Source of the DNA: Bacilli bacterium
Lineage (GTDB): Bacteria > Bacillota_I > Bacilli_A > RFN20 > CAG-826
DNA: 64,000 nucleotides
Assembly (NCBI GenBank): GCA_017477255.1
Contig: JAFUXB010000004.1
Location: 62,001 to 126,000, forward strand
Direction: 5' to 3'
The translations under genes were made by a program, and so were the position numbers. Positions within the stretch are counted from its first letter, which is position 1. Each line of letters starts with the position of its first letter. The notes under the pieces are model-generated. The model was not told the origin of the DNA. It did no database searches and worked only from the letters and a program-made list of their open reading frames with translations. Shown here piece after piece: positions 1 through 64,000 of the stretch.

Positions 1-263
1 TCACAGTAACAACTCATCCTGAAAAAGATAAAGAAGATCATGGTTTATTTATGTATTTTAGCGATACAATTTATGGACCATATAAAGACTATATTAAAAT
101 TTGTTCATATGATGATCCAAGATTTAATATTGAGGGAATGTATGCTCCAATGACTCATGAAAAATTAACAAAAGAAGATGGAAAAATAGTTTATCTTCTT
201 TTGTCTCAATGGATTCCTCTATATAATCCAATCGTTATGAAAATAGAATTTGAGGAAAAATAA
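1..263 (+). CDS. DUF4185 family protein, C-terminal part (cut by window edge)
   Basis: The reading frame is open from the window edge (codons begin at base 3) to the TAA at 261-263. An internal ATG at 51 is not the real start, because the upstream codons TVTTHP continue the homology to the next two proteins. The visible part has the family's last two blocks: MYFSDTIYGPYKDY and MYAPMTHEKL followed by a QWIPLYNP block. DUF4185 proteins are predicted beta-propellers related to the GH43/GH32 fold and probably act on or bind glycans. No activity can be assigned from this fragment. It overlaps the next start by one base (TAATG), so the genes are co-translated. The N-terminus and any lipobox lie outside the window. 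Confidence 0.85.
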   Translation, partial: TVTTHPEKDKEDHGLFMYFSDTIYGPYKDYIKICSYDDPRFNIEGMYAPMTHEKLTKEDGKIVYLLLSQWIPLYNPIVMKIEFEEK

Positions 264-1522
264 TGAGGTTTTGTAGGTTTTTTTCAATCATTTCTGTGAT
301 TTTACTTGTAGGTTGTAAGGTAAAAGAGCCAGAAGTATTTTTAAGTTATGATGAAAAAGTTAAAAATATTAAACGTATAAATTATGTAACAGGAGCTGAA
401 GCTACCTATAATACAATGGAATTTGGCCTTGGAAGTTGCGATTTAGGATATCCTTTATATATTGATGATACAGATGAAATGTATTTTTTCTTTGGAGATT
501 CTTTTAGTCAAAATAATCAATCAGGAATGTGGAGAAGTAATGTTGTAGGAATTTCAAAAGATTTTGATTTTAGTGATGGTCTTACAATTGATAATGCACT
601 TTTAACAAGTAGTGGTTATTTAATGGCTATTTATAATGGACATCATATGGATGAAGGAAGTGAAGTTACTAAGATTCCAACTGGTGTAATTTATTTAAAC
701 AAAACTATTTATATGTATTATTTTTCAATGCATAACTGGAGTTTTTCTAGAGATACCAAAATGAATTATGGTGGTTGTATAAAATCAACTGATTTAGGAA
801 AAACGCGGGAAAGAATTTATGATTTAACATGGGTTAATTTAGCACCAGACAAATCAAATGGAACAGGAAATAATGCAAATAACTACGAAAATTTAAAAGT
901 ATTAATAAATGAAGATATAAATAATACTGAAAGAACTGAAGATTTAATTGAACTCGATGATCATTTAGGTTTTGATGCAACTCAAATATTCCCTTATTTA
1001 AATAAAGATGGCTATGTTTATTTATTTTTAGAAGGTGGATATAGAAATAGAAATTTAAAACTTGGAAGAGTCTTACCTGAAAATATTGAAAAATTCGAAG
1101 AAATTGAATATTTACAAGGGTATAAAGATAATGGAGATCCTATTTATATTAAAGGTTATGATGGTTTAAAAGCTTTATATAACAATAAAAATTCAGAAAT
1201 TACTGAAGTTCCTTTTGGAGAAATGAGTGCATTCTTTAATCCTTATTTTAATAAATATTGTTTGTTAACTGTTACAACTGGATCAGTTGATATGTTTATG
1301 TCAGAAAATATTTATGGTCCTTATAAAGAAAAAGTCCATTTATATTCACAAGGTCAAGTACCTGCTCCTATTTCTTCAACAACTGGAGAACCAATTTTAA
1401 GTGCATATGCTCCATTATCTCATGAAAAAATGTTAAAAGATGGTGGAAAGACAATGTATATGCTTACGTCTACATGGATTCCATGCTATAATCCTAGTTT
1501 ATATGAGGTGAAATTTAAATGA
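263..1522 (+). CDS. DUF4185 family lipoprotein
   Basis: This 419-residue protein begins with a lipoprotein signal ending in the lipobox LVGC, with Cys18 as the lipidation site, so it should be tethered outside the membrane. The body carries the DUF4185 blocks: GSCDLGYPLY and MYFFFGDSF near residues 64-80, WRSNVVGIS, NYGGCIKSTDLGKT, FDATQIFPYLNKDGYVYLF, FGEMSAFFNPYF, a MFMSENIYGPY block and a TWIPCYNP C-terminus. The family is predicted to form a propeller like GH43/GH32 enzymes, so glycan hydrolysis or binding is likely but inferred. It overlaps the previous gene by 1 bp and the next by 4 bp (ATGA). It has Arg in GKTRERIYDLTW where the paralogues at 1519 and 7671 have Trp, a point difference worth noting. 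Confidence 0.85.
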   Translation: MRFCRFFSIISVILLVGCKVKEPEVFLSYDEKVKNIKRINYVTGAEATYNTMEFGLGSCDLGYPLYIDDTDEMYFFFGDSFSQNNQSGMWRSNVVGISKDFDFSDGLTIDNALLTSSGYLMAIYNGHHMDEGSEVTKIPTGVIYLNKTIYMYYFSMHNWSFSRDTKMNYGGCIKSTDLGKTRERIYDLTWVNLAPDKSNGTGNNANNYENLKVLINEDINNTERTEDLIELDDHLGFDATQIFPYLNKDGYVYLFLEGGYRNRNLKLGRVLPENIEKFEEIEYLQGYKDNGDPIYIKGYDGLKALYNNKNSEITEVPFGEMSAFFNPYFNKYCLLTVTTGSVDMFMSENIYGPYKEKVHLYSQGQVPAPISSTTGEPILSAYAPLSHEKMLKDGGKTMYMLTSTWIPCYNPSLYEVKFK

Positions 1523-2787
1523 AATCAAAGTATTTAAAAATATTCTTAATTCCGCTTTTATCGATTGCATCAATTGTTTCTTGTTCTCAAAATAATGAAG
1601 AAAAGAAAGAAGATGATGAAAAAGTAGAGCCAACTCCAAAACCAGAAGAAGAAAAAACGTCTTTTGATAGACTCGTTGATAATGTAGAAAATTTAGGATT
1701 TGTAACTGGTGATGAGGCTCCTGGAAAAACTACTGATTTTGATGTAGGTGGCACTGATTTAGGCTACCCTTTATATGTTAAAGAACTTAAGAAAACATAT
1801 TTTTTCTTTGGTGATACATTTACAAAAAATCAAACTGGAAACTGGAGAAGCAATGTTGTAGGAATTTCGGAAGATGATAATTTAAGTGATGGTTTGACAC
1901 TTTCTTCTTTTATTTCCTCCTCTGCTGGATATACAACTTTTGCAATTAACGGACACCATGATAGAAATGGAGTGAATGAAGTTACTAAAATTCCAACAGG
2001 TGTAATTGATATTGATGGTACGCTCTACATGTATTATTTTTCAATGTGGAACTGGGATGCTCCACAAGATAATAAGATGAATTATGGCGGATGTGTTAAA
2101 TCTACTAATTTTGGAAAAACTTGGGAAAGAATTTATGATTTAACTTGGATAAACCCTGAATCAGGAAACACAAAAGAAAATATTACAGGATTAATTAATG
2201 AGACAGCCTATAATGAAAAAAATGGTGGAAATATTTTATATGAAGATCATATTGGGTTTGATGCAACTCAAATTTGTCCTGTTGATGGAAAAGATGGCTA
2301 TATTTATCTATTTTTAGAAGGTGGATATAGAAATCATGGGCCAAAAGTTGCTCGTGTTTTAAAAGAAAAAATTGAAATTTTTGAAGAATATGAATATTTT
2401 ATCGGCAAATACGATGAAAATAATAACCCTCAATTTAGAAAAGGGAAACAAGGATTAGCATATATTAGAGGAAAAAGTGCAACTGAACTTGTTTCAAATC
2501 CATTTGGAGAAATGAGTGCTTTTTATAATAGTTATCTTAAAAAATGGTGCATTATGACTGCTACTGGAAATTCAGTTATGATGTTTATGTCAAAGAATAT
2601 TATTGGACCATATAATTCTCGTTGTATGTTGTTCCCAGGAAGTTCAAAAGTTGTTCCAGTTGGCTCAATTTATGCTCCATTAAGTATTGAAGAGATGCAA
2701 GAAGAAGGTGGAAAAACTATGTATTTACTTACATCCACTTGGCTTCCATATTACAATCCTTCATTTATAAAAGTTACTTTTAAATAA
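1519..2787 (+). CDS. DUF4185 family lipoprotein (second complete copy)
   Basis: This 422-residue paralogue of the preceding gene has a signal peptide ending IVSC (lipid-modified Cys22). A charged, Glu/Lys/Pro-rich linker (about residues 23-48) follows and could span the cell-wall layer. The blocks GGTDLGYPLY, TYFFFGDTF, NWRSNVVGIS, GKTWERIYDLTW, HIGFDATQI, FLEGGYRN, FGEMSAFYN and TWLPYYNP run in the same order as in its neighbours. It is translationally coupled to the previous gene by an ATGA overlap and lies 9 bp before an ABC ATPase gene. Tandem duplication with divergence suggests related but non-identical glycan targets. The substrate cannot be deduced from sequence. Confidence 0.85.
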   Translation: MKSKYLKIFLIPLLSIASIVSCSQNNEEKKEDDEKVEPTPKPEEEKTSFDRLVDNVENLGFVTGDEAPGKTTDFDVGGTDLGYPLYVKELKKTYFFFGDTFTKNQTGNWRSNVVGISEDDNLSDGLTLSSFISSSAGYTTFAINGHHDRNGVNEVTKIPTGVIDIDGTLYMYYFSMWNWDAPQDNKMNYGGCVKSTNFGKTWERIYDLTWINPESGNTKENITGLINETAYNEKNGGNILYEDHIGFDATQICPVDGKDGYIYLFLEGGYRNHGPKVARVLKEKIEIFEEYEYFIGKYDENNNPQFRKGKQGLAYIRGKSATELVSNPFGEMSAFYNSYLKKWCIMTATGNSVMMFMSKNIIGPYNSRCMLFPGSSKVVPVGSIYAPLSIEEMQEEGGKTMYLLTSTWLPYYNPSFIKVTFK

Positions 2788-2796
2788 GGAGAAAAT

Positions 2797-4656
2797 ATGT
2801 CATATATTAGTTTTTATCGAATAAATAAGCTTTATGATAGTGGAGTTCACGCAATAAAAGACGTGACATTTGATATAGAACAAGATCAATTTACAGTTTT
2901 AGTTGGACCATCAGGATGTGGAAAATCTACTCTTTTAAGGATGCTTGCTGGACTTGAAGAAATTACGACTGGAAAAATTTTAATTGATGGAAAAATAATT
3001 AATGAAGTTTCTCCTAAAGATAGAAATGTATCTATGGTATTCCAAAATTATGCTCTTTATCCTCATTTAACTGTATATGACAATATAGCTTTTGGTTTAA
3101 GACTTAAAAAAGTTAAAACTCCCGTATTAGATAATGATGGAAATATTACTAAATATATAAATTCTTCAATTCCAAGAGAAGAAATAGATAAAAAGGTTAA
3201 AGAAGTAGCTGAGGAATTAGAATTAACCGATTATTTGTCAAGAAAACCTAAACAATTATCAGGAGGACAAAAGCAAAGAGTATCTTTAGCTAGAGCTTTA
3301 GTTAGAGATAATGATATTTTCTTACTTGATGAACCATTAAGTAATCTTGATGCAAAATTACGTGTTGAAATGCGTAAAACAATAAAAGCTTTGCATTCTG
3401 AAGTTAAAAAACCATTTATTTATGTTACTCATGATCAAGTTGAAGCAATGACTTTAGCAGATAGAATCGTTGTTTTAAATAAAGGTGTTGTTCAACAAAT
3501 CGGATCTCCTAAAGAAATCTTTGATGAACCAAATAATTTATATGTTGCTACATTCTTTGGCTCACCTCAGATGAGCATAATTGAAGGTCTTTTAACTTAT
3601 AACAATAAAAAAGAGTTGGGAATTCGCTTAGAAAATGATGATTTTTTAGTAATTCCAAAAGATTTGCTTGGACAATTAACAGATTATTCTTTAATTGATA
3701 AAAAAGTAAAAGTAGGGTTAAGAGCGTCATCTTTTAGAGTTAGTGAAGGCAAAAATAAAGATCATTTTTCTAAAATAACATGTGATTTTGTTCATAAAGA
3801 GTTATTTGGAAACGAAACTTTGCTTAAACTTAAACTAGGAAGTGGAGACTTATTAGCTTTTGTACCAAACAATATTGAAATAAAGGATAAAATCGAATTA
3901 TTTGTACATACTTCAAGTATGAAAATTTTTGATATAGAAACTGGTGAATCAATATTTGGTTTAAGAAGAGAATCTACTTTTAAAGATATAAAATTTAATA
4001 TTGATGCGGATGAAATTTCATTTGAATTTGCTTCGAAAGAATATAAATACCCTTTAGAATCAAGATGTTTTCATGAAAATCTAAATCAAGATTCATTAAC
4101 TTTGAAGTGCTTGAACGAATATATTTCATTAGAAAAGAAAGAAAATTCAATTGAAGTTGAAGGTGAAGTTTCATTGATTAAAAATTTATTCCAAAGAAAA
4201 GCTGTTTATATAAAACTTAAAAATCAAAAAGAGCCTTTAATGCTTTATGTTAAAAAAGATGAAGATATTAAGGAAGGTTCTTTAATAAAAGTTTATGTTC
4301 CTTTAGAGTACATAAATTTCTATTTAGATGATGGAAAAACACCTCTTTTATCAAAATACGAAATTCATAATAACATCTTAGAAGAAGATTATGATTTAGT
4401 TAGTAAAAAATTAAATATTACAAATAAAGAATTTATAATGCCTTTAAAAGGAATTAAAGTTATTCATAAAGGTGATAAAATCGATAAAAATGAATATAGA
4501 ATTTTTAAAGTTATAGTACTTGATGTTGAAAATTTCGGACAAAAATCATTAATGTATTATAAAATTAAAGGTATGAAAGGATATTTTACTGCTCTACTTG
4601 AAGAAGAAATCGATCAAGTTGTTACTCCAGTTTTAAAATTGGCTATTAAAAAATGA
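2797..4656 (+). CDS. MalK/UgpC-type ABC sugar transporter ATPase with long C-terminal extension
   Basis: This cytoplasmic ATPase would energise a CUT1-type sugar importer. It shows Walker A GPSGCGKST (37-45), Q-loop VFQNYALYPH, signature LSGGQKQR (154-161), Walker B IFLLDEP (174-180) and H-loop His212. After about residue 235 comes a MalK-like TOBE/regulatory part. The protein continues to 619 residues, whereas MalK proteins usually have about 370, so some 220 extra residues of unrecognised beta-rich sequence follow. The SD is AAGGAG just before ATG. It is coupled by an ATGA overlap to a small lipoprotein gene. No permease or solute-binding gene of this type is in the window, so its membrane partners must lie upstream or elsewhere. 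Confidence 0.9.
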   Translation: MSYISFYRINKLYDSGVHAIKDVTFDIEQDQFTVLVGPSGCGKSTLLRMLAGLEEITTGKILIDGKIINEVSPKDRNVSMVFQNYALYPHLTVYDNIAFGLRLKKVKTPVLDNDGNITKYINSSIPREEIDKKVKEVAEELELTDYLSRKPKQLSGGQKQRVSLARALVRDNDIFLLDEPLSNLDAKLRVEMRKTIKALHSEVKKPFIYVTHDQVEAMTLADRIVVLNKGVVQQIGSPKEIFDEPNNLYVATFFGSPQMSIIEGLLTYNNKKELGIRLENDDFLVIPKDLLGQLTDYSLIDKKVKVGLRASSFRVSEGKNKDHFSKITCDFVHKELFGNETLLKLKLGSGDLLAFVPNNIEIKDKIELFVHTSSMKIFDIETGESIFGLRRESTFKDIKFNIDADEISFEFASKEYKYPLESRCFHENLNQDSLTLKCLNEYISLEKKENSIEVEGEVSLIKNLFQRKAVYIKLKNQKEPLMLYVKKDEDIKEGSLIKVYVPLEYINFYLDDGKTPLLSKYEIHNNILEEDYDLVSKKLNITNKEFIMPLKGIKVIHKGDKIDKNEYRIFKVIVLDVENFGQKSLMYYKIKGMKGYFTALLEEEIDQVVTPVLKLAIKK

Positions 4657-5180
4657 AAAAGAGTGGACTTTTAGCGTGTTTTTTACTTATAAGTCCATTT
4701 TTTTATGCATGCAAAAATACTTCAAACACATTAAAAATATTTATTTCCTCAAATAAAGATGTAGATATAAAAGCAATTAAAAATAAATTTTCAAATTATG
4801 ATTTAGAGATTAGTTTTGCTAATCCATCAAATTATTACTATTCATTTTTGTATAAAACTTCTAGAGAAAAAAGATACGATATTTTTATTATTCGTGATGA
4901 AGAGTTTTTAACAAGTGATATTAAAAATATTTATGTTGAATTAAATAATGAGAATTTTCCAAAAATAGTTGAGAAAACATATAGTTTTTATCAAGTTGAA
5001 GAAAAGAATTACGCAATAAAATTAAATGATAGTAATTATTTAATTAACGAATTAATATCTTTTGAAGAAGGGCATGATTATTATATTGGTTTGGCTAAAA
5101 TGAGTGAAAACGTTGGGGATTACTCAATATATTCTTCAAAATCAAGTAGAGGCTTTGATTTATTAAGTGATTTATTATGA
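4653..5180 (+). CDS. small lipoprotein, unrecognised (possible reduced solute-binding protein)
   Basis: This 175-residue protein has a signal peptide ending in a lipobox-like FYAC (Cys20). After it, TLKIFISSNKDVDIKAIKNK resembles the first strand and helix of extracellular solute-binding proteins. RYDIFIIRDEEFL could be the next strand, as in type-I sugar binders (GKGPDIFI-like). At 175 residues it is less than half a normal binding protein, with no second lobe, so a transport-binding role is speculative. It overlaps the MalK-like gene (ATGA) and the next membrane-protein gene by 4 bp each, which places it firmly in this operon. No frameshift is apparent, because the stop codon is itself part of the next gene's coupled start. 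Confidence 0.7.
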   Translation: MKKSGLLACFLLISPFFYACKNTSNTLKIFISSNKDVDIKAIKNKFSNYDLEISFANPSNYYYSFLYKTSREKRYDIFIIRDEEFLTSDIKNIYVELNNENFPKIVEKTYSFYQVEEKNYAIKLNDSNYLINELISFEEGHDYYIGLAKMSENVGDYSIYSSKSSRGFDLLSDLL

Positions 5181-6028
5181 AAAATGAAATTGTTTTTCCT
5201 AAGAATAGAAAAGAAGTTTTCTTGGTATTAATTAAATATCATAAATTAAGCTTACTTAAGATAAATCTTTGGATTGCTCTATTTTCATTATTAACTCTTT
5301 TAGCAATTTATTTTGGGATTTTTGTAATTGCACAAGTTCCTTCTTTAATATCAAATGGAACAATTGAAATGGTAAAAGAAGGAGATTTAGATTATTCAGT
5401 TTTATTTACAAGTGTTTCTTATTTAATTGCTTTATTTCTTGTTTTAATTGTGACGAATATCCCTTTATTTTTAGGAGTTGGTGGAGGAATTTATGTAATT
5501 TCTTTACTTTGTTATGGAGAAAGCAATGTCTTAATTACTAAAGATTTCTTTAATGGAATAAAAAGAAATGCAAAAGAAATGATTTTGTTATCTTTAATTT
5601 TCTCAATTGCATCCTTATTTATGATTGCAATTTTTGGAATTTATTTATTGATGGATACGTTTTTGATAGTAAAAGTTATTTCAAATATAATAGGAGTTTT
5701 GGTATTTTTGATTGTTTCGATTGTAACTTTTGTTGGATTAAATTATGCAAATACTTATAAAAGTAGTTTCTTAAAGTTATTAAGAAATTCATTTTTAATT
5801 GCTTTTTCAAAACCATTAAAAACAATTGGATTTTTATTGCTTGCTTCAGTATTTTTCTTATTATTGTTTATCCCTATTAGAATTCCAATTTTTTCACTTT
5901 TAGTTATTTTTGTAGGTTATTCTTATTTTTTAGTTATTGAATTTTTATACACATCAAGTTTATTTGATGAGTATATAAATAAAAAAGCCCACATTGAATT
6001 AGTGGGCAAAGGTATTAAAAAAGATTAG
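5177..6028 (+). CDS. DUF624/YesL-like integral membrane protein
   Basis: This 283-residue protein has about six hydrophobic segments. The stretch GGGIYVISLLCYGESNVLI followed by KDFFNGIKRNAKEMI and another membrane helix resembles the conserved region of DUF624 (YesL) proteins, in which DFFxxxKxNFK follows the second helix. Such genes are commonly found next to carbohydrate ABC transporters, as here, but their function is unknown. It is coupled to the preceding lipoprotein gene by a 4-bp overlap. Its 3' end faces the convergent ABC ATPase only 2 bp away. Codons near its end also form an intrinsic terminator for the opposite strand. Confidence 0.65.
   Translation: MKNEIVFPKNRKEVFLVLIKYHKLSLLKINLWIALFSLLTLLAIYFGIFVIAQVPSLISNGTIEMVKEGDLDYSVLFTSVSYLIALFLVLIVTNIPLFLGVGGGIYVISLLCYGESNVLITKDFFNGIKRNAKEMILLSLIFSIASLFMIAIFGIYLLMDTFLIVKVISNIIGVLVFLIVSIVTFVGLNYANTYKSSFLKLLRNSFLIAFSKPLKTIGFLLLASVFFLLLFIPIRIPIFSLLVIFVGYSYFLVIEFLYTSSLFDEYINKKAHIELVGKGIKKD
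5981..6007 (-). terminator. intrinsic terminator for the minus-strand MalK gene, inside the convergent CDS
   Basis: The arms GCCCAC (5987-5992) and GTGGGC (6002-6007) pair around a 9-nt loop. On the minus strand the stem is followed by a T-run (A6 at 5981-5986 on the plus strand). It lies 24 bp past the stop of the minus-strand ATPase gene and within the last codons of the plus-strand DUF624-like gene. Confidence 0.75.
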
Positions 6029-6030
6029 TT

Positions 6031-7665
6031 TTAGAAAATATTTCTTTCTGAAATTGGATCAAATAAATGAATTTTATCTAAATCTAAATAAATATTTAAA
6101 TTAGTTCCAGGAAGAATTTCATCATAAGCTGGTGTTTTCATAGTGCATAATTTTTCATCAACTTTAAATGACAAATAATATTCATGACCTAAGAGTTCAC
6201 AAAGTTCAGTTGTAATATTTATTGGATTAGATAAGTTCTTTCTATCTTTTTTATTTATATCTAGAAGCATATCTTCAGCTCTAATTCCAAATAATAATTC
6301 TTTTGAACTTGATGAAAATACGTTTTCATATTCTTTTAATTTCTCGTTTTCTTTTTCAAGTTCATAATTAAATGATTTAATGTATGCATCATTTTCAATT
6401 AAAGGTTCTAATTTTTCATCAGGCATTATTTCATATTGTTTAGAATCAATTTGAGTTCTATAACTTGAATATTCTTCTTGATATTTTTCATTAATAGAGG
6501 AAATTTCTTTTTCTAAAGCAATATATTTTTCATCGTTTTCTAAAAGTTTGCTCATTTTTTGTTTTCTTTTAGTAATTAACGAAGAATATTTTTGAGAGAT
6601 TTTGTCTAAATGTTCTAAATCTTTTATGTATCCAATTTTTGATAAGTCATTAATTCTTTGCTCTTTTTTAGAATTTGTGGTTTCAATATCATGTTTTATT
6701 TCATTAATAATGTTTTCATAATATTGCTTTAATGACGATAATCTATTTTTATCTAATTTAAGTTCATAATTATTTTTAAATTTTAAAATATCATTTTCTA
6801 AAGATACATTTAATATATTCATTGCAGGAGAACCAATGAAAGTAGCAACAAACAATGTTTTTGGGTTGTCATAAATTTCTTGAGGAGTACCAGTTTGTTC
6901 GATGTACCCTTTATTCATGACAACTAATCTATCTGGCATAGTCATTGCTTCAACTTGGTCATGAGTGACATAAATTGTCGTTGTTTTCATTTTTTTATGT
7001 AAATCAACAATTTCAGATCTAACACTTGCTCTTAGTTTTGCATCTAAATTACTAAGTGGTTCATCCATTAATAAAATATTTGAACCTTTAATAATTGCTC
7101 TAGCTAAAGCAACTCTTTGTCTTTGACCTCCAGATAAAGCAGCAGGTCTTCTTTGAAGTAATTCTTCATCAAGTTCTAATATTTTTATAACTTCATGTAC
7201 TTTTTTATCGATTTCTTCTTTCTTTTCACCTTTAACAATAAGTGGGAAAGCGATATTTTTATAAACAGTCATAGTAGGATAAAGAGCATAACTTTGGAAA
7301 ACCATAGCTAAATTTCTATCTTTGCTAAGTGTATAATTTGAATATTTTTTATTTAAATATAAATCCCCAGAAGTAATGTCTTCTAAACCTGCAATCATTT
7401 TTAAAGTTGTTGATTTTCCACAGCCTGATGGACCAACTAAAACAATGAATTCATTTTCTTTAACACTTAAAGAAAAATCAAAAACAGCTTGAACGTGATT
7501 TTGGTAAATCTTGTTTACGTTTTCTAAAATGATAACGTCATCAGAAGGAGCAACTTTATTTCTTTGATGAGATTCTTTTTCTTTTCTTATTACTTCTTTG
7601 TGATAAAGCTCGCGTCTTTTCTCTTCATTTTTAAGAAATTCTTTTTCTTCTTTTGATATTTTCAT
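6031..7665 (-). CDS. MalK-type ABC sugar transporter ATPase with coiled-coil insertion
   Basis: This 544-residue ATPase has Walker A GPSGCGKST (78-86), signature LSGGQRQR (177-184), Walker B ILLMDEP (197-203) and the H-loop YVTHDQVEAM. Two features are unusual. There is a charged N-terminal extension of about 42 residues before the ABC domain. A Lys/Glu-rich, probably coiled-coil insertion of about 140 residues (roughly 315-450) separates the ATPase from the C-terminal TOBE-like segment that begins LLFGIRAEDM. The SD AAGGGG lies in the end of the upstream DUF4185 gene, 5 bp away, so the two are an operon. No cognate permease is nearby. It could be a shared ATPase for several sugar importers, which is inference. 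Confidence 0.88.
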   Translation of the reverse strand: MKISKEEKEFLKNEEKRRELYHKEVIRKEKESHQRNKVAPSDDVIILENVNKIYQNHVQAVFDFSLSVKENEFIVLVGPSGCGKSTTLKMIAGLEDITSGDLYLNKKYSNYTLSKDRNLAMVFQSYALYPTMTVYKNIAFPLIVKGEKKEEIDKKVHEVIKILELDEELLQRRPAALSGGQRQRVALARAIIKGSNILLMDEPLSNLDAKLRASVRSEIVDLHKKMKTTTIYVTHDQVEAMTMPDRLVVMNKGYIEQTGTPQEIYDNPKTLFVATFIGSPAMNILNVSLENDILKFKNNYELKLDKNRLSSLKQYYENIINEIKHDIETTNSKKEQRINDLSKIGYIKDLEHLDKISQKYSSLITKRKQKMSKLLENDEKYIALEKEISSINEKYQEEYSSYRTQIDSKQYEIMPDEKLEPLIENDAYIKSFNYELEKENEKLKEYENVFSSSSKELLFGIRAEDMLLDINKKDRKNLSNPINITTELCELLGHEYYLSFKVDEKLCTMKTPAYDEILPGTNLNIYLDLDKIHLFDPISERNIF

Positions 7666-7670
7666 AATTT

Positions 7671-8819
7671 TTACCCCTTAAATTTGAATTCAAATAATTC
7701 AGATAAATAAGCGTTTTTATTCCATTGAGAAACAATGAAATAAACAATTTGTCCGTTTTCACTTGTCATAATATCGTGTGTAAATCCACCATATAATCCT
7801 TCTTTTCCAGCTGGAAGATGTTCATCATTTTGTTTAATTAATAGAATTTCTTTTTCGTAAGGACCTTCAATAGAAGAAGATGTTCTAAAAACAACACCAA
7901 CTGACGGTTTATAATATAAAGCAATAAATTTTTTGATAAAGTTATTATATGAAATAGTAATATTGGAAACAGGTAATGGTATGATGTAACTTTCTTGTTC
8001 ATTATCATTTAAAAGTTTAAGACCAGTAGTTCCTTTAACCCATTGCTTTTTATTATTTATATTGACTAAATATTCATATTCATCAAAATCTTCAATTTTA
8101 TTTTCTTTAACTTTACCTAATGTGACACCAAATTGTCTTCCACCGCGCCTTCCAAAAATGTAAACATAACCTTCATATTTATAAGGATAAATCTGAGAAA
8201 AAGCTTCAGAATGATGTTTATTAATATCAATTGAAGTAGTTGTTTCATTCATATTTATGTCTTCCGACACTAAATGTTTGATGTTTTCTTCATAAGTATC
8301 AATTTTTCCTACCCAAGTTAAATCATAACAACGTTCCCAAGTATTGCCAAAATCATAAGATTTTATAGTACCAGTGTAGTTAACGTTCCAATATCCAGGT
8401 TCACCCCAAGATCTTATAGACTCATAAAAAGCATATAAAACTCCATTAACTTCAACGCAGCCTTGACATATTTTTGTTACTTCAAAGTTTTCGCTATTTT
8501 TACATTTATGATGTTTTATTAAATTGATTGCATTTCCTTTTTCATCGGACACAAAAGATTCAAAATGGATTCCGTTTTCAAAATTAAAGTTAGATACCTT
8601 GCCAATTACTGTTCCACGCCAATTTTCATCAGATGGAAGTGGTGTTGAAAAAGTATCTCCAAAAAATAATAAAAGTTTCTTTTCTTTTTCTGAATAACAA
8701 GGAATTCCTAAATCCGTTCCATAAACATCCCACTTTAAAGTAGGTGTTGGTGAATTTTTTCCAGACACAAAAGAATTAAATTTCACGTATTCAATTGAGC
8801 TATCATAAGTAAATTTCAT
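7671..8819 (-). CDS. DUF4185 family protein without signal peptide
   Basis: This 382-residue paralogue of the lipoproteins at the window start has no signal peptide or lipobox; it begins MKFTYDSSIEYVKFNSF, so it is probably cytoplasmic. Shared blocks include GTDLGIPCYSEKEKKLLLFF, FGDTF, NWRGTVIG, NYTGTIKSYDFGNTWERCYD, FSQIYPYKYEGYVYIFGR and a C-terminal VSQWN. Intracellular and extracellular paralogues in one locus would suit stepwise breakdown, outside and then inside, of a glycan (inference). No convincing SD precedes the ATG, and a promoter with TATAAT lies 9-14 bp upstream, so the leader is very short. It is followed by the second MalK-type ATPase gene in the same operon. Confidence 0.82.
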   Translation of the reverse strand: MKFTYDSSIEYVKFNSFVSGKNSPTPTLKWDVYGTDLGIPCYSEKEKKLLLFFGDTFSTPLPSDENWRGTVIGKVSNFNFENGIHFESFVSDEKGNAINLIKHHKCKNSENFEVTKICQGCVEVNGVLYAFYESIRSWGEPGYWNVNYTGTIKSYDFGNTWERCYDLTWVGKIDTYEENIKHLVSEDINMNETTTSIDINKHHSEAFSQIYPYKYEGYVYIFGRRGGRQFGVTLGKVKENKIEDFDEYEYLVNINNKKQWVKGTTGLKLLNDNEQESYIIPLPVSNITISYNNFIKKFIALYYKPSVGVVFRTSSSIEGPYEKEILLIKQNDEHLPAGKEGLYGGFTHDIMTSENGQIVYFIVSQWNKNAYLSELFEFKFKG

Positions 8820-8822
8820 ATT

Positions 8823-8861
8823 AACTTTATTATATTATAATAAAGTTATATAGTCGATAAA
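8823..8861 (-). promoter_or_regulatory. promoter overlapped by a perfect 12-bp inverted repeat
   Basis: AACTTTATTATA (8823-8834) and its exact reverse complement (8836-8847) flank a single T. On the minus strand TATAAT can be read at 8839-8834, with a weak -35 TTTATC at 8861-8856 (16-bp spacer). The start codon at 8819 is only a few bases beyond the predicted transcript start. A further half-site-like AAACTTTATTTA lies at 8859-8870. It may be an operator, but the AT content makes chance palindromes more likely than usual. Confidence 0.4.
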
Positions 8862-8915
8862 CTTTATTTAGTATAAAATGTAAAGTTTTCATATCAAAAA
8901 AGTGCAAAAAATATA

Positions 8916-8936
8916 GAAAAACCCTGCAGAACCCTA
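8916..8936 (-). repeat. dispersed intergenic 20-mer, site 1
   Basis: On the minus strand this reads GGGTTCTGCAGGGTTTTT. It matches the recurrent motif GAGTTCTGCAGGGTTTTTGA seen in other intergenic gaps of the window. It lies between the start of the DUF4185 gene and the end of the FAD oxidoreductase gene. Confidence 0.6.
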
Positions 8937-9005
8937 TTATTTTTTTAATTTTCTTCTTAATTTAGCATATTTAAAACACTAAGATCGAGTAAGCATTTCA
9001 AAATA

Positions 9006-9040
9006 AAACCTCTTAGCATTTTAATTACTAAGAGGTTTTT
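9006..9040. terminator. bidirectional-looking intrinsic terminator
   Basis: AAACCTCTTAG (9006-9016) pairs perfectly with CTAAGAGGTTT (9028-9038) around an 11-nt loop. T-rich sequence follows on either strand. It lies 29 bp beyond the stop of the minus-strand FAD oxidoreductase gene and most likely ends that transcript. Confidence 0.8.
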
Positions 9041-9066
9041 GATTAAATGAAAATTAATTTATTTGA

Positions 9067-10527
9067 TTAGAAGAATCTTTCAACTATATCTTTTGATGCT
9101 GCACAAGTATCTTCCATATCGCCAAAGCTAATAATTTCTCCAGCATAGAATGTATTTTTATTACCTTGTAAAGCTTCTAATTTATCATACCAACCTTCAG
9201 CATAATCTTTTGCTGAAACGTGTGGGCAATAATAAACTTCTTGAGCATATAATTTTTCTTTAATTGGGAATCCAACTTTAGCCATATCTTCATCCATTGT
9301 TTTCATGACTACATCAAAATCAACATCTGGAGTTCCAGTATGATTTGCTAAAGCATAAACTGTAGCTGGACAATCTCTATCTAAACATTGCCATCTATTA
9401 TAATAAACCATTGCATGTCCTAATCTTTCAGGAACCATGTTTTCAACCATATAACCTGAAATATTTGGACTCTTTCCTTCTTCAAATGTTGCGATGTAAT
9501 CACAATATCTTTCATGGATGATCTTTGAGAATAATTCTTTTTCTGTTTCAGTTGCATCTGCATAATTTGCAAAATAATCAAGTGGAGTGGTAACAACTAA
9601 TTTATCAAATTCTTCAGTATGTTCTTTTCCATCTTTTGTTCTTGTTGTAACTAAAACTTTACCTTCTGGTCTTTCAACTTTAATAACTTCAGTTTCAAGT
9701 TGAGCTGGATGCATTAATTTTTCATTAACATGTACATAAATTTGTTGAGTACCATCTTGCCAAGTCCAAAGTTTCATATTAACAAACTCTAAAGCAGTAG
9801 TAACATCAAGATATTTCATAACTAATGCAGTAGGAATTTCATCAAAGAAACCATAACCAAATGAAGTAAATGGTGCAATCCAAATTCTTTGAACTTCTTC
9901 GACGTGATTTAATTTACAGAATTCTGAGAATGGGAGTGCTAAATCTTTTAAGTTTGGATTAGTTCCTTTTATATAATTTGGGAATGAATCTTCTTTAGTA
10001 GCTCCACAATATCCATCAACACCTTTGGAAATACCAAAATATTCACCTTTAGCAACACCAATATGACCATAACAATCATATCCTTTATATTTGGTTTGCA
10101 TTAATTTGTTGAGTTTTTTCATTTGTTTCTTTAATTTAACTAATTTAGCTAATTTTCCAAATGAGAAATCAACTTTTGGTTCAAATGGATGATCAATAGT
10201 TCCATCAAGTTTACGGAACTCTCTTCTCATATTTGGTTCGCCTTCTTTAAAATCTGGACCTTTATGATAATAACCACCAAATTCTTCCATTTCACTTACT
10301 GCGTGATAAGTGATAGCACCCATAATAGCACCAGTTTCAAAGCTTTTTTCTTCTTCAACGCCATTATGTTTCACTTTAATTTTTGGTGACCAGCATTTTC
10401 CACCAACCTTGTTTAATTTTTCATAAATTGTGTAGTTTTTGTATCCTTTTTTCTCAAGATACATAGCGAAAGATAAACCAGCTGGACCTCCGCCAATAAT
10501 ACAAATTCTTTCATCAAGTTTTGCCAT
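9067..10527 (-). CDS. FAD-dependent amine oxidase-like oxidoreductase
   Basis: The 486-residue protein begins with a dinucleotide-binding fold, ICIIGGGPAGLSFAMYLEKK (about residues 8-27), followed by YTIYEKLNKVGGKC, the acidic strand end and GG motif of flavin amine oxidase / protoporphyrinogen-oxidase-like proteins. The C-terminus FYAGEIISFGDMEDTCAASK is the second FAD-contact motif. The substrate is unknown. There is no signal peptide, so it is cytosolic. The SD AGAGG stands 8 bp before ATG. It is a single gene with its own terminator and a promoter overlapped by an inverted repeat, so it is probably separately regulated, perhaps by a redox or small-molecule repressor. Confidence 0.8.
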   Translation of the reverse strand: MAKLDERICIIGGGPAGLSFAMYLEKKGYKNYTIYEKLNKVGGKCWSPKIKVKHNGVEEEKSFETGAIMGAITYHAVSEMEEFGGYYHKGPDFKEGEPNMRREFRKLDGTIDHPFEPKVDFSFGKLAKLVKLKKQMKKLNKLMQTKYKGYDCYGHIGVAKGEYFGISKGVDGYCGATKEDSFPNYIKGTNPNLKDLALPFSEFCKLNHVEEVQRIWIAPFTSFGYGFFDEIPTALVMKYLDVTTALEFVNMKLWTWQDGTQQIYVHVNEKLMHPAQLETEVIKVERPEGKVLVTTRTKDGKEHTEEFDKLVVTTPLDYFANYADATETEKELFSKIIHERYCDYIATFEEGKSPNISGYMVENMVPERLGHAMVYYNRWQCLDRDCPATVYALANHTGTPDVDFDVVMKTMDEDMAKVGFPIKEKLYAQEVYYCPHVSAKDYAEGWYDKLEALQGNKNTFYAGEIISFGDMEDTCAASKDIVERFF

Positions 10528-10554
10528 TATAATACCTCTTTATTTGTTATTAAC

Positions 10555-10590
10555 ATTATATTCCTTTAACTTCGGTAATAAAATACCGAA
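10555..10590 (-). promoter_or_regulatory. promoter with inverted-repeat operator candidate for the FAD oxidoreductase
   Basis: TATAAT can be read on the minus strand at 10560-10555. TTCGGTA (10571-10577) and TACCGAA (10584-10590) form a perfect 7-bp inverted repeat around a 6-bp spacer that covers the expected -35 position. The repeat is richer in GC than the surrounding AT-rich DNA, which makes chance less likely. A dimeric repressor site is the simplest reading. Confidence 0.5.
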
Positions 10591-10623
10591 TATATAATTA
10601 TAAATCTAATTTATTATTTTCAG

Positions 10624-10676
10624 TTGATAATGACTCTTTTTATTCTATAGATATATGATTATAAAATAGGTATAAT
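10624..10676 (+). promoter_or_regulatory. probable promoter for the YwaF-like gene
   Basis: TTGATA (10624-10629) and TATAGA (10646-10651) stand 16 bp apart. A second, perfect -10 TATAAT occurs at 10671-10676, 27 bp before the ATG. An SD GAGG lies between that and the start codon. Confidence 0.4.
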
Positions 10677-10703
10677 ATCTAAATAGAAATTGAGGTAAAA
10701 ATT

Positions 10704-11501
10704 ATGTTTTGGACAATTTATCATGTTTATACTGTAATACCAGCATTAATTATTGAACTAATTGGTGCTTTTTTTATTGGGAAAGCCTTAAAAGGAAAAT
10801 CTGAAAAAATTAGATTAATTCCTATTCAAGTTATTACTATTATTTTACTTGTATTAGAAGTAGCTAAACAATTATATGGATTAATAACTGGATATGATTT
10901 ATATTCTATTCCTTTACATTATTGCAGTTTATTTTTATTTATTTTCCCATTTGTATCTTTTTATAAAGGCAAACATAAAGATATATTTAGATGTTTAGGT
11001 GCAGTAATTAGTGCTTGTTTGTTCTTATTTATGACTGTATATCCAAATTTAATTTATCCAGCAGAAGATGTAATAAATTGTGGTAATTTCCTAACATTTA
11101 AAACTAGTTATTTTTTGGGTTTTCATACAGTATTTTTCCATTGCATAGCAATGGCTAGTTTCCCATTATTCTTAGTATTAGATTTATTTGAATTTAATTT
11201 AAAAAGAGACTTATTAAGTGTTTTAGCTTGGTTTGCAGGATATTGTATAATTGTTGCACCAATTTCTCACATTATTAAAGTTAATTTCAATAATTTCTAT
11301 CATTGCAATAATGCAGCTTTAGAAAACTTTAGATTAAGCATGGTTGATAAGATTGGTTGGGTTGGTCAATTGATTTATGTTCTTATGATTTCAATAGGAA
11401 CAATTATTGTTCCAATACTTGCTTATTTCTTATTTAAAGGTTGTAAAATTTTAGTTGATAAAACTTTGTTTAAAAAACCTCAAATTGAAGAAAATAATTG
11501 A
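10704..11501 (+). CDS. YwaF/TIGR02206-like integral membrane protein
   Basis: This 265-residue protein has about six to seven hydrophobic helices. It carries the motif IPLHYCSLFLFIFPFVSF (about 72-89), similar to the LHxC region that characterises TIGR02206 / YwaF-like proteins (TMEM164-related). It ends in a basic cytoplasmic tail. Function is unknown in the family. An SD GAGG precedes ATG by 8 bp. It is divergent from the FAD oxidoreductase gene and convergent with the first hypB gene. The dispersed 20-mer starts within its stop codon. Confidence 0.6.
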   Translation: MFWTIYHVYTVIPALIIELIGAFFIGKALKGKSEKIRLIPIQVITIILLVLEVAKQLYGLITGYDLYSIPLHYCSLFLFIFPFVSFYKGKHKDIFRCLGAVISACLFLFMTVYPNLIYPAEDVINCGNFLTFKTSYFLGFHTVFFHCIAMASFPLFLVLDLFEFNLKRDLLSVLAWFAGYCIIVAPISHIIKVNFNNFYHCNNAALENFRLSMVDKIGWVGQLIYVLMISIGTIIVPILAYFLFKGCKILVDKTLFKKPQIEENN

Positions 11502-11519
11502 GTTCTGCAAGGTTTTCGA
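11500..11519 (+). repeat. dispersed intergenic 20-mer, site 2
   Basis: The sequence GAGTTCTGCAAGGTTTTCGA begins in the last base of a TGA stop codon and fills the gap to the convergent hypB gene. It differs from the consensus GAGTTCTGCAGGGTTTTTGA at two positions. Confidence 0.65.
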
Positions 11520-11523
11520 GTAA

Positions 11524-12189
11524 TTATTTATTATTTTTAACTAATTCTTTTATATAATTTGCAAGTTCATCAACGCCTAAATCTTTTAATGCGCTTGTAA
11601 CAAATATTTTTGCATCTTTATTTCTTTTTAAGATATTTTTCTTACACTCTTCTAAATCAAAATCAAAAATAGAAGCAGTTTCAATTTTAGTAATAACAGC
11701 AATTTTACTTACTTCAAACATTAGTGGGTATTTTAAAGGTTTATCATGACCTTCAGGACATGATAAAAGCATCATATTTATATTACTTCCTGTATCAAAT
11801 TCAGCAGGACATACTAAATTACCAACATTTTCTAAAAATAATAGATCTAATCCATCAATATCAAATTCATTAATTGCATCATGAGTCATTTGAGCAGTTA
11901 AATGACATGCTCCACTAGTATGAATTTGAATTGATTTAACACCAGTTTGATCAGTTATTCTATAAGCATCTACATCACCATCGATATCGGCTTCCATAAC
12001 ACCAATATTAAATTCATTTTTAAGTTTATTTATTAAGTTAATTAAAAGAGTGGTTTTACCTGCTCCAGGAGAAGCCATAACATTAATAAAAAATATATTT
12101 TTTTCTTTTAATATTTTTCTTAAAGTAGCAGCTCTAGTAGAGTTCTCTTCTAATATGTTTTCTTTTACTTGAATAATTTTTTGTTCCAT
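11524..12189 (-). CDS. hypB: HypB-like Ni-metallochaperone GTPase, copy 1 (NKxD motif altered)
   Basis: This SIMIBI GTPase helps insert nickel into [NiFe]-hydrogenase in partnership with HypA. The 221 residues show a P-loop ASPGAGKTT (39-47), the switch block GVMEADIDGDVDA (63-75), the family metal-site residues Cys95-His96, and Cys127 in NVGNLVCPAEFDTG. The guanine-specificity motif NKxD is replaced by TKIE (167-170), while the second HypB in this window keeps NKID. GTP preference may therefore be weakened or the protein may have changed role (inference). There is no N-terminal His-rich nickel store. It is a lone gene here, with a well-formed promoter ending 9 bp before ATG and no SD, so it is probably leaderless. 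Confidence 0.85.
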   Translation of the reverse strand: MEQKIIQVKENILEENSTRAATLRKILKEKNIFFINVMASPGAGKTTLLINLINKLKNEFNIGVMEADIDGDVDAYRITDQTGVKSIQIHTSGACHLTAQMTHDAINEFDIDGLDLLFLENVGNLVCPAEFDTGSNINMMLLSCPEGHDKPLKYPLMFEVSKIAVITKIETASIFDFDLEECKKNILKRNKDAKIFVTSALKDLGVDELANYIKELVKNNK

Positions 12190-12198
12190 AGTTATTTT

Positions 12199-12227
12199 AT
12201 TCTATATAAATATATAGTTTATTTCAA
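12199..12227 (-). promoter_or_regulatory. promoter of hypB copy 1, apparently leaderless
   Basis: On the minus strand -35 TTGAAA (12227-12222) and -10 TAGAAT (12204-12199) are exactly 17 bp apart. Only 9 bp separate the -10 box from the ATG at 12189, so transcription should begin at or within a base or two of the start codon. Confidence 0.6.
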
Positions 12228-12276
12228 TTAATAAGGCTTTGAAAAAATATGTTAAAATTTGCGTATTTATAAAAAA

Positions 12277-12299
12277 GAGTGGGGTTTTGAAGGGTTTTT
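12277..12299 (+). repeat. diverged copy of the dispersed 20-mer, site 3
   Basis: GAGTGGGGTTTTGAAGGGTT followed by TTT resembles the motif family, with a GAGT head and a GGGTTTTT tail, but the middle differs. It occupies the gap between the first hypB and the sugar kinase gene. Confidence 0.35.
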
Positions 12300-13752
12300 A
12301 GAAATCTTTAAGCATTTTATAAAGTTTTTTGTATCTTAAATATTGCTTTGAATATCTATTTGTAATTTCATTGTTTGGAAGAATAGTAGAAGTGTATTGA
12401 ACAATATTATCTGTTGCTTCTTTTACATCTTTATATTCACTATTTCCAACCATTGCAAGAATTGCAGCGCCATAAGCAGGGCCTTGTTCAGTTTTAACAA
12501 AGATAACTGGTAAACCAAATACGTTAGCAATAATTTTTGGCCATATTTTAATTCTAGAACCACCACCACATAAAGTTATTGCGTTAATTTGAGCACCTTT
12601 ATTTTTCATTAATTCATAACAATCTTTTAAAGCAAAAGTTACACCCTCTAATATCGATAAATTCATATCTTTTTTACTTGTTTGACTTGATAAACCAATA
12701 AATGCTCCTCTTACATTTACATCATTATATGGACATCTTTCACCATTTAAATAAGGTGCAAAATAAACATTGTTTAAACCCAGTTCATTTTCATCGATAT
12801 CATATTCTTTACTAAATTTTGAATTTAAAATTGATTTTATCCACCACCCATTTGCACTAGCTGCAGTTAAAATACAACCCATTAAATGATAAGAACCATT
12901 TGCATGATTAAATGAATGTAAAGCTACATTTTTATCACATATAAAATTATTTGTAGGAACAAAAATGGTGCCACTTGTACCTAAAGAAATATTGCATTTT
13001 CCAGCTTCAACACATCCAGTTCCAATAGCTGCAGCCGCATTATCTCCAGCTCCTGCAAATATTTTAGTAGATGGATCTAGATGTAGTTCATAAGCAACAT
13101 CTTCATTAATAAAACCTACAAAATCATAACTTTCATGCAGGATTGGCAGGGTTTTTTCTGAAATTCCTGCGATTTCACACATTTTTTTACTCCATTTTTT
13201 ATGTTTAACATCAAGTAATAAAGTGCCAGCTGCATCAGAATAATCAGTTGAAAATTTATTTGTAAATTTAAATACTAAATAATCTTTTGGAAGAAGAATC
13301 ATGTTAATTTCTTTGAATAAATTTGGTTCATTTTCTTTCATCCATAAAATTTTAGGAAGAGTAAAACCAGCAAAAGCAAAGTTACCTGTTTCTTTAACTA
13401 AAACATCTTTTCCAATAATTTCATTTAAATATTTAGTCTCTTTTTCTGTTCTTCCATCATTCCATAAAATACATGGTCTAATTACATTATTATTTTTATC
13501 TAAAGCAACAAGTCCGTGCATTTGACCACCAAAAGAAATCCCTTTAATTAAAGAAGGATTAAATTTTGATGTTATTTTTTTAATTATTTTTTTAGTTGCT
13601 TCCCACCATAAAGATGGATCTTGTTCACTCCAATTTAAATGAGGAGTGCTTACACTATAATATTCAGTATCGGAAAATAAAATTTTACCTTTTTTATTTA
13701 CGAGAAGAACTTTAACTGAACTCGTTCCTAAATCAATTCCAATGTAATTCAT
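12298..13752 (-). CDS. xylB: FGGY-family sugar kinase, xylulokinase-like
   Basis: This 484-residue carbohydrate kinase has the N-terminal ATPase-fold motif MNYIGIDLGTSSVKVLLVNK and GGQMHGLVALD (catalytic-domain loop). The sugar-facing ILWNDGRTEKET and a C-terminal CGGGSRIKIW phosphate-binding motif are also present. The closest family by pattern is D-xylulokinase, but FGGY substrate calls from sequence alone are unreliable; a ketose such as fructose or a tagatose/ribulose relative is possible. It follows the lacI-type gene by 10 bp with its own SD (AAAGGA), so the two form an operon opposite the GH32/ABC transport operon. It would phosphorylate the sugar released by that system (inference). 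Confidence 0.8.
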   Translation of the reverse strand: MNYIGIDLGTSSVKVLLVNKKGKILFSDTEYYSVSTPHLNWSEQDPSLWWEATKKIIKKITSKFNPSLIKGISFGGQMHGLVALDKNNNVIRPCILWNDGRTEKETKYLNEIIGKDVLVKETGNFAFAGFTLPKILWMKENEPNLFKEINMILLPKDYLVFKFTNKFSTDYSDAAGTLLLDVKHKKWSKKMCEIAGISEKTLPILHESYDFVGFINEDVAYELHLDPSTKIFAGAGDNAAAAIGTGCVEAGKCNISLGTSGTIFVPTNNFICDKNVALHSFNHANGSYHLMGCILTAASANGWWIKSILNSKFSKEYDIDENELGLNNVYFAPYLNGERCPYNDVNVRGAFIGLSSQTSKKDMNLSILEGVTFALKDCYELMKNKGAQINAITLCGGGSRIKIWPKIIANVFGLPVIFVKTEQGPAYGAAILAMVGNSEYKDVKEATDNIVQYTSTILPNNEITNRYSKQYLRYKKLYKMLKDF

Positions 13753-13762
13753 AATTTTTCCT

Positions 13763-14746
13763 TTAATTTAGTTTTTTAACTGAATTTCTTAATATGATAA
13801 ATGGTTTAATAGTTTGATGTATTGGTTCTTTATCAGGGTTTTCTTTTCTTTCATTAATTATTTCTAAGGCTTTACTAGCAATTTCTTCATAAGGGTGAGA
13901 AATAACTGTTAATCCTAAATATTTAGCCATATCAATATCATCGTAAGCAATTAATGAAATATCATCATATACTCTAATATCATTTTCTTTAAATAATTTA
14001 TAAGCTATATGAGTCATTGCGTTACCTGTAGTAATAATTGCTGTAGGTTTTATATCTTTTATTGCTTTATATATAATTTCTTCAAAATTTTGGTCAAATC
14101 TAATTTTTACTATATTTGAACTTTTAACTTTTAGCCCAAATTCTTTAAAAGCCTTTTTATAACCTTCTGGACGTCCAGTAGGAATAGAAATATCAATATC
14201 AAACAAAATAATATTTGTGTGACCGTTTTCAATAAGTGTTTTTGTCGCTAAATATGCTCCATAACAGTCATCAATAATTAAAGAATCTAATGAATCAAAT
14301 TTATTTCTATAAAGTTGAAGTGCAGAAACATTATTTTGTTTAAATATTTCTTCAATTTTTGGATTTGCATCATCTGTAGGTGTAAAAAAGACTGTATCTA
14401 CATTTGAAGAAAGTAAAGAAATAATACTAGAATATTCAAGATCACTTTTTTCTTCTGAAAACATAATAAAAGTTTTTTTATCTTTATATGCTGGGAGTTT
14501 ACTCATTTCATGAATTACTTTTAAATAGAATGGGTTTTCAGAATCACTAATAATAACTCCACAAGTATCTTTAATATTTAGTTTTAAATTTCTTCCACGA
14601 GAATCCAAAATATAATTAAGCTCATTTGCAGTTTTAATTACTTTCCTTCTTACTTTTTCACTAATTAATTCTGGACGAGAAAAAACTCTAGAAACTGTAG
14701 AAGGAGAAACATTTGCTTTTTTTGCAACGTCTTTTATAGTCGCCAT
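13763..14746 (-). CDS. LacI family transcriptional regulator
   Basis: This 327-residue repressor has the N-terminal LacI helix-turn-helix ATIKDVAKKANVSPSTVSRV (2-21), a hinge helix, and a periplasmic-binding-like sugar domain, for example GVIISDSENPFYLKVI near residue 63. It most likely controls the divergent GH32-ABC operon through the two TGCAAACGAT-type palindromes found at 14842 and 14959, and possibly its own promoter. It heads an operon with the FGGY kinase. The effector would be a sugar or sugar phosphate from the same pathway, which is inferred from context. Confidence 0.88.
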   Translation of the reverse strand: MATIKDVAKKANVSPSTVSRVFSRPELISEKVRRKVIKTANELNYILDSRGRNLKLNIKDTCGVIISDSENPFYLKVIHEMSKLPAYKDKKTFIMFSEEKSDLEYSSIISLLSSNVDTVFFTPTDDANPKIEEIFKQNNVSALQLYRNKFDSLDSLIIDDCYGAYLATKTLIENGHTNIILFDIDISIPTGRPEGYKKAFKEFGLKVKSSNIVKIRFDQNFEEIIYKAIKDIKPTAIITTGNAMTHIAYKLFKENDIRVYDDISLIAYDDIDMAKYLGLTVISHPYEEIASKALEIINERKENPDKEPIHQTIKPFIILRNSVKKLN

Positions 14747-14779
14747 ATGTTTTTATATTAACACATTTAATATTTTTTA

Positions 14780-14814
14780 TTAACGTTAAAAATAATAATT
14801 TCGATATAATCGAA
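14780..14814. promoter_or_regulatory. two palindromes in the lacI leader region
   Basis: TTAACGTTAA (14780-14789) is a perfect palindrome with the central CG typical of LacI-family sites. TTCGAT-ATA-ATCGAA (14800-14814) is a 6-bp inverted repeat. Both lie 34-68 bp upstream of the lacI start on the minus strand, where autoregulation or the gene's promoter would be expected. Confidence 0.35.
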
Positions 14815-14841
14815 GTTATTTTTGCTATTTTTTCATTTTTA

Positions 14842-14972
14842 TGCAAACGATTTACAAAATAAGTTTGACACTAAAAATATTTTAATAAATAATATAATCA
14901 AGAAAAGAATTTGAGATTTATGTAACGTAACAGAAAAATTCTTTATTTTTATACTTTATGCAAACGATTGCA
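14842..14972 (+). promoter_or_regulatory. operon promoter flanked by two LacI-type operators
   Basis: TGCAAACGATTTACA (14842-14856) and the near-perfect palindrome TGCAAACGATTGCA (14959-14972) share the half-site TGCAAACG. Their centres are about 117 bp apart, close to eleven helical turns. Between them lie -35 TTGACA (14865-14870) and a -10 TATAAT at 14893-14898 (22-bp spacing) or AATAAT at 17 bp. The downstream site is 15 bp before the ATG at 14988. The arrangement fits repression by looping. Confidence 0.65.
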
Positions 14973-14987
14973 GAATAAGAGGGAATT

Positions 14988-16421
14988 ATGAAAGAAGTTT
15001 ACTACCGTTCACCAGAAAAATCAGTATGTGCTGACGTTATACCTTTTTTTGAAAACGGAGAATTTAAGTTATTTTATCTAAGAGATTACCGTGACTGGGA
15101 AAATTGTGGAGAGGGATGTCCATGGTGCTTATTAACTACAAAAGATTTAGTTAATTATGTAGATCATGGACCTGTTTTACTTAGAGGAACAAAAGAAGAA
15201 CAAGATTTATATGTTTTTACTGGTTCAATAATTAAACACAATGATGAATATGTCATTTTTTATACAGGACACAATCCTCATTTAAGAAGACAAGGCTTAC
15301 CTGAACAAAAAATATTAAAGGCTACATCGAAAGATTTGCTTCATTGGGAAAAAGATAAATCATTTGTTTTTGAAGCTCCAAGTTATCTTGAAATGCATGA
15401 TTTTAGAGATCCATTTGTATATTTTGATGAAGAAAGAAAAGAATATGGAATGTTAATTGCAGCTCGTTTAAAAAATCAGAATCACACAACTTCAAAAGGA
15501 GTTACACTTGTAGCTTATAGTAAAGATTTAGTTAAGTGGGATCTTCAAAAAGAACCATTCTATTATCCTCATGCATATTTTACTCATGAATGCCCTGATT
15601 TATTTAAAATGGGTGATTGGTATTATTTAATTTTTAGTGAATTTACCGATAAAATTGCAACTACATACAGAATGTCAAAATCAATAAATGGACCATGGAT
15701 TTCTCCAATGGTAAATACATTTGATGGTCATGCTTTCTATGCAGCTAAAAGTTATTTAGATGATAAAGGAAGAAGAATTTTATTTGGTTGGAATCCAATT
15801 AAAAACTTTGAAAAAGATCATGATTTCTGGCAATGGGGTGGAAATATTATTCCTCACGAAATAATTCAAAAAGAAAATGGTGAATTAGTAGTTAGATGTC
15901 CAGAAGAAATTAGAAATGCTTTTACTAAAGATTATGAAATAAAAGAAACACATAGATTAGGAAAAGTAGAAGTTAAAGAGAATAAATTTGTTATTGGAGA
16001 AGAAGGACTTAGTCAAATTGAATTTAACGAACTTCCACAAATGTGTAAATTAGAAGTTAAGTTCAAAATTAACGATTACAAGGGCGATTTTGGTGTGTTA
16101 CTTCGTTATTTCAATAACGGAGATAACTTCTATAAAATTAAAATTGAACCAAGATTTAATCGTGTTGCAATGGATATGTGGCCTAGAAGAGATGGCAATT
16201 TACCAATGGAAGCTGATACAGAACGTTATTTGAATTTAAAAGTTGGTGAAGAAAATACATTACTTGCAATTATTAAAGGATCAGTTTTAGAAGTTTATAT
16301 AAATGATGAAGTAGCAATGAGTTCAAGAATGTTTGATACAAAAGAAGGAAAATTTGGACTCTATGCCTTAAATACTGGTGTTGAGTTTAAAGATTTAAAA
16401 GTAAAGGAGTTACATGAATAA
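14988..16421 (+). CDS. GH32 family glycosidase, cytoplasmic (beta-fructosidase type)
   Basis: This 477-residue enzyme lacks a signal peptide. The GH32 five-bladed propeller is marked by RDP (140-142, in DFRDPFVY), which stabilises the transition state, and by ECPD (201-204) with the acid/base Glu201. The usual nucleophile block WMNDPNG is replaced by SVCADVIPFF with Asp16 as the likely nucleophile. From about residue 340 a C-terminal beta-sandwich as in other GH32 enzymes follows. The reaction is probably hydrolysis of a beta-fructosyl or similar linkage of an imported oligosaccharide. It is the first gene of a long operon under two LacI-type operators. Substrate assignment to sucrose, inulin or levan is not possible here. 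Confidence 0.82.
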   Translation: MKEVYYRSPEKSVCADVIPFFENGEFKLFYLRDYRDWENCGEGCPWCLLTTKDLVNYVDHGPVLLRGTKEEQDLYVFTGSIIKHNDEYVIFYTGHNPHLRRQGLPEQKILKATSKDLLHWEKDKSFVFEAPSYLEMHDFRDPFVYFDEERKEYGMLIAARLKNQNHTTSKGVTLVAYSKDLVKWDLQKEPFYYPHAYFTHECPDLFKMGDWYYLIFSEFTDKIATTYRMSKSINGPWISPMVNTFDGHAFYAAKSYLDDKGRRILFGWNPIKNFEKDHDFWQWGGNIIPHEIIQKENGELVVRCPEEIRNAFTKDYEIKETHRLGKVEVKENKFVIGEEGLSQIEFNELPQMCKLEVKFKINDYKGDFGVLLRYFNNGDNFYKIKIEPRFNRVAMDMWPRRDGNLPMEADTERYLNLKVGEENTLLAIIKGSVLEVYINDEVAMSSRMFDTKEGKFGLYALNTGVEFKDLKVKELHE

Positions 16422-16605
16422 AAGCAATAAATCCATATTTATTAAATTAGCGATGGTAATATTTATTATTTCCATTGTTATGCTTTTTATCGTGCAATTT
16501 AATAGTGCAGAATTTTATATCACTATTTTTACAGCGATTTTGATGGCTATCGTAATTATTTTTGGAATTATAAAAATTAGGAGGGATATTAATAATGAAA
16601 AATAA
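16414..16605 (+). CDS. small two-helix membrane protein
   Basis: A 63-residue protein with two hydrophobic helices (about 10-29 and 33-52) and a basic end, KIRRDINNEK. It overlaps the GH32 gene by 8 bp and the following lipoprotein gene by 11 bp. It has a good SD (AAGGAG) in the end of the GH32 gene, so it is expressed and not noise. I do not recognise a family. Its position suggests a membrane accessory of the transporter or lipoprotein system, but nothing in the sequence shows what it does. Confidence 0.65.
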   Translation: MNKSNKSIFIKLAMVIFIISIVMLFIVQFNSAEFYITIFTAILMAIVIIFGIIKIRRDINNEK

Positions 16606-18592
16606 ATTTAAAATACCTGCTTTAATTTTATGTTCGTTATTTGCTTTTGGTTGCAATAAACCAAATACACCTGAACCAGAAATTCCTGATGATCATAAAG
16701 AGGATGATAAAAAAGATATGATTTCTTATAAAGATATTTATAATTTTGTCCATTTAAAATCTAATGTTAAAAGTGGTTTAGTTACTTATAGAGCTAGTGA
16801 TGGCTATATCGGAAATGAAGTTCAAGGATATAATCATTTCTATTATTTAGCAAAAGAAGAAGGAAATTATTTCCAAATGACTTTTGAAAATAAGAAATTT
16901 AATTTTAAAGAAAGTTATATTGAAAATGATTTATTAAAGTCTACAGATAAAATTTTTGCTACTCGTTGTTTCTTATCTCCTGTTACAGGAAAAGCAAAAA
17001 TTTCAACAAGTGCATTTTTAAAAGAAGGAACATTTTCTTTGTTAAAAATTTATGTTAATGATGATGTAATTTTTGAAAAAGAAGTGGGTTCTGCAGGGAT
17101 TTACGTTGAAAAAGTAGTAGATTTAAATGAAAACGATAACGTTTATTTTGAAATTAGTGGTGACTCACTTGTATCAATTAATCCAGAAATTGACTTTACT
17201 TTAAGAAAAGAATTAGAACTTCATAATGCTTGTGATGGATATTATGGAGACGTTCATCCTTTCTATGATTTTGAATCTAAAAAGATGCATATGTATTATT
17301 TATCAACTGGTAATCAAAAGGGTGAAAAATATGACAGATTTAGATCAATGTTAGATGTTTCATCTGATTTTTTACATTATTCTCCAGTTGAAATTAATAT
17401 GGATGATAGTGCTAGACCTGAACAAGATTTATATTTTGTTTTAAATGTTTTTAAAGATAAAGAAGGAAAATATCGTTCATCAATGGGTATGGGAAATCAT
17501 ACAACTACATCAGTTAGTGAAGATTTAGTTACTTGGAAAAATGGACTTATTCCTTATATTGATCCTGAAGATGATTTATTTAAATATCAATATGCTGCAT
17601 ATTATGACACTGATGTAATAAGTGGAAGAGATCCAGATATGATTTATGATAAAGGAACTGATTCTTATTACACAGTTACAATGAATTATTTAACTAGTGC
17701 AGGAGCAAAAGGAACTAAATACCTTACCTTATATATAGGAAATGGACAAGGTAAATTCTCAACTACTGGTTATAAATTAGTTAATTTTACAGGAAGAGGA
17801 GATCCTGAATGTCCTCAAATTAAACACATTGGTAATAGATGGTACATTTTCTATAGTGTGGTTGGAACAGGAACTAAAGGAAATGTAGGTAAATTTGCTT
17901 ATAGAATGGGTGATGAAAATACCTTACCACAAAATGTAAACTGGGAAGAAAAAGAAGAAAGATATCTTGATGGAGAAGATTTACATGCTGCTCAATTAAA
18001 TGAAGTAGGTGATAAATTTTATGCTTATGGCTGGTTAAATTATCAATATAATACTTCAGTTTGGGGTGGATATTTAAATATTCCTCATGAAGTTTTTGTA
18101 GATAGTGATGGCACTCTATCTAGTAGACTCGATGAAGAATTATTAAGACTTTTAAACAAAGGACAACTTGAAAAATTTAATAAAGAATTCACAAATAATG
18201 TCGATTCAGTGCTTAAACTTGATCGTAACATGATTACTTTTGATGTAGAAGTTTTAAATAATGAAGATGCAGGAATTGTAATCGAACATAATAGCGATAA
18301 ATTCTTTATTGGAGTAGAAAATAGAGTTAATAAAAAATATGTTGTTATTAAAAATTTAGCTGATGATTATAAAGTCTCAAATGAACTTAGATTAGCAAGT
18401 GACAACAAATATTCATTTACTGTTTTATTAGATAATGACTTTATTGATGTTGATGTAAATCACAATAGAGTTTTAAGTTCTTATGGATGTTTAACAAATT
18501 TAATTAAGAATTTATCTATTAAAGCAAATGATAATAAATTAAGTAATTTAACTGTTTATAAATTAGCAAGCAGTCAAAATGTATATTTTTAG
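16595..18592 (+). CDS. GH32-like lipoprotein with N-terminal beta-rich domain
   Basis: This 665-residue surface lipoprotein has a signal peptide ending FGC with lipidated Cys20 and an acidic linker to about residue 42. It then has a beta-rich domain (about 60-205) of unknown type and a GH32-like propeller. The key sites are GDV with Asp219 (nucleophile position), RDP (345-347) and PECP (404-407) with Glu405. A C-terminal sandwich follows. It would cleave or bind an extracellular glycan before uptake by the adjacent ABC transporter. The SD AGGAGG is strong. The two later paralogues in this operon have RDC in place of RDP, whereas this one is canonical. Confidence 0.8.
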   Translation: MKNKFKIPALILCSLFAFGCNKPNTPEPEIPDDHKEDDKKDMISYKDIYNFVHLKSNVKSGLVTYRASDGYIGNEVQGYNHFYYLAKEEGNYFQMTFENKKFNFKESYIENDLLKSTDKIFATRCFLSPVTGKAKISTSAFLKEGTFSLLKIYVNDDVIFEKEVGSAGIYVEKVVDLNENDNVYFEISGDSLVSINPEIDFTLRKELELHNACDGYYGDVHPFYDFESKKMHMYYLSTGNQKGEKYDRFRSMLDVSSDFLHYSPVEINMDDSARPEQDLYFVLNVFKDKEGKYRSSMGMGNHTTTSVSEDLVTWKNGLIPYIDPEDDLFKYQYAAYYDTDVISGRDPDMIYDKGTDSYYTVTMNYLTSAGAKGTKYLTLYIGNGQGKFSTTGYKLVNFTGRGDPECPQIKHIGNRWYIFYSVVGTGTKGNVGKFAYRMGDENTLPQNVNWEEKEERYLDGEDLHAAQLNEVGDKFYAYGWLNYQYNTSVWGGYLNIPHEVFVDSDGTLSSRLDEELLRLLNKGQLEKFNKEFTNNVDSVLKLDRNMITFDVEVLNNEDAGIVIEHNSDKFFIGVENRVNKKYVVIKNLADDYKVSNELRLASDNKYSFTVLLDNDFIDVDVNHNRVLSSYGCLTNLIKNLSIKANDNKLSNLTVYKLASSQNVYF

Positions 18593-18602
18593 GGGGTAAT
18601 AT

Positions 18603-20582
18603 ATGAAATTCAAATTAAAACCTTTATTATTTAGTCTTCTTGGAGTCGTTAGCTTAGGCGTTTCTTGTGGTGGACCAGGTGGAAATGGTGGTTCATCAAT
18701 AGCAGGAAAAAATAAAGATAATTCTTTTGCAATGGTTACAAGCTGGACTTCAAGTGGTTTAGTTAATCACTATGATAGTAATACAAGTTGTGAAGCTTTT
18801 AACTATTTCGTAGTAGAAGGACTTTATAGATACGTTAGATCAACAGATGAAATTTTCTGTCAATTAGCAGCTGAAATGCCAACTCATTTTGAAGCTCCTA
18901 TGTCAGATTATATCGATGTAATGGGTCAAGATGCTTATGATTATTATATAAGTGAAGGAAAAAATAAAGTCACAGTTTCTAGAGTAAAAATTAGACCAGA
19001 AGCTAAATGGCAAAATGGTGAAGACTTTATTGCTAAAGACGTTTGGTCTTATTACTACATGATTCACCCAACATCATCAAACTATATGGCAGCTGTTAAA
19101 GCAGTTGATGATAAAACTGTTGAATTTGTTTGGAATCCTTTAAAAGAACCAGTCAATGCAGTTAAAGAATTATTACTTGCTCAAGATAAATGTGGAACTA
19201 TCAAATATGATGTCTTTAATTCATATATTGATCCTTTCTATGAAATTGTTATGGCATCACCAATTAATACAAATCAAAATCAATGGGGTGCTTTTAATAG
19301 ATGGTCAACTGATCAACAAATCGTCAAAATGAACGTTATTAAAAACAATTTCTTCCAATATTCACCATCTTGGTATATTGCAACTGGGCCATTTAAACTT
19401 GATACATTCTCAGCAACTCAAATCTTATTAACTAAGAATGAATATTACTGGAATGCTAAAAATATTGGATTTGAAAAAATTAAATTATATTCATCCAATG
19501 ACTTAAATCAAACTTATTCATTAATTACAAATGGATATGTAACATATTATGATGGCTTTATTCAACAAGATACTTTAGAAGGAATGCTTGCTTCAAATGA
19601 AGACTTACTTAATTTAAAAATGTATGATCCAGGTTCAATTGGACTTACATTTAACTTAGAAAAACCAATCTTTACAGAAAAAGTAAGAGAAGCTTTCCAA
19701 TATATCTTTGATAGAGATGAAATTAGACTTAGTGCTAACCCATATGCAACTACAAGCTATTATCCTTTAATTGGTATGGCAGCTAGTGAAGCAGAAAGAT
19801 ATATGAGTAAAGAACACTTTGAAGAATTACCAAAATATGAAAATAATACTGCAAAAGCTGAATCTTTATTAAATGAAGCTGGTTGGAGTAAAAGAGATGG
19901 AAGATGGTACATCGGTGATAATGAAGTCTCATTAACTTTAGGTGCTCCATCAAGTCACGATATTTCTTCAACTGCAGCAGAAGCTACAGCAGCTCAACTT
20001 GAAAAATTTGGAATTAAAACTAAAGTCTTAAAATCAACCGCATTCTATGGAAATGCTGAAAGTGAACACAGTGTTTATGATTTAACTTTAGAATGGACTG
20101 ATTTAAATATGTCATTCAGTTATCCAACTGGATCTTATAACCAATTTGCAAATATTTACTCAAAATGGTGCCACGTTCCTAGATATGCTGGAAACTATGT
20201 AGATCCACAAAAAGCAGGACAAGTTAAATTAATCTTTAATGGATTAGATGGAGATACAAAAACTTATGAATTCGCCGATTACATCAATTCTTTCTATTCA
20301 GTAAGTGAAGAACAATTAAAATATTTAGTCGATGTATTTAATCTTGGTTTATCAAAAATGAATCTTGGAATTCAATTCTTCCAAAACGTTACTGCATCAA
20401 CATATAATGCATCTCATATTACTGGTATTCCTTTAGAACAATATTGGAAAGAAAATAGAAATGTTTCATATGTTCCACCTGTTATGTCAGAAGATTTCTT
20501 TATTGTAGCTAGAACTAATTTACCATTCGCAACTAACTACAATATTGCTTATGGAGTTTATCAACCAAATAAAGCTCAATAA
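18603..20582 (+). CDS. ABC transporter solute-binding lipoprotein, SBP_bac_5 (Dpp/Opp) family
   Basis: This 659-residue extracellular binding protein has lipobox VSC (Cys22) and a Gly/Ser-rich linker. Family-5 landmarks include VKIRPEAKWQNGEDFIAKDV, ATGPFKL and EYYWNAKNIGFEKIKL. Family-5 receptors mostly bind peptides, but several bind oligosaccharides. Here the operon encodes three GH32-like lipoproteins and a cytoplasmic GH32, so an oligosaccharide ligand is the better guess (inference). The SD AGGGGG is strong. It is followed by two permease and two ATPase genes in the usual dppA-B-C-D-F order. Confidence 0.88.
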   Translation: MKFKLKPLLFSLLGVVSLGVSCGGPGGNGGSSIAGKNKDNSFAMVTSWTSSGLVNHYDSNTSCEAFNYFVVEGLYRYVRSTDEIFCQLAAEMPTHFEAPMSDYIDVMGQDAYDYYISEGKNKVTVSRVKIRPEAKWQNGEDFIAKDVWSYYYMIHPTSSNYMAAVKAVDDKTVEFVWNPLKEPVNAVKELLLAQDKCGTIKYDVFNSYIDPFYEIVMASPINTNQNQWGAFNRWSTDQQIVKMNVIKNNFFQYSPSWYIATGPFKLDTFSATQILLTKNEYYWNAKNIGFEKIKLYSSNDLNQTYSLITNGYVTYYDGFIQQDTLEGMLASNEDLLNLKMYDPGSIGLTFNLEKPIFTEKVREAFQYIFDRDEIRLSANPYATTSYYPLIGMAASEAERYMSKEHFEELPKYENNTAKAESLLNEAGWSKRDGRWYIGDNEVSLTLGAPSSHDISSTAAEATAAQLEKFGIKTKVLKSTAFYGNAESEHSVYDLTLEWTDLNMSFSYPTGSYNQFANIYSKWCHVPRYAGNYVDPQKAGQVKLIFNGLDGDTKTYEFADYINSFYSVSEEQLKYLVDVFNLGLSKMNLGIQFFQNVTASTYNASHITGIPLEQYWKENRNVSYVPPVMSEDFFIVARTNLPFATNYNIAYGVYQPNKAQ

Positions 20583-20601
20583 TTAGGTTTATTAAAAATT
20601 T

Positions 20602-21672
20602 ATGAAAGAAAATACGCCAATAATCGTAGATAAAAAGAAAAACACTTTCTGGGAAGTTGTTTTAAAATTCCTTACAAAGTATAGATATTTCTTTGCTAAG
20701 ATAGGAATTTCTATTTTAACATTGGCGCTTTCTACTATTCTTTTATTCTTTATTTTAAGAAAAATTCCTGGAGATATTGTTGAACTTTACGCTTTAAAAT
20801 TACAAAATGCTCAAGGAATTACATATGATAGAGCTTATGAACTTGCAAAATCTTTATTAAATTTTGATCCAAATGAGAATGTTTTTGCTGCATTTTTCAG
20901 ATATATTGGTGGTTTATTTAAAGGTCAACTTGGTGAAAGTTATCTTGAAACCGGAGTTAGTGCAAATTCATTAATTAAAACTCGTCTACCTTGGACTTTA
21001 TTTATATCAAGTGTTGCTTTATTTTTATCTTTCTTTATTGGAACAAATATTGGAGGATTTATCGCAACAAGAAGAAATGGAATTGCTAATAAAATTTCTT
21101 CTTCATATATAGCAATTACTGGATCTATTCCAGATTATTTAATTGCTTTAATTTTAGTTATTATTTTTGGATATAACTTAAAATGGTTCCCAACACAAAA
21201 TAACTACGATGCATTCAGTGTTACTCCTGGATTTAACTTCCCATTTATTGGTAGTGTTTTATATTATGCAGCACTTCCAATTTTATCTTATACAATAGTT
21301 CAAACTGGTGTTTGGATTTTACATATGAGAGGAAGTGCAATTGGAGTTTTAGGAGAAGATTATATTTTAGCTGCTAAAGCTAGAGGGTTAAAAGAGTCAA
21401 CAATTAGAAGAAGATATGTTAAAAAGAACGCATTACTTCCTTTAATTACAATGCTTGGAGTATCATTTGGTTCACTTTTTGGTGGAGCCACTTTAATGGA
21501 ATCAATTTTTAATTATCCAGGTATTGGTCTAGAGATTTCAAATAGAATTGTTAATAAAGATTACATGGTTGTTCAAGGATTAATTTTCTTTAGTGCAGCT
21601 ATGGTAATTATCGTTAATTTAGTGGTTGATTTACTTTATCCACTAATTGATCCAAGAGTTAGGGAGAAATAA
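20602..21672 (+). CDS. ABC transporter permease, DppB/OppB type
   Basis: A 356-residue integral membrane subunit with about six helices. The EAA loop EDYILAAKARGLKESTIRRR (about 253-272), which docks onto the ATPases, is followed by the typical FGGATLMESIFNYPGIG. DppB-type proteins have a large external loop after helix 1, seen here between about residues 50 and 120. The N-terminus is about 30 residues longer than usual and polar. It is the second gene of the transporter set, 19 bp after the binding-protein gene, with only a weak SD. Confidence 0.88.
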   Translation: MKENTPIIVDKKKNTFWEVVLKFLTKYRYFFAKIGISILTLALSTILLFFILRKIPGDIVELYALKLQNAQGITYDRAYELAKSLLNFDPNENVFAAFFRYIGGLFKGQLGESYLETGVSANSLIKTRLPWTLFISSVALFLSFFIGTNIGGFIATRRNGIANKISSSYIAITGSIPDYLIALILVIIFGYNLKWFPTQNNYDAFSVTPGFNFPFIGSVLYYAALPILSYTIVQTGVWILHMRGSAIGVLGEDYILAAKARGLKESTIRRRYVKKNALLPLITMLGVSFGSLFGGATLMESIFNYPGIGLEISNRIVNKDYMVVQGLIFFSAAMVIIVNLVVDLLYPLIDPRVREK

Positions 21673-21674
21673 TT

Positions 21675-22583
21675 ATGAATAAGGAAAAATTTAGTGATTT
21701 TCTCTCTACTTTAAAGATTTTCTTTAAAAACTTAGGTCATAATCTTTTAAATTTCTTAAAGAAGATTTTCTCAAGTAAGAAAACAATAATTGGATTTGTT
21801 TTAATTATGGTCTTTGTATTTATTGGAATATTTGGACCATTAATTTTCCCTTATGATCAAAATACAGATGTTGCTAATAAATATTTACTTCCTTCAACTG
21901 AGCATTTCTTTGGTACAGATTGGCTAGGAAGAGATGTATTTAGACAAGTAATAGCAGGTACAAGTTCAGTATTAGAAATTGCTTTCTTTACTGCAATTTT
22001 CACAGTTACAATCGGAACTATTTTAGGAATCATAAGTGGGTATGTTGGTGGAGTAGTAGATAAAATTATTATGTCTATTACTAATATTTTCTTATCAATT
22101 CCTTCATTCCCTGTTTATTTACTTTTAGCAGCTTTAATTACTTTAGAATCAAGTGTATCTTTAGCTTTAATTATTTCTTTATGGAGCTGGGCTGGACTTT
22201 GTAGATCAATTAGAGTTCAAGTAATGTCTATTAAAGAAAGAGATTATATTCAAATATGTAAAGTTATGCATATGTCTACTTTCCATATTATTTTTAGAGA
22301 AATAATGCCAAATGTATTTTCTTATATTGCTGTAAATTTTGTTGTAGCAATGAGAAATGCAATTATGGCTAGTGTTGGAATTATGCTTGTAGGACTTGCT
22401 GCATATGACCCAACTAACTGGGGAGCAATAATAAATGCTGCAAGAATGAAAGGTTTAGTTAATTATAAAAACATTTTAATTATGATTTACCCTTTAGTTT
22501 TTATAATTATTTTCCAAATTTCTACACTTTTACTTTCAAATGGATTAGATGAAACTCTTAATCCTCGTTTAAAGGTCAAATAA
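21675..22583 (+). CDS. ABC transporter permease, DppC/OppC type
   Basis: The 302-residue second permease has an N-terminal cytoplasmic stretch and a helix at about 38-57. The DppC hallmark HFFGTDWLGRDVFRQVIAGT (about 76-95) and an EAA-like loop, ERDYIQICKVMHMSTFHIIF (about 188-207), follow. The start is 2 bp after the preceding stop with SD GGAGA. It would heterodimerise with the DppB-type subunit to form the pore. Confidence 0.88.
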   Translation: MNKEKFSDFLSTLKIFFKNLGHNLLNFLKKIFSSKKTIIGFVLIMVFVFIGIFGPLIFPYDQNTDVANKYLLPSTEHFFGTDWLGRDVFRQVIAGTSSVLEIAFFTAIFTVTIGTILGIISGYVGGVVDKIIMSITNIFLSIPSFPVYLLLAALITLESSVSLALIISLWSWAGLCRSIRVQVMSIKERDYIQICKVMHMSTFHIIFREIMPNVFSYIAVNFVVAMRNAIMASVGIMLVGLAAYDPTNWGAIINAARMKGLVNYKNILIMIYPLVFIIIFQISTLLLSNGLDETLNPRLKVK

Positions 22584-22592
22584 GGTAAAAAT

Positions 22593-23594
22593 ATGAAAGA
22601 AAATATTGTTGAATTCAAAAATATTTCCATAGATTACCCTATGAAAAAATATACATTAAGAGCTGTAAATAACGTATCTTTAAACGTAAAAAGAGGAAAA
22701 ATTACTGCTTTAGTTGGAGAAAGTGGAAGTGGAAAAACAACTTTATCAAGCTCACTTATTAGATGTATTTCTGAACCTGGAATTATAGCTGAAGGTGAAG
22801 TAATTTTTAATTCAAATGATGGAAGTTTAATTAATGTAGAAAAATTAAAAGAAAAAGAACTTCGTTCATTTAGATGGGAAAAAGTTTCGATGGTCTTCCA
22901 AGCAGCTCAAAGTGCCTTAAATCCAGTTTTAACTGTTAGACAACAATTTTATGAAACTTTAGATGAACATGGAATTAAGCTTACAAAAGAAGAAAAAGAA
23001 GCTAAATGCTTAAAGATTTTAGATTTTGTTAAACTTGATTCAAAAAGAGTTATTGATTGTTATCCTCATGAATTAAGTGGTGGAATGAAACAACGTGTAA
23101 TGATTGCTTTCTCTTTACTCCTTGATCCTGAAGTTATTATTTTAGATGAACCTACAACAGCACTAGATGTTATTACTCAACATTACATCTTTAATTTATT
23201 AAAAGAAATCAATAAAACAATGAATATTTCAATGCTTTTAATGACACATGATATTTCCGTAGTTGCGAGTTTTGCCGATTACATCGCAGTAATGTATGGT
23301 GGAAGAGTTATGGAATATGGAAGTGTTGAAGAAGTATTTAAAAATAAATTACATCCTTATACAAAGGGATTAATTAATGCGACTCCATCAATTATTGGAA
23401 ATATTGATGATGTTAGACCAATCGATGGAAGACCTCCAAATATGTTAGACCTTCCAAAAGGATGTGTATTTTCAGATAGATGCCCATTTGCTAAAGATAT
23501 CTGTAAAGAAAAAGAACCTGAAACTTTATATAAAGAAGATGGAAGCTTTATTAAATGTCACTTATTTTTAGGAGGAGAAGACAATGGAAAATAA
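22593..23594 (+). CDS. ABC transporter ATPase, DppD/OppD type
   Basis: This 333-residue ATPase has Walker A GESGSGKTT, signature LSGGMKQR, Walker B VIILDEPTTALD and the C-terminal oligopeptide-type Cys cluster, GCVFSDRCPFAKDICKEKEP (about 291-310), that binds a 4Fe-4S centre in characterised DppD/OppD proteins. It pairs with the following DppF-type ATPase, whose start overlaps it by 11 bp. Confidence 0.9.
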   Translation: MKENIVEFKNISIDYPMKKYTLRAVNNVSLNVKRGKITALVGESGSGKTTLSSSLIRCISEPGIIAEGEVIFNSNDGSLINVEKLKEKELRSFRWEKVSMVFQAAQSALNPVLTVRQQFYETLDEHGIKLTKEEKEAKCLKILDFVKLDSKRVIDCYPHELSGGMKQRVMIAFSLLLDPEVIILDEPTTALDVITQHYIFNLLKEINKTMNISMLLMTHDISVVASFADYIAVMYGGRVMEYGSVEEVFKNKLHPYTKGLINATPSIIGNIDDVRPIDGRPPNMLDLPKGCVFSDRCPFAKDICKEKEPETLYKEDGSFIKCHLFLGGEDNGK

Positions 23595-24585
23595 AACTCC
23601 TCTATTAAGTTTAAAAAATATAAACATGGTTTTTAAAAAACCTGGATCTTTATTAAAAGATCAATATATTCACGTTTTACGTGATATTTCACTTGATATT
23701 TATGCAGGTGAAATCATTGCCTTAGTTGGAGAATCTGGATGTGGAAAAACAACTTTAGGCAAAATAATTACTGGATTATACAAACCAACTTCCGGGGAAA
23801 TTTATTTTGAAGGAAATAAGGTTAGTGGGATATTTGATAAAAAAGTAACTTCATTTAATGAAATTCAATTTATTCAACAGGATAGTTACGCAGCTTTAAA
23901 CCCTGTTAGAACAATTTATCAAAGTCTATATGCTCCAATTAAAAATAAGCATAAAAAGTGGAGCAAAAAAGAGGTTGATGCAAAAATTGAAGAATTAATG
24001 CAGATTATTGGTCTTTATCCTAGTGAACAATATCTTTCAAAATATCCTCATCAACTTAGTGGTGGTCAACGTCAAAGAATTTTAATGGCTAGAGCAATTT
24101 CGCTTGAACCAAAATTAATTGTTGCTGATGAACCAGTAAGTATGATTGATGTTTCGTTAAGACTTTCAATCTTAAATTTAATGAAAGAACTTAATGAAAA
24201 ATTAAAGATGTCGTTTGTATATATATCGCATGATTTATCGACTTCAAGATACTTTGCAGCAAATGGTAAAGTTGCAGTCATGTATCTAGGTGAAATTGTC
24301 GAACTTGGACAAATAGCTGATGTGATTTCTCATCCATCCCATCCTTATACAAGGGCTTTAGTCCAAGCAGTACCAGTTCCTGATCCTACTTATAAAGGAG
24401 CAGACGAACTTCCACTTAAATCGATGCAACTTGGATCACTTGAAGATCGAACAGAAGGCTGTAGTTTTAAAGAAAGGTGTTTATATTGCACTAGTGAGTG
24501 TAATAAAAAACAAACTTATCAGTCTTCAAAAACAGCACAAGTGCTTTGCTGCAATTTAAGCACTGTTCTTGACAAAGATAAATAA
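23584..24585 (+). CDS. ABC transporter ATPase, DppF/OppF type
   Basis: The 333-residue second ATPase has Walker A GESGCGKTT, signature LSGGQRQR, Walker B LIVADEPVSMID and a C-terminal Cys-containing motif beginning GCSFKERCLYCTSECNKK. It starts inside the end of the DppD-type gene with SD GGAGGAG. Together the two form the asymmetric ATPase pair of the importer. Confidence 0.9.
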   Translation: MENKTPLLSLKNINMVFKKPGSLLKDQYIHVLRDISLDIYAGEIIALVGESGCGKTTLGKIITGLYKPTSGEIYFEGNKVSGIFDKKVTSFNEIQFIQQDSYAALNPVRTIYQSLYAPIKNKHKKWSKKEVDAKIEELMQIIGLYPSEQYLSKYPHQLSGGQRQRILMARAISLEPKLIVADEPVSMIDVSLRLSILNLMKELNEKLKMSFVYISHDLSTSRYFAANGKVAVMYLGEIVELGQIADVISHPSHPYTRALVQAVPVPDPTYKGADELPLKSMQLGSLEDRTEGCSFKERCLYCTSECNKKQTYQSSKTAQVLCCNLSTVLDKDK

Positions 24586-24598
24586 TAGGAGGGCAAAA

Positions 24599-27500
24599 AT
24601 GAAGTCAAAAACTAAAGTTGTTACATTTATGTTAAGTGCTTTAGCGTTTGCCGCTTTAACAGGAGCAAGCGCTACTAATTTAAGCAGAAATGTTCCATCA
24701 AAACCAAATTTGAAATTAGTTACTCCAAAAAAAGCTGCTGAGGAGGACGATGTACTTTTTAAAGAAGATTTTACTCAAGAAACAAGTACATGGGCTAATT
24801 TCGATTTTATCGATGGAAAGGCAGTTTATAATGCTGCTGGAACTTGGACTAATGTACCAATTCCTGCATCTGCTTTCGTTGAAAGTAATAACTACGAATT
24901 TTCAATGCACATTAAGTACACTGATTCTCAATCTGTTTTTTTACACCTTGCTCATGCTGATGGTGATGGTGAAAATAGAAACCTTTATTTAGAGATTATT
25001 GGTGGCGGTGCATTCTGGAGGTTTGCAAATTTTGGTGAGTGTGATATTTATGATAACTCTGGTGAAGATCAAGGATCATTAGGTCAAAACTTCCAATCAA
25101 AATTGCAAAACGAGGGAATCGAATTAAAATTTGTTGTTTTAGATGAAGTTATCGAAATTTATGGTGAAGGAAGAAGAATAATTTCTGTACCATATACTGC
25201 TTTTGGTAATAATAGATACGGAACTAAAACAAGAAGAGCAATTAAGAAAGGTATAATCGATGGATTTGGTATCGATTGTAGAGGTGCTGCAGGATCATTA
25301 ATTATTGATAAATTTGAAATGAGAGAAGCTAAAAAAGCTGAAACTTATTATCATTTTGAAAACAAAATTACTGATGGTTTCTATACAATGCCTTTAACTT
25401 ATAAGAATTTATATAGAGAAAACTTCAGTGTTTCTGCTGATTTTGAAGTTCATAGAGGATTAGTTGAAAATGGTGAAAATCATGCTTATCCAAAAATTCA
25501 ACTTTTAATGAACCAAATTATTCCAAATGAAGGAGTTACATTAAGTGATCCATCTAACTTCCTTAATTTCCAAGAATATCTTGACCGTGAATTCCAAACT
25601 GCTTGGCTTGGTGGAATTTCACCTTCAACTGGTAGCTGGGCAGGTGCTGGTGGACAATATGTTCAATCAAAATTTGATGATACTAAATTTAATATGACTG
25701 TTGATGTTAATGGCGATAATATCAAAATGACAACAAGAGCTTTAGAAGGACCAGATGCAGCTCATAGTGTCGATGTAATCGAAACATCATTTGCTAATTT
25801 AGGTTTAACTAAAGGTAAATTATTAGCAGTTAGACTTCAAAATGAATGGACAAATGTCTTAAATGGAACATATATCGGTTATGAAGGAAATACTGGTATT
25901 ATTTCAACAATTAGCGGAAATAGATTCTTAAGTGGTAGAGAAGTTGTCGCTAATGCTCAAGTTTTTGGTCAAGCACTTGCTGATGGAGCTTGGTATTTAG
26001 ATGGAACAAAAACTGAAGTTACTGGCTTAGAATTTAAATCAAGTGCAATTGCTGTTGGTAATCACACATTAGCTTATGGTAATGATACAGTTAAATCAAA
26101 TCCAGTTTCATTTGAAGTATTTGATAACTTAATTACAATTAGTGCCGATAAAACCGAACTTTATCCAATCGACACAATTAAAATCACTGCTGAAAAAGAA
26201 GGTGATTTCACTGGACTTGAAACTTCTTGGGAAGTTAATGGTGTTAAAGTTGAAGGCGAAACTGGTGATGAATTAGAACTCACTGATTTAGAAGTTGGTG
26301 ATTATGAAGTAGTTTGTAAAGCTGGAACTTATATATCAAATAAAGTTTCATTTACAGTTAAAACTCCAACAATTAAAGTTGAAGCTTCAAAAGGTGCTTA
26401 TGATGTTAGTGAAAAAGCATTATTAAAAGCAACTACTGCCGGTTTATCTGATGATGATCATCTTGTATGGTATGCAAATGATGAAATCTTAGAACAAACT
26501 GGTAAAGAAATTGAATTACCACTCGCTGCATATGAAGAAGCTGGCCAAGTTGAAATTTATGCATTAAGTGCAAGCGGAATCGAATCAAATAAGATCACTT
26601 TATTTATTACTCATGATGTTTATGCAAGACTTTCTGGTGATGAAAACTGGAAATGTGCTTATAAACAAGAAATTGCTGAAAATGATACATTTGGAGCATA
26701 TAGTGCTGTAGCAGATACTGATGGATCATTCTATTACATGCCACAAAATAGTGATGGTGGAAATGATGCTCAATTCCCAGCAGTTACTATTGAAACTCAA
26801 TTATGGTCAATGGAATATGATTTATTCATTCCTGAAAGTGTAAAAGGCTATGGTGGTGAATATTATGTTTACCCACAAGCTGCTGGAATGGATAGCAAAC
26901 ATCCAAATGACTTTATCGAACTTGCATTAGGAGTCGGTAACGCAAAAGTTAGACCATATGTTAAAACTCACGAAGCTGGTGTTATTTATGAATATAAAGA
27001 TTTCAACACTGGTTTAGATTTAACTTATGGAGAAGGAGTTGTTGATTTTGGTTGGAACCACATAGTTTATGCTATGGAAGGTAACACAGGTACTTTCTAT
27101 ATCAATGGAAAATTAGCATTCTATGCTACAATTCCTAATTCAACTGTTCCTGGTGGATTTGTTATGTCAATGTATCCAGGTGCTGGTGGAAAGATTCCTC
27201 TAGGATTTAAAAACTTCTCAGTTTATGGTGTTGTTGAACCAGCTCCAGAAGTTGCTGCAGTTAATTTAAGTGCATCAGCAGTTAGTATTAAAGTTGGTCA
27301 AACAGCTATATTTAGTGCATCAGTTAGCCCATATAATGCTGAATATGAAACTATTGAATGGTATGTAAATGGACAAAAAGTTGAAGGTGAAAATAAATTA
27401 ACTTATACATTTACAGGAACTGCCGCAGGATCATATGAAATTATGTGTAAGATTGATGGCATCGAATCAAATAAAAAGACAATAACTGTCACTGAAGAAG

Positions 27501-27631
27501 GACAATCTGGTGGCGATGAAGGAAGCAAAAAGAAAGGTTGTGGTGGCGAAGTTATCGCAACTAGCGCACTTGTTTCTATCGTTGCAATCAGTGCTTTAGG
27601 ATTAGCTATTGCTAAGAAAAAACAAAAATAA
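24599..27631 (+). CDS. large secreted surface protein with Ig-like and lectin-like domains and C-terminal GCGG-helix anchor
   Basis: The ATG at 24599 is chosen because SD AGGAGG stands just before it and a clean signal peptide follows (KVVTFMLSALAFAALTGASA). The mature protein (total 1010 residues) has two N-terminal beta-sandwich, lectin/LamG-like regions (about 45-240 and 250-450), two or three Ig-like domains (about 500-670) and another jelly-roll (about 690-885). A final Ig-like domain lies at about 890-970. It ends with KKKGCGG, a hydrophobic helix and a KKKQK tail, resembling a surface-anchoring signal but not LPXTG. It is likely a glycan-binding cell-surface component of this locus. 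Binding specificity is unknown. Confidence 0.75.
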   Translation: MKSKTKVVTFMLSALAFAALTGASATNLSRNVPSKPNLKLVTPKKAAEEDDVLFKEDFTQETSTWANFDFIDGKAVYNAAGTWTNVPIPASAFVESNNYEFSMHIKYTDSQSVFLHLAHADGDGENRNLYLEIIGGGAFWRFANFGECDIYDNSGEDQGSLGQNFQSKLQNEGIELKFVVLDEVIEIYGEGRRIISVPYTAFGNNRYGTKTRRAIKKGIIDGFGIDCRGAAGSLIIDKFEMREAKKAETYYHFENKITDGFYTMPLTYKNLYRENFSVSADFEVHRGLVENGENHAYPKIQLLMNQIIPNEGVTLSDPSNFLNFQEYLDREFQTAWLGGISPSTGSWAGAGGQYVQSKFDDTKFNMTVDVNGDNIKMTTRALEGPDAAHSVDVIETSFANLGLTKGKLLAVRLQNEWTNVLNGTYIGYEGNTGIISTISGNRFLSGREVVANAQVFGQALADGAWYLDGTKTEVTGLEFKSSAIAVGNHTLAYGNDTVKSNPVSFEVFDNLITISADKTELYPIDTIKITAEKEGDFTGLETSWEVNGVKVEGETGDELELTDLEVGDYEVVCKAGTYISNKVSFTVKTPTIKVEASKGAYDVSEKALLKATTAGLSDDDHLVWYANDEILEQTGKEIELPLAAYEEAGQVEIYALSASGIESNKITLFITHDVYARLSGDENWKCAYKQEIAENDTFGAYSAVADTDGSFYYMPQNSDGGNDAQFPAVTIETQLWSMEYDLFIPESVKGYGGEYYVYPQAAGMDSKHPNDFIELALGVGNAKVRPYVKTHEAGVIYEYKDFNTGLDLTYGEGVVDFGWNHIVYAMEGNTGTFYINGKLAFYATIPNSTVPGGFVMSMYPGAGGKIPLGFKNFSVYGVVEPAPEVAAVNLSASAVSIKVGQTAIFSASVSPYNAEYETIEWYVNGQKVEGENKLTYTFTGTAAGSYEIMCKIDGIESNKKTITVTEEGQSGGDEGSKKKGCGGEVIATSALVSIVAISALGLAIAKKKQK

Positions 27632-27647
27632 TTTGTTTTAACTTATA

Positions 27648-27677
27648 ATAAGAGAGCGGGATTTCCCGCTCTCTTAT
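27648..27677. other. strong 13-bp hairpin between operon genes
   Basis: ATAAGAGAGCGGG (27648-27660) and CCCGCTCTCTTAT (27665-27677) form a perfect stem with a 4-nt loop. No T-run follows, so it is not a standard terminator on the plus strand. It ends 12 bp before the ATG of the next lipoprotein gene, which has no SD. It could stabilise upstream RNA, partly terminate, or limit translation of the two downstream genes. Confidence 0.75.
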
Positions 27678-27689
27678 AAATAAAATATT

Positions 27690-29570
27690 ATGAAATGTAA
27701 GAGATTTATTTCTTTAGTATCAATTATGCTTTTATTAGGTGGAACTTCATGTAAAAAAGAAACTAAAAATGAAGAAGTTTTTAGTTATGATGATTTATAT
27801 AAATCAGTTTATAAAGAACCTTTTAATTTAAATGATAATAAATCATCGAAACCTCTTTATGGATTTACTAATAACACTTACCAAGGTTTTAATAATTGGT
27901 ATTTTTTATATGATGATCTTAAAGAAATGAATTTTGATAAAAATAAAGGGGCTTTTGTAGGAAATAACAACATTTTAAAAGAAAATGAAATTACTTTAAA
28001 AGGAAAAGTAACCTTAAAATATATCGCAGAATTTAGTGGTGAATCTTTTATTTATGGATTTGTTAAACATGATAAAAATTCAAAAAAGAGTGCGGATTTG
28101 AAGGTTTATTTAAAAAATAACGTTGTTTTTACTAAGTCAATTTCAAACGTAGAAACAGATGGAATTTATTTTGAAAGTAGTAAATTTAATTTAAATGTTA
28201 ATGATGAAATTTTAATTGAAATAAGTTCAGAAGACGCCTTAATTCATTTTGAACCAGTTATTACTTCAAATTCTTCAAATAATGAATCTTTATATCATTT
28301 AAATGATTTTAATGAGCAATATGGTGATGTTTTCCCTTGGTATAACGAAGAAGAACACACATTATATATGCGTTATTTATATTCTCCTGATGCTACAAAT
28401 GGTGATTTTTATAATCAGATTGATTTATCAACAAATTTAGTAAGAATGAAAACTTATCCTGAAGCAGGAAATTATGAAATTTGGGAAAAGCAAAGACAAA
28501 ATTATGATTTAAATTTTGTATTTGATTGTAATAGATTTATTGATCGAACTGAATACACTTATGGAATTAGAGATTGCATGCTTTATAGAGATAAAGAAAA
28601 TGGAAGATTTTTATTAATTGGAGGATGTTATCGTACTTTTAGTGGTCCAATTTGGGATAGTGATTTAATGATTTATGCTAGTGATGATGATATGGCTTTA
28701 AGTTGGAGTAAACCAGGAGTTCCTGTTGAAACTAATATAAAAAGTCATTTACCTGAATGTCCATCACTATTAAAAATAGGTGATAGATGGTATACATTTG
28801 TTTCAATGAGTCACGTTACTACACATCAAATCGGAGCTTTACAATATCGAATTGGTGATAAAGATAAAGATTGTTTAGATGTAAACTGGATGGATAAAGA
28901 CGTTTATTATTTAGATGGAGAAGATTTATGTGCTGCTAGACCTACACAAATTGGTGATAAAACTTATATGTGGGGCTGGATTACTGCATCTTATGATGGA
29001 GTCCCAATGAAACCTTGGGCAGGATATTTAAACTTACCTAGAGAAGTTGTTCAAAGAAGTGATGGTTCACTTGGTGGAAGAATGGATCCAGGACTTGAAA
29101 AATTCTTAAATTATGGAAAATTAGTTGATACACCAAAAATTGATTTAACTTCAAATAATATGACTATAGTTAGAAATAATAATTATAGAAATTTAGTTAA
29201 ATTTAATGCTTCTTTAAAAAACACAAATGAAATTAGCTATTGTATTGTTCAAAATAAAAAACTTTATAAAGTCTCGTTAATTAAAGAAAATAATGAGGTT
29301 TTGATGCAAATTTCATCTCCAGATGACCCAAAGCATAAAATAAATTCAACTTTAAAAGTTCATTCTCCATCAGCTGATGATAATTATGAAATTAAAATTG
29401 TAATTGATGGAAGAATAATAGAATTTTTCGTAAATGATGATAATGCTTTAAGTGCATCAACATCGATGATTAAAACTGATGCTTATGATTCTTATTTATT
29501 ATCAAGTGGAGATACTAGCATCTCTAATTTTAAAATTTATCGATTAAGGAGTTATTATGACTGTGAATAA
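27690..29570 (+). CDS. GH32-like lipoprotein with RDC variant motif (copy 2)
   Basis: This 626-residue lipoprotein has lipobox TSC with Cys21, a beta-rich N-terminal domain (about 45-190) and a GH32-like propeller. QYGDVFPWY contains the putative nucleophile Asp. GIRDCMLYRD stands where GH32 has RDP. ECPSLLKIGDRWYTF contains the putative acid/base Glu. The C-terminal sandwich ends ISNFKIYRLR. The Pro-to-Cys change is shared with the next gene and not with the paralogue at 16595. Whether the two RDC proteins are enzymes or binding proteins is open. No SD is seen; a strong hairpin lies 12 bp upstream. It overlaps the next gene by 14 bp. Confidence 0.78.
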   Translation: MKCKRFISLVSIMLLLGGTSCKKETKNEEVFSYDDLYKSVYKEPFNLNDNKSSKPLYGFTNNTYQGFNNWYFLYDDLKEMNFDKNKGAFVGNNNILKENEITLKGKVTLKYIAEFSGESFIYGFVKHDKNSKKSADLKVYLKNNVVFTKSISNVETDGIYFESSKFNLNVNDEILIEISSEDALIHFEPVITSNSSNNESLYHLNDFNEQYGDVFPWYNEEEHTLYMRYLYSPDATNGDFYNQIDLSTNLVRMKTYPEAGNYEIWEKQRQNYDLNFVFDCNRFIDRTEYTYGIRDCMLYRDKENGRFLLIGGCYRTFSGPIWDSDLMIYASDDDMALSWSKPGVPVETNIKSHLPECPSLLKIGDRWYTFVSMSHVTTHQIGALQYRIGDKDKDCLDVNWMDKDVYYLDGEDLCAARPTQIGDKTYMWGWITASYDGVPMKPWAGYLNLPREVVQRSDGSLGGRMDPGLEKFLNYGKLVDTPKIDLTSNNMTIVRNNNYRNLVKFNASLKNTNEISYCIVQNKKLYKVSLIKENNEVLMQISSPDDPKHKINSTLKVHSPSADDNYEIKIVIDGRIIEFFVNDDNALSASTSMIKTDAYDSYLLSSGDTSISNFKIYRLRSYYDCE

Positions 29571-31455
29571 GAAGTTATTTTATTTTTTATTTGTTTGCAG
29601 CAGCTTACTTTTAACAGGTTGTAAAGGTAAAACAGTTGAACCAGATAATAAGGAAGAAGAAGTAAATAGCTACGATCTTATTTATAATGGAGGTTCAAAA
29701 GAAAAACATCCAATCGTTAAAAAATATACTGACTTTAATAGAGCAAGTTATGGCTATATGTTTAACGAAGTCCAAGGTTATAATAACTGGAATTATATCG
29801 AGAAAAACGATGGATTTGAGCCAACTCAAATGTTTTTTATTGATGGAAAATGGCAAATAAATGGTGGTGAATTTGATAAAGGAATATTTAAAACAGTAGA
29901 ATCACAAAAATTAGGTTATTTATATCAAATTCCTCAAGCAGGAAATTATTCATTTAATGGAACTTTAAAAAATATTGAATTAAAAGATAGTAGCTTAAAA
30001 ATATACAAAAATGACGAATTAATCTATGAATTAAGCGTTAATAAATATGATGTTGATGGAAGATATTTTGAATTAACTCATGCATTTAATTTAAATGATA
30101 AATTATATTTTTTAGTAAACGGAGAAAGTACTTATTTAAATCCTTGTATTGTTAAAGGTGAAATTGAAGCATTAAGAGATTCTTTATATAATTCACATAC
30201 TGATTGGAATTATTATGGGGATATTCATTGCTATTATTATAAAGACGAATTATATCTTTTCCATTTGTGGAATCATTCAGGGTTATGGCAATGGTATTGT
30301 CAAAAAGGTCATGACATGTTTCATTATGAAGAATGTGATTACGATACATCATTTGTTAAAAATCATTACATGGCATGGGGAAATAGTGCAGATGTAGTCG
30401 ATTACAATCAATATTCATCAGCAAGAGATTGTACAACATTTTTTGATGAAGAAGTTAATAGATATAGATCAATTGGCTTAGGTTATAGAAAAGATGGAGC
30501 ACCTGGACAAACATCTTGTGATTTATTTTTAAGAACATCAAGTGATAGCCTAGGATTTGATTGGTCTGAACCAGCTATTGCCTTAAGAAAATTCCCATTA
30601 ACTTCAGATGGAGAACCTGAATGTTCACAACTTATTAAAATAGGAAAAAGATGGTATTTATGTGCTGGAGTTAGTGGACAATCAATACATGGAGTTGGAA
30701 CTTGTTCATATTGGGTAAGTGAAGAAAATCAAACAATTGATGAAGTAAATTGGCAAGCTTTACCAACAAATAAATTAGATGGTGAAGATTTATGCGTTCC
30801 TCAAATAGAAAAAGTAAGAGATAAATATTATTTATTTGGTTGGATGCCAAGTCATTATAATGGAAATAACTGGGGTGGATATAAAAATTTACCACGTGAA
30901 GTATATGTAAGAGAAGATGGAACATTAGGTACTAAATTTGATGAAAGATGTACTAAGCTTTTAAATAAAGGATCATATTTTAAATTAAATGAAATTAATG
31001 TAGTTTTAGAAAAAAACCTCGTAAATCTCACACCAAATTCTTTAATTTTTAATGGAAATGACAAAATAACTCTTCAAAAACAAATTGAAGCTTCTTATAT
31101 AGAATTTGATGTTAACTTCCAATCAGGCAATGAAATTAGATATTCAATGAATGATGGATATGATAATTATGATTTAGTTTTAAGAAGAACTAATGAAGGT
31201 GCTTATATGGAAGTAGTCAACGGACATGGCTTTGTAAGTTCTTCATATAATTTAAAATGTAACAATAATAATTTCCACGTGAAATTAACTGTTGAAGGTA
31301 AGATTGTTGAATTCAGTGTAAATGATTTAATTGTTTTAAGTGGAAGAACTTATATGACTGAAAAATATACACCATCATTTATAGCAGATGGAAATTTAGA
31401 ATTAACAAATATTAAAATAAATAGACTCACACAGCTCTATGATGTTTATGATTAA
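29557..31455 (+). CDS. GH32-like lipoprotein with RDC variant motif (copy 3)
   Basis: This 632-residue paralogue of the preceding gene has lipobox LTGC (Cys22), an N-terminal beta-rich domain, and propeller sites YYGDIHCYYY, SARDCTTFFD and PECSQLIKIGKRWYL. Here the acid/base motif is ECS rather than ECP. Three GH32-like lipoproteins of similar length in one operon suggest duplication and specialisation for different linkages. The ATG lies inside the previous gene with an AAGGAG SD. It is the last gene of the operon; a long imperfect stem-loop follows its stop. Confidence 0.78.
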   Translation: MTVNKKLFYFLFVCSSLLLTGCKGKTVEPDNKEEEVNSYDLIYNGGSKEKHPIVKKYTDFNRASYGYMFNEVQGYNNWNYIEKNDGFEPTQMFFIDGKWQINGGEFDKGIFKTVESQKLGYLYQIPQAGNYSFNGTLKNIELKDSSLKIYKNDELIYELSVNKYDVDGRYFELTHAFNLNDKLYFLVNGESTYLNPCIVKGEIEALRDSLYNSHTDWNYYGDIHCYYYKDELYLFHLWNHSGLWQWYCQKGHDMFHYEECDYDTSFVKNHYMAWGNSADVVDYNQYSSARDCTTFFDEEVNRYRSIGLGYRKDGAPGQTSCDLFLRTSSDSLGFDWSEPAIALRKFPLTSDGEPECSQLIKIGKRWYLCAGVSGQSIHGVGTCSYWVSEENQTIDEVNWQALPTNKLDGEDLCVPQIEKVRDKYYLFGWMPSHYNGNNWGGYKNLPREVYVREDGTLGTKFDERCTKLLNKGSYFKLNEINVVLEKNLVNLTPNSLIFNGNDKITLQKQIEASYIEFDVNFQSGNEIRYSMNDGYDNYDLVLRRTNEGAYMEVVNGHGFVSSSYNLKCNNNNFHVKLTVEGKIVEFSVNDLIVLSGRTYMTEKYTPSFIADGNLELTNIKINRLTQLYDVYD

Positions 31456-31479
31456 CATTTTTTAAAAATTTGAGTTAAG

Positions 31480-31545
31480 TGCCAATTTTGCAAAAAATAG
31501 AACATTTTTCGTAGGAAAAATGCAGTGGAAATTGCAAAAATGGCA
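31480..31545. other. long nested stem-loop after the GH32 operon
   Basis: TGCCAATTTTGCAA (31480-31493) pairs with TTGCAAAAATGGCA (31532-31545) with one mismatch. Inside is a second perfect stem, CATTTTTC (31503-31510) with GAAAAATG (31515-31522). No T-run follows. It may end or protect the operon transcript, or be the end of a small repeated element, since the 96-bp repeat begins 50 bp further on. The 304-bp gap 31456-31759 contains no gene. Confidence 0.6.
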
Positions 31546-31594
31546 GATAAGACAAAATTTTGGTTTAAAACGTATTGATTTAGAAAGTTTTATT

Positions 31595-31690
31595 GTGAAT
31601 TCTTAAAATAAATTCCTGATAATGAATAAACCTAGAATTTATCATGCAAAATTCTTAAATTTTTATTTTAAATGGAATTTGAATTGAGAA
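31595..31690. repeat. 96-bp dispersed repeat, copy 1
   Basis: This stretch aligns end to end and without gaps, at roughly 80 percent identity by eye, with 62049-62144. The best-kept parts are the ends: CTTAAAATAAATTCCTGATA (near 31602) and GGAATTTGAATTGAGAA (31674-31690). AAATTCC and GGAATTT make the ends inverted relative to each other, as in a MITE-like element or structured RNA. It lies upstream of the second hypB gene. Confidence 0.7.
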
Positions 31691-31722
31691 TCCATGCTTA
31701 AAATAATTAATTATTTTAGTAG

Positions 31723-31751
31723 TTTAAAACGCTTTACTAATTTTATATAAT
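31723..31751 (+). promoter_or_regulatory. promoter of hypB copy 2, apparently leaderless
   Basis: -35-like TTTAAA (31723-31728) and -10 TATAAT (31746-31751) are 17 bp apart. The ATG is at 31760, so the transcript should start at or 1-2 bp before it. No SD is present. Confidence 0.5.
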
Positions 31752-31759
31752 ATCAGTAA

Positions 31760-32431
31760 ATGGAAAGTGTCCGTACAATTTTATTACATCGTTCAGCTTA
31801 TGCTGATAATGATCTTGAAGCAGATGCTTTAAGAAGTTATCTTAAAGAAAAAGGAGTATTTGTTGTTAATTTAATGTCTTCACCAGGAGCAGGAAAAACA
31901 ACAACCTTAACGGCTTTAATTAATAATCTTAAAGATAAAGTTAGAATTGGTGTAATGGAAGCAGATATTGATAGCGATGTTGATGCTATTAATATTGCTA
32001 AAAAAACTGGAGTTAAATCTATTCAACTTCATACAGGAGGCATGTGCCATTTAGATGCTGGAATGACTAAAACTGGTCTAGATGAAATAAATATTGATGA
32101 TTTAGACTTAGTTTTCTTAGAAAATGTTGGAAATTTAGTGTGTCCTGCTGAATTTGATACAGGTGCAACACTTGATATTATGATATTAAGTATTCCAGAA
32201 GGTGATGATAAACCACTTAAATACCCATTAGTATTTGAAAAAAGTGATTTAGTAATCATAAATAAAATTGATGCATTATCATATTTTAATTTCGATATGG
32301 AAAAATGTATTAATTCAATTAAAAAAAGAAATAAGGATGCAACAATTATTCCTATAAGTGCAAAAACAGGTGAAGGAATCGATAAAGTTGCTGATTATTT
32401 TATACAAAGACTTAAATTTTACAAGGAGTAA
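31760..32431 (+). CDS. hypB: HypB-like Ni-metallochaperone GTPase, copy 2
   Basis: This 223-residue GTPase has a P-loop SSPGAGKTTT (40-49), the block GVMEADIDSDVDA, metal-site residues Cys96-His97 and Cys129 in NVGNLVCPAEFDTG, and an intact guanine-specificity NKID (168-171). In the HypA-HypB pathway it delivers nickel to apo-[NiFe]-hydrogenase. It heads an operon with an Fe-S/FAD oxidoreductase and hypA. No hydrogenase structural genes are in the window, so the target enzyme is unknown. It is a paralogue of the gene at 11524, which has lost NKxD, so this copy is probably the functional chaperone. Confidence 0.9.
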   Translation: MESVRTILLHRSAYADNDLEADALRSYLKEKGVFVVNLMSSPGAGKTTTLTALINNLKDKVRIGVMEADIDSDVDAINIAKKTGVKSIQLHTGGMCHLDAGMTKTGLDEINIDDLDLVFLENVGNLVCPAEFDTGATLDIMILSIPEGDDKPLKYPLVFEKSDLVIINKIDALSYFNFDMEKCINSIKKRNKDATIIPISAKTGEGIDKVADYFIQRLKFYKE

Positions 32432-32437
32432 GCCGTT

Positions 32438-35332
32438 ATGTCAGAACAAAATGAAAAAGTAATCTCCAAATATCAAGGTGAAAAAGATTACGAATATGAA
32501 AAGGAATATAGAAAGTTAGCTAAAAAGATAACTGACGTAGTTCCTCACAAACTAGCAGGAGTTAAAACTACTGATCCAGAATATTGGGGATTAAGAGAAG
32601 TTTTAAAGATTGAACATGTTAGAATTCTTAATAAAATGAAATTAAGAAAATTCTACTCATTTGAAGAACTTCTTAAAATGAATAAAGAATATAATCCTGT
32701 TGAATTCCAAAAATTACTCGATGAAATGTCAGTTATTGGATTTATTGAATATGATTATGGTGATAATTATGCTTGGGAAGAACCAATAAAAGACGCACCA
32801 AAAATTAAAAGATATCGTTTAACATTCTTTGTTCCAGGTTCTGCAGAACTTATGAATTCTACTGTAGCTAGAATTGAAAAGAATCCTCCAGTAGCATCTT
32901 TCTTTGAAAGAATGACATTTATCCCACTTGCAGGAATTACTCAAATGATTCCACCTGGTGGTGATGGCGTTGGTATGCACGTTATTCCTGTTGAAAAAGC
33001 AATTGCACAAAACCAAGAAGCAATCGATGTTGAAAAGATTTCTCACTGGATGAAGAAATATGATGGACATATTGCTGCTGGTATTTGTTCATGTAGAGCA
33101 TCAAGAGCTGTCTTAGGTGATGGATGTATTGATGATGTTGATGATTGGTGTATTCAATTTGGTGATATGGCAGATTATGCTGTTGAAACTGGTCGTGCAC
33201 ACTATATTACTAAAGAAAGAGCACTCGAAATATTTGAACAATCAGAAAAGAATGGATTTGTTCACCAAATTACTAATATTGATGGTGAAAATAAAATCTT
33301 TGATATTTGTAACTGTGATGTAAAGATTTGTAACGCATTAAGAACTTCAATGTTATTTAATACTCCAAATCTTTCAAGAAGTAGCTACACTGCTAATGTT
33401 ACAAAAGATAAATGTGTTGCTTGTGGTCAATGTGTTGAAAATTGTCCAGCAGGTGCTGTTAAACTTGGTCAAAAATTATGTAAAGCTGATGGAAAAGAAG
33501 CTACATATCCAAGTCAACCACTCCCAGATAAGATCAAATGGGGAAAATATGCTTGGGATGAAAATTATAGAGATACAGCAAGAAGACATGATACTTATCC
33601 TTCAGGAACTGCACCATGTAAAGTTGCTTGTCCAGCACACGTCCCAGTTCAAGGTTATTTAAAACTTGCTAAAGAAGGAAAATATGAAGAAGCTTTAGCA
33701 TTAATTAAAACTCAAAACCCATTCCCAGCAGTTTGTGGTAGAGTTTGTAATAAACGCTGTGAAGATGCTTGTACTAGAGGAAAAATTGATGCTCCAGTTA
33801 GCATTGATGCAGTTAAAAAATTCGTTGCAGATTTAGATTTAAGAAGTGAAAAACCATATGTACCAGAAAAAATTATTGCTAATACACATGGTGAATTTGA
33901 AGAAAAGATCGCTATTATTGGTGCAGGTCCAGCAGGACTTAGTGCAGCTTATTATTTAGGTGTAATGGGCTTTAGACCAGTAGTATTTGAAAAGAATGAA
34001 AAAGCTGGTGGTATGCTTACTTATGGTATTCCATCATATAAACTTGAAAAAGATGTTATTGAAAAAGAAATCGATGTAATCAAAGCTTTAGGCGTTGAAA
34101 TTAAAACCGGCGTTGAAGTTGGTAAAGATATTACAATCGAAGAACTTAAAAAACAAGGATTCAAAGCTTTCTATATTGCAATTGGTTGCCAAGGTGGAAG
34201 AAGACCAGGTGTTGCTAATGATGAAGCAAAAGGAACTGATATTGCAGTAGATTATTTAAGAAATGCTTTAAGTGAAAAGAAAGAATTCAAAGGCGAAGTT
34301 GTTGTTGTCGGTGGTGGTAACGTTGCTGTTGACTGTGCAAGAACTGCTCATAGACTTGGTGCTAAGAAAGTCTCAATGGTCTGCTTAGAAGATAGAGATC
34401 ATATGCCAGCATCAAATGAAGAAGTTAGAGAAACTCTTGAAGAAAATATTGAAATCGTCAATTGTTATGGACCAAAAGAACTCAAAGTTAATGCCAAAGG
34501 CGAAGTTACAAGTATCGTATTTAAAAAATGTACTGCAACTTTAGATGCTGAAGGTAAATTTAATCCTCAATATGATGAAAATGAAACTATTGAACTCGAA
34601 GCAGGAAAAGTTATATTCGCTATTGGACAAACTATTGTCTGGGGTGACTTATTAAAAGGAACAAAAGTTACATTCTGGCATGGAAATTATCCAATCGCTG
34701 ATAAGATGACTTATCAAACTGCTGATGAAGATATCTTCGTTGGTGGTGATGTTTATAGCGGTCCAAAATTTGTTATTGATGCAATTGCAGCAGGACATCA
34801 AGTTGCTGATGCATTAGCAAGACACGTTAGACCAAACGCTCACCCAACTATCGCATTTAACCAAAGAGGATTTGTACAATTAAATAAAGATGATATCACT
34901 CTTCCAGGTTATGATGATGCAGGTAGACAAGAAGAAGGAATGGATGAAAGTGTTGATTATAAGAATTCATTTAAAGATGCTCACAAGACTTTAACTGAAG
35001 AACAAGTCCGCATTGAAACAAGTCGTTGCTTATCTTGTGGTGCTGCATTTGTTGATCCACATAAATGTATCGGTTGTGGTATCTGTACTACAAAATGTCA
35101 TTTCGATGCAATCCATTTAGTTAGAGACCATCCAGAAATGTCAAATATGAGAGTTGCTGAAAAGAAAGTCGGCGGACTCGCAGGATATGCCTTAAAACGT
35201 GCTGTTAAGATTGTTGCTCATTCAGGTAGTAAAGAAGCTCGTGAAATGGCTAAAAAACGTAAAGCTTATAAAAAAGCAAACAAAGAATTTAATAAAACTC
35301 ATCCAAATACAGGTAATTCAATAGATGCATGA
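32438..35332 (+). CDS. multidomain Fe-S/FAD oxidoreductase (ferredoxin domain + GltD-like NAD(P)H module)
   Basis: The 964-residue fusion begins with a region to about 130 that looks like a winged-helix-like segment. A Cys-rich part follows, with GICSCRASRAVLGDGC (215-230), DICNC (289-293) and a ferredoxin motif CVACGQCVENCP (326-337). A GltD-type N-terminal Fe-S region includes CKVACPAHVPVQGYL (394-408) and CGRVCNKRCEDAC (433-445). Then come the FAD fold IAIIGAGPAGLSAAYYLG (491-508), an NAD(P) fold VVVVGGGNVAVDCARTA (about 598) and a C-terminal CIGCGICTTKCHFDAI. It probably transfers electrons between NAD(P)H and ferredoxin or a partner enzyme. It lies between hypB and hypA (8-bp overlap with hypA), suggesting a hydrogenase-linked role. 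SD AAGGAG. Confidence 0.82.
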   Translation: MSEQNEKVISKYQGEKDYEYEKEYRKLAKKITDVVPHKLAGVKTTDPEYWGLREVLKIEHVRILNKMKLRKFYSFEELLKMNKEYNPVEFQKLLDEMSVIGFIEYDYGDNYAWEEPIKDAPKIKRYRLTFFVPGSAELMNSTVARIEKNPPVASFFERMTFIPLAGITQMIPPGGDGVGMHVIPVEKAIAQNQEAIDVEKISHWMKKYDGHIAAGICSCRASRAVLGDGCIDDVDDWCIQFGDMADYAVETGRAHYITKERALEIFEQSEKNGFVHQITNIDGENKIFDICNCDVKICNALRTSMLFNTPNLSRSSYTANVTKDKCVACGQCVENCPAGAVKLGQKLCKADGKEATYPSQPLPDKIKWGKYAWDENYRDTARRHDTYPSGTAPCKVACPAHVPVQGYLKLAKEGKYEEALALIKTQNPFPAVCGRVCNKRCEDACTRGKIDAPVSIDAVKKFVADLDLRSEKPYVPEKIIANTHGEFEEKIAIIGAGPAGLSAAYYLGVMGFRPVVFEKNEKAGGMLTYGIPSYKLEKDVIEKEIDVIKALGVEIKTGVEVGKDITIEELKKQGFKAFYIAIGCQGGRRPGVANDEAKGTDIAVDYLRNALSEKKEFKGEVVVVGGGNVAVDCARTAHRLGAKKVSMVCLEDRDHMPASNEEVRETLEENIEIVNCYGPKELKVNAKGEVTSIVFKKCTATLDAEGKFNPQYDENETIELEAGKVIFAIGQTIVWGDLLKGTKVTFWHGNYPIADKMTYQTADEDIFVGGDVYSGPKFVIDAIAAGHQVADALARHVRPNAHPTIAFNQRGFVQLNKDDITLPGYDDAGRQEEGMDESVDYKNSFKDAHKTLTEEQVRIETSRCLSCGAAFVDPHKCIGCGICTTKCHFDAIHLVRDHPEMSNMRVAEKKVGGLAGYALKRAVKIVAHSGSKEAREMAKKRKAYKKANKEFNKTHPNTGNSIDA

Positions 35333-35669
35333 GTTAGGAATAGTTGTTCACGTCATTAAACAAATTGAACAACTTGCTAAAGAAAATAATGTTAAAGAAG
35401 TTTGTGAACTTACTCTAGAAGTTGGTGAAGTAAGTGGTGTTGTAAAAGAATATTTTGTTGATGCATTTGAATGGTCAAAAAAGAAAACAGAATATATGAA
35501 AAACACCAAACTCAATCTAATCTTTATTGAAGCTATCTCTTATTGTGAAGATTGTAAAGAAACTTATAAGACAACTGCATATGGAAAAGAATGTCCAAAA
35601 TGTGGTGGTGGAAATACATATCTTGTAAGTGGTAGAGATGTAATGATCAAAGAGGTAAAAGTAATATAG
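35325..35669 (+). CDS. hypA: HypA-like Ni-metallochaperone
   Basis: This 114-residue protein has the invariant N-terminus MHELGI, in which the amino terminus and His2 bind Ni. It also has a zinc site formed by CEDC (residues 73-76) and CPKC (90-93). It works with HypB to load nickel into [NiFe]-hydrogenase. It starts inside the oxidoreductase gene (8-bp overlap) and ends at an intrinsic terminator, so hypB, the Fe-S/FAD oxidoreductase and hypA form one transcription unit. Confidence 0.88.
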   Translation: MHELGIVVHVIKQIEQLAKENNVKEVCELTLEVGEVSGVVKEYFVDAFEWSKKKTEYMKNTKLNLIFIEAISYCEDCKETYKTTAYGKECPKCGGGNTYLVSGRDVMIKEVKVI

Positions 35670-35691
35670 GTAGCTAAAAAGCTACCTTTTT
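35668..35691 (+). terminator. intrinsic terminator of the hypB-oxidoreductase-hypA operon
   Basis: AGGTAGC (35668-35674), loop TAAAAA and GCTACCT (35681-35687) are followed by TTTT. The stem begins in the hypA stop codon. Confidence 0.85.
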
Positions 35692-35694
35692 ACT

Positions 35695-35715
35695 TCAAAA
35701 ACCCTTCAGAACTCA
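35695..35715 (-). repeat. dispersed intergenic 20-mer, site 4
   Basis: On the minus strand this reads GAGTTCTGAAGGGTTTTTGA, one mismatch from the consensus. It sits directly after the hypA terminator and before the tocopherol-cyclase-like gene. Confidence 0.65.
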
Positions 35716-35767
35716 ACTATTTTATATAAATTAGTATTAGTTTAACTAATATTTACGAGGCAAAAAT

Positions 35768-36913
35768 ATGTTTAATAAGCATGATATTAGTAGAGATGAA
35801 TGTCAACTTTATGAAAAACAAGCAAAACTGGGTTATGACTGGTGGCGGCATTCATTTACTGGAACAAATATAAAAACAAAAGAAAGAAAATCATTCTTTA
35901 TTGAATTTTTCTTGTGTAATCCTAGTAGTGGAAAAGAATATCCAATACTTGGTCAACTTGATGAAAATAAAGCAAATAAAATTAAACCATCATACTTAAT
36001 GATTAAAGCTGGTGCATGGGGAAAAAACGCAAAACAACTTCATAAATTTTTTGGTTGGAAAGAGATAGAAGTTAAATATAAAAAACCTTTTTATATTAAA
36101 GCAGATGGCTTTTTCTTAGACGAGCTTTCAACGATTGGGTCGATTAAAATTGACGCGGAAGAAATTAAAAAACATCCTGAATATATGTGCCAAAGCGGAG
36201 AGATGTCTTGGAATTTAAAGATAAAAAAAGATATAGCTTTTAATGTTGGTTATGGTGCTGGGAAACTATTTAGAAAGATGCAACTTTTTGAAATGTTTTG
36301 GCATGCTGAAGGAATGAAATCTTATTTTGAAGGAACTGTTACAATTGATGGCGAAGAATATGAAATTAAAAATGAAGATTCTTATGGTTATGCAGATAAA
36401 AACTGGGGAAAAGATTTTACTTCACCTTGGGTTTGGTTATCTTCAAATAATTTAACTAGTTTAAATACAGGTAAAAAACTTGAAAATAGTGCATTTGATA
36501 TTGGTGGTGGATGCCCAAAAATTGGAAAAATAGCTTTAAACCGCAAGCTTTTAAGTGCATTTTACTATGAAGGAAAGTGTTATGAATTTAATTTTTCTAA
36601 GTTTTTGCATAATGTAAAAACTACATTTGATTGTCATGAAACTGAAGATGAAATTATTTGGCATGTTGAACAAAAAACATGGTCAAATAAAATGATTACT
36701 GATATCAAATGTAAAAAAGAAGACATGCTTTTAATTAATTATGAAGCTCCTAACGGATCAAGACTTCACAGAAGATTATGGAATGGTGGTAATGGAGTAG
36801 GAACCATTAAACTTTACCATAATAAAAAATTAATTGATGAAATATATTGTGAAAATGTTGGATGTGAATTTGGACAATATAATACTCTTAAAAAAAGACA
36901 TCCAGTAAGATAA
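35768..36913 (+). CDS. tocopherol cyclase / CrtC-like family protein
   Basis: The 381-residue protein has GYDWWRHSFTG near the N-terminus, a central FWHAEGMKSYFEGTV and the block YGYADKNWGKDFTSPWVWLS (about 217-236). That block resembles the YxDKNWG...WLW signature of the tocopherol-cyclase-like (Pfam PF14249) and CrtC lipocalin-pair proteins. In bacteria the family's reactions are mostly unknown; the fold suggests binding or hydration of a hydrophobic molecule. There is no signal peptide. SD GAGG stands 7 bp before the ATG. It is apparently a single gene, 48 bp before a membrane-anchored endonuclease/phosphatase-fold gene. Confidence 0.6.
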   Translation: MFNKHDISRDECQLYEKQAKLGYDWWRHSFTGTNIKTKERKSFFIEFFLCNPSSGKEYPILGQLDENKANKIKPSYLMIKAGAWGKNAKQLHKFFGWKEIEVKYKKPFYIKADGFFLDELSTIGSIKIDAEEIKKHPEYMCQSGEMSWNLKIKKDIAFNVGYGAGKLFRKMQLFEMFWHAEGMKSYFEGTVTIDGEEYEIKNEDSYGYADKNWGKDFTSPWVWLSSNNLTSLNTGKKLENSAFDIGGGCPKIGKIALNRKLLSAFYYEGKCYEFNFSKFLHNVKTTFDCHETEDEIIWHVEQKTWSNKMITDIKCKKEDMLLINYEAPNGSRLHRRLWNGGNGVGTIKLYHNKKLIDEIYCENVGCEFGQYNTLKKRHPVR

Positions 36914-36926
36914 TAAAAGTGAAAGT

Positions 36927-36950
36927 TTAATTATAAAAAATTATAATTAA
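36927..36950 (+). promoter_or_regulatory. AT hairpin with embedded -10 box before the 36962 gene
   Basis: TTAATTATAA (36927-36936) and TTATAATTAA (36941-36950) form a perfect 10-bp inverted repeat with loop AAAA. TATAAT (36942-36947) lies in the right arm, with a weak -35 GTGAAA at 36919-36924 (17-bp spacer). The start codon is 14 bp beyond the -10 box and lacks an SD, so the leader would be only about 7 nt. Confidence 0.4.
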
Positions 36951-36961
36951 TTGGTATTACT

Positions 36962-38152
36962 ATGGCAAAGAATAAAAAGATGACAAAAGCACAAAAAATA
37001 TGGACAGCAGTAGGGCTTAGTGCAGTTATTGGAGTTTTTAAAGCTGTTGGATTGGTTTTAAGTTATGTTGTTTATATTATTGGTTCATATAATAGAATTG
37101 GTAGTATTGAACTTACTCCTGATGGAAATGCTCAACACGAAAAAGTGTCGATTGGATCTAATTATAAGGCTATAACTTATAACATTGGTTTTGGTGCTTA
37201 TTCACAAGATTATACTTTCTTTATGGATGATGGATATGATGATGAAGGTAATTTAATTACTGGGTATTATTCAAAAGGTCGTTCTAAAGATGAAATTTTA
37301 TATAACATAAATGGATCGAGTAATATAGTTAAAAATGAAGATTCAGATTTTGTTTTACTCCAAGAAGTAGATGTTCATTCAACTAGATCTTATTACGTTG
37401 ATGAAGACAAAATTTATAGAGGTAAATTGAATGAAGGTTATATGCATTCATTTGCTAAAAACTTCCATACTGCATTTTTACCATATCCTTTATATGATAT
37501 GCATGGTTCAGTTCAATCTGGTTTATCAACTTATTCAAAATATAAAATTACACATAGTGAAAGAAAAGAATATACAGTTGCTACTGATTTTTCAAAATTC
37601 TTTGATTTAGATAGATGTTTCCAGGTTAATAAAATTGAAGTAGACAATGGAAAAATCTTATATCTGGTAAATAACCACATGTCAGCTTATGATGAAGGTG
37701 GAAAAATTAGAAAGATTCAAATGGAAGAGTTAAATGCTTTCTTAAATAAAGTTAAAGAAGAAGGTAATTATTGTATTGTTAGTGGAGATTTTAATCATGA
37801 TTTATTGGTTAATAATCCAAAATTTGATTATAATGATTCAACAAATAGACCATTTGGAATGACAAAAAAGAAACCAGATTGGTTATCTTATTTATTTGAT
37901 GAAAATCATAATTCACCAATCACTTCAGGCTTTACTGTTTATGGTAGCGATAATAATCCAACTTGTAGAAATAACAATATAACTTGGATTGAAGGTGAAA
38001 CGTTTGTAGCTTCAGTTGATGGATTTATAGTTTCTGATAATATTGAAGTTACATCAATTAAAACAATTAGAACAATAAATCCTAAGACAAATATTGAAGG
38101 TTTTGCTTATAGTGATCATGAACCTGTATCACTTGAATTTAAATTAAAATAA
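36962..38152 (+). CDS. membrane-anchored endonuclease/exonuclease/phosphatase-family protein
   Basis: This 396-residue protein has a basic N-terminus and one hydrophobic helix (about 21-41), which would leave the rest outside the cell. The EEP fold is seen in YKAITYNIGFGAYSQDY (first strand), DFVLLQEVDVHS (metal-binding Glu), ILYLVNNHMSAYD, CIVSGDFNHDLL (Asp-x-Asn pair) and the terminal YSDHEPVSLEF (catalytic His). Members include DNases, sphingomyelinases and phosphatases, and the target here is unknown. It has a very short apparent leader and no SD. Confidence 0.82.
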   Translation: MAKNKKMTKAQKIWTAVGLSAVIGVFKAVGLVLSYVVYIIGSYNRIGSIELTPDGNAQHEKVSIGSNYKAITYNIGFGAYSQDYTFFMDDGYDDEGNLITGYYSKGRSKDEILYNINGSSNIVKNEDSDFVLLQEVDVHSTRSYYVDEDKIYRGKLNEGYMHSFAKNFHTAFLPYPLYDMHGSVQSGLSTYSKYKITHSERKEYTVATDFSKFFDLDRCFQVNKIEVDNGKILYLVNNHMSAYDEGGKIRKIQMEELNAFLNKVKEEGNYCIVSGDFNHDLLVNNPKFDYNDSTNRPFGMTKKKPDWLSYLFDENHNSPITSGFTVYGSDNNPTCRNNNITWIEGETFVASVDGFIVSDNIEVTSIKTIRTINPKTNIEGFAYSDHEPVSLEFKLK

Positions 38153-38164
38153 AGAAAAATACTT

Positions 38165-38184
38165 GAGTTCTGCAAGGTTTTTGA
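38165..38184 (+). repeat. dispersed intergenic 20-mer, site 5
   Basis: GAGTTCTGCAAGGTTTTTGA, one mismatch from consensus, 12 bp after the stop of the EEP-fold gene. Confidence 0.7.
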
Positions 38185-38195
38185 AAAAATATCGT

Positions 38196-38214
38196 AGATT
38201 TGCATGGTTTTCTA
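38196..38214 (+). repeat. dispersed intergenic 20-mer, site 6 (diverged)
   Basis: AGATTTGCATGGTTTTCTA, in tandem with site 5 and closest in sequence to site 7 at 40755 (AGATTTGCAGGGTTTTTGA). Confidence 0.45.
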
Positions 38215-38280
38215 AAATAGATTCTTATTGGAAATTATTAATAAATTATTAAATGAATTATAATATTCAAGGAGAGCGTT

Positions 38281-39402
38281 ATGTATAAAATTATCGAAGT
38301 TAAATCTAAAAAAGACATTAATAGATTTGTAAAATTTCAAATAGATTTATATGAGGGAAATAAATATTTTGTTCCAGCTTTAAATAGTGATGAGAAGAAA
38401 ATATTTAAAAAGAATTATGTTTATAACAATACATGTAAAACAGTTTTTTATTTATGTGTAGATGAAAATAATAAAGTTGTAGGAAGAATTGAAGGAATTA
38501 TTCAACTTGCAGCAAATGAAAAATGGAAACAAAAAAGAGTTAGATTTACAAGGTTTGATGCAATAGATAATCAAGAAGTTGCTAATCTTTTATTAGATTC
38601 TGTTGCTAAATGGGGAAAAGAACAAGGAATGGATGAACTTGTTGGTCCTTTAGGATATAGCGACTTAGAAAGAGAAGGTTTACTTATTGAAGGTTTTGAT
38701 AAATTCCAAACTTATGAAGAACAATATAATTTTGATTATTATCAAAGGCTTTTAGAAAATTATGGACTAGAAAAAGATGTTGATTGGCTTGAATATAAAA
38801 TTTTCCCACCAAAAGAAAAAGATGAAAGATTAATAAAAGCTAGTGAAATGGCTAAAAAACGCTATAAATTAAGAGCTTATTCTCCAAAAAGTGTCAGTAA
38901 ATTTATTAAAGAATATAAAGAGCAATTCTTTGAAATAATTGATATTACATATAATAAGATTTATGGAACTGTTCCGTTTACAAAAGAAATGATGGATTCG
39001 AGCATTTCTAACTTTAATTTAATCTTAAGACCTCAAGATATCATGGTAGTTTTAACAGAGGACAATAAAGTTGTAGGATTTGCTTTAGTATTTCCTTCAC
39101 TTTCAAAAGTAATTACTAAATATAAAGGAAAAATCACACCTAGATTTTTAATTGATTTCTTTAAAAATAAAAAGAAACCTAACGTCATTGACTTAGGTTT
39201 AATTGGTGTTTTACCAGAATATACAATGAAAGGTGTCGCAGGTATTATCGTAACACATTTCTATGATCATTTATGCAATAATGGCATTGATTATATGGAA
39301 ACTAATTTAATGCTCGAAAATAACAATAACATCCTCGGATTTATGAGTAATTTTGAAAGAGAATTTACAAAAAGAAGAAGATGCTTTGTTAAAAAGATTT
39401 AA
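38281..39402 (+). CDS. GNAT-like acetyltransferase family protein (unassigned)
   Basis: The 373-residue protein has an N-terminal half with FYLCVDENNKVVGRIEGII and GMDELVGPLGYSDLEREGL. A second half has MVVLTEDNKVVGFALVFPS and IDLGLIGVLPEYTMKGVAGI (about 301-320). Both halves look like GNAT folds, suggesting a tandem GNAT. This type of protein is widespread in gut Firmicutes and unassigned. It sits beside acpP and plsX on the opposite strand, so an acyl-ACP or lipid substrate is conceivable but unproven. SD GGAG stands 7 bp before ATG. Confidence 0.6.
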   Translation: MYKIIEVKSKKDINRFVKFQIDLYEGNKYFVPALNSDEKKIFKKNYVYNNTCKTVFYLCVDENNKVVGRIEGIIQLAANEKWKQKRVRFTRFDAIDNQEVANLLLDSVAKWGKEQGMDELVGPLGYSDLEREGLLIEGFDKFQTYEEQYNFDYYQRLLENYGLEKDVDWLEYKIFPPKEKDERLIKASEMAKKRYKLRAYSPKSVSKFIKEYKEQFFEIIDITYNKIYGTVPFTKEMMDSSISNFNLILRPQDIMVVLTEDNKVVGFALVFPSLSKVITKYKGKITPRFLIDFFKNKKKPNVIDLGLIGVLPEYTMKGVAGIIVTHFYDHLCNNGIDYMETNLMLENNNNILGFMSNFEREFTKRRRCFVKKI

Positions 39403-39416
39403 ATATCCAAATAATT

Positions 39417-39644
39417 TTATTTAGTAGCGTGTTCGTTTAAATAATTTAATACGTCTTTAACTGTTTTAAAAACGACTAAATCATCAAAAGTGATGCCAAA
39501 TTCATCTTCAATTGACATTGACATCATTAACATAGCAATACTGTCCATTCCTAAATCTTCAACAAGCAAAGAATCTTCAGTAACTTTGCTAACATCTAAA
39601 TTTGGTACATTTTCTTTAATAATTTTTAATAATCTTTCGTACAT
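39417..39644 (-). CDS. acpP: acyl carrier protein
   Basis: The 75-residue acidic protein has the phosphopantetheine site DLGMDSIAML, with Ser35 as attachment point. DSI replaces the commoner DSL. It carries fatty-acyl intermediates in the cytosol. SD AAGGAG precedes the ATG. It is 13 bp downstream of plsX and in the same operon, an arrangement common in Firmicutes for phospholipid synthesis. Confidence 0.92.
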   Translation of the reverse strand: MYERLLKIIKENVPNLDVSKVTEDSLLVEDLGMDSIAMLMMSMSIEDEFGITFDDLVVFKTVKDVLNYLNEHATK

Positions 39645-39657
39645 AATTTCTCCTTAA

Positions 39658-40626
39658 TTAATTTTCATAAAAAGTTTTATTTTCAGTGATATTTAACAAT
39701 ATATGAGCAGCACTTAAAATTGCATCTGGACCACTAGATCCTCTACATTTTAAGCAATATTTTTTAGCACCTAAAAGTATGCCTGCACCCAATGATTCAA
39801 AATTATAAATTGACATTAAATGTCCAACAATTTGTTTAGAAACCGCCTCGTTCCCGGTTATTTTTCCAAATTTCATAATTTCCATAATGAAATTTTTAGC
39901 TGATCCTTCAGTAATTTTTAATAACTGATTTCCAACAAATCCATCAGCAACTAAGACATCGCAGTTATAATTTAATGCATTGCTTCCTTCAACATTTCCA
40001 ACAAAATTAATACCTTCTTCATGAGCTAATAATTTGTGGGTTTCTTTAATTAATGCATTACCTTTTGTAGGTTCTGTACCATTTGAAAGAAGTGCAACTC
40101 TTGGACTTTCAACTTTATAAAGTTTTCTCATAAAGTCAGTTCCTAAATGAGCAAATTCAATTAGTTGTTCAGAACCACAATCAATAGAAGCACCAGTATC
40201 AACTAAACAAGTGAATTTACCTTGAACAGTTGTAGGTAAAATTGCTGCTAAAGCAGGTCTTGTTCTTTTTTCATTTAATAAATATCTTAAAGAACCAGCA
40301 AGTAAAGCACCAGTATTTCCAGCACAAATTAATCCGATTACTTCATCGTTATTTGCACATTCTGCTAATGCTTTAAAAATAGATGCATCTCTTTTTTTAA
40401 ATAAAGCTTCTTTAATATTATCTAAATTAGTAATAGTATCATTTGCTTCAATTATTCTTATTCTATCTTTTGGAAAGTCATAACTAGAAATTAATTCTTC
40501 TTGACCTACAATAATTAACTTAACGTTTTGAAATTTTTCAAGTACTAGTTTGCAGCCTTCTAAAATTGCTGTTGGCCCTTTGTCGCTTCCTAAAGTGTCA
40601 ATAACAATGGTATATGATTTTTCCAT
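39658..40626 (-). CDS. plsX: phosphate acyltransferase PlsX
   Basis: This 322-residue enzyme converts acyl-ACP to acyl-phosphate for PlsY in phosphatidic acid synthesis. Family marks are VIDTLGSDKGPTAILEG at the N-terminus, GLICAGNTGALLAGSL, CLVDTGASIDC, ALLSNGTEPTKG, DVLVADGFVGNQLLK and GAGILLGAKK. A D-to-T change in the usual DAMGGDxxP start is noticeable (VIDTLGSDKGP). SD AGGGAG. It is followed by acpP. Confidence 0.92.
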   Translation of the reverse strand: MEKSYTIVIDTLGSDKGPTAILEGCKLVLEKFQNVKLIIVGQEELISSYDFPKDRIRIIEANDTITNLDNIKEALFKKRDASIFKALAECANNDEVIGLICAGNTGALLAGSLRYLLNEKRTRPALAAILPTTVQGKFTCLVDTGASIDCGSEQLIEFAHLGTDFMRKLYKVESPRVALLSNGTEPTKGNALIKETHKLLAHEEGINFVGNVEGSNALNYNCDVLVADGFVGNQLLKITEGSAKNFIMEIMKFGKITGNEAVSKQIVGHLMSIYNFESLGAGILLGAKKYCLKCRGSSGPDAILSAAHILLNITENKTFYEN

Positions 40627-40754
40627 TTTTAATCTCCCTCTTTATTTGACCACTATAATTATATATAAAAGAAAGAATAGGTGCAAACTTATAAGGGTTT
40701 TATAACTAATATTTGAAATTAATTTGCGAAATTTGAATTTTTAAAAAATAATTT

Positions 40755-40772
40755 AGATTTGCAGGGTTTTTG
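40755..40772 (+). repeat. dispersed intergenic 20-mer, site 7
   Basis: AGATTTGCAGGGTTTTTGA followed by TAAAATA, in the gap between plsX and the double-HTH gene. The TGATAAAA tail is shared with site 8 at 47415. Confidence 0.6.
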
Positions 40773-40848
40773 ATAAAATAAGCTTTAAAATTCATGTATA
40801 AATGAACTAGATTTTAATGTATATTTGCAAAGACAAGCTATAATATTA

Positions 40849-41859
40849 ATGATGGAATTTAAAGACTTTTTAATTAGTAGAAGGAACGCACTTGGATATT
40901 CACAAAATGATATTGCTAGCGCGGTTGGGTATAGTGCTCAACTTGTTTCATTGTGGGAGCAAGGTAAAGCTTTTCCAGATTTAAGTGTATGGGGTAAACT
41001 TTGCCAAATTTTAAATGTTGATTTAGAAAATTTCCTTTACGCTAGAGATTATAAAGTTAATAAAATATGCGATATTTATAAATTTGATGCTAATAGATTT
41101 GCTAATAACCTTAAATATTTAAGAAAAAAGAACAATTTAACCCAATTGGATTTAGCTAAAATGCTTGAAGTAAACGTAAAAACTGTTGCTTCGCGGGAAA
41201 AAGGCACATCTTTACCACAATTATCTAATTTTTTACATTTATGTTCTACATATGAATATAAAGTTGAAGAATTATATTTTTGTCTTCCTCATAAAGATGA
41301 AACAAATAAGAAGCCAATTAAGAAAAAAAGAGTGTTTTTACCTATATTTTTGCCAATAGTTATTGTTATTAGTTTAGGTGCAGCAACGACAACTGGAGTA
41401 GTCACGACTATTCAAAGAAGACAAAAAGCAACTCCAATTGAAAATAAAACAGAAAATTCAATTTTATATGATGAACACTATCATTGGTATGTTAATGAAA
41501 AGGGTGAAATAGCTCAAAAAGAAGAACATGTCTTAAAAGAAACTGTTATTGTTGAAGTAAGTTGTGGTTATGAAGGAAAAGTTTTATATGCATGCGAAAA
41601 ATGTCCATATCATTATCATAAAACTGTTGAACCTACTGGTGACCATAATTTTGAAGAAGGTTATAATTTTGATGATGTGGGACACTGGAAAGAGTGTGTA
41701 ATTTGTGATGCTACAACAGAGTTTGAAGCGCATCAGTTTATTGAAATCTCTTATACTGAACCAACCTATGATAATGAAGGAAACTATGAATATCAATGTG
41801 AAATTTGTGGTTATCAATATTTTGAACGGATTTCACCTTTAGTACCTGAAAATCCATAA
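40849..41859 (+). CDS. membrane-spanning regulator: two XRE-type HTH domains, TM helix, extracellular Cys-pair domains
   Basis: The start at 40849 (ATGATG) is preferred to an upstream TTG because TATAAT (40839-40844) ends 4 bp before it, making the mRNA leaderless. Residues from about 4-58 and 82-135 are two XRE helix-turn-helix domains (LGYSQNDIASAVGYSAQLVS; NLTQLDLAKMLEVNVKTVAS). A basic stretch and one membrane helix (about 163-185) follow. The extracellular part has paired Cys motifs: CEKCPYHYH, HWKECVICDATTEFEAHQF and YQCEICGYQYF, a repeat type common in surface proteins. It resembles a one-component membrane sensor that binds DNA directly. The signal, possibly metal or surface stress, is unknown. 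Confidence 0.75.
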   Translation: MMEFKDFLISRRNALGYSQNDIASAVGYSAQLVSLWEQGKAFPDLSVWGKLCQILNVDLENFLYARDYKVNKICDIYKFDANRFANNLKYLRKKNNLTQLDLAKMLEVNVKTVASREKGTSLPQLSNFLHLCSTYEYKVEELYFCLPHKDETNKKPIKKKRVFLPIFLPIVIVISLGAATTTGVVTTIQRRQKATPIENKTENSILYDEHYHWYVNEKGEIAQKEEHVLKETVIVEVSCGYEGKVLYACEKCPYHYHKTVEPTGDHNFEEGYNFDDVGHWKECVICDATTEFEAHQFIEISYTEPTYDNEGNYEYQCEICGYQYFERISPLVPENP

Positions 41860-41886
41860 AAATAAATAATTTATTAAAATAAAAAT

Positions 41887-41911
41887 AATAAGGGTAGATC
41901 CTTATTTTTTT
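41887..41911 (+). terminator. intrinsic terminator after the double-HTH regulator
   Basis: AATAAGG (41887-41893), loop GTAGAT and CCTTATT (41900-41906) are followed by T5. Confidence 0.8.
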
Positions 41912-42016
41912 AATTTTATATGTAAAATATCAAATATCCGTTTGTTTTGAGTAAAAACCGGTTTGTTTGTTTCGTTTTTTGATACATTCAATAAATAATA
42001 TAAATGCTAGCACATA

Positions 42017-42038
42017 TCATTAATAACGTTATTGATGA
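42017..42038. promoter_or_regulatory. 22-bp near-perfect palindrome, operator candidate
   Basis: The site runs TCATTAATAACG (42017-42028) then TTATTGATGA (42029-42038). Its reverse complement differs at one symmetric pair, and the core AATAACGTTATT is perfect. It lies 27 bp before the small HTH gene, which probably binds it. Confidence 0.5.
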
Positions 42039-42065
42039 ACTTTTAAATATCAATAAGGGGAAATT

Positions 42066-42284
42066 ATGAGATTAAACAAATCGCAAGCATTATTATTTAT
42101 TTATGAAACTTTAATGAAAAATAGAAGAATCACAAAATCTGAGGTTCAAGATGTTTTAGACATACCTGATTTAACGTTTAGACGTTATATGCAAGAAATA
42201 AGAGCGTATTTATATAACTTTTATAAAACAGAAGAACTAAAATATTCGAAAAAATGTGGTTATTATTATTTAACTGAGGAATAA
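42066..42284 (+). CDS. small winged-helix (DeoR/HTH_11-like) protein
   Basis: This 72-residue protein consists of a single helix-turn-helix: SQALLFIYETLMKN, then ITKSEVQDVLDIPDLTFRRY and a wing with YSKKCGYYYLTEE. It resembles the N-terminal domain of DeoR/YafY-type regulators without the WYL or sugar-binding part. SD AAGGGG. The palindrome at 42017 and the ABC exporter 28 bp downstream suggest it regulates itself and the transporter (inference). Confidence 0.7.
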   Translation: MRLNKSQALLFIYETLMKNRRITKSEVQDVLDIPDLTFRRYMQEIRAYLYNFYKTEELKYSKKCGYYYLTEE

Positions 42285-42308
42285 GCGTTAAAAAACGCTT
42301 ATTTTTTT
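42280..42308 (+). terminator. intrinsic terminator/attenuator abutting the ABC exporter start
   Basis: AATAAGCGTT (42280-42289), loop AAAA and AACGCTTATT (42294-42303) are followed by T5 and then ATTTATG. The exporter ATG (42313) is 4 bp past the T-run and has no SD. Read-through would be needed for co-expression with the HTH gene. Confidence 0.75.
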
Positions 42309-42312
42309 ATTT

Positions 42313-44787
42313 ATGAGTCTCGTTAGGATTAAAAATTTAGTTAAAATTTACAAAACTAAAAACAATGAAGAAAAAGCTTTAGATATAGATAATTTATCTT
42401 TTCCTAAAACTGGTATGTTTTTTATATCTGGAAATAGTGGATCAGGTAAATCAACTTTAATTAATCTTTTAGGTGGTCTTGATTCAATTACTAGCGGCTC
42501 AATCGAAGTAAACGGACTTAAGTTAGAAGAATTAAATGAGAACGAATTAAACAAATATAGATCAAGTATTGTTTCTTTTGTTTTCCAAGATTTTTATCTA
42601 TTAGAACAATTAACAGTTTATGAAAATGTAACTTTTTTACTTTCTAAAGACGAAGAAAATAATATTGATGTAGATAAGCTTTTAAAAGATATTGGTCTTT
42701 ATGAACATAAAGATAAAAAACCAAGTCAATTAAGTGGTGGTCAAAAACAAAGAGTAGCTATTGCTAGAGGCGTAGCAAAATCACCAAAAATTTTACTTTG
42801 TGATGAACCAACTGGAAATTTAGATAAAGTAAATTCTAAAAAAATACTTGAGATTTTGAAGGTTTTATCTCAAAAAATACTAGTTATTGTAGTTTCACAT
42901 AAAGAAGAAGAGTGCAATGAATTTGCTGATCACATTATTTATTTAGATAATGGAAAAATAAGTAACGCACCTCATGACGACGAAGAAACTTTTGAAAAAT
43001 GCAAATTAGTTAAAAATAAAATTCCGCCTAAAAATTTATTTAAATTATTTAAATCATTTTTATTTAATAAAAGATGGAATTCAATTTTTACAATTGTTTT
43101 AGTAACTGTTTTAGGAGCTTTATTTTTCGATATACAAGGCTTTTTAAAATTTAATATTAATGAAACTTTAAAAGATGAATTTAATAAAAATGGAGTTAAT
43201 CAAGTTCAGCTTTTAAGTGGTGATATTACGACAAATTATTATAAGATTGGAAATTTTAGCTTAAAAGAAATTGATGATATTAGTAAATCATTAACAAATA
43301 ACAAAGCATATCCAGTTTATTCTCAAGCTTTTTTAATTAATCAAAGAAGTAGAGCGCTTCCTTATATGGATAATAATTTATATTATCCTTATGGATCTGT
43401 TAAAGGCGACACAATTGGTCTAAGACTTAGTGAAACTTATGGCACTTTAGTTGCTGATGAAGAATATTTAGAAGCTAAATTTGGACTTAATGGTAAATAT
43501 GAAGTTTTAGCTGGTGATATAGAAAAATGTAAAAATGAGGATTATTTAATTGCAACAGATTTTTTTGCTGATTCTGTAATGTATTTAAATGAATTAAATA
43601 GTTATGAAGAAGTTTTAGGACCATATTATCAAAAAATCAATGTTGATAAAGGAATGTTTGGGAAAATTGGAGCAATAATAAAAACAGATTATAAAGAAAA
43701 ATATAAAGATTTATTAAAAAAGAATGAAAATACAATGTCTTTTTCAAAAATGGATTTAAAAGACATGGAATTTATTAAGTTTTCTAATGATATACAAACT
43801 AGACTTGGACTAACTTATTCTTTAAATCCAAATTATCAAAAATATATTGATGAAGGTATTTTAAGTAATTATTTTAGTTTCATGGGTATAGCTTATGAAA
43901 ATAAAGAAAAAGATATCTTTTTTCAAAGTGTAAGTGCACAAAATAGAACAACAATAGGAATTGGCGAAAAAAGAAATATGCCTAAAAATACTGCAGTTAT
44001 TCTTGCCCAAACTTATAACAAGTATTTTGAAAAGAATTATCCAACGACTTCAAAAATGACTCCTTTAAAAGAAGAAGACCAAGTTTATTTAAACTTTATT
44101 AAATATAAACACAATGATCCTACAAAAGAAATTATATGGCAAAAAGAATTTAAAATTATTGGAGTGAGTTCATGCACTTCAATTGATGTAGATTCTTTTA
44201 AAGAAATGCAAAAATATGATATTGAACCTTTCCAAATTGCTTTTAAAAATAATAACGATTTAAGTAAAATCATTGATATTGCAGCCTCTAATCCAAAAAT
44301 TAACGTAAATCTTCCTTCAAGTTTATCTGTTAACCAAATTGGTAAATTAGTAGATTCATTCGTTGATTTATTTAAGATTTTACAAGTTTTAGTTATTTTA
44401 TTAGTTATTGTTTTTTATTTTAACTATAGCATTAAAGCAATTACTTCAAACACTTATGAAATAGGAGTAATGAAAGCTTTAGGAGCAAGTGATAAAGAAT
44501 TAAGTTCTATATTTATATTAAAAGGACTAGTTGTTTCTATTTTAGGAGTTTTAGGATCACTTGCTTTAGGAGCGCTAATTATTCCTTATACTGATAAAGT
44601 ATTAGTTAATTCTTTAACAAGTTTTATAAGTGGATTTAATTTTAAAGGAACAATTATTAAATTTATTCCTAATTTAATAGCTATTGATTTAGGAATTTTA
44701 CTTGTTGCAACTACCTTACTTTCAATAATTGCATTAATATTATTTAAGTTTATAAAGCCTATTAAAATAATAAAATCTAAAGATTAA
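42313..44787 (+). CDS. FtsX/MacB-type ABC exporter, ATPase fused to permease
   Basis: The 824-residue fusion has an N-terminal LolD/MacB-type ATPase: Walker A GNSGSGKST (40-48), signature LSGGQKQR, Walker B ILLCDEPTGNLD. A TM helix at about 255-272, a large extracellular domain (about 275-690) and three C-terminal TM helices with an FtsX motif (YEIGVMKALGASDKELSSIF) follow. Such proteins export peptides or lipids or signal antibiotic stress. The substrate is unknown. It follows a small HTH gene and a terminator-like hairpin and has no evident SD. Confidence 0.85.
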   Translation: MSLVRIKNLVKIYKTKNNEEKALDIDNLSFPKTGMFFISGNSGSGKSTLINLLGGLDSITSGSIEVNGLKLEELNENELNKYRSSIVSFVFQDFYLLEQLTVYENVTFLLSKDEENNIDVDKLLKDIGLYEHKDKKPSQLSGGQKQRVAIARGVAKSPKILLCDEPTGNLDKVNSKKILEILKVLSQKILVIVVSHKEEECNEFADHIIYLDNGKISNAPHDDEETFEKCKLVKNKIPPKNLFKLFKSFLFNKRWNSIFTIVLVTVLGALFFDIQGFLKFNINETLKDEFNKNGVNQVQLLSGDITTNYYKIGNFSLKEIDDISKSLTNNKAYPVYSQAFLINQRSRALPYMDNNLYYPYGSVKGDTIGLRLSETYGTLVADEEYLEAKFGLNGKYEVLAGDIEKCKNEDYLIATDFFADSVMYLNELNSYEEVLGPYYQKINVDKGMFGKIGAIIKTDYKEKYKDLLKKNENTMSFSKMDLKDMEFIKFSNDIQTRLGLTYSLNPNYQKYIDEGILSNYFSFMGIAYENKEKDIFFQSVSAQNRTTIGIGEKRNMPKNTAVILAQTYNKYFEKNYPTTSKMTPLKEEDQVYLNFIKYKHNDPTKEIIWQKEFKIIGVSSCTSIDVDSFKEMQKYDIEPFQIAFKNNNDLSKIIDIAASNPKINVNLPSSLSVNQIGKLVDSFVDLFKILQVLVILLVIVFYFNYSIKAITSNTYEIGVMKALGASDKELSSIFILKGLVVSILGVLGSLALGALIIPYTDKVLVNSLTSFISGFNFKGTIIKFIPNLIAIDLGILLVATTLLSIIALILFKFIKPIKIIKSKD

Positions 44788-44799
44788 AACATATCAAAA

Positions 44800-44914
44800 T
44801 GTTGGAAAACCGTATAAAAACTGGTCAAAAAATGTTGGAAAACCGTATATTTTTGGCTCAATTTTTGTTGGAAAACCGTATAAAAACTGGTCAAAAAATG
44901 TTGGAAAACCGTAT
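44800..44914 (+). repeat. phased direct-repeat array, four 16-mers at exact 33-bp spacing
   Basis: TGTTGGAAAACCGTAT occurs unchanged at 44800-44815, 44833-44848, 44866-44881 and 44899-44914, with a constant 33-bp period (about three helical turns). The 17-bp spacers between copies 1-2 and 3-4 are identical (AAAAACTGGTCAAAAAA). The middle one differs and is almost its T-rich mirror. The last copy supplies the -35 of the ATPase promoter. Confidence 0.95.
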
Positions 44915-44929
44915 TTTATTATGTATAAT
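44901..44929 (+). promoter_or_regulatory. promoter embedded in the last repeat
   Basis: -35 TTGGAA (44901-44906) lies inside the fourth 16-mer and is 17 bp from -10 TATAAT (44924-44929). The gene starts at 44962 with SD AGAGG. A protein bound to the array would therefore directly touch the promoter. Confidence 0.6.
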
Positions 44930-44961
44930 AATAATGAATTCATATTATAGAGGTTTTATTA

Positions 44962-46275
44962 ATGTATAGGAAAATATCAGAATACATCGAAGAATATTTA
45001 AAAAGTGACGATAATAAAATATTATGTATTGAGGGTGCAAGACAAGTCGGTAAAACATATTCAATTCGTGAAATTGCAAAAAAGCATTTTAAAAATTACA
45101 TAGAACTTAATATGACCGAAGATAAAAAAGATAAAAAACTTTTTGAAAAAGTAGGAACTGTTAAAGAATTTTATATACAAGTTAGTGTAGTTGCAGGCGA
45201 CAAATTAAATAATAGAAATGACACTGTTATATTTATCGATGAAATACAAGAATATCCTAAGCTTTTTTCTTTGTTAAAACCTTTAGCAGAAGATAATAGA
45301 TTTAAATATATTTGTAGTGGATCTGAACTTGGCATTGCGTTGTCTAGTGAATTTTTATCACCAATGGGATACGTAACAATAAAAAGAATGTATCCAATGG
45401 ATTTTGAAGAGTTTTTAATTGCAAACTCGGTTGGTTCTATGGCAATTAACCATTTAAAAGAATGCTATGATAATAAAAAATCTGTTAATCTTTCTTTGCA
45501 TCAAAAAATATTGGAATTATTCAAAACATATTTATATGTTGGTGGTATGCCTAGTTGTGTGGATTCTTTTATAAAATTTCAAAATGTAGCTAAAATTAAA
45601 GATATTCAGGATGAAATAATTGAGTATTACTCAAATGATGCATCAAAATATGATAGAGTAAGTAATTTAGTTATAAAAAGAATTTACGACTTAATTCCAT
45701 CCAATATTGAAAACAAAGTAAAAAGAATTCAAATAAGTTCAATAGAAAATAAAAAAGATGCAAGATTTGAAAGATACCAAAATGAGTTTGATTATTTGCT
45801 TACATCTGGCATTTCTCTTGGGGTTAAAGCTATTAGTGAGCCAAGATTTCCTCTTATTCAGTCAACTACAAAAAATTCAATTAAACTTTATATGAATGAT
45901 GTTGGTTTATTAACTGATAAACTTTATAAAAATAATATAAACGCAATTCTTAATGAAGAATCTGGGGTTAATTTAGGAGCAGTATACGAGACAGTTGTCG
46001 CTCAAGAATTAAAATGCCATGGCCATGATTTATATTATTATGATAGGAAAAAAGTAGGTGAAGTCGACTTTATAATTAATGATTATGATAATTTGTGTCC
46101 TCTACCTATTGAAATTAAATCTGGTAAAGATTATCGAAACTTTAGAGCATTACCAAAATTATTAAATAGCGATGAATATAGAATTAAAAAAGGTTATGTT
46201 TTAAGTAATAAAAATGAAGTTTTAGTAGAAGGTAAAATTGTTTATATGCCTATCTATTTCGTTATGTTTTTATAA
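44962..46275 (+). CDS. AAA-type ATPase with DUF4143 (COG1373)
   Basis: This 437-residue protein has Walker A GARQVGKT (25-32), Walker B TVIFIDEIQEYP (about 88-99) and sensor region YICSGSELG. The C-terminal DUF4143 has EVDFIINDYDN followed by LPIEIKSGKDY, which looks like a PD-(D/E)XK nuclease-type core. These ATPases are very common in gut bacteria and archaea, often as solitary and horizontally exchanged genes, with no settled function; toxin-antitoxin or defence roles have been suggested. The phased repeat array directly upstream is the likely control region. Confidence 0.85.
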   Translation: MYRKISEYIEEYLKSDDNKILCIEGARQVGKTYSIREIAKKHFKNYIELNMTEDKKDKKLFEKVGTVKEFYIQVSVVAGDKLNNRNDTVIFIDEIQEYPKLFSLLKPLAEDNRFKYICSGSELGIALSSEFLSPMGYVTIKRMYPMDFEEFLIANSVGSMAINHLKECYDNKKSVNLSLHQKILELFKTYLYVGGMPSCVDSFIKFQNVAKIKDIQDEIIEYYSNDASKYDRVSNLVIKRIYDLIPSNIENKVKRIQISSIENKKDARFERYQNEFDYLLTSGISLGVKAISEPRFPLIQSTTKNSIKLYMNDVGLLTDKLYKNNINAILNEESGVNLGAVYETVVAQELKCHGHDLYYYDRKKVGEVDFIINDYDNLCPLPIEIKSGKDYRNFRALPKLLNSDEYRIKKGYVLSNKNEVLVEGKIVYMPIYFVMFL

Positions 46276-46296
46276 TTAAAGATAGGAGATGTGTTT

Positions 46297-47412
46297 ATGG
46301 CGAAATTTTTCGAACTTAATGAACAAAAATTTGGTTTTGGTTGTATGAGACTTCCTTTAATTGAAAAAGAAGTCGATATAGAACAATTTAAAAAGATGGT
46401 AGATCTTTTTATCGAAAAAGGTTTTATATATTTTGATACTGCTCACGGTTATTTAGGTGGAAGAAGTGAATTAGCTTTAAAAGAAGCATTAACTAGTAGA
46501 TATCCTCGTGATAAATATTTATTAACAGATAAATTAACAGGTAATTTTTTTAATAAAGAAGAAGATATTCGCCCTTTATTTGAAGAACAATTAAAAGCTT
46601 GTGGTGTTGATTATTTTGATTTTTATTTAATGCATGCTCAAAATGCATCAAATTACGAACAATTTAAAAGATGTAGAGCTTATGAAATTGCTAGTGAACT
46701 TAAAAAAGAAGGAAAAGTAAAACATGTTGGTATTTCTTTCCATGACACTGCTGATGTATTAGAAAAAATATTAAGAGAAAATCCTCAAGTAGAAGTAGTT
46801 CAAATTCAATATAATTACTTGGATTATGATGATGTAGCCGTTCAATCTAAAAAATGTTATGACGTTTGTGTTAAATATAATAAACCAGTAATTATAATGG
46901 AACCTATTAAAGGTGGAAATTTAATTAAACTTCCAGGAATGGCAAAAGAAGTTTTAGAAGAACAAGGAATTACTCCTCAAAATTTAGCATTAAGATTTGC
47001 TGCAAGTCCTGAAAATGTAATGATGGTTTTATCTGGAATGTCTACTTTAGAACAAATGGAAGATAATTTATCTTTTATGAAAGATTTTAAACCTATTACT
47101 GAAGAAGAATTTAAATTAACTAGAAAAATAGTAGAAATATTTAGAGGGCAACACCTAATTGCATGTACTGCTTGTAGATATTGCATTGATGGTTGTCCTA
47201 AACATATTTCTATTCCTGATTTATTTGCTCTTTTAAATTCAAAAAGAGTATTTAATGATTGGAATGCTAATTTTTATTATAATAACGTCCACACTATAAA
47301 TAATGGAAAAGCTAGTGATTGTATTAAATGTGGAAAATGCGAAAGAGTATGTCCACAAAAATTACACATTAGAGATTTACTTGTAGAAGTTGCTAAAGAA
47401 TTTGAAAAATAG
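46297..47412 (+). CDS. aldo/keto reductase with C-terminal ferredoxin domain (COG1453)
   Basis: The ATG at 46297 is chosen over the GTG at 46291 because SD AGGAG (46284-46288) is then at proper spacing. The 371-residue protein has an AKR barrel with FIYFDTAHGYLGG (catalytic Asp and Tyr), LLTDKL (Lys) and YLMHAQN (His). A C-terminal 4Fe-4S pair follows: CTACRYCIDGCPKH and CIKCGKCERVCPQ. It is probably an NAD(P)H- or ferredoxin-linked oxidoreductase of unknown substrate in the cytosol. It is convergent with the BspA-like gene across a bidirectional terminator. Confidence 0.88.
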   Translation: MAKFFELNEQKFGFGCMRLPLIEKEVDIEQFKKMVDLFIEKGFIYFDTAHGYLGGRSELALKEALTSRYPRDKYLLTDKLTGNFFNKEEDIRPLFEEQLKACGVDYFDFYLMHAQNASNYEQFKRCRAYEIASELKKEGKVKHVGISFHDTADVLEKILRENPQVEVVQIQYNYLDYDDVAVQSKKCYDVCVKYNKPVIIMEPIKGGNLIKLPGMAKEVLEEQGITPQNLALRFAASPENVMMVLSGMSTLEQMEDNLSFMKDFKPITEEEFKLTRKIVEIFRGQHLIACTACRYCIDGCPKHISIPDLFALLNSKRVFNDWNANFYYNNVHTINNGKASDCIKCGKCERVCPQKLHIRDLLVEVAKEFEK

Positions 47413-47414
47413 TT

Positions 47415-47434
47415 GAGTTCTGCAGGGTTTTTGA
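47415..47434 (+). repeat. dispersed intergenic 20-mer, site 8 (consensus form)
   Basis: GAGTTCTGCAGGGTTTTTGA, followed by TAAAA, begins 3 bp after the stop codon of the aldo/keto reductase gene. Confidence 0.7.
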
Positions 47435-47447
47435 TAAAAAACATAAG

Positions 47448-47476
47448 AAAAAGGCACAAATTAATTGTGCCTTTTT
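47448..47476. terminator. bidirectional intrinsic terminator
   Basis: AAAAAGGCACAA (47448-47459) pairs perfectly with TTGTGCCTTTTT (47465-47476) around a 5-nt loop. It has A/T runs on both sides, between convergent genes. Confidence 0.9.
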
Positions 47477-47492
47477 AAGTGGATAATTTAAC

Positions 47493-50147
47493 TTAATAAG
47501 TCCAATAATATTTATTAAATGTATAAGTTACAGTTGTTGAATATGAATGATGCCACTTATTATCTTCCCAAGTAGGAAGGATGCTAGAAGCATCAGTTTC
47601 AACACGAATTCTTCTTCTAGTATAAATTGCTTCCTCTCCTAAATTAATTAAAGTTTTAGGCATTTGGAGAGTTAAATCATATTTACCATAATCAATTGAG
47701 TTAGAATCATTAATTGCTCTAGAATTAAGAGTTGTTAATGTATTATCAAAGAATATATTAGTTACATAACTCATTCTATAAATTGCATCTTTTTCAATTC
47801 TTTCAACATTTAAAAATTTTAAGGCTTTAACGTGACCAATTTCATTATAAGCATAAGGTGCAATTATTTTTGCATCTAAAACAACTGTGTAATAAGAAGT
47901 TGTTCCATCTGTTTCTTCTGTATAACCTTGGTCATAACATTTATAAAGAATATCTAAATCTTTTCTTTTAATAATATAATCATTTGGTTTAATAAATACT
48001 TTATTTTCACTATTTACAGTAATTGTATTAGTGTTAGAAGTAAATGCACTATCTTCAATTCCTATTACTGTATCAGCAATATTAGTAAATGTATTTTTTA
48101 ATAGATAAACAGTTTTATCTTCAACATTTTTAAGTTCTGAAGCATTTGTAGCAAGTTTAGTTCCAGTAAATACATTTAAACCAACTTTAGTTAAAGTAGT
48201 AGGTAAAGCAACAGCTGAAGCTAAATTTGTAACACCAGCAAAAGCTTCAGTATCAATACATTTTAATTTTTGGTCTTCGTAATCATTATTTAATCCATAA
48301 CCATAATTAAAATCTACTTTAGTTAATGTTGAATTAGTAAATGCACCTTTAGCAATAAATTCAACTCCATAATCAACTTCTAAAGTTTTAGAAGTAGCTG
48401 ATTCAGGATTATTTTGTTTATAAATGATCATTGATCTTTTTGTTTCATTTCCTAAACAATATAAGCTAGGTCCCATATTTGAAACATAATATCCATCAAT
48501 ATTATTGGTACCATCGAGCATTTCAAGTCCATATTCTTCAATATTTATATCATCACCTGTTCCAAAAGTTAATTTCTTTAATCCTGGCATATTTGCAAAG
48601 CATCTATTACCTAATTTTTTAACTTCATCAAGAATAAATAATTCTTGAACACCTTCGCAACCTTCAAATGCTGATTCTCCTATTTCAGTAGTAGGATTTG
48701 TAGGATTATTAATAAATGAAACTGATCTTAAATTTTTAGCATTTTTAAATGCGTCTTTTTTGATATTTCCTCCATCAATAACGATTGAATGCATTGTTTC
48801 ACTAACATATTCTTCTCCACCAAATAGTTTTGAAGTAGAAGTTAATAAATCGCCACTAATAACAAGTGTTTTAAGGTGGTTACAGTTTAATGCACCATCT
48901 CTAATTGTTTCTAAATTATCATTAGTTAAATCTAAAATTGTATTAAATGATTGAACGACGTAAATAAGTTCAGTGTCATTTCCAATAAGTTTGTAATCAT
49001 TTAAAATTTTAAAGTGAGTATTTTTAGTGCTTACCATTACTTTAGTGATATTTTCACAACCAAAGAAGACATTATTTCCGATATATTCTATAGTTTCTGG
49101 AATATAAATTGAATTCATTTGCGTGTTATCTTTAAATGCTTCATCTTTAATTCCTATAACTGGTCTTCCTTCAAATTCACTAGGAATTACAATATTTTTA
49201 TCATCACCATAGAATTTTTTAACATAGAATGAAGCGTTTTCTGGTTGAATTTCAAATACGAAGCCTTTGTTTCTATAAGTTGGAGCATAATTTTCAACAA
49301 ATACTGCAGTATAAGTTACTTCACCTTTAACTTCAGTTAATGGTTTGTCCCAACCTAAAAATTCATAAGTTGTAGTAGCAGTTCCTGGTTTTTCTGGAGT
49401 AATTCCAGTGTATAGAGGAATTTCGCCATATAAAACTTCTTCTGATTGAAGAACTTGACCATCATAATTTATGAAAGTAACTTTATATTTTCTTGTTACT
49501 TGTTTATATGTTGCAGTAAAAGTTGTATTAACTTGAATATTTTCTAAAGGTTTATCCCATCCAGTAAATTCATAATTATATTGTTCATTTGATGGTTTAG
49601 TTGGAGTAGAACCTAAATAAACTGCATTTTTACCTTTATTTATTTCAGCTCTATAAAGTTCGGTGCCATCGAAGTTTTTAAATATAACTAAAACAGTTTC
49701 TATAGTAGGATCTATTGGATCTACTTCAGGAATTTCTTTAAAAATTACATCAACAATATTTTCACCTTCAACTAAATTAAATTCATAAGGAGCAGCTAAA
49801 GGTACACTATTGAGTCTAACTTCCTCAATTAAATAATTTTCTTTAGGAGTAATAGTTAAAGTAATTTTATCTCCAACAAGACCTTCTAAAGTGTTTGCTG
49901 TAACACTTCCCTCATCATGATTAAAGTTTAAAATAACTTTTCCTTTTAATTCTTCTGGAGCACTGTCTTTATCTTTAACACTACCCTTATTTTCAGTAGA
50001 ACCATCGCTATAAACAACGATTAATTCTTTATTTTCGTTAATATATGTATCTGTAATATATCTAGGATTATTTTTCTTACAAGAAAAAGACATAGAAGAA
50101 ATTAAGCTTAATCCAATTAAAACTAATAATTTTTTAAAGTGTTTCAT
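47493..50147 (-). CDS. BspA-type leucine-rich-repeat surface lipoprotein with InlB-type repeats
   Basis: This 884-residue lipoprotein has lipobox SFSC (Cys23). Next come two or three InlB B-repeat-like (Listeria-Bacteroides) modules (about 150-295), such as YKVTFINYDGQVLQSEEVLY and YEFLGWDKPL. A long series of BspA-type LRR_5 repeats (about 300-860) follows, for example VIGIKDEAFKDNTQMNSIYI. Such proteins are surface adhesins in gut and oral bacteria. SD AAGGAGG. It is 12 bp downstream of a related, frameshifted locus, so the two arose by duplication. Confidence 0.88.
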   Translation of the reverse strand: MKHFKKLLVLIGLSLISSMSFSCKKNNPRYITDTYINENKELIVVYSDGSTENKGSVKDKDSAPEELKGKVILNFNHDEGSVTANTLEGLVGDKITLTITPKENYLIEEVRLNSVPLAAPYEFNLVEGENIVDVIFKEIPEVDPIDPTIETVLVIFKNFDGTELYRAEINKGKNAVYLGSTPTKPSNEQYNYEFTGWDKPLENIQVNTTFTATYKQVTRKYKVTFINYDGQVLQSEEVLYGEIPLYTGITPEKPGTATTTYEFLGWDKPLTEVKGEVTYTAVFVENYAPTYRNKGFVFEIQPENASFYVKKFYGDDKNIVIPSEFEGRPVIGIKDEAFKDNTQMNSIYIPETIEYIGNNVFFGCENITKVMVSTKNTHFKILNDYKLIGNDTELIYVVQSFNTILDLTNDNLETIRDGALNCNHLKTLVISGDLLTSTSKLFGGEEYVSETMHSIVIDGGNIKKDAFKNAKNLRSVSFINNPTNPTTEIGESAFEGCEGVQELFILDEVKKLGNRCFANMPGLKKLTFGTGDDINIEEYGLEMLDGTNNIDGYYVSNMGPSLYCLGNETKRSMIIYKQNNPESATSKTLEVDYGVEFIAKGAFTNSTLTKVDFNYGYGLNNDYEDQKLKCIDTEAFAGVTNLASAVALPTTLTKVGLNVFTGTKLATNASELKNVEDKTVYLLKNTFTNIADTVIGIEDSAFTSNTNTITVNSENKVFIKPNDYIIKRKDLDILYKCYDQGYTEETDGTTSYYTVVLDAKIIAPYAYNEIGHVKALKFLNVERIEKDAIYRMSYVTNIFFDNTLTTLNSRAINDSNSIDYGKYDLTLQMPKTLINLGEEAIYTRRRIRVETDASSILPTWEDNKWHHSYSTTVTYTFNKYYWTY

Positions 50148-50159
50148 ATTTATTCCTCC

Positions 50160-52013
50160 TTATGCTCCATAATTCACTTCTACATAAGAACTTTGCCATT
50201 CGTAATTAAATAAAGAAGCAGGGGCTTCCTCTTTATTTTTCCACATATGGAAATTTAAAATTGCAAATGTATTAGCTCCAGAGCCAAGACTAAAAGCGCC
50301 AGTTCCAATGTTATAAAGGTTACTACAATAAAAACTAAATGTTAAATTAGTAGTTCCTGATTTATAGAATGCGTAAGATCCAATAAATTCAAGATTTCCT
50401 GGCATTGAAATATAGCTACCAGAAGTAAAATATTTATTTTTTAAATTTTGCATTTTTCCAAATCCACAAGAGCCAATATAAGTAATGTTATAAGGCATAT
50501 CTACATATGTATAATTTGTACAATAAAATGCTTTTCCACCTATATATTCAACTGGATTGTCATAACTTAAACTAGTGATTTTATATTCATTAGTGCCATT
50601 AAAAACTTTATATAAAACATGATTACTAGTTCCATATAAAGCATTATTTTGAACAACAAAGTTTTCATTTTCTGAATCTAATGAGAATGAGTGATATGCT
50701 TCAAGGGTATATCTAAAAAACATAATATCAATAAATCTTGTATCTTTTAAAATATTTGTAGAAGTGGCAGTTTTTGATGATCTAAATGCATAAAATTCAT
50801 TAATTACACCATTTCCATCATCAGTAGAAGAAATATAACGGATATCATCAATTACATTATTATCATATTCTTCATTATCTGCAATAAATGCTAATGGATC
50901 AACATCAGTTAAAGATTTTGGTAAAGCAAAATTAGTAACTTTACAATAAGAAAATGCCCTAAACCCAATTGTTTTTAAAGTATTTCCTTCAAAATTAACT
51001 TTTTTAATCCTTATATTATTTCTTAAAATTTCATCGTAAATTATAATTGTTCCTTCTTTAAATGTGATTTCATCACCTTTAAAAAATCTATCGATTTTAT
51101 AAGCAATTTGATAAGGATATGTGTCATTTCCAATATAACATATTCCATCAACTGGATTTCCTTCTAAAGAAATACAGTTTTGGAAAATATTTTTTCCAAT
51201 CTTATTAATATTTAGTTCTTTAAATCCAAGTTTTACGTTTTCTAAAGATATACAATCATTAAACGCATAATTTTCAATATCAGTAACAGTAGAAGGAATA
51301 ACTACACTTTCTAAATTAGAACATCCAGTAAAAGCGTATTCTCCAATAGTTTCAATTGGATTTTCTAAATTATTTTCTAAAACTACTGATTCTAATGTAG
51401 TCATATTTTTAAAGAAATTTTCTCCAATATTTCCACCATTATAGAAAACTGTTCTTAGTTTAGTTGGGAATTGACTATAATCTTCAAATTCAGTAGAGAA
51501 TAAATAATTTAATGAATATGTTACGTTATTATCACCAATTTGATTATATTTTAATATTTCTAAATTTGATGAATTAAATGCACCCATTTCAATTACATAA
51601 TCAAATTCATTAGTTCTTGCTTCAAGTTCATAAGATCCATCAAGTTTAGCAGGATAAGCAACTAAGGTAAGATAAGGAGATTTAGTAAATAAAGCATCAT
51701 TTTTAATAAATAAATTTTCATTTCCTTCAGCTATATTAAATCTTTCTATATTAGAGCAGCCATAAATTGCTCCTCTTTCTATTTCATTAATATATTTACC
51801 AAAAGTAATAGAAGTAATTAAATTATTTCCAGCAAAAGCACCTTCTTTTACTAAAGTAACAGGCACTCCTTGGAACGAATCAGGAATAATTACATTTAAA
51901 TCTTCACCTCTATATTCAGTAACAGCAAATTCATCTTGGCTAGTTTCTTCATTATAAAAATGTTGAAATACTAGTCCATAAGAAAAATAAGAAGGAGTAT
52001 TATTTCTCTTCAT
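50160..52013 (-). CDS. BspA-type LRR protein, C-terminal portion of a frameshifted gene
   Basis: The 617-residue frame has no signal peptide. It begins exactly where the downstream paralogue moves from its InlB-type modules into the LRR domain: SYFSYGLVFQHFYNEETSQ here against TYRNKGFVFEIQPENASF there. LRR_5 repeats fill the rest (IPDSFQGVPVTLVKEGAFAG and so on). Its ATG overlaps the stop of the upstream lipoprotein frame by 4 bp (ATGA). A one-base insertion near 52015 would fuse the two into one normal surface lipoprotein. On its own this product would stay in the cytosol. It is either a pseudogene fragment, a phase-variable state, or a recoding site. Confidence 0.75.
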   Translation of the reverse strand: MKRNNTPSYFSYGLVFQHFYNEETSQDEFAVTEYRGEDLNVIIPDSFQGVPVTLVKEGAFAGNNLITSITFGKYINEIERGAIYGCSNIERFNIAEGNENLFIKNDALFTKSPYLTLVAYPAKLDGSYELEARTNEFDYVIEMGAFNSSNLEILKYNQIGDNNVTYSLNYLFSTEFEDYSQFPTKLRTVFYNGGNIGENFFKNMTTLESVVLENNLENPIETIGEYAFTGCSNLESVVIPSTVTDIENYAFNDCISLENVKLGFKELNINKIGKNIFQNCISLEGNPVDGICYIGNDTYPYQIAYKIDRFFKGDEITFKEGTIIIYDEILRNNIRIKKVNFEGNTLKTIGFRAFSYCKVTNFALPKSLTDVDPLAFIADNEEYDNNVIDDIRYISSTDDGNGVINEFYAFRSSKTATSTNILKDTRFIDIMFFRYTLEAYHSFSLDSENENFVVQNNALYGTSNHVLYKVFNGTNEYKITSLSYDNPVEYIGGKAFYCTNYTYVDMPYNITYIGSCGFGKMQNLKNKYFTSGSYISMPGNLEFIGSYAFYKSGTTNLTFSFYCSNLYNIGTGAFSLGSGANTFAILNFHMWKNKEEAPASLFNYEWQSSYVEVNYGA

Positions 52014-52531
52014 ATTTTATATTTAATATCTTTAGTTACTGGACTAATTACATTATTTAAATCTTCAATGTTTTTAATAGAAGTAGCAAAATCTAAAGAA
52101 GGAAGTTTTCCATATTCTACTTCTTGAGAATTAACTAATGTTCCATCTTCTAAATAAAATTCAACTTTATAAGATTTTCTAATAGGAGTGAAATTAGCTT
52201 TTGCTATTGTTTCATTAGTTTCTTTATTATATGAATAACTCCAATTTTTAAATTTAAAGTCATATTTAGAAGTACTTTCTCTAGTAGGTTCTTCCTCATT
52301 AAATCTAACATCTTTAGTTAAATCTTTAGTTTCTTTTAAAGTTTCACCATTATAGTTAATAAATCTAACTTTATTAGATTTTGCTAAAGGTAAAACTTTA
52401 TTATTTAGCATCGAAGCTGGTTGTTCATTTTTATTTTCACTATTTTTTTCATTAATATTAGCTGAACAACCAACAAGTAAAAGTAGTGGTATTATCGTAA
52501 AAGCGATTTTCTTAATTATTTTGCTTTTCAT
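52010..52531 (-). CDS. BspA-type lipoprotein, N-terminal portion of a frameshifted gene
   Basis: The start is taken at 52531, where SD AAGGAG and a lipoprotein signal (IIPLLLLVGCSA, Cys22) occur, not at the upstream in-frame ATG at 52600. The 173 residues hold the lipid anchor and InlB B-repeat-like modules (NKVRFINYNGETLKE; SYKVEFYLEDGTLVNSQEVE). They then stop at TKDIKYKI, just where the paralogue runs on into LRRs. Coupled to the next frame by ATGA. Alone it would be a small surface lipoprotein without the adhesive LRR domain. Confidence 0.75.
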   Translation of the reverse strand: MKSKIIKKIAFTIIPLLLLVGCSANINEKNSENKNEQPASMLNNKVLPLAKSNKVRFINYNGETLKETKDLTKDVRFNEEEPTRESTSKYDFKFKNWSYSYNKETNETIAKANFTPIRKSYKVEFYLEDGTLVNSQEVEYGKLPSLDFATSIKNIEDLNNVISPVTKDIKYKI

Positions 52532-52592
52532 ATTAATTTCGCTCCTTATATATTTAATTTTATTAAAATATATAATTTTTGACATCATTTTT

Positions 52593-52621
52593 TTGAACAA
52601 AAATATTTCTTATTGTATATT
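52593..52621 (+). promoter_or_regulatory. promoter of the YunG-like gene
   Basis: TTGAAC (52593-52598) and TATATT (52616-52621) are 17 bp apart, 18 bp before the ATG at 52640. A second -35-like TTGACA is at 52579-52584. Confidence 0.45.
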
Positions 52622-52639
52622 AAAGACGAGGTATTAATA

Positions 52640-53080
52640 ATGAGTTACAAATTTTATGGTCATGAAAATAGCAAAATTTTAAAAAATAATAGTGAATATA
52701 AAGGTATTTCAACTACACTCGAGCTTTATGATTTATTAAATGATATTTGGTGTGAATATAGCTGTGCACCAAGACTTAGAAAAGATTGGAGTTTAGAAAA
52801 TAAAACAGTAGGACAATGTTCAACTACAGCATTTTTAGTTCAAGATATATTTGGTGGAAAAGTTTATGGAATTCCTTTAGAAGATGGAAGTTTTCATTGC
52901 TATAACGTAGTAGATGGCTACGTATTTGATTTAACTAGCGAACAATTTGGCAATAAAAAATTAGAATATAAGCTAGAAAATGAACAATTTAGAGAAGATC
53001 ATTTTAAAAATGAAGAAAAATATTTAAGATACAAATATCTTTGCGATGAACTTAAAAAGAAATTAGCAAAAAATATATAG
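52640..53080 (+). CDS. YunG-like protein
   Basis: The start at 52640 has SD ACGAGG and is preferred to an in-frame TTG at 52613. The 146-residue protein carries the YunG-type block TVGQCSTTAFLVQDIFGGKV (about 57-76) followed by GSFHCYNVVDGYVFDLTSEQ (about 83-102). The invariant Cys, His and Asp could form a papain-like catalytic set, as noted for related small proteins. Function is unknown. It is a cytosolic single gene at the border of the accessory island. Confidence 0.65.
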   Translation: MSYKFYGHENSKILKNNSEYKGISTTLELYDLLNDIWCEYSCAPRLRKDWSLENKTVGQCSTTAFLVQDIFGGKVYGIPLEDGSFHCYNVVDGYVFDLTSEQFGNKKLEYKLENEQFREDHFKNEEKYLRYKYLCDELKKKLAKNI

Positions 53081-53763
53081 TTTTTTGATTGCAAAATAAG
53101 TTTTATTAGACATAAATCTTATACTCATATTGATAAACGCTAGCATTATGTGTTTAAGAAAAATTACTAAAAATGTGAAGAACATAACCTTCTTGAATGA
53201 ATGGATAAGAATTCACGTGCACCTGTTGAAGTAATTAATTCAACTTCGCCAAGTGTAAGAACTAATAAGACATTGGTGGATGTAAAAAAGGAGAAATAAT
53301 GAAGTGAACTCCAAATCGGACACTTAAAATAATAAAGACCAAAAGACGGAAATCGATTAAGACTCCTGTTTTTTAGTTATATTGAAACAACTGTGTTGAT
53401 ACAAGGATTTTCCTTAAATCAACACTTTTTTGTTGTTTTGTTGTATCAAGCCTATTGTATAGCAAGGATTTATGACAACTATAGTGATACAATTTTTCCT
53501 CTTGTATTCTTATAGTTGTGTATTTTAAAAAGTATTTACAGGAAAGGTCTAAAAATACACGAAAGGTCAGGCTATCGAGTAAAACTAGGCTTTTAAATCC
53601 AAAAAATCTCCAAAGGATTCTGAAATTTGTTAACATAATGCATTAATGTTGAGAAAAAGACAAAATAAATATGCGATAAAATGGTCTTTATATAGCAATT
53701 TATCAAAAAGATGATATACTATGATAAGAAATGACTAATTATGCAAAGAATGAGGTAAAATGT
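53081..53763 (+). other. 683-bp gene-free region at the island's left border
   Basis: There is no convincing gene. A 32-codon frame (53201-53299, ending VRTNKTLVDVKKEK) and a short stop-interrupted frame after 53300 look like decayed coding DNA. GTTGAA/TTCAAC pair at 53225-53244. From 53379 onward lies structured element A, described separately. A candidate promoter for the downstream operon is hard to place; TATACTA occurs near 53715, before a start at 53764 with SD GAGG. Confidence 0.5.
53379..53580 (+). other. structured intergenic element A (terminator plus hairpin array)
   Basis: It opens with ATATTGAAACAACTGTGTTG, which matches element B at 61821 (ATATTGAAACAACTGTATTG). Next is a terminator: GTGTTGAT-AC-AAGGA-TTT-TCCTT-AA-ATCAACAC-T6 (53393-53431). 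A second large hairpin follows, ACAACTATA (53475-53483) with TATAGTTGT (53511-53519), enclosing ATACAA/TTGTAT. It ends with ACACGAAAGGTCAGGCTATC (53557-53576), similar in element B. It lies in front of the seven-gene operon. Confidence 0.6.
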
Positions 53764-53955
53764 ATGGAATTCAAGGAAAAGTTAGTTTATGTTAGAGCAA
53801 AATTAAATCTTACTCAAGAGGAATTAGCGAAAAAACTTAATGTATCTTTCCCTACAATTTCAAGATGGGAAAACGGAAAGACAAGGCCTACAAAAAAAGG
53901 ACTTATGACTTTTGATGTTTTTTGCAAAGAAAACAATATTATTTGGGAGGATTAA
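53764..53955 (+). CDS. XRE-type HTH regulator of the defence-type operon
   Basis: The start at 53764 is set by SD GAGG 8 bp upstream; an in-frame ATG at 53731 has none. The 63-residue protein is a single XRE domain: KLVYVRAKLNLTQEELAKKL then NVSFPTISRWENGKTRP. It is 2 bp from the next start. It probably regulates the operon that it heads, as XRE genes often do at restriction-modification loci (C-proteins), but the operator cannot be identified. Confidence 0.85.
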   Translation: MEFKEKLVYVRAKLNLTQEELAKKLNVSFPTISRWENGKTRPTKKGLMTFDVFCKENNIIWED

Positions 53956-53957
53956 TT

Positions 53958-56234
53958 ATGGCTACTAATTGGGATGATTTGGTCTCTGGTGAAGAACTTC
54001 TTAAAGCTACAAAAAAGAGAAAAAATAAATTTATTGAGCAAAAAGTGTCTGCAGATAAAATTGATGAATTTATCAATAAAGGTTGGGAAGTATTTAAAGA
54101 ATATAAAAATGGTTCAGCTCTTGTGAAAAAAGAAAAATCTGTAGGAGATCTATTTGAAAATGAAGTTTGGCTAATATTCCAAAAAATGGGATTTAAGGTG
54201 ATGAACGCCACAAATAAATTTAAATTAGATTATTCTGATGTTTCGTCTAAGCAAATTGATATAATTGCTATTGATGATGAAATTTGCTTACTAATTGAGT
54301 GTAAGGCAACTGAAAAAGAAGATAATACTAAAACTTGGAAGACTGAACTTGAATCAATTAACGGAAACTTCAAAGGGTTATCCAATGAAGTTAGAAAGAA
54401 ATATCCTAAAGTAAGAGTTAAGTATATTTTCGCTACAAAAAATTTCGTTATTGGTGATGCTGATATTAAGAGAATGGAAGATTTTAGAATCGCTAATTTC
54501 GATTATGAAAAAGTAAGATATTACAATGATTTGTCAGATCATTTAGGTTCTGCAGCTAGATATCAATTATTGGGCAATTTATTTGCAAAAACTGAAATTA
54601 AAGGTATGAATTCAAGTGTTCCTGCAATTGAAGGAAAAATGGGAAACAAGACTTATTATACTTTTTTAATTGAGCCAGAAAGACTGTTAAAGCTAGCATA
54701 TATTTTACATAGAAATAAAGCAAATCATAAATTAATGCCTACATATCAAAGACTAATTAAAAAAGATAGATTAAAAGCTATTAGAAAATTTGTTAATGAA
54801 GGAGGGTATTTTCCTAACTCTTTAATTGTATCCATAGATACAAATGGAAGAGGAGTTGTTTTTGAACCATCCTCAACCAGAACTGATAATAACCTTTCAA
54901 GAATGGGTACGTTAAAGCTTCCAAAGACTTATCAATCTTTATATGTAATTGATGGACAACATAGATTATACGGTTATTCTGATTCAAAATTTGCTTCATG
55001 TAATTCAGTTCCTGTTGTGGCTTTTGTTGATATGCAAAAACACGAACAAGTTAAACTGTTTATGGACATAAATGAAAATCAAAAATCAGTACCTAAAGGT
55101 CTTAGAAACACATTAAATATTGATTTATTATGGAATGCTGAATTATATGCTCAAAGGCAGGAAGCATTACGATTAGATTTAGGACAACAATTGGGTGAAG
55201 ATACAAAGTCTCCTTTATACGGTAGAGTTGTTACAGGTGAAGATTTATCAAATACAAAGCGTTGTATAACTCTAGATTATATTAACGATGCTTTTAAGCA
55301 ATCAAATTTCTTTAATATTTACAAAAAAGGTAAGAACGAAATACTGACTCCTGGTACATTTGATAAGACAGATAATGATGAGACAGAGGCTATATTATTT
55401 CCATTTATATCTAAGTGCTTTAAAACAATTAAGGATTATTGTTCAGAAGAACGGGATAGAGGTAGTGAGGGATTTTTAACAATTAACAATACCACATTTG
55501 CCTTGATTAAAGTTTTTAATGATATAGTCAATATCCAATTAAAGAAAGAAAATAAGGTGATAGTTGATGATGGTGATTCTTTCTTTAAAGAATGTGAAGG
55601 CATGTTATTAAATTTAGCTGATACAATTAATACTTTAGACCTTGATACGATAAATGCAATTAAAACTGCGAAAGGCGGAGCAGCTAAGAAAACATCATGG
55701 AATAAATTAAGGGTAGCTTTTAATACCAAGTTCCCTGATTTTACATATCCAGAACTTGAAGAGTATGTCAAGGAAAATTGTGTTAATAATAATCCGTATG
55801 CTTCACAATATATTGGAGAAATACTCGATGAAATCAAGAGACGTTTGAAAGATAAAATTGGAAATGACTCTCAATGGATGCACAAGTATTTACCTGAAAA
55901 ATTAAGAAATGATTTAATATCTAAAGTTGCAATTGAAAAAGTAAATAGACAAATTCAAGGTAATGATGAGGAAGTCGATGAATGGGACTATATTTCTTTT
56001 AATGAAATCAAACAAATTGCAAACTATGGTACAAACTGGTCAGCTTTTTGCAGTGATGTTTTAGTTTTACCATCCAATAAGATGAATAAAATTAATACCT
56101 TGCAATGGCTTACTGATTTAGAATCAGCTAAAAATAGAATCAGTTTAAATCAATCTATTGTTACAAGTGAGTTTGAATCAATTAAGAAAATATATAGTGA
56201 ATTTATTAAAGATGAAAATGGTGAGGCTATCTAA
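53958..56234 (+). CDS. PD-(D/E)XK nuclease-DGQHR (DndB-like) fusion protein
   Basis: The start at 53958 follows SD GGGAGG. The 758-residue protein has an N-terminal restriction-endonuclease-like domain (about 60-180) with Asp101 and Glu114-Cys-Lys116 in QIDIIAIDDEICLLIECKA, the PD-(D/E)XK core. A DGQHR domain follows with VIDGQHRLYGY (330-340; DGQHR 332-336) and FMDINENQKSVPKGL. DGQHR proteins include DndB, which controls DNA phosphorothioation, but no dnd modification genes are present. Here it is coupled (1-bp overlap) to a Dam-type methylase, so it may sense or cut DNA according to methylation state (inference). Confidence 0.82.
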   Translation: MATNWDDLVSGEELLKATKKRKNKFIEQKVSADKIDEFINKGWEVFKEYKNGSALVKKEKSVGDLFENEVWLIFQKMGFKVMNATNKFKLDYSDVSSKQIDIIAIDDEICLLIECKATEKEDNTKTWKTELESINGNFKGLSNEVRKKYPKVRVKYIFATKNFVIGDADIKRMEDFRIANFDYEKVRYYNDLSDHLGSAARYQLLGNLFAKTEIKGMNSSVPAIEGKMGNKTYYTFLIEPERLLKLAYILHRNKANHKLMPTYQRLIKKDRLKAIRKFVNEGGYFPNSLIVSIDTNGRGVVFEPSSTRTDNNLSRMGTLKLPKTYQSLYVIDGQHRLYGYSDSKFASCNSVPVVAFVDMQKHEQVKLFMDINENQKSVPKGLRNTLNIDLLWNAELYAQRQEALRLDLGQQLGEDTKSPLYGRVVTGEDLSNTKRCITLDYINDAFKQSNFFNIYKKGKNEILTPGTFDKTDNDETEAILFPFISKCFKTIKDYCSEERDRGSEGFLTINNTTFALIKVFNDIVNIQLKKENKVIVDDGDSFFKECEGMLLNLADTINTLDLDTINAIKTAKGGAAKKTSWNKLRVAFNTKFPDFTYPELEEYVKENCVNNNPYASQYIGEILDEIKRRLKDKIGNDSQWMHKYLPEKLRNDLISKVAIEKVNRQIQGNDEEVDEWDYISFNEIKQIANYGTNWSAFCSDVLVLPSNKMNKINTLQWLTDLESAKNRISLNQSIVTSEFESIKKIYSEFIKDENGEAI

Positions 56235-57064
56235 TGGAAACAATATTAAAATGGGCTGGAGGGAAAAGATTATTAATAAATCAAATATCAAAAATAATAA
56301 ATCCTGACCAGTTAAAAAAAGACAATGGACATTACTATGAACCATTTATTGGCGGTGGCGCTATTGCCTTTTCATTAGAATTGAATGAAACCGTCATTAA
56401 TGATTCGAATAAAGAATTAATTAATATGTATAATGTTATAAAAAACAATCCTAGCGAATTAATTGAATTACTAAAAATTCATCAATCTAAATATTCTGAT
56501 GCTTATTATGAAAGAATTAGAAAAATGGACCGAAGTAAAAATTATGATAATATTTCGAATGTTGAAAAGGCTGCAAGATTTATATTCCTAAATAAAACTT
56601 GCTACAATGGCTTGTATAGAGTTAATTCTAGCGGACATTTTAATGTTCCAAAAGGAAAATATAAAAATCCAGATATTATTATGGAAAAAAAGATAAATGG
56701 ACTTAGTAGATTACTCAATGAAAAATCGTTCAAAATAACTTGTTTAGATTTTGAAAAAGCAGTAGAGGATGCAACCAAAGGAGACGTAGTATATTTTGAT
56801 CCACCATATGATTATGAAGAAACTGGTTTCACATCTTATTCAGCAATAGGATTTAACAAATCTGATTTAGTAAGATTAAAAAATTTATGTGACAGATTAA
56901 TTGATAGAGGCTGTAGAGTAATAATTAGCAATAATGACACTAAGTTTGTCAATGAATTGTTTAAATGCAATGGATATAAGATAGTTCATATTGAAGCTTT
57001 TAGATTTATAAGTTGTGATGGTTCAAAGAGATCTAAAGTGAAAGAGGTTATTATTTATGGATAA
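56234..57064 (+). CDS. dam: Dam-type DNA adenine methylase
   Basis: This 276-residue alpha-type N6-adenine methyltransferase has KWAGGKRLL (6-14) and EPFIGGGA (36-43), which bind S-adenosylmethionine. It also has NKTCYNGLYRVN (120-131), the Dam/DpnM target-site segment, and catalytic DPPY (189-192). The likely target is GATC, as for Dam and DpnM, but that is inference. It overlaps the DGQHR fusion by 1 bp and the next gene by 8 bp. Its location in an accessory operon points to a modification enzyme and not the replication-linked housekeeping Dam. Confidence 0.9.
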   Translation: METILKWAGGKRLLINQISKIINPDQLKKDNGHYYEPFIGGGAIAFSLELNETVINDSNKELINMYNVIKNNPSELIELLKIHQSKYSDAYYERIRKMDRSKNYDNISNVEKAARFIFLNKTCYNGLYRVNSSGHFNVPKGKYKNPDIIMEKKINGLSRLLNEKSFKITCLDFEKAVEDATKGDVVYFDPPYDYEETGFTSYSAIGFNKSDLVRLKNLCDRLIDRGCRVIISNNDTKFVNELFKCNGYKIVHIEAFRFISCDGSKRSKVKEVIIYG

Positions 57065-57512
57065 GAATATACCATTTCCACAAGCTGATGATTTTAATAA
57101 AGTCATATCATTGTTAAATATTGAAGATGAAAGCAATTTGAAAAATAAAAACAAGATAAGTTTATTATTTGATGGAATAGCAGATAGACAGGTTCAGTAT
57201 TATTTATCTGCATGTATGTATTTAGGCTTTGTTGATGAAAAAAAAGAATTCACATTATTGGGCAAAAAACTTAGAAAACTCTCAAGAACCGAACAAGAAA
57301 TAGAATTAGCGCAAATTATTGTATCACATGATGTTTTTGGGCATGTATATTTTTTAGAAAAACGTCTTGGAACGAAATTAGATAGAAGCGATGTTATTGA
57401 ACTGCTTAAAACATATGTCAGTTTTGAAAGCGAAGAAATGTATAAAAGACGATCTCATACCATTATTAAATGGATTGAGTGGATAAATGATAAATTTAAT
57501 GATGAATTTTAG
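57057..57512 (+). CDS. winged-helix-like protein associated with the methylase
   Basis: This 151-residue protein begins IPFPQADDFNKVISLLN and continues with RQVQYYLSACMYLGFVDEKK. A helical wing region ends RRSHTIIKWIEWI. The pattern resembles the winged-helix modules found beside or fused to GATC-type restriction enzymes and other defence proteins; I would not name the family with certainty. It overlaps dam by 8 bp and the next small frame by 26 bp. It could guide DNA recognition for the nuclease or act as a second regulator. Confidence 0.6.
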   Translation: MDKNIPFPQADDFNKVISLLNIEDESNLKNKNKISLLFDGIADRQVQYYLSACMYLGFVDEKKEFTLLGKKLRKLSRTEQEIELAQIIVSHDVFGHVYFLEKRLGTKLDRSDVIELLKTYVSFESEEMYKRRSHTIIKWIEWINDKFNDEF

Positions 57513-57684
57513 GAAAATAACATTGTTTATATTACTATCTATTCCTTTAGTAATGTTGTGTTCTTGCAGTAACAAAAATGTTATATCAAACAATCCGTAT
57601 ACAAAAGAACCTTCAATAACAATACTATCAACTGATTCAGAGGAAGATGATTCAAGTACGAGTAAAATTTTAGAAAGGGGATAA
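57487..57684 (+). CDS. tiny lipoprotein in the defence-type operon
   Basis: This 65-residue frame has a hydrophobic signal and lipobox LCSC (Cys27 from the first Met), then a short, Ser/Asp/Glu-rich tail. Possible starts are 57487, 57499 and 57502; none has a strong SD, and the frame overlaps the previous gene by 26 bp. Translation is therefore likely coupled or uncertain. A surface-tethered peptide in an otherwise DNA-directed operon is unexpected. It may be an immunity or envelope-sensing component or an accidental frame. Confidence 0.5.
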   Translation: MINLMMNFRKITLFILLSIPLVMLCSCSNKNVISNNPYTKEPSITILSTDSEEDDSSTSKILERG

Positions 57685-57689
57685 AGCAG

Positions 57690-59711
57690 ATGATAAAAAT
57701 TGATTTTCACATTCATACAATTAAAACAGACTTAGATTCTGCATTTGATTTTAGTCTTGATAAAATTTCAGAATATGTGCAAAAAAAGAAAATTAATGCA
57801 ATAGCCATTACTAATCATAATTTATTTGATAGAGCAAATTTTGATCTTATAAAAATTCACTTGAAAGATGTAGCTGTTTATCCTGGTATAGAAGTAACTC
57901 TTGAAGGTGGTCATTTAATTGTTGTTGCTCCTTTTACTAAAATAGAAGAATTTGAAGAGCAATGTAAAAAAATACATGATGAGTTCAAAGAAAAGAATGA
58001 TATTTCTCTTGATTTCTTTATGGATATATTTTCTAATCATGAGGAGTATTTATTAATCCCACATTATGATAAAAATCCAAAAATACAAAAATTTATTTTA
58101 GATAGAATTGGCTCTAGTTTTATCTGTGGAGAGGTTTGCAGTCCTAAAAAATTTATAAGATTATATAAAGAAAAAGGAACTTTGACACCTTTACTCTTTA
58201 GTGACATGAGGATGGCTGATGATATCCCATTATTAAACAAACAAACATATATTGATACTGACTCTACTGATTTTTACTCAATGAAGGAAGCAATTCGTGA
58301 TAAAGAAAAGGTTTATATTAATGACAAAAAGAAGAGGGACTTATTTCCAATTTTAGATGACGGGACATTAGCTTCTTCTGGGTTAAATATTATTTTTGGT
58401 AAGAGATCATCAGGAAAAACATACACTTTAGATCGAATAAATGAAAATTTTGATAATGTTAAATATATTAAACAGTTTGATTTGATTGAAAAGGATAAAG
58501 AAGCTGCTAACAAAAAATTTGATGAAAGTATGTCAAATGATAGAAGTATTTATAGCGATGAATATCTGGCTGAATTTAAGGAAATTGTAAATAATGTTTT
58601 AAGTATTAATTATAAAGAACAAGAAACAAAGCTTAGCGATTATGTTTCTTCATTAGTTGAATTTGCTGTTGATATGGATAATCATGATGCTTTTTCTAAA
58701 GTCCCAGTTTTTAGTGAACAAAAATTTGAATATGTGATAGATAAAAAACCTAAAAACATTATTGATTCTATTTCAAATTTACTAGATTCTGGAACATACG
58801 AAAAAATAATTAATAAGTACATTTCCAATGAGAATCTTATTAAAATGCTAAATGAATTCGTCAAAATTCATAGGGAAAAGAAGAGAGAAGAATTAATATG
58901 TAAACAAGCAAATGAATTGATTGATAAGATTCAACGTGCTTTATCAATTGAGTCATCTCAAAATGCTATTCCATCATTTGATATTAATCAATATGCTACG
59001 GATGTAATAAAGAAGAATTTGTTTGTAAAGATAGCTGACATAATTAAAAAACCTAAACTTTTATTAGAAAATCAAATTGGAAAATTTAAAATAGTAGCTA
59101 AAAGAGAACCGTTTGGATCTGCAAAAGAACTACAAAATTTTGTTGGAAAAAAGGGAGAATACTCATCATCATATAATTTATATGATAATCCTTTCGATTA
59201 TTTAAATTCTTTTGAAGATAAACCGCATATACAAAAAGATCAAATTTATAAGTATTTTGTTAGAATCAATTATCAGGTATTAAATGCCAATGGCTATCCT
59301 GTTTCTGGTGGTGAACGTGCTGAATTTAATTTAGAAAAGAATTTAAGTGATGCTGAGAACTATGATATGTTGTTGATTGATGAGCCCGAATCATCATTTG
59401 ATAATATATTTTTAAGAACTGATATTGTTGATAAAATTACATCAATAAGTAAAAAAATACCTGTATTTGTATCAACACATAATAATGTTCTTGGTGGAAA
59501 TTTAAATTCAAACTATATTTTGTATACTGAAGCAGTTAATACAGCAGATGGAACTATGTTTTCTATATACGGAGGAAACAGAGAGAATAAAGTCTTAACT
59601 TCTGTAAATAATACTCAAATTAAGAATTATGTAGTAATGATTAATAGCTTAGAAGGAGGAGAGGAATCATATGTTGAGCGAAAAGAAACCTATAAAAATC
59701 TTAAAGATTAA
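57690..59711 (+). CDS. PHP-phosphoesterase/ABC-type ATPase fusion (TrlF-like)
   Basis: This 673-residue protein has an N-terminal PHP domain: DFHIHT (5-10, metal His7 and His9), TNHN (41-44) and GIEVT (66-70, Glu68). The C-terminal SMC/RecF-like ATPase has Walker A GKRSSGKT (237-244), a helical insertion (about 270-480), ABC signature VSGGERAE (538-545), Walker B LLIDEPESSFD (561-571) and a final FVSTHNN H-loop. Such fusions (TrlF type) occur in phage-defence loci and probably hydrolyse nucleic acid or a nucleotide upon ATP-dependent sensing. SD AAGGGG. It overlaps the next gene by 41 bp. Confidence 0.82.
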   Translation: MIKIDFHIHTIKTDLDSAFDFSLDKISEYVQKKKINAIAITNHNLFDRANFDLIKIHLKDVAVYPGIEVTLEGGHLIVVAPFTKIEEFEEQCKKIHDEFKEKNDISLDFFMDIFSNHEEYLLIPHYDKNPKIQKFILDRIGSSFICGEVCSPKKFIRLYKEKGTLTPLLFSDMRMADDIPLLNKQTYIDTDSTDFYSMKEAIRDKEKVYINDKKKRDLFPILDDGTLASSGLNIIFGKRSSGKTYTLDRINENFDNVKYIKQFDLIEKDKEAANKKFDESMSNDRSIYSDEYLAEFKEIVNNVLSINYKEQETKLSDYVSSLVEFAVDMDNHDAFSKVPVFSEQKFEYVIDKKPKNIIDSISNLLDSGTYEKIINKYISNENLIKMLNEFVKIHREKKREELICKQANELIDKIQRALSIESSQNAIPSFDINQYATDVIKKNLFVKIADIIKKPKLLLENQIGKFKIVAKREPFGSAKELQNFVGKKGEYSSSYNLYDNPFDYLNSFEDKPHIQKDQIYKYFVRINYQVLNANGYPVSGGERAEFNLEKNLSDAENYDMLLIDEPESSFDNIFLRTDIVDKITSISKKIPVFVSTHNNVLGGNLNSNYILYTEAVNTADGTMFSIYGGNRENKVLTSVNNTQIKNYVVMINSLEGGEESYVERKETYKNLKD

Positions 59712-59982
59712 AGATGGGAAAGGCTATTATTTAGATAAAAACGGAAATTATGTTGAAGTTGATAAGGTTGATAGAGATTCTTTGTTATATCTTATAAATT
59801 TAGTGATTAATAGTGAAGTCGAAATTGAAACATATGATGAATCTCTAATTTTAAACAAAGTTCATCAAATTATTTATAAAGAGATTTCTCAAAAAATACA
59901 AACTTTAAATACAAGTAAGTTGACACTTTTATCTAATATAGATACTGAATATGCTGACTTGATTAACAAGTATAAAGATTAG
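59671..59982 (+). CDS. small partner protein of the PHP-ATPase, unrecognised
   Basis: The 103-residue protein starts inside the ATPase gene (41-bp overlap) with a strong SD, AAGGAGGAGAGG, so it is real. A beta-rich start, IKILKIKDGKGYYLDKNGNY, precedes a helical C-terminus rich in Lys and Ile. No family is recognised. Small proteins co-translated with such ATPases are often inhibitors or subunits. A weak hairpin, GTTTAAT/ATTAAAC (59995-60015), follows the stop. Confidence 0.65.
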   Translation: MLSEKKPIKILKIKDGKGYYLDKNGNYVEVDKVDRDSLLYLINLVINSEVEIETYDESLILNKVHQIIYKEISQKIQTLNTSKLTLLSNIDTEYADLINKYKD

Positions 59983-60053
59983 ATTTAGTAATTGGTTTAA
60001 TTCAAATTATTAAACTCTGTGAATTGGTAGTGAAATAGTGGATCAAATTATAA

Positions 60054-60224
60054 AAAATTATAATCGTTGTGTGCAAAGACTATTATGACAATTTTAAAGT
60101 CATAGATGAAGATGTAGAATTATATGGTAAATATACTCATTTATTTGTTTTTAGATGCGTAATGGATAAGCAAATAAAAACTGATAAAGCAAGCAGGAGT
60201 AGGTCATTTGTATCCAAACCTTAA
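60054..60224 (+). pseudogene. decayed coding remnant
   Basis: A 56-codon frame without ATG (GTG at 60069 possible) contains YYDNFKVIDEDVELYGKYTH then LFVFRCVMDK and ends in TAA. Another short frame just upstream ends at 60088. No SD is seen. It looks like the tail of a broken gene lying in the 386-bp gap between the operon and the next module. Family not recognised. Confidence 0.3.
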
Positions 60225-60250
60225 AGTGGAGACTTTTTCTTATTACACGT

Positions 60251-60352
60251 AAGGGTGTTTCAAGGGTGTTTCACTTTTTCGTTATGGTGTTTCAAAATTT
60301 AAGGGATGTTTCATTTGTATTACCATACTTGTCCTTATACATATTGAAACAA
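60251..60352 (+). other. structured/iteron element C before the Sau3AI-like gene
   Basis: Four near-direct repeats occur: AAGGGTGTTTCA (60251-60262), AAGGGTGTTTCA (60262-60273), ATGGTGTTTCA (60284-60294) and AAGGGATGTTTCA (60301-60313). Then come TTGTATTA (60315-60322), 18 bp and ATATTGAAACAA (60341-60352). Element B at 61764 has the same order with identical 18-bp spacing. A hairpin, AAAGT/ACTTT, lies just upstream near 60223-60236. Confidence 0.65.
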
Positions 60353-60368
60353 GGAAGATGATCCATAC

Positions 60369-60751
60369 ATGAATAAAACAATAGAATTAATAATTGATAA
60401 TACAATAGTAGATGTTAATTGGTTAGATAATGATTCTGTTACAGCCTTGACTAATCTTGCAAAAGATGGAATCATTAGTTTTGATAAAGTATTTTTTGAA
60501 AAGCACCAAACAAAGTAGTAGATGGTACTATTAAAGAAATGCACGAAGGATGTGCAGATTTTGTTAGAAGAGGCGAAGCTTTCTATTATGATACTAAGGG
60601 AAAAATAAAGGATAAATTTCCTAAAGAAGAAAGAAATTCAAACGGTGTTTGTCATGTAAGACCACATGCAAGAGTAGGATTGGATCACTATGAATTACCA
60701 ATAGCTGATAAAGTGATAGGAATAACCTCATATACAAAGCAGAGTTTTTAG
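60369..60751 (+). pseudogene. Sau3AI/MutH-like restriction nuclease, frameshifted
   Basis: The ATG at 60369 opens a 49-codon frame ending FFEKHQTK and a TAG at 60516. A different frame then continues from about 60500 to 60751. Its VCHVRPHARVGLDHYELP then IADKVIGITSYTKQSF resembles the C-terminus of Sau3AI/MutH-type GATC endonucleases (CHVRPH...TKQCFW). The break falls just after a T6 run and an A4 run, so a one-base loss is the simplest cause. The product ends at TKQSF, slightly shorter than relatives. As the Dam-type methylase gene lies 3 kb upstream, this may be a dead GATC restriction partner. Confidence 0.6.
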
Positions 60752-60782
60752 TTTAATAAGGATTTTGTTGAAAAAATGATAA

Positions 60783-61715
60783 ATGGTGCTGAAGAATGGT
60801 GATTTTTGTATGGATACTAAAAATGAAGAGTTATTTAAAAGATATTTAAATCCAACGAGAGGTTCCCATTATGTAAAAAGAGAGTATTTATCTAATTGGT
60901 CTAGTGATGGAACGCACATTTTAACATGTAGAGATAAAACTAATTTTGTTTCAAACAATTTGAAAGATGTCTGTACTGAAAGAGATATGTATAAAATGGA
61001 AAAATTAACTAATCTCGAATTAATGCAAGTACAAACTTTTTATAAAAACTCAAAACCTCGGGTAAAGGAAATAAATGATAGTTTTATTGGTATGTGGCAA
61101 CTTGCTTGTTCAATTATGGAAAACAAAGACAATCCAGAAGACAAAAACTTGGCAAATAAAATAGCTATTCAGTGCGGAGAAGATTTACAATCTAATTTTG
61201 AATCCACTTTAGATGATTGTATAAAAAAATGCTTGTTAAATTGTGAGGAAAGTTTTTTGGACCAAGATGACAAATTACTAAATTTTGGGCTTTATCTTTT
61301 TAGTCAATATTTAAGAACTCAAAAACAAAAAAACAAAGTAATAAATAACCTAGAAAACGCTAATCATTTTGAAAATATTAAAGGTCAATTGAATCCTGAA
61401 AAATTGTGGAAAGTACTGATTATTATTATGACAAATATGGCGTCTTATGAATTATTATCTAGAAAAGAAACAAACCATATTTGTTTTATCAAAAGTAATC
61501 AAAAAGCATTAATTACTAGTGATCAACCAGTTGTAAATATTGCGAAAGATATTGACCATGATTATGTAAAATTCTATTATCCTATTTCTCCATCAGTTTC
61601 TATAATATTTCCTGTTGAAAAGTTTTCAATAATTGAAGACGATATTAGCTTAATAAAGAAAATGAATGATGTAATTATAAATAATAGTTATAGAATGTTT
61701 TTTAAATTAAAATAA
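60783..61715 (+). CDS. DUF4238-like protein
   Basis: This protein has up to 310 residues; the ATG at 60810 (MDTKNEELFK) is an equally possible start, and neither has a good SD. GSHYVKREYLSNWSSDG near the N-terminus and QKALITSDQPVVNIAKD with YYPISPSVSIIFPVEKF near the C-terminus match the DUF4238 pattern (HYVPxxYLxxF...LITSDNPV...PLS). The family is found in accessory regions of many bacteria and has been linked to phage defence; its activity is unknown. It is flanked by elements C and B and the nuclease pseudogene. Confidence 0.7.
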   Translation: MVLKNGDFCMDTKNEELFKRYLNPTRGSHYVKREYLSNWSSDGTHILTCRDKTNFVSNNLKDVCTERDMYKMEKLTNLELMQVQTFYKNSKPRVKEINDSFIGMWQLACSIMENKDNPEDKNLANKIAIQCGEDLQSNFESTLDDCIKKCLLNCEESFLDQDDKLLNFGLYLFSQYLRTQKQKNKVINNLENANHFENIKGQLNPEKLWKVLIIIMTNMASYELLSRKETNHICFIKSNQKALITSDQPVVNIAKDIDHDYVKFYYPISPSVSIIFPVEKFSIIEDDISLIKKMNDVIINNSYRMFFKLK

Positions 61716-61763
61716 AACACTAAAAAAGAGATAAAAATAAGATATTTTTTGAAACATTTTTAA

Positions 61764-62033
61764 GGGGTGTGCAAAGGGTGTGCAGTGGTGTGCATTGTAT
61801 TAAAATGATTCATCTTTGCCATATTGAAACAACTGTATTGAAACGAGATTCTGGTCTCAAATCAGCACTTTTTCTTTATTTATAGACAATTTTGGTAAAG
61901 TTCAAGTCCTGTTACCGATAATAATGCCTAATTTTTATTTGTTGAAAACAAGCTGGTAAAGTGTGCTTACACGAAAGTTTTACTTTTACACGATAGACAC
62001 GAAAGGCCAAAGCTATTGTGTAAAGTAAAAAAC
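61764..62033 (+). other. structured/iteron element B
   Basis: Three repeats, GGGGTGTGCA (61764-61773), AAGGGTGTGCA (61774-61784) and GTGGTGTGCA (61785-61794), are followed by TTGTATTA (61795-61802), 18 bp and ATATTGAAACAACTGT (61821-61836). A terminator-like GAGA/TCTC hairpin ending ATCAGCACTTTTTC follows. The element ends with a long stem, GTTTTACTTTTACACGATAG (61977-61996) with CTATTGTGTAAAGTAAAA (62013-62030). The loop starts ACACGAAAGG, as in element A. It is a composite of the C-type and A-type halves. The 736-bp stretch 61716-62451 has no gene. Confidence 0.65.
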
Positions 62034-62048
62034 GTTTATATAAAATAC

Positions 62049-62144
62049 GTGAATGCTTAAAATAAATTCCTGATAATAAACAAACTTAAATTTTATTAGA
62101 CCAAATTCTCAAATTTTAATTTAAAACGGAATTTGAATTGAGAA
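62049..62144. repeat. 96-bp dispersed repeat, copy 2
   Basis: It aligns without gaps to 31595-31690: GCTTAAAATAAATTCCTGAT at its left end and CGGAATTTGAATTGAGAA at its right end. Just downstream AAATTCCGTTT occurs twice (62191-62201 and 62210-62220) with TATTAGAC between, echoing TTATTAGACC inside the repeat. The remaining DNA to 62451 shows only a small AGAGGA/TCCTCT hairpin near 62390. Confidence 0.7.
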
Positions 62145-62451
62145 TTATAGTGTTTTTAGAGGATTTTTGAGCACATTAAAAAGAATGTGTAAATTCCGTT
62201 TATTAGACTAAATTCCGTTTAAAAAACAAAAACTGATTTTACTTTTAGAATTAATGTAGAAAAAAATGTAATGCTTTTTAAAAAAGAAATTGATAAATTT
62301 AAGGGAATGGTCAACAATCTCTTTTTGTTATGATCGACAATTATGTAACGAAAGAGAGGATATGGTTTTGTTTGATAAGGGATGTAAAAGAGGATTTCTT
62401 CCTCTAAAAAATTATATTTAATATTTTTGGGTATACATAGTTGGAGGAAAT

Positions 62452-63300
62452 ATGAAAACAACAATCAAATTATTTTTAATGGATGGAACTGCAACAGGAA
62501 GGATTAAATGTAGTTTTTCTTCTGGATGGAATGGAATCGGGTATAAAATTCCAAAATCAGATTTAGATAAATGTGATAATATCACTTTTTTAAAGCAAGC
62601 AGGTGTATATTTTTTATTTGGGTGCGATGAAGAAGACAGTGAATTTGTATATGTAGGACAAGGAAATAAGAGACAAAATGGGCAAGGAGTACTTAGTCGA
62701 ATAAAAGAGGCTCATGATAGCGTTCCATTATGGAATGCTTGTGTAGTTTTTGTTTCTTCAGGAGAAGATATAGGTCCTACTGAATTAAATTATCTTGAAA
62801 ATAGATTTACTAATATGGCGTCTGTGTCAGGAAGATATCTAGTTAAAAATAATAAAAATCCAAGCTCATCTCAGCTTTCAGAAGAAGATGAAGCGGATAT
62901 GTCATTATTCATCGAAAATTCAAAATTAATTTTAAGTGCATTAGGTTATAGAGTTCTTGAGGAGCCTCTTGTGACAAACAATGATAAACAGACTACATAT
63001 ACATATTCTTATAACGGAAAAAAAGCAAAAGGAGTTCTCAGTGATGATGGGTTCGTTTTACTTAAAGGAAGTCAACTTAATGACGAAAGTTCTTTTGCAA
63101 AAAGATGGATTAAAAAAATACCGGCACAAAGAAATTTATATAAAAACAAAATAGAAAACTTGGTCACAACAGAGGATATACTTTTTAAAAGTTCATCTGG
63201 CGCAGCATGCTTTTGTTCTGGGCAATCTGTTTCCGGACCTAAAAATTGGGTTGATTCTGATGGAATAAGCCTAGAAAATAAAATTAAAAAAAATGTTTAA
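62452..63300 (+). CDS. GIY-YIG nuclease family protein with DUF4357
   Basis: This 282-residue protein has an N-terminal strand region, then GVYFLFG (51-57) and VYVGQG (66-71), the GIY-YIG pair. Arg83 in LSRIKEAH and a Glu in LNYLENRF are the expected catalytic residues. The C-terminus (about 200-272) has GKKAKGVLSDDGFVLLKGSQ, typical of DUF4357. Such proteins are presumed DNA nucleases in restriction or defence loci. SD TGGAGG is strong. It is the last complete gene, downstream of element B and the 96-bp repeat. Confidence 0.85.
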   Translation: MKTTIKLFLMDGTATGRIKCSFSSGWNGIGYKIPKSDLDKCDNITFLKQAGVYFLFGCDEEDSEFVYVGQGNKRQNGQGVLSRIKEAHDSVPLWNACVVFVSSGEDIGPTELNYLENRFTNMASVSGRYLVKNNKNPSSSQLSEEDEADMSLFIENSKLILSALGYRVLEEPLVTNNDKQTTYTYSYNGKKAKGVLSDDGFVLLKGSQLNDESSFAKRWIKKIPAQRNLYKNKIENLVTTEDILFKSSSGAACFCSGQSVSGPKNWVDSDGISLENKIKKNV

Positions 63301-63374
63301 TCTTTTAAAATATGTAAATAGTATTGAATTTTTGACTATTCTAAAATTTTAATGTAGTTAACCAATATCAAGAA

Positions 63375-63403
63375 TTGAAATAAAAATTTATAAACTGCAT
63401 AAT
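63375..63403 (+). promoter_or_regulatory. promoter for the SAM riboswitch transcript
   Basis: -35 TTGAAA (63375-63380) and -10 CATAAT (63398-63403) are 17 bp apart. The aptamer begins about 8 bp further on. Confidence 0.55.
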
Positions 63404-63410
63404 AATAACA

Positions 63411-63538
63411 CCATAAAGAGTGTGGTTAGGGACAAGCCCAGTAATCCACCGGCAACCCAAGTAATGTTGGGTGCCAAAGCTTGAACGATGGGAACAATAA
63501 AACTATTAAAGCTCCTATCGTGACGATGGGAGCTTTTT
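63411..63538 (+). ncRNA. S-box (SAM-I clan) riboswitch with terminator
   Basis: P1 is CCAT (63411-63414) with ATGG (63488-63491). P2 contains GTGG...CCAC and GGG...CCC around AGGGACAAGCCCAGTAA. Then comes the S-box hallmark CCGGCAACC and P3 (ACCCAA/TTGGGT) ending GGTGCCAAAGC. The expression platform is AAGCTCCTATCG (63509-63520), loop TGA, CGATGGGAGCTT (63524-63535) and T3. CGATGGGA (63486-63493), overlapping the P1 3' strand, can instead pair with TCCTATCG (63513-63520) as antiterminator. Ligand (expected S-adenosylmethionine) would therefore switch the downstream gene off. Confidence 0.85.
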
Positions 63539-63569
63539 AATTCCTCTTTATGGTATTAAGGAGAGAAAT

Positions 63570-64000
63570 ATGGAAAAAGAATTATATGAGGATTTAAAAA
63601 GGCTTTATAGAGAACAATTAGGGGGATATGCAGATCGATATTGGAGATTTCGTGTATATTACCTTTTAAAAGAAAATTATAACTATGATTAGGATGACCC
63701 TAAAAATCGTAAAGAAAGGGAAGAAATGTTCAAGGATGAAACTCCTTGGAAACCAGACCCAGTAGTATATGAAACTTACATACCAGATAAAGAAATTAAA
63801 GAAAGAATCTTAGGTGAACTTAAAACACAAAATAAAGATTTGTATGAAAAAGTGATTATTTTAGAGAAATATCTAGATATGTCTTTAGATGAATATAAAG
63901 AAGCGCGTGGAAAATATTTTATCGGTGCATATTGCAATGATATACCTTTGATAGATAATTGGTCAAAAGAGAATTTAAGGTCAATTAAATTCCCTGAAAA
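63570..64000 (+). pseudogene. unrecognised SAM-riboswitch-controlled gene with in-frame TAG (continues past window)
   Basis: ATG at 63570 follows SD AAGGAG. Forty codons (MEKELYEDLKRLYREQLGGY...) end at TAG 63690-63692. The same frame then stays open to the window edge with similar charged, helical sequence (DDPKNRKEREEMFKDETPWK onward; next ATG at 63726). One gene with a nonsense change is the simplest view. Other possibilities are two reading frames or recoding, but nearby genes use TAG as an ordinary stop. I recognise no family; it does not look like a known methionine or SAM gene. Confidence 0.6.

Follow-up and report, generated by a model that had tools for sequence, protein, structure and literature searches.

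The seven co-directional genes at positions 53764-59982 of the window, the 64,000-nucleotide stretch of a Bacilli genome analysed here, are best read as two adjacent and independently mobile modules. The first (module 1, 53958-57512) is a restriction-modification (R-M)-like set built on a PD-(D/E)XK-DGQHR fusion protein and a Dam methylase, and the second (module 2, 57690-59982) is a PHP-ATPase pair of the PDC-M49 type. We give this reading, together with the mechanisms proposed for the two modules, a probability of roughly two in three. The split into two modules is firm, and the seven-gene combination looks like an accidental adjacency within a defence island.

All seven genes lie on the + strand, with spacing identical to that in the initial annotation. 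A 63-aa XRE/Cro-type HTH regulator (53764-53955; HTH_3, 7.6e-14) is followed after a gap of 2 bp by the PD-(D/E)XK-DGQHR fusion, a candidate restriction subunit (53958-56234; TIGR03187, 6.2e-46; DndB PF14072, 5.2e-16) with an ATG start and an AGGAGG-like ribosome site. The fusion gene overlaps by 1 bp the gene for Dam, a DpnM-like, D12-class DNA adenine methylase (56234-57064; TIGR00571, 4.8e-78), which in turn overlaps by 8 bp that of a DUF7226 protein, a predicted DNA-site recognition subunit (57057-57512; PF23871, 2.5e-22). An overlap of 26 bp leads into a 65-aa lipoprotein-like ORF with the lipobox LCSC and no family match (57487-57684). After a gap of 5 bp comes PDC-M49A, a PHP phosphoesterase/nuclease domain joined to an ABC-type ATPase (57690-59711; PADLOC PDC-M49A, full length, 1.9e-219), and a final overlap of 41 bp joins it to its 103-aa small partner, PDC-M49B (59671-59982; PADLOC PDC-M49B, 9.6e-25). 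Such packing speaks for co-transcription but does not make the seven genes a single functional or heritable unit. None of the six closest DGQHR-Dam-DUF7226 loci has the XRE gene upstream, and a copy 72% identical to it in a sister genus of the same family (G006) overlaps a C5-methylase/MutH scar instead; it is a local regulator outside the conserved core.

The pairing of the fusion with an adenine methylase recurs across bacteria. A family alignment run against 84,980 species genomes, together with two plasmid loci, yielded 58 full-length fusions in addition to that of the window. In 36 of these 58 loci, the neighbouring gene on the same strand encodes a D12 adenine methylase, and in 35 pairs the two genes overlap or lie within 50 bp of each other, with both gene orders represented. 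A 37th locus (L049) has its D12 methylase 884 bp away on the opposite strand, while the methylase slot is taken by an MT-A70 methylase in L063 and by a divergent D12 enzyme in L053. The linkage extends over eight phyla (Bacillota, Bacteroidota, Actinomycetota, Pseudomonadota, Gemmatimonadota, Chloroflexota, Planctomycetota and Myxococcota), and no D12 neighbour was found in the 20 weaker DGQHR loci (L070-L089). Protein distances of fusion and methylase are correlated (Mantel r 0.62, exceeded in 0 of 2000 permutations), with shared ancestry contributing to this value. The fusion-methylase pair is also carried by prophage-like contigs; among viral contigs, the family alignment recovered five full-length homologues, and a search with the single fusion protein gave no match. 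The initial annotation had proposed all seven genes as one undescribed defence operon; of these, the fusion and Dam do form a recurrent and apparently undescribed set. Its suggestion that methylation replaces phosphorothioation as the mark likewise fits the direct adjacency to D12 methylases.

Within the fusion tree the window falls in a monophyletic clade of seven loci (SH-aLRT 99) that share the order DGQHR-Dam-DUF7226. DUF7226 is absent from most DGQHR-Dam loci and therefore cannot be their sole source of specificity. Among 392 genomes sampled from the phylum, the full fusion was found in one, the window's own. In three Bacilli loci (L014, L015 and L019), a C5 methylase and a MutH-domain enzyme resembling a Sau3AI-like R-M system follow DGQHR-Dam-DUF7226 (the MutH domain was checked in L015), so that two R-M-like systems stand side by side.

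The fusion protein consists of an N-terminal PD-(D/E)XK nuclease (D101, E114, K116), a DGQHR/ParB-fold NTP-binding domain (motif at 332-336) and a helical C-terminal half. In its AlphaFold (AF2) model (pLDDT 90), residues 62-194 match PD-(D/E)XK enzymes, namely AF1548 (Z 12.1), Can2/Card1 (about 9-10), EndoMS (8.2) and FokI (7.1). For residues 225-376 the matches are CTP- or CDP-bound ParB/Noc (Z about 8.2; ~95 residues at rmsd 2.3-2.7) and also sulfiredoxin (Z 6.0). Positions invariant in 48 homologues include YQR 263-265, VIDGQHRL 330-337, F368, N372 and Q375, and the QR, DGQHR and FxxxN motifs have been reported before in DGQHR and GmrS domains (PMC4619093). The fusion had no significant match by PDB sequence search, and Foldseek alone gave no E below 0.001 for either the fusion or the DUF7226 model. 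The fold assignments come from VIA structure comparison and cover the families in the VIA listing, with plasmid rows left out of the structure-prediction input. We consider the fold matches of the fusion and of DUF7226 to be of moderate strength: the Z values are near the level at which common arrangements score, and the gene context agrees with them.

The nuclease domain is retained in nearly all copies of the fusion. In a tree of 55 fusions, the D/E/K residues are intact in 28 of the 36 D12-linked rows (window included) and in 4 of the 19 others, a difference that is descriptive only, since it rests on five independent contrasts and is not significant after phylogenetic correction. Because the nuclease site is degraded in eight of the 36 D12-linked fusions, cleavage may not be universal. 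A threonine replaces the lysine in 12 of the 19 non-D12 rows, and most of that clade adjoins radical-SAM and GHKL-ATPase genes. We further note that this Dam-less clade (L008, L009, L035, L038, L042, L050, L065 and relatives), found mostly on alphaproteobacterial plasmids and chromosomes, has as neighbours a radical-SAM protein, a GHKL-type ATPase, often a second DGQHR protein, and a PIN_8 protein; it looks like a separate undescribed gene set.

The methylase of the window keeps its motifs WAGGKR, PFIGGGA and DPPY intact, and its best PDB sequence match is M.DpnII (2dpm, 1.6e-69). The site of M.DpnII is GATC, and because this is the closest solved methylase, GATC is a reasonable first guess for the site of Dam. 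In the genome parts examined, GATC occurs at 0.67 of expectation and CATG at 0.60; since CATG is even lower, the under-representation of GATC singles out no site.

The DUF7226 model (AF2, pLDDT 92.8) shares a predicted fold with the FokI recognition domain (residues 5-241, D1-D2; Z 8.4 over 144 aa) and with BrxA (Z 7.6), which itself resembles the FokI recognition domain (PMC9240713). Unlike these, DUF7226 is a stand-alone small protein in a methylase operon, with about 10-16% identity to them; a PDB sequence search with it returned no significant match. The window protein also matches the C-terminal part of a PADLOC type II REase model. In L094-L097 and L100, DUF7226 forms the C-terminus of DUF6996-DUF6997-DUF7226 proteins that match this type of model and lie beside D12 methylases, while in L099, L102 and L110 it is fused to a D12 methylase and in L104 it stands alone after one. 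The window set shares with the type II systems carrying such an enzyme (PADLOC REase_II PDLC03513) a D12 methylase directly beside a DUF7226-bearing gene; it differs from them in having DUF7226 as a protein of its own and, as nuclease, the PD-(D/E)XK-DGQHR fusion, which lacks DUF6996 and DUF6997. DUF7226 seems to be a recognition module shared by the window set and type II REases. The literature searched, which left most subscription journals outside its scope, contained no paper naming DUF7226, and the likeness to FokI and BrxA offers a concrete prediction for the family, DNA-site recognition in restriction systems. As a separate observation, the D12-DUF7226 fusions of L099 and L102 (genomes G030 and G217) adjoin a homologue of PADLOC PDC-M33C, so the candidate system PDC-M33 is possibly methylase-linked too.

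The best reading of module 1 is an R-M-like system made of the DGQHR nuclease and Dam, with or without DUF7226. In common with type II R-M, a methylase with intact motifs adjoins the gene of a nuclease whose D101, E114 and K116 are complete; the ParB-type fold suggests a dependence on NTP that would be atypical for that type. Dam would methylate adenine in a short site, possibly GATC, and so mark self. DUF7226, whose predicted shape recalls the two-HTH recognition part of FokI, would read the site, perhaps together with the helical C-terminal half of the fusion. The PD-(D/E)XK nuclease of the fusion would cut DNA whose site lacks the mark, and a ParB-type switch in the DGQHR domain may gate the cut through NTP binding or hydrolysis. 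On this reading, module 1 would have an antiphage effect. A stronger proposal, which we hold as tentative, is that module 1 represents a distinct R-M class, in which a PD-(D/E)XK nuclease fused to a ParB-CTPase-fold DGQHR clamp serves as the NTP-gated engine of restriction, and methylase and nuclease take their specificity from one exchangeable subunit, the FokI/BrxA-like DUF7226 protein. If so, DndB-type proteins would act as switches that sense DNA modification in general and not phosphorothioation alone.

An unlikely alternative is that module 1 is a modification module, in which Dam marks the element's own DNA for anti-restriction or epigenetic purposes and the DGQHR protein acts as a DndB-like, NTP-dependent regulator of dam with residual nuclease. 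DndB is reported to act as a repressor in an ATP-dependent manner, and binding of ATP and GTP has been described for a DndB-like protein (PMC12704722); the degraded nuclease sites among the D12-linked fusions and the presence of the pair on prophage-like contigs are consistent with such a role. The nuclease site is nonetheless intact in most D12-linked fusions, DUF7226 elsewhere belongs to restriction enzymes or their methylases, and the three Bacilli loci described above have other R-M genes as neighbours.

A BREX-like exclusion of phage DNA, proceeding without classical site cleavage, appears somewhat less likely again. Here DUF7226 and the ParB-fold clamp would detect unmethylated sites, slide or spread along the DNA and block replication, with the nuclease as an auxiliary. 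That BrxA, itself like the FokI recognition domain, is the next structural match of DUF7226, and that the DGQHR domain matches CTP-bound ParB clamps, would suit this arrangement, but the retention of the nuclease domain in nearly all copies speaks against it, and BrxC, PglX and PglZ were not seen when the gene list of the window was inspected.

Most of what is known about DGQHR proteins comes from phosphorothioate (Dnd) and deazaguanine (Dpd) systems, and DndB has variously been called a repressor, a nucleotide-binding protein and a nuclease. The fusion shares with DndB and DpdB the DGQHR/ParB-fold domain (TIGR03187), and the window differs in having a methylase and a fused nuclease; the DpdB model matches at 4.3e-20 with 71.9 bits, below its 300-bit equivalog cut-off, and no dndC or dndD match was found in the source assembly, which is only 53% complete. 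With the type IV enzyme GmrSD, module 1 shares the combination, in a single polypeptide, of a nuclease and a ParB/Srx-fold NTPase that carries a DGQ(Q/H)R motif (PMC4619093). GmrSD has a C-terminal HNH nuclease, is modification-dependent and acts without a methylase, whereas the fusion of the window has an N-terminal PD-(D/E)XK domain and is methylase-linked; neither of the GmrSD domains DUF262 and DUF1524 (HNH) is among its Pfam matches. As a set, module 1 corresponds to no system in PADLOC or NCBIfam, and no paper joining DGQHR to adenine methylases was found in the literature searched, with REBASE and most subscription journals outside its scope. Module 1 is thus apparently an undescribed R-M variant. 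Since the DGQHR domain here shares a polypeptide with a nuclease and, in many phyla, is encoded next to an ordinary adenine methylase, simple genetics in dam-minus E. coli can test its role.

Module 2 is already catalogued in PADLOC, as the candidate system PDC-M49. The window pair has the same A and B genes at full length with the same overlapping junction, and only the neighbours differ. PDC-M49A carries the Walker A motif GKRSSGKT, the signature SGGE and the Walker B motif LLIDEPE, and PDC-M49B lies directly 3' of the ATPase gene, overlapping it, in the full-length pairs examined. The initial annotation had called the protein a TrlF-like PHP-ATPase. The TrlF model NF045780 matches only partially (residues 3-467) with 67 bits against a curated cut-off of 350, and we therefore do not file the protein as TrlF/Ppl. 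It resembles the Ppl/TrlF PHP-ATPases in its N-terminal PHP domain plus ATPase, and differs from them in being shorter, in scoring below the cut-off and in having a constant small partner. Ppl, a PHP exonuclease that also carries an NTPase domain, is released when nucleotides are depleted and attacks 3' ends (review PMC12904381); by analogy, the PDC-M49 pair may degrade DNA ends under phage-induced stress. PDB sequence search gave no significant match for the PHP-ATPase, and no paper naming PDC-M49 was found in the literature searched, most subscription journals being outside its scope.

The independence of the two modules is seen from both sides. No PHP gene lies within the flanks of any of the 58 other fusions (some flanks being short where contigs end), and none of the other full-length PHP pairs examined is accompanied by DGQHR. 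The closest of these is G006, which aligns to window positions 57547-60345 with 94.9% identity over 2,799 bp and has no DGQHR genes. Two further genomes of the class (L113 and L114) have the PHP pair and lack DGQHR, and on Enterococcus, Staphylococcus, Rhizobium and Phaeobacter plasmids the pair stands alone, with no adjoining DGQHR or Dam gene. The split into two modules follows from these observations, and the initial annotation's single seven-gene operon including the PHP-ATPase gives way to two adjacent systems, DGQHR-Dam and the PHP-ATPase. A composite operon, with the DGQHR nuclease and the PHP-ATPase as a pair of effectors that both rely on the Dam mark, as the common direction and exact overlaps of the seven genes might suggest, is very improbable when neither partner keeps the other's company in any of these genomes and plasmids.

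The homology block of G006 starts inside the 65-aa lipoprotein-like ORF, which has a homologous frame there and thus seemingly travels with the PHP module in this bacterial family. No such ORF is found upstream of the PHP genes on the plasmids examined; it perhaps serves the PHP module as a leader in this family alone. Directly upstream of the PHP unit, G006 carries an ApeA-like HEPN gene, then the C5-methylase/MutH scar, in which 21 codons from the start of a C5 methylase are joined to the last 31 of a MutH/Sau3AI-type enzyme, and then the XRE gene. In the window, just 3' of the PHP pair, lies the C-terminus of a MutH/Sau3AI-type enzyme as a relic with in-frame stops (60494-60769; tblastn 7.6e-10). 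The PHP pair thus adjoins different relics of the same R-M kind in the two genomes, and the locus looks like a site of R-M gene exchange.

Besides this broken Sau3AI-type relic, the defence island contains a DUF4238 protein and a PDC-S14 homologue. The DUF4238 gene (60783-61715) is downstream of PDC-M49, and a DUF4238 gene is also found near PDC-M49 on the Rhizobium plasmid (L011). The homologue of the PADLOC candidate PDC-S14 (62452-63300; 1.3e-77) has DUF4357 at its C-terminus. A stretch of at least 51 kb of the contig (C7) that includes this locus (window 29539-64000) recurs inverted on another contig (C3) at 99.99% identity, which is probably redundant assembly of one region, or else a recent duplication of very large size. 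Two large leucine-rich-repeat (BspA-like) surface lipoproteins, assigned by eye, flank the island at 47493-52013.
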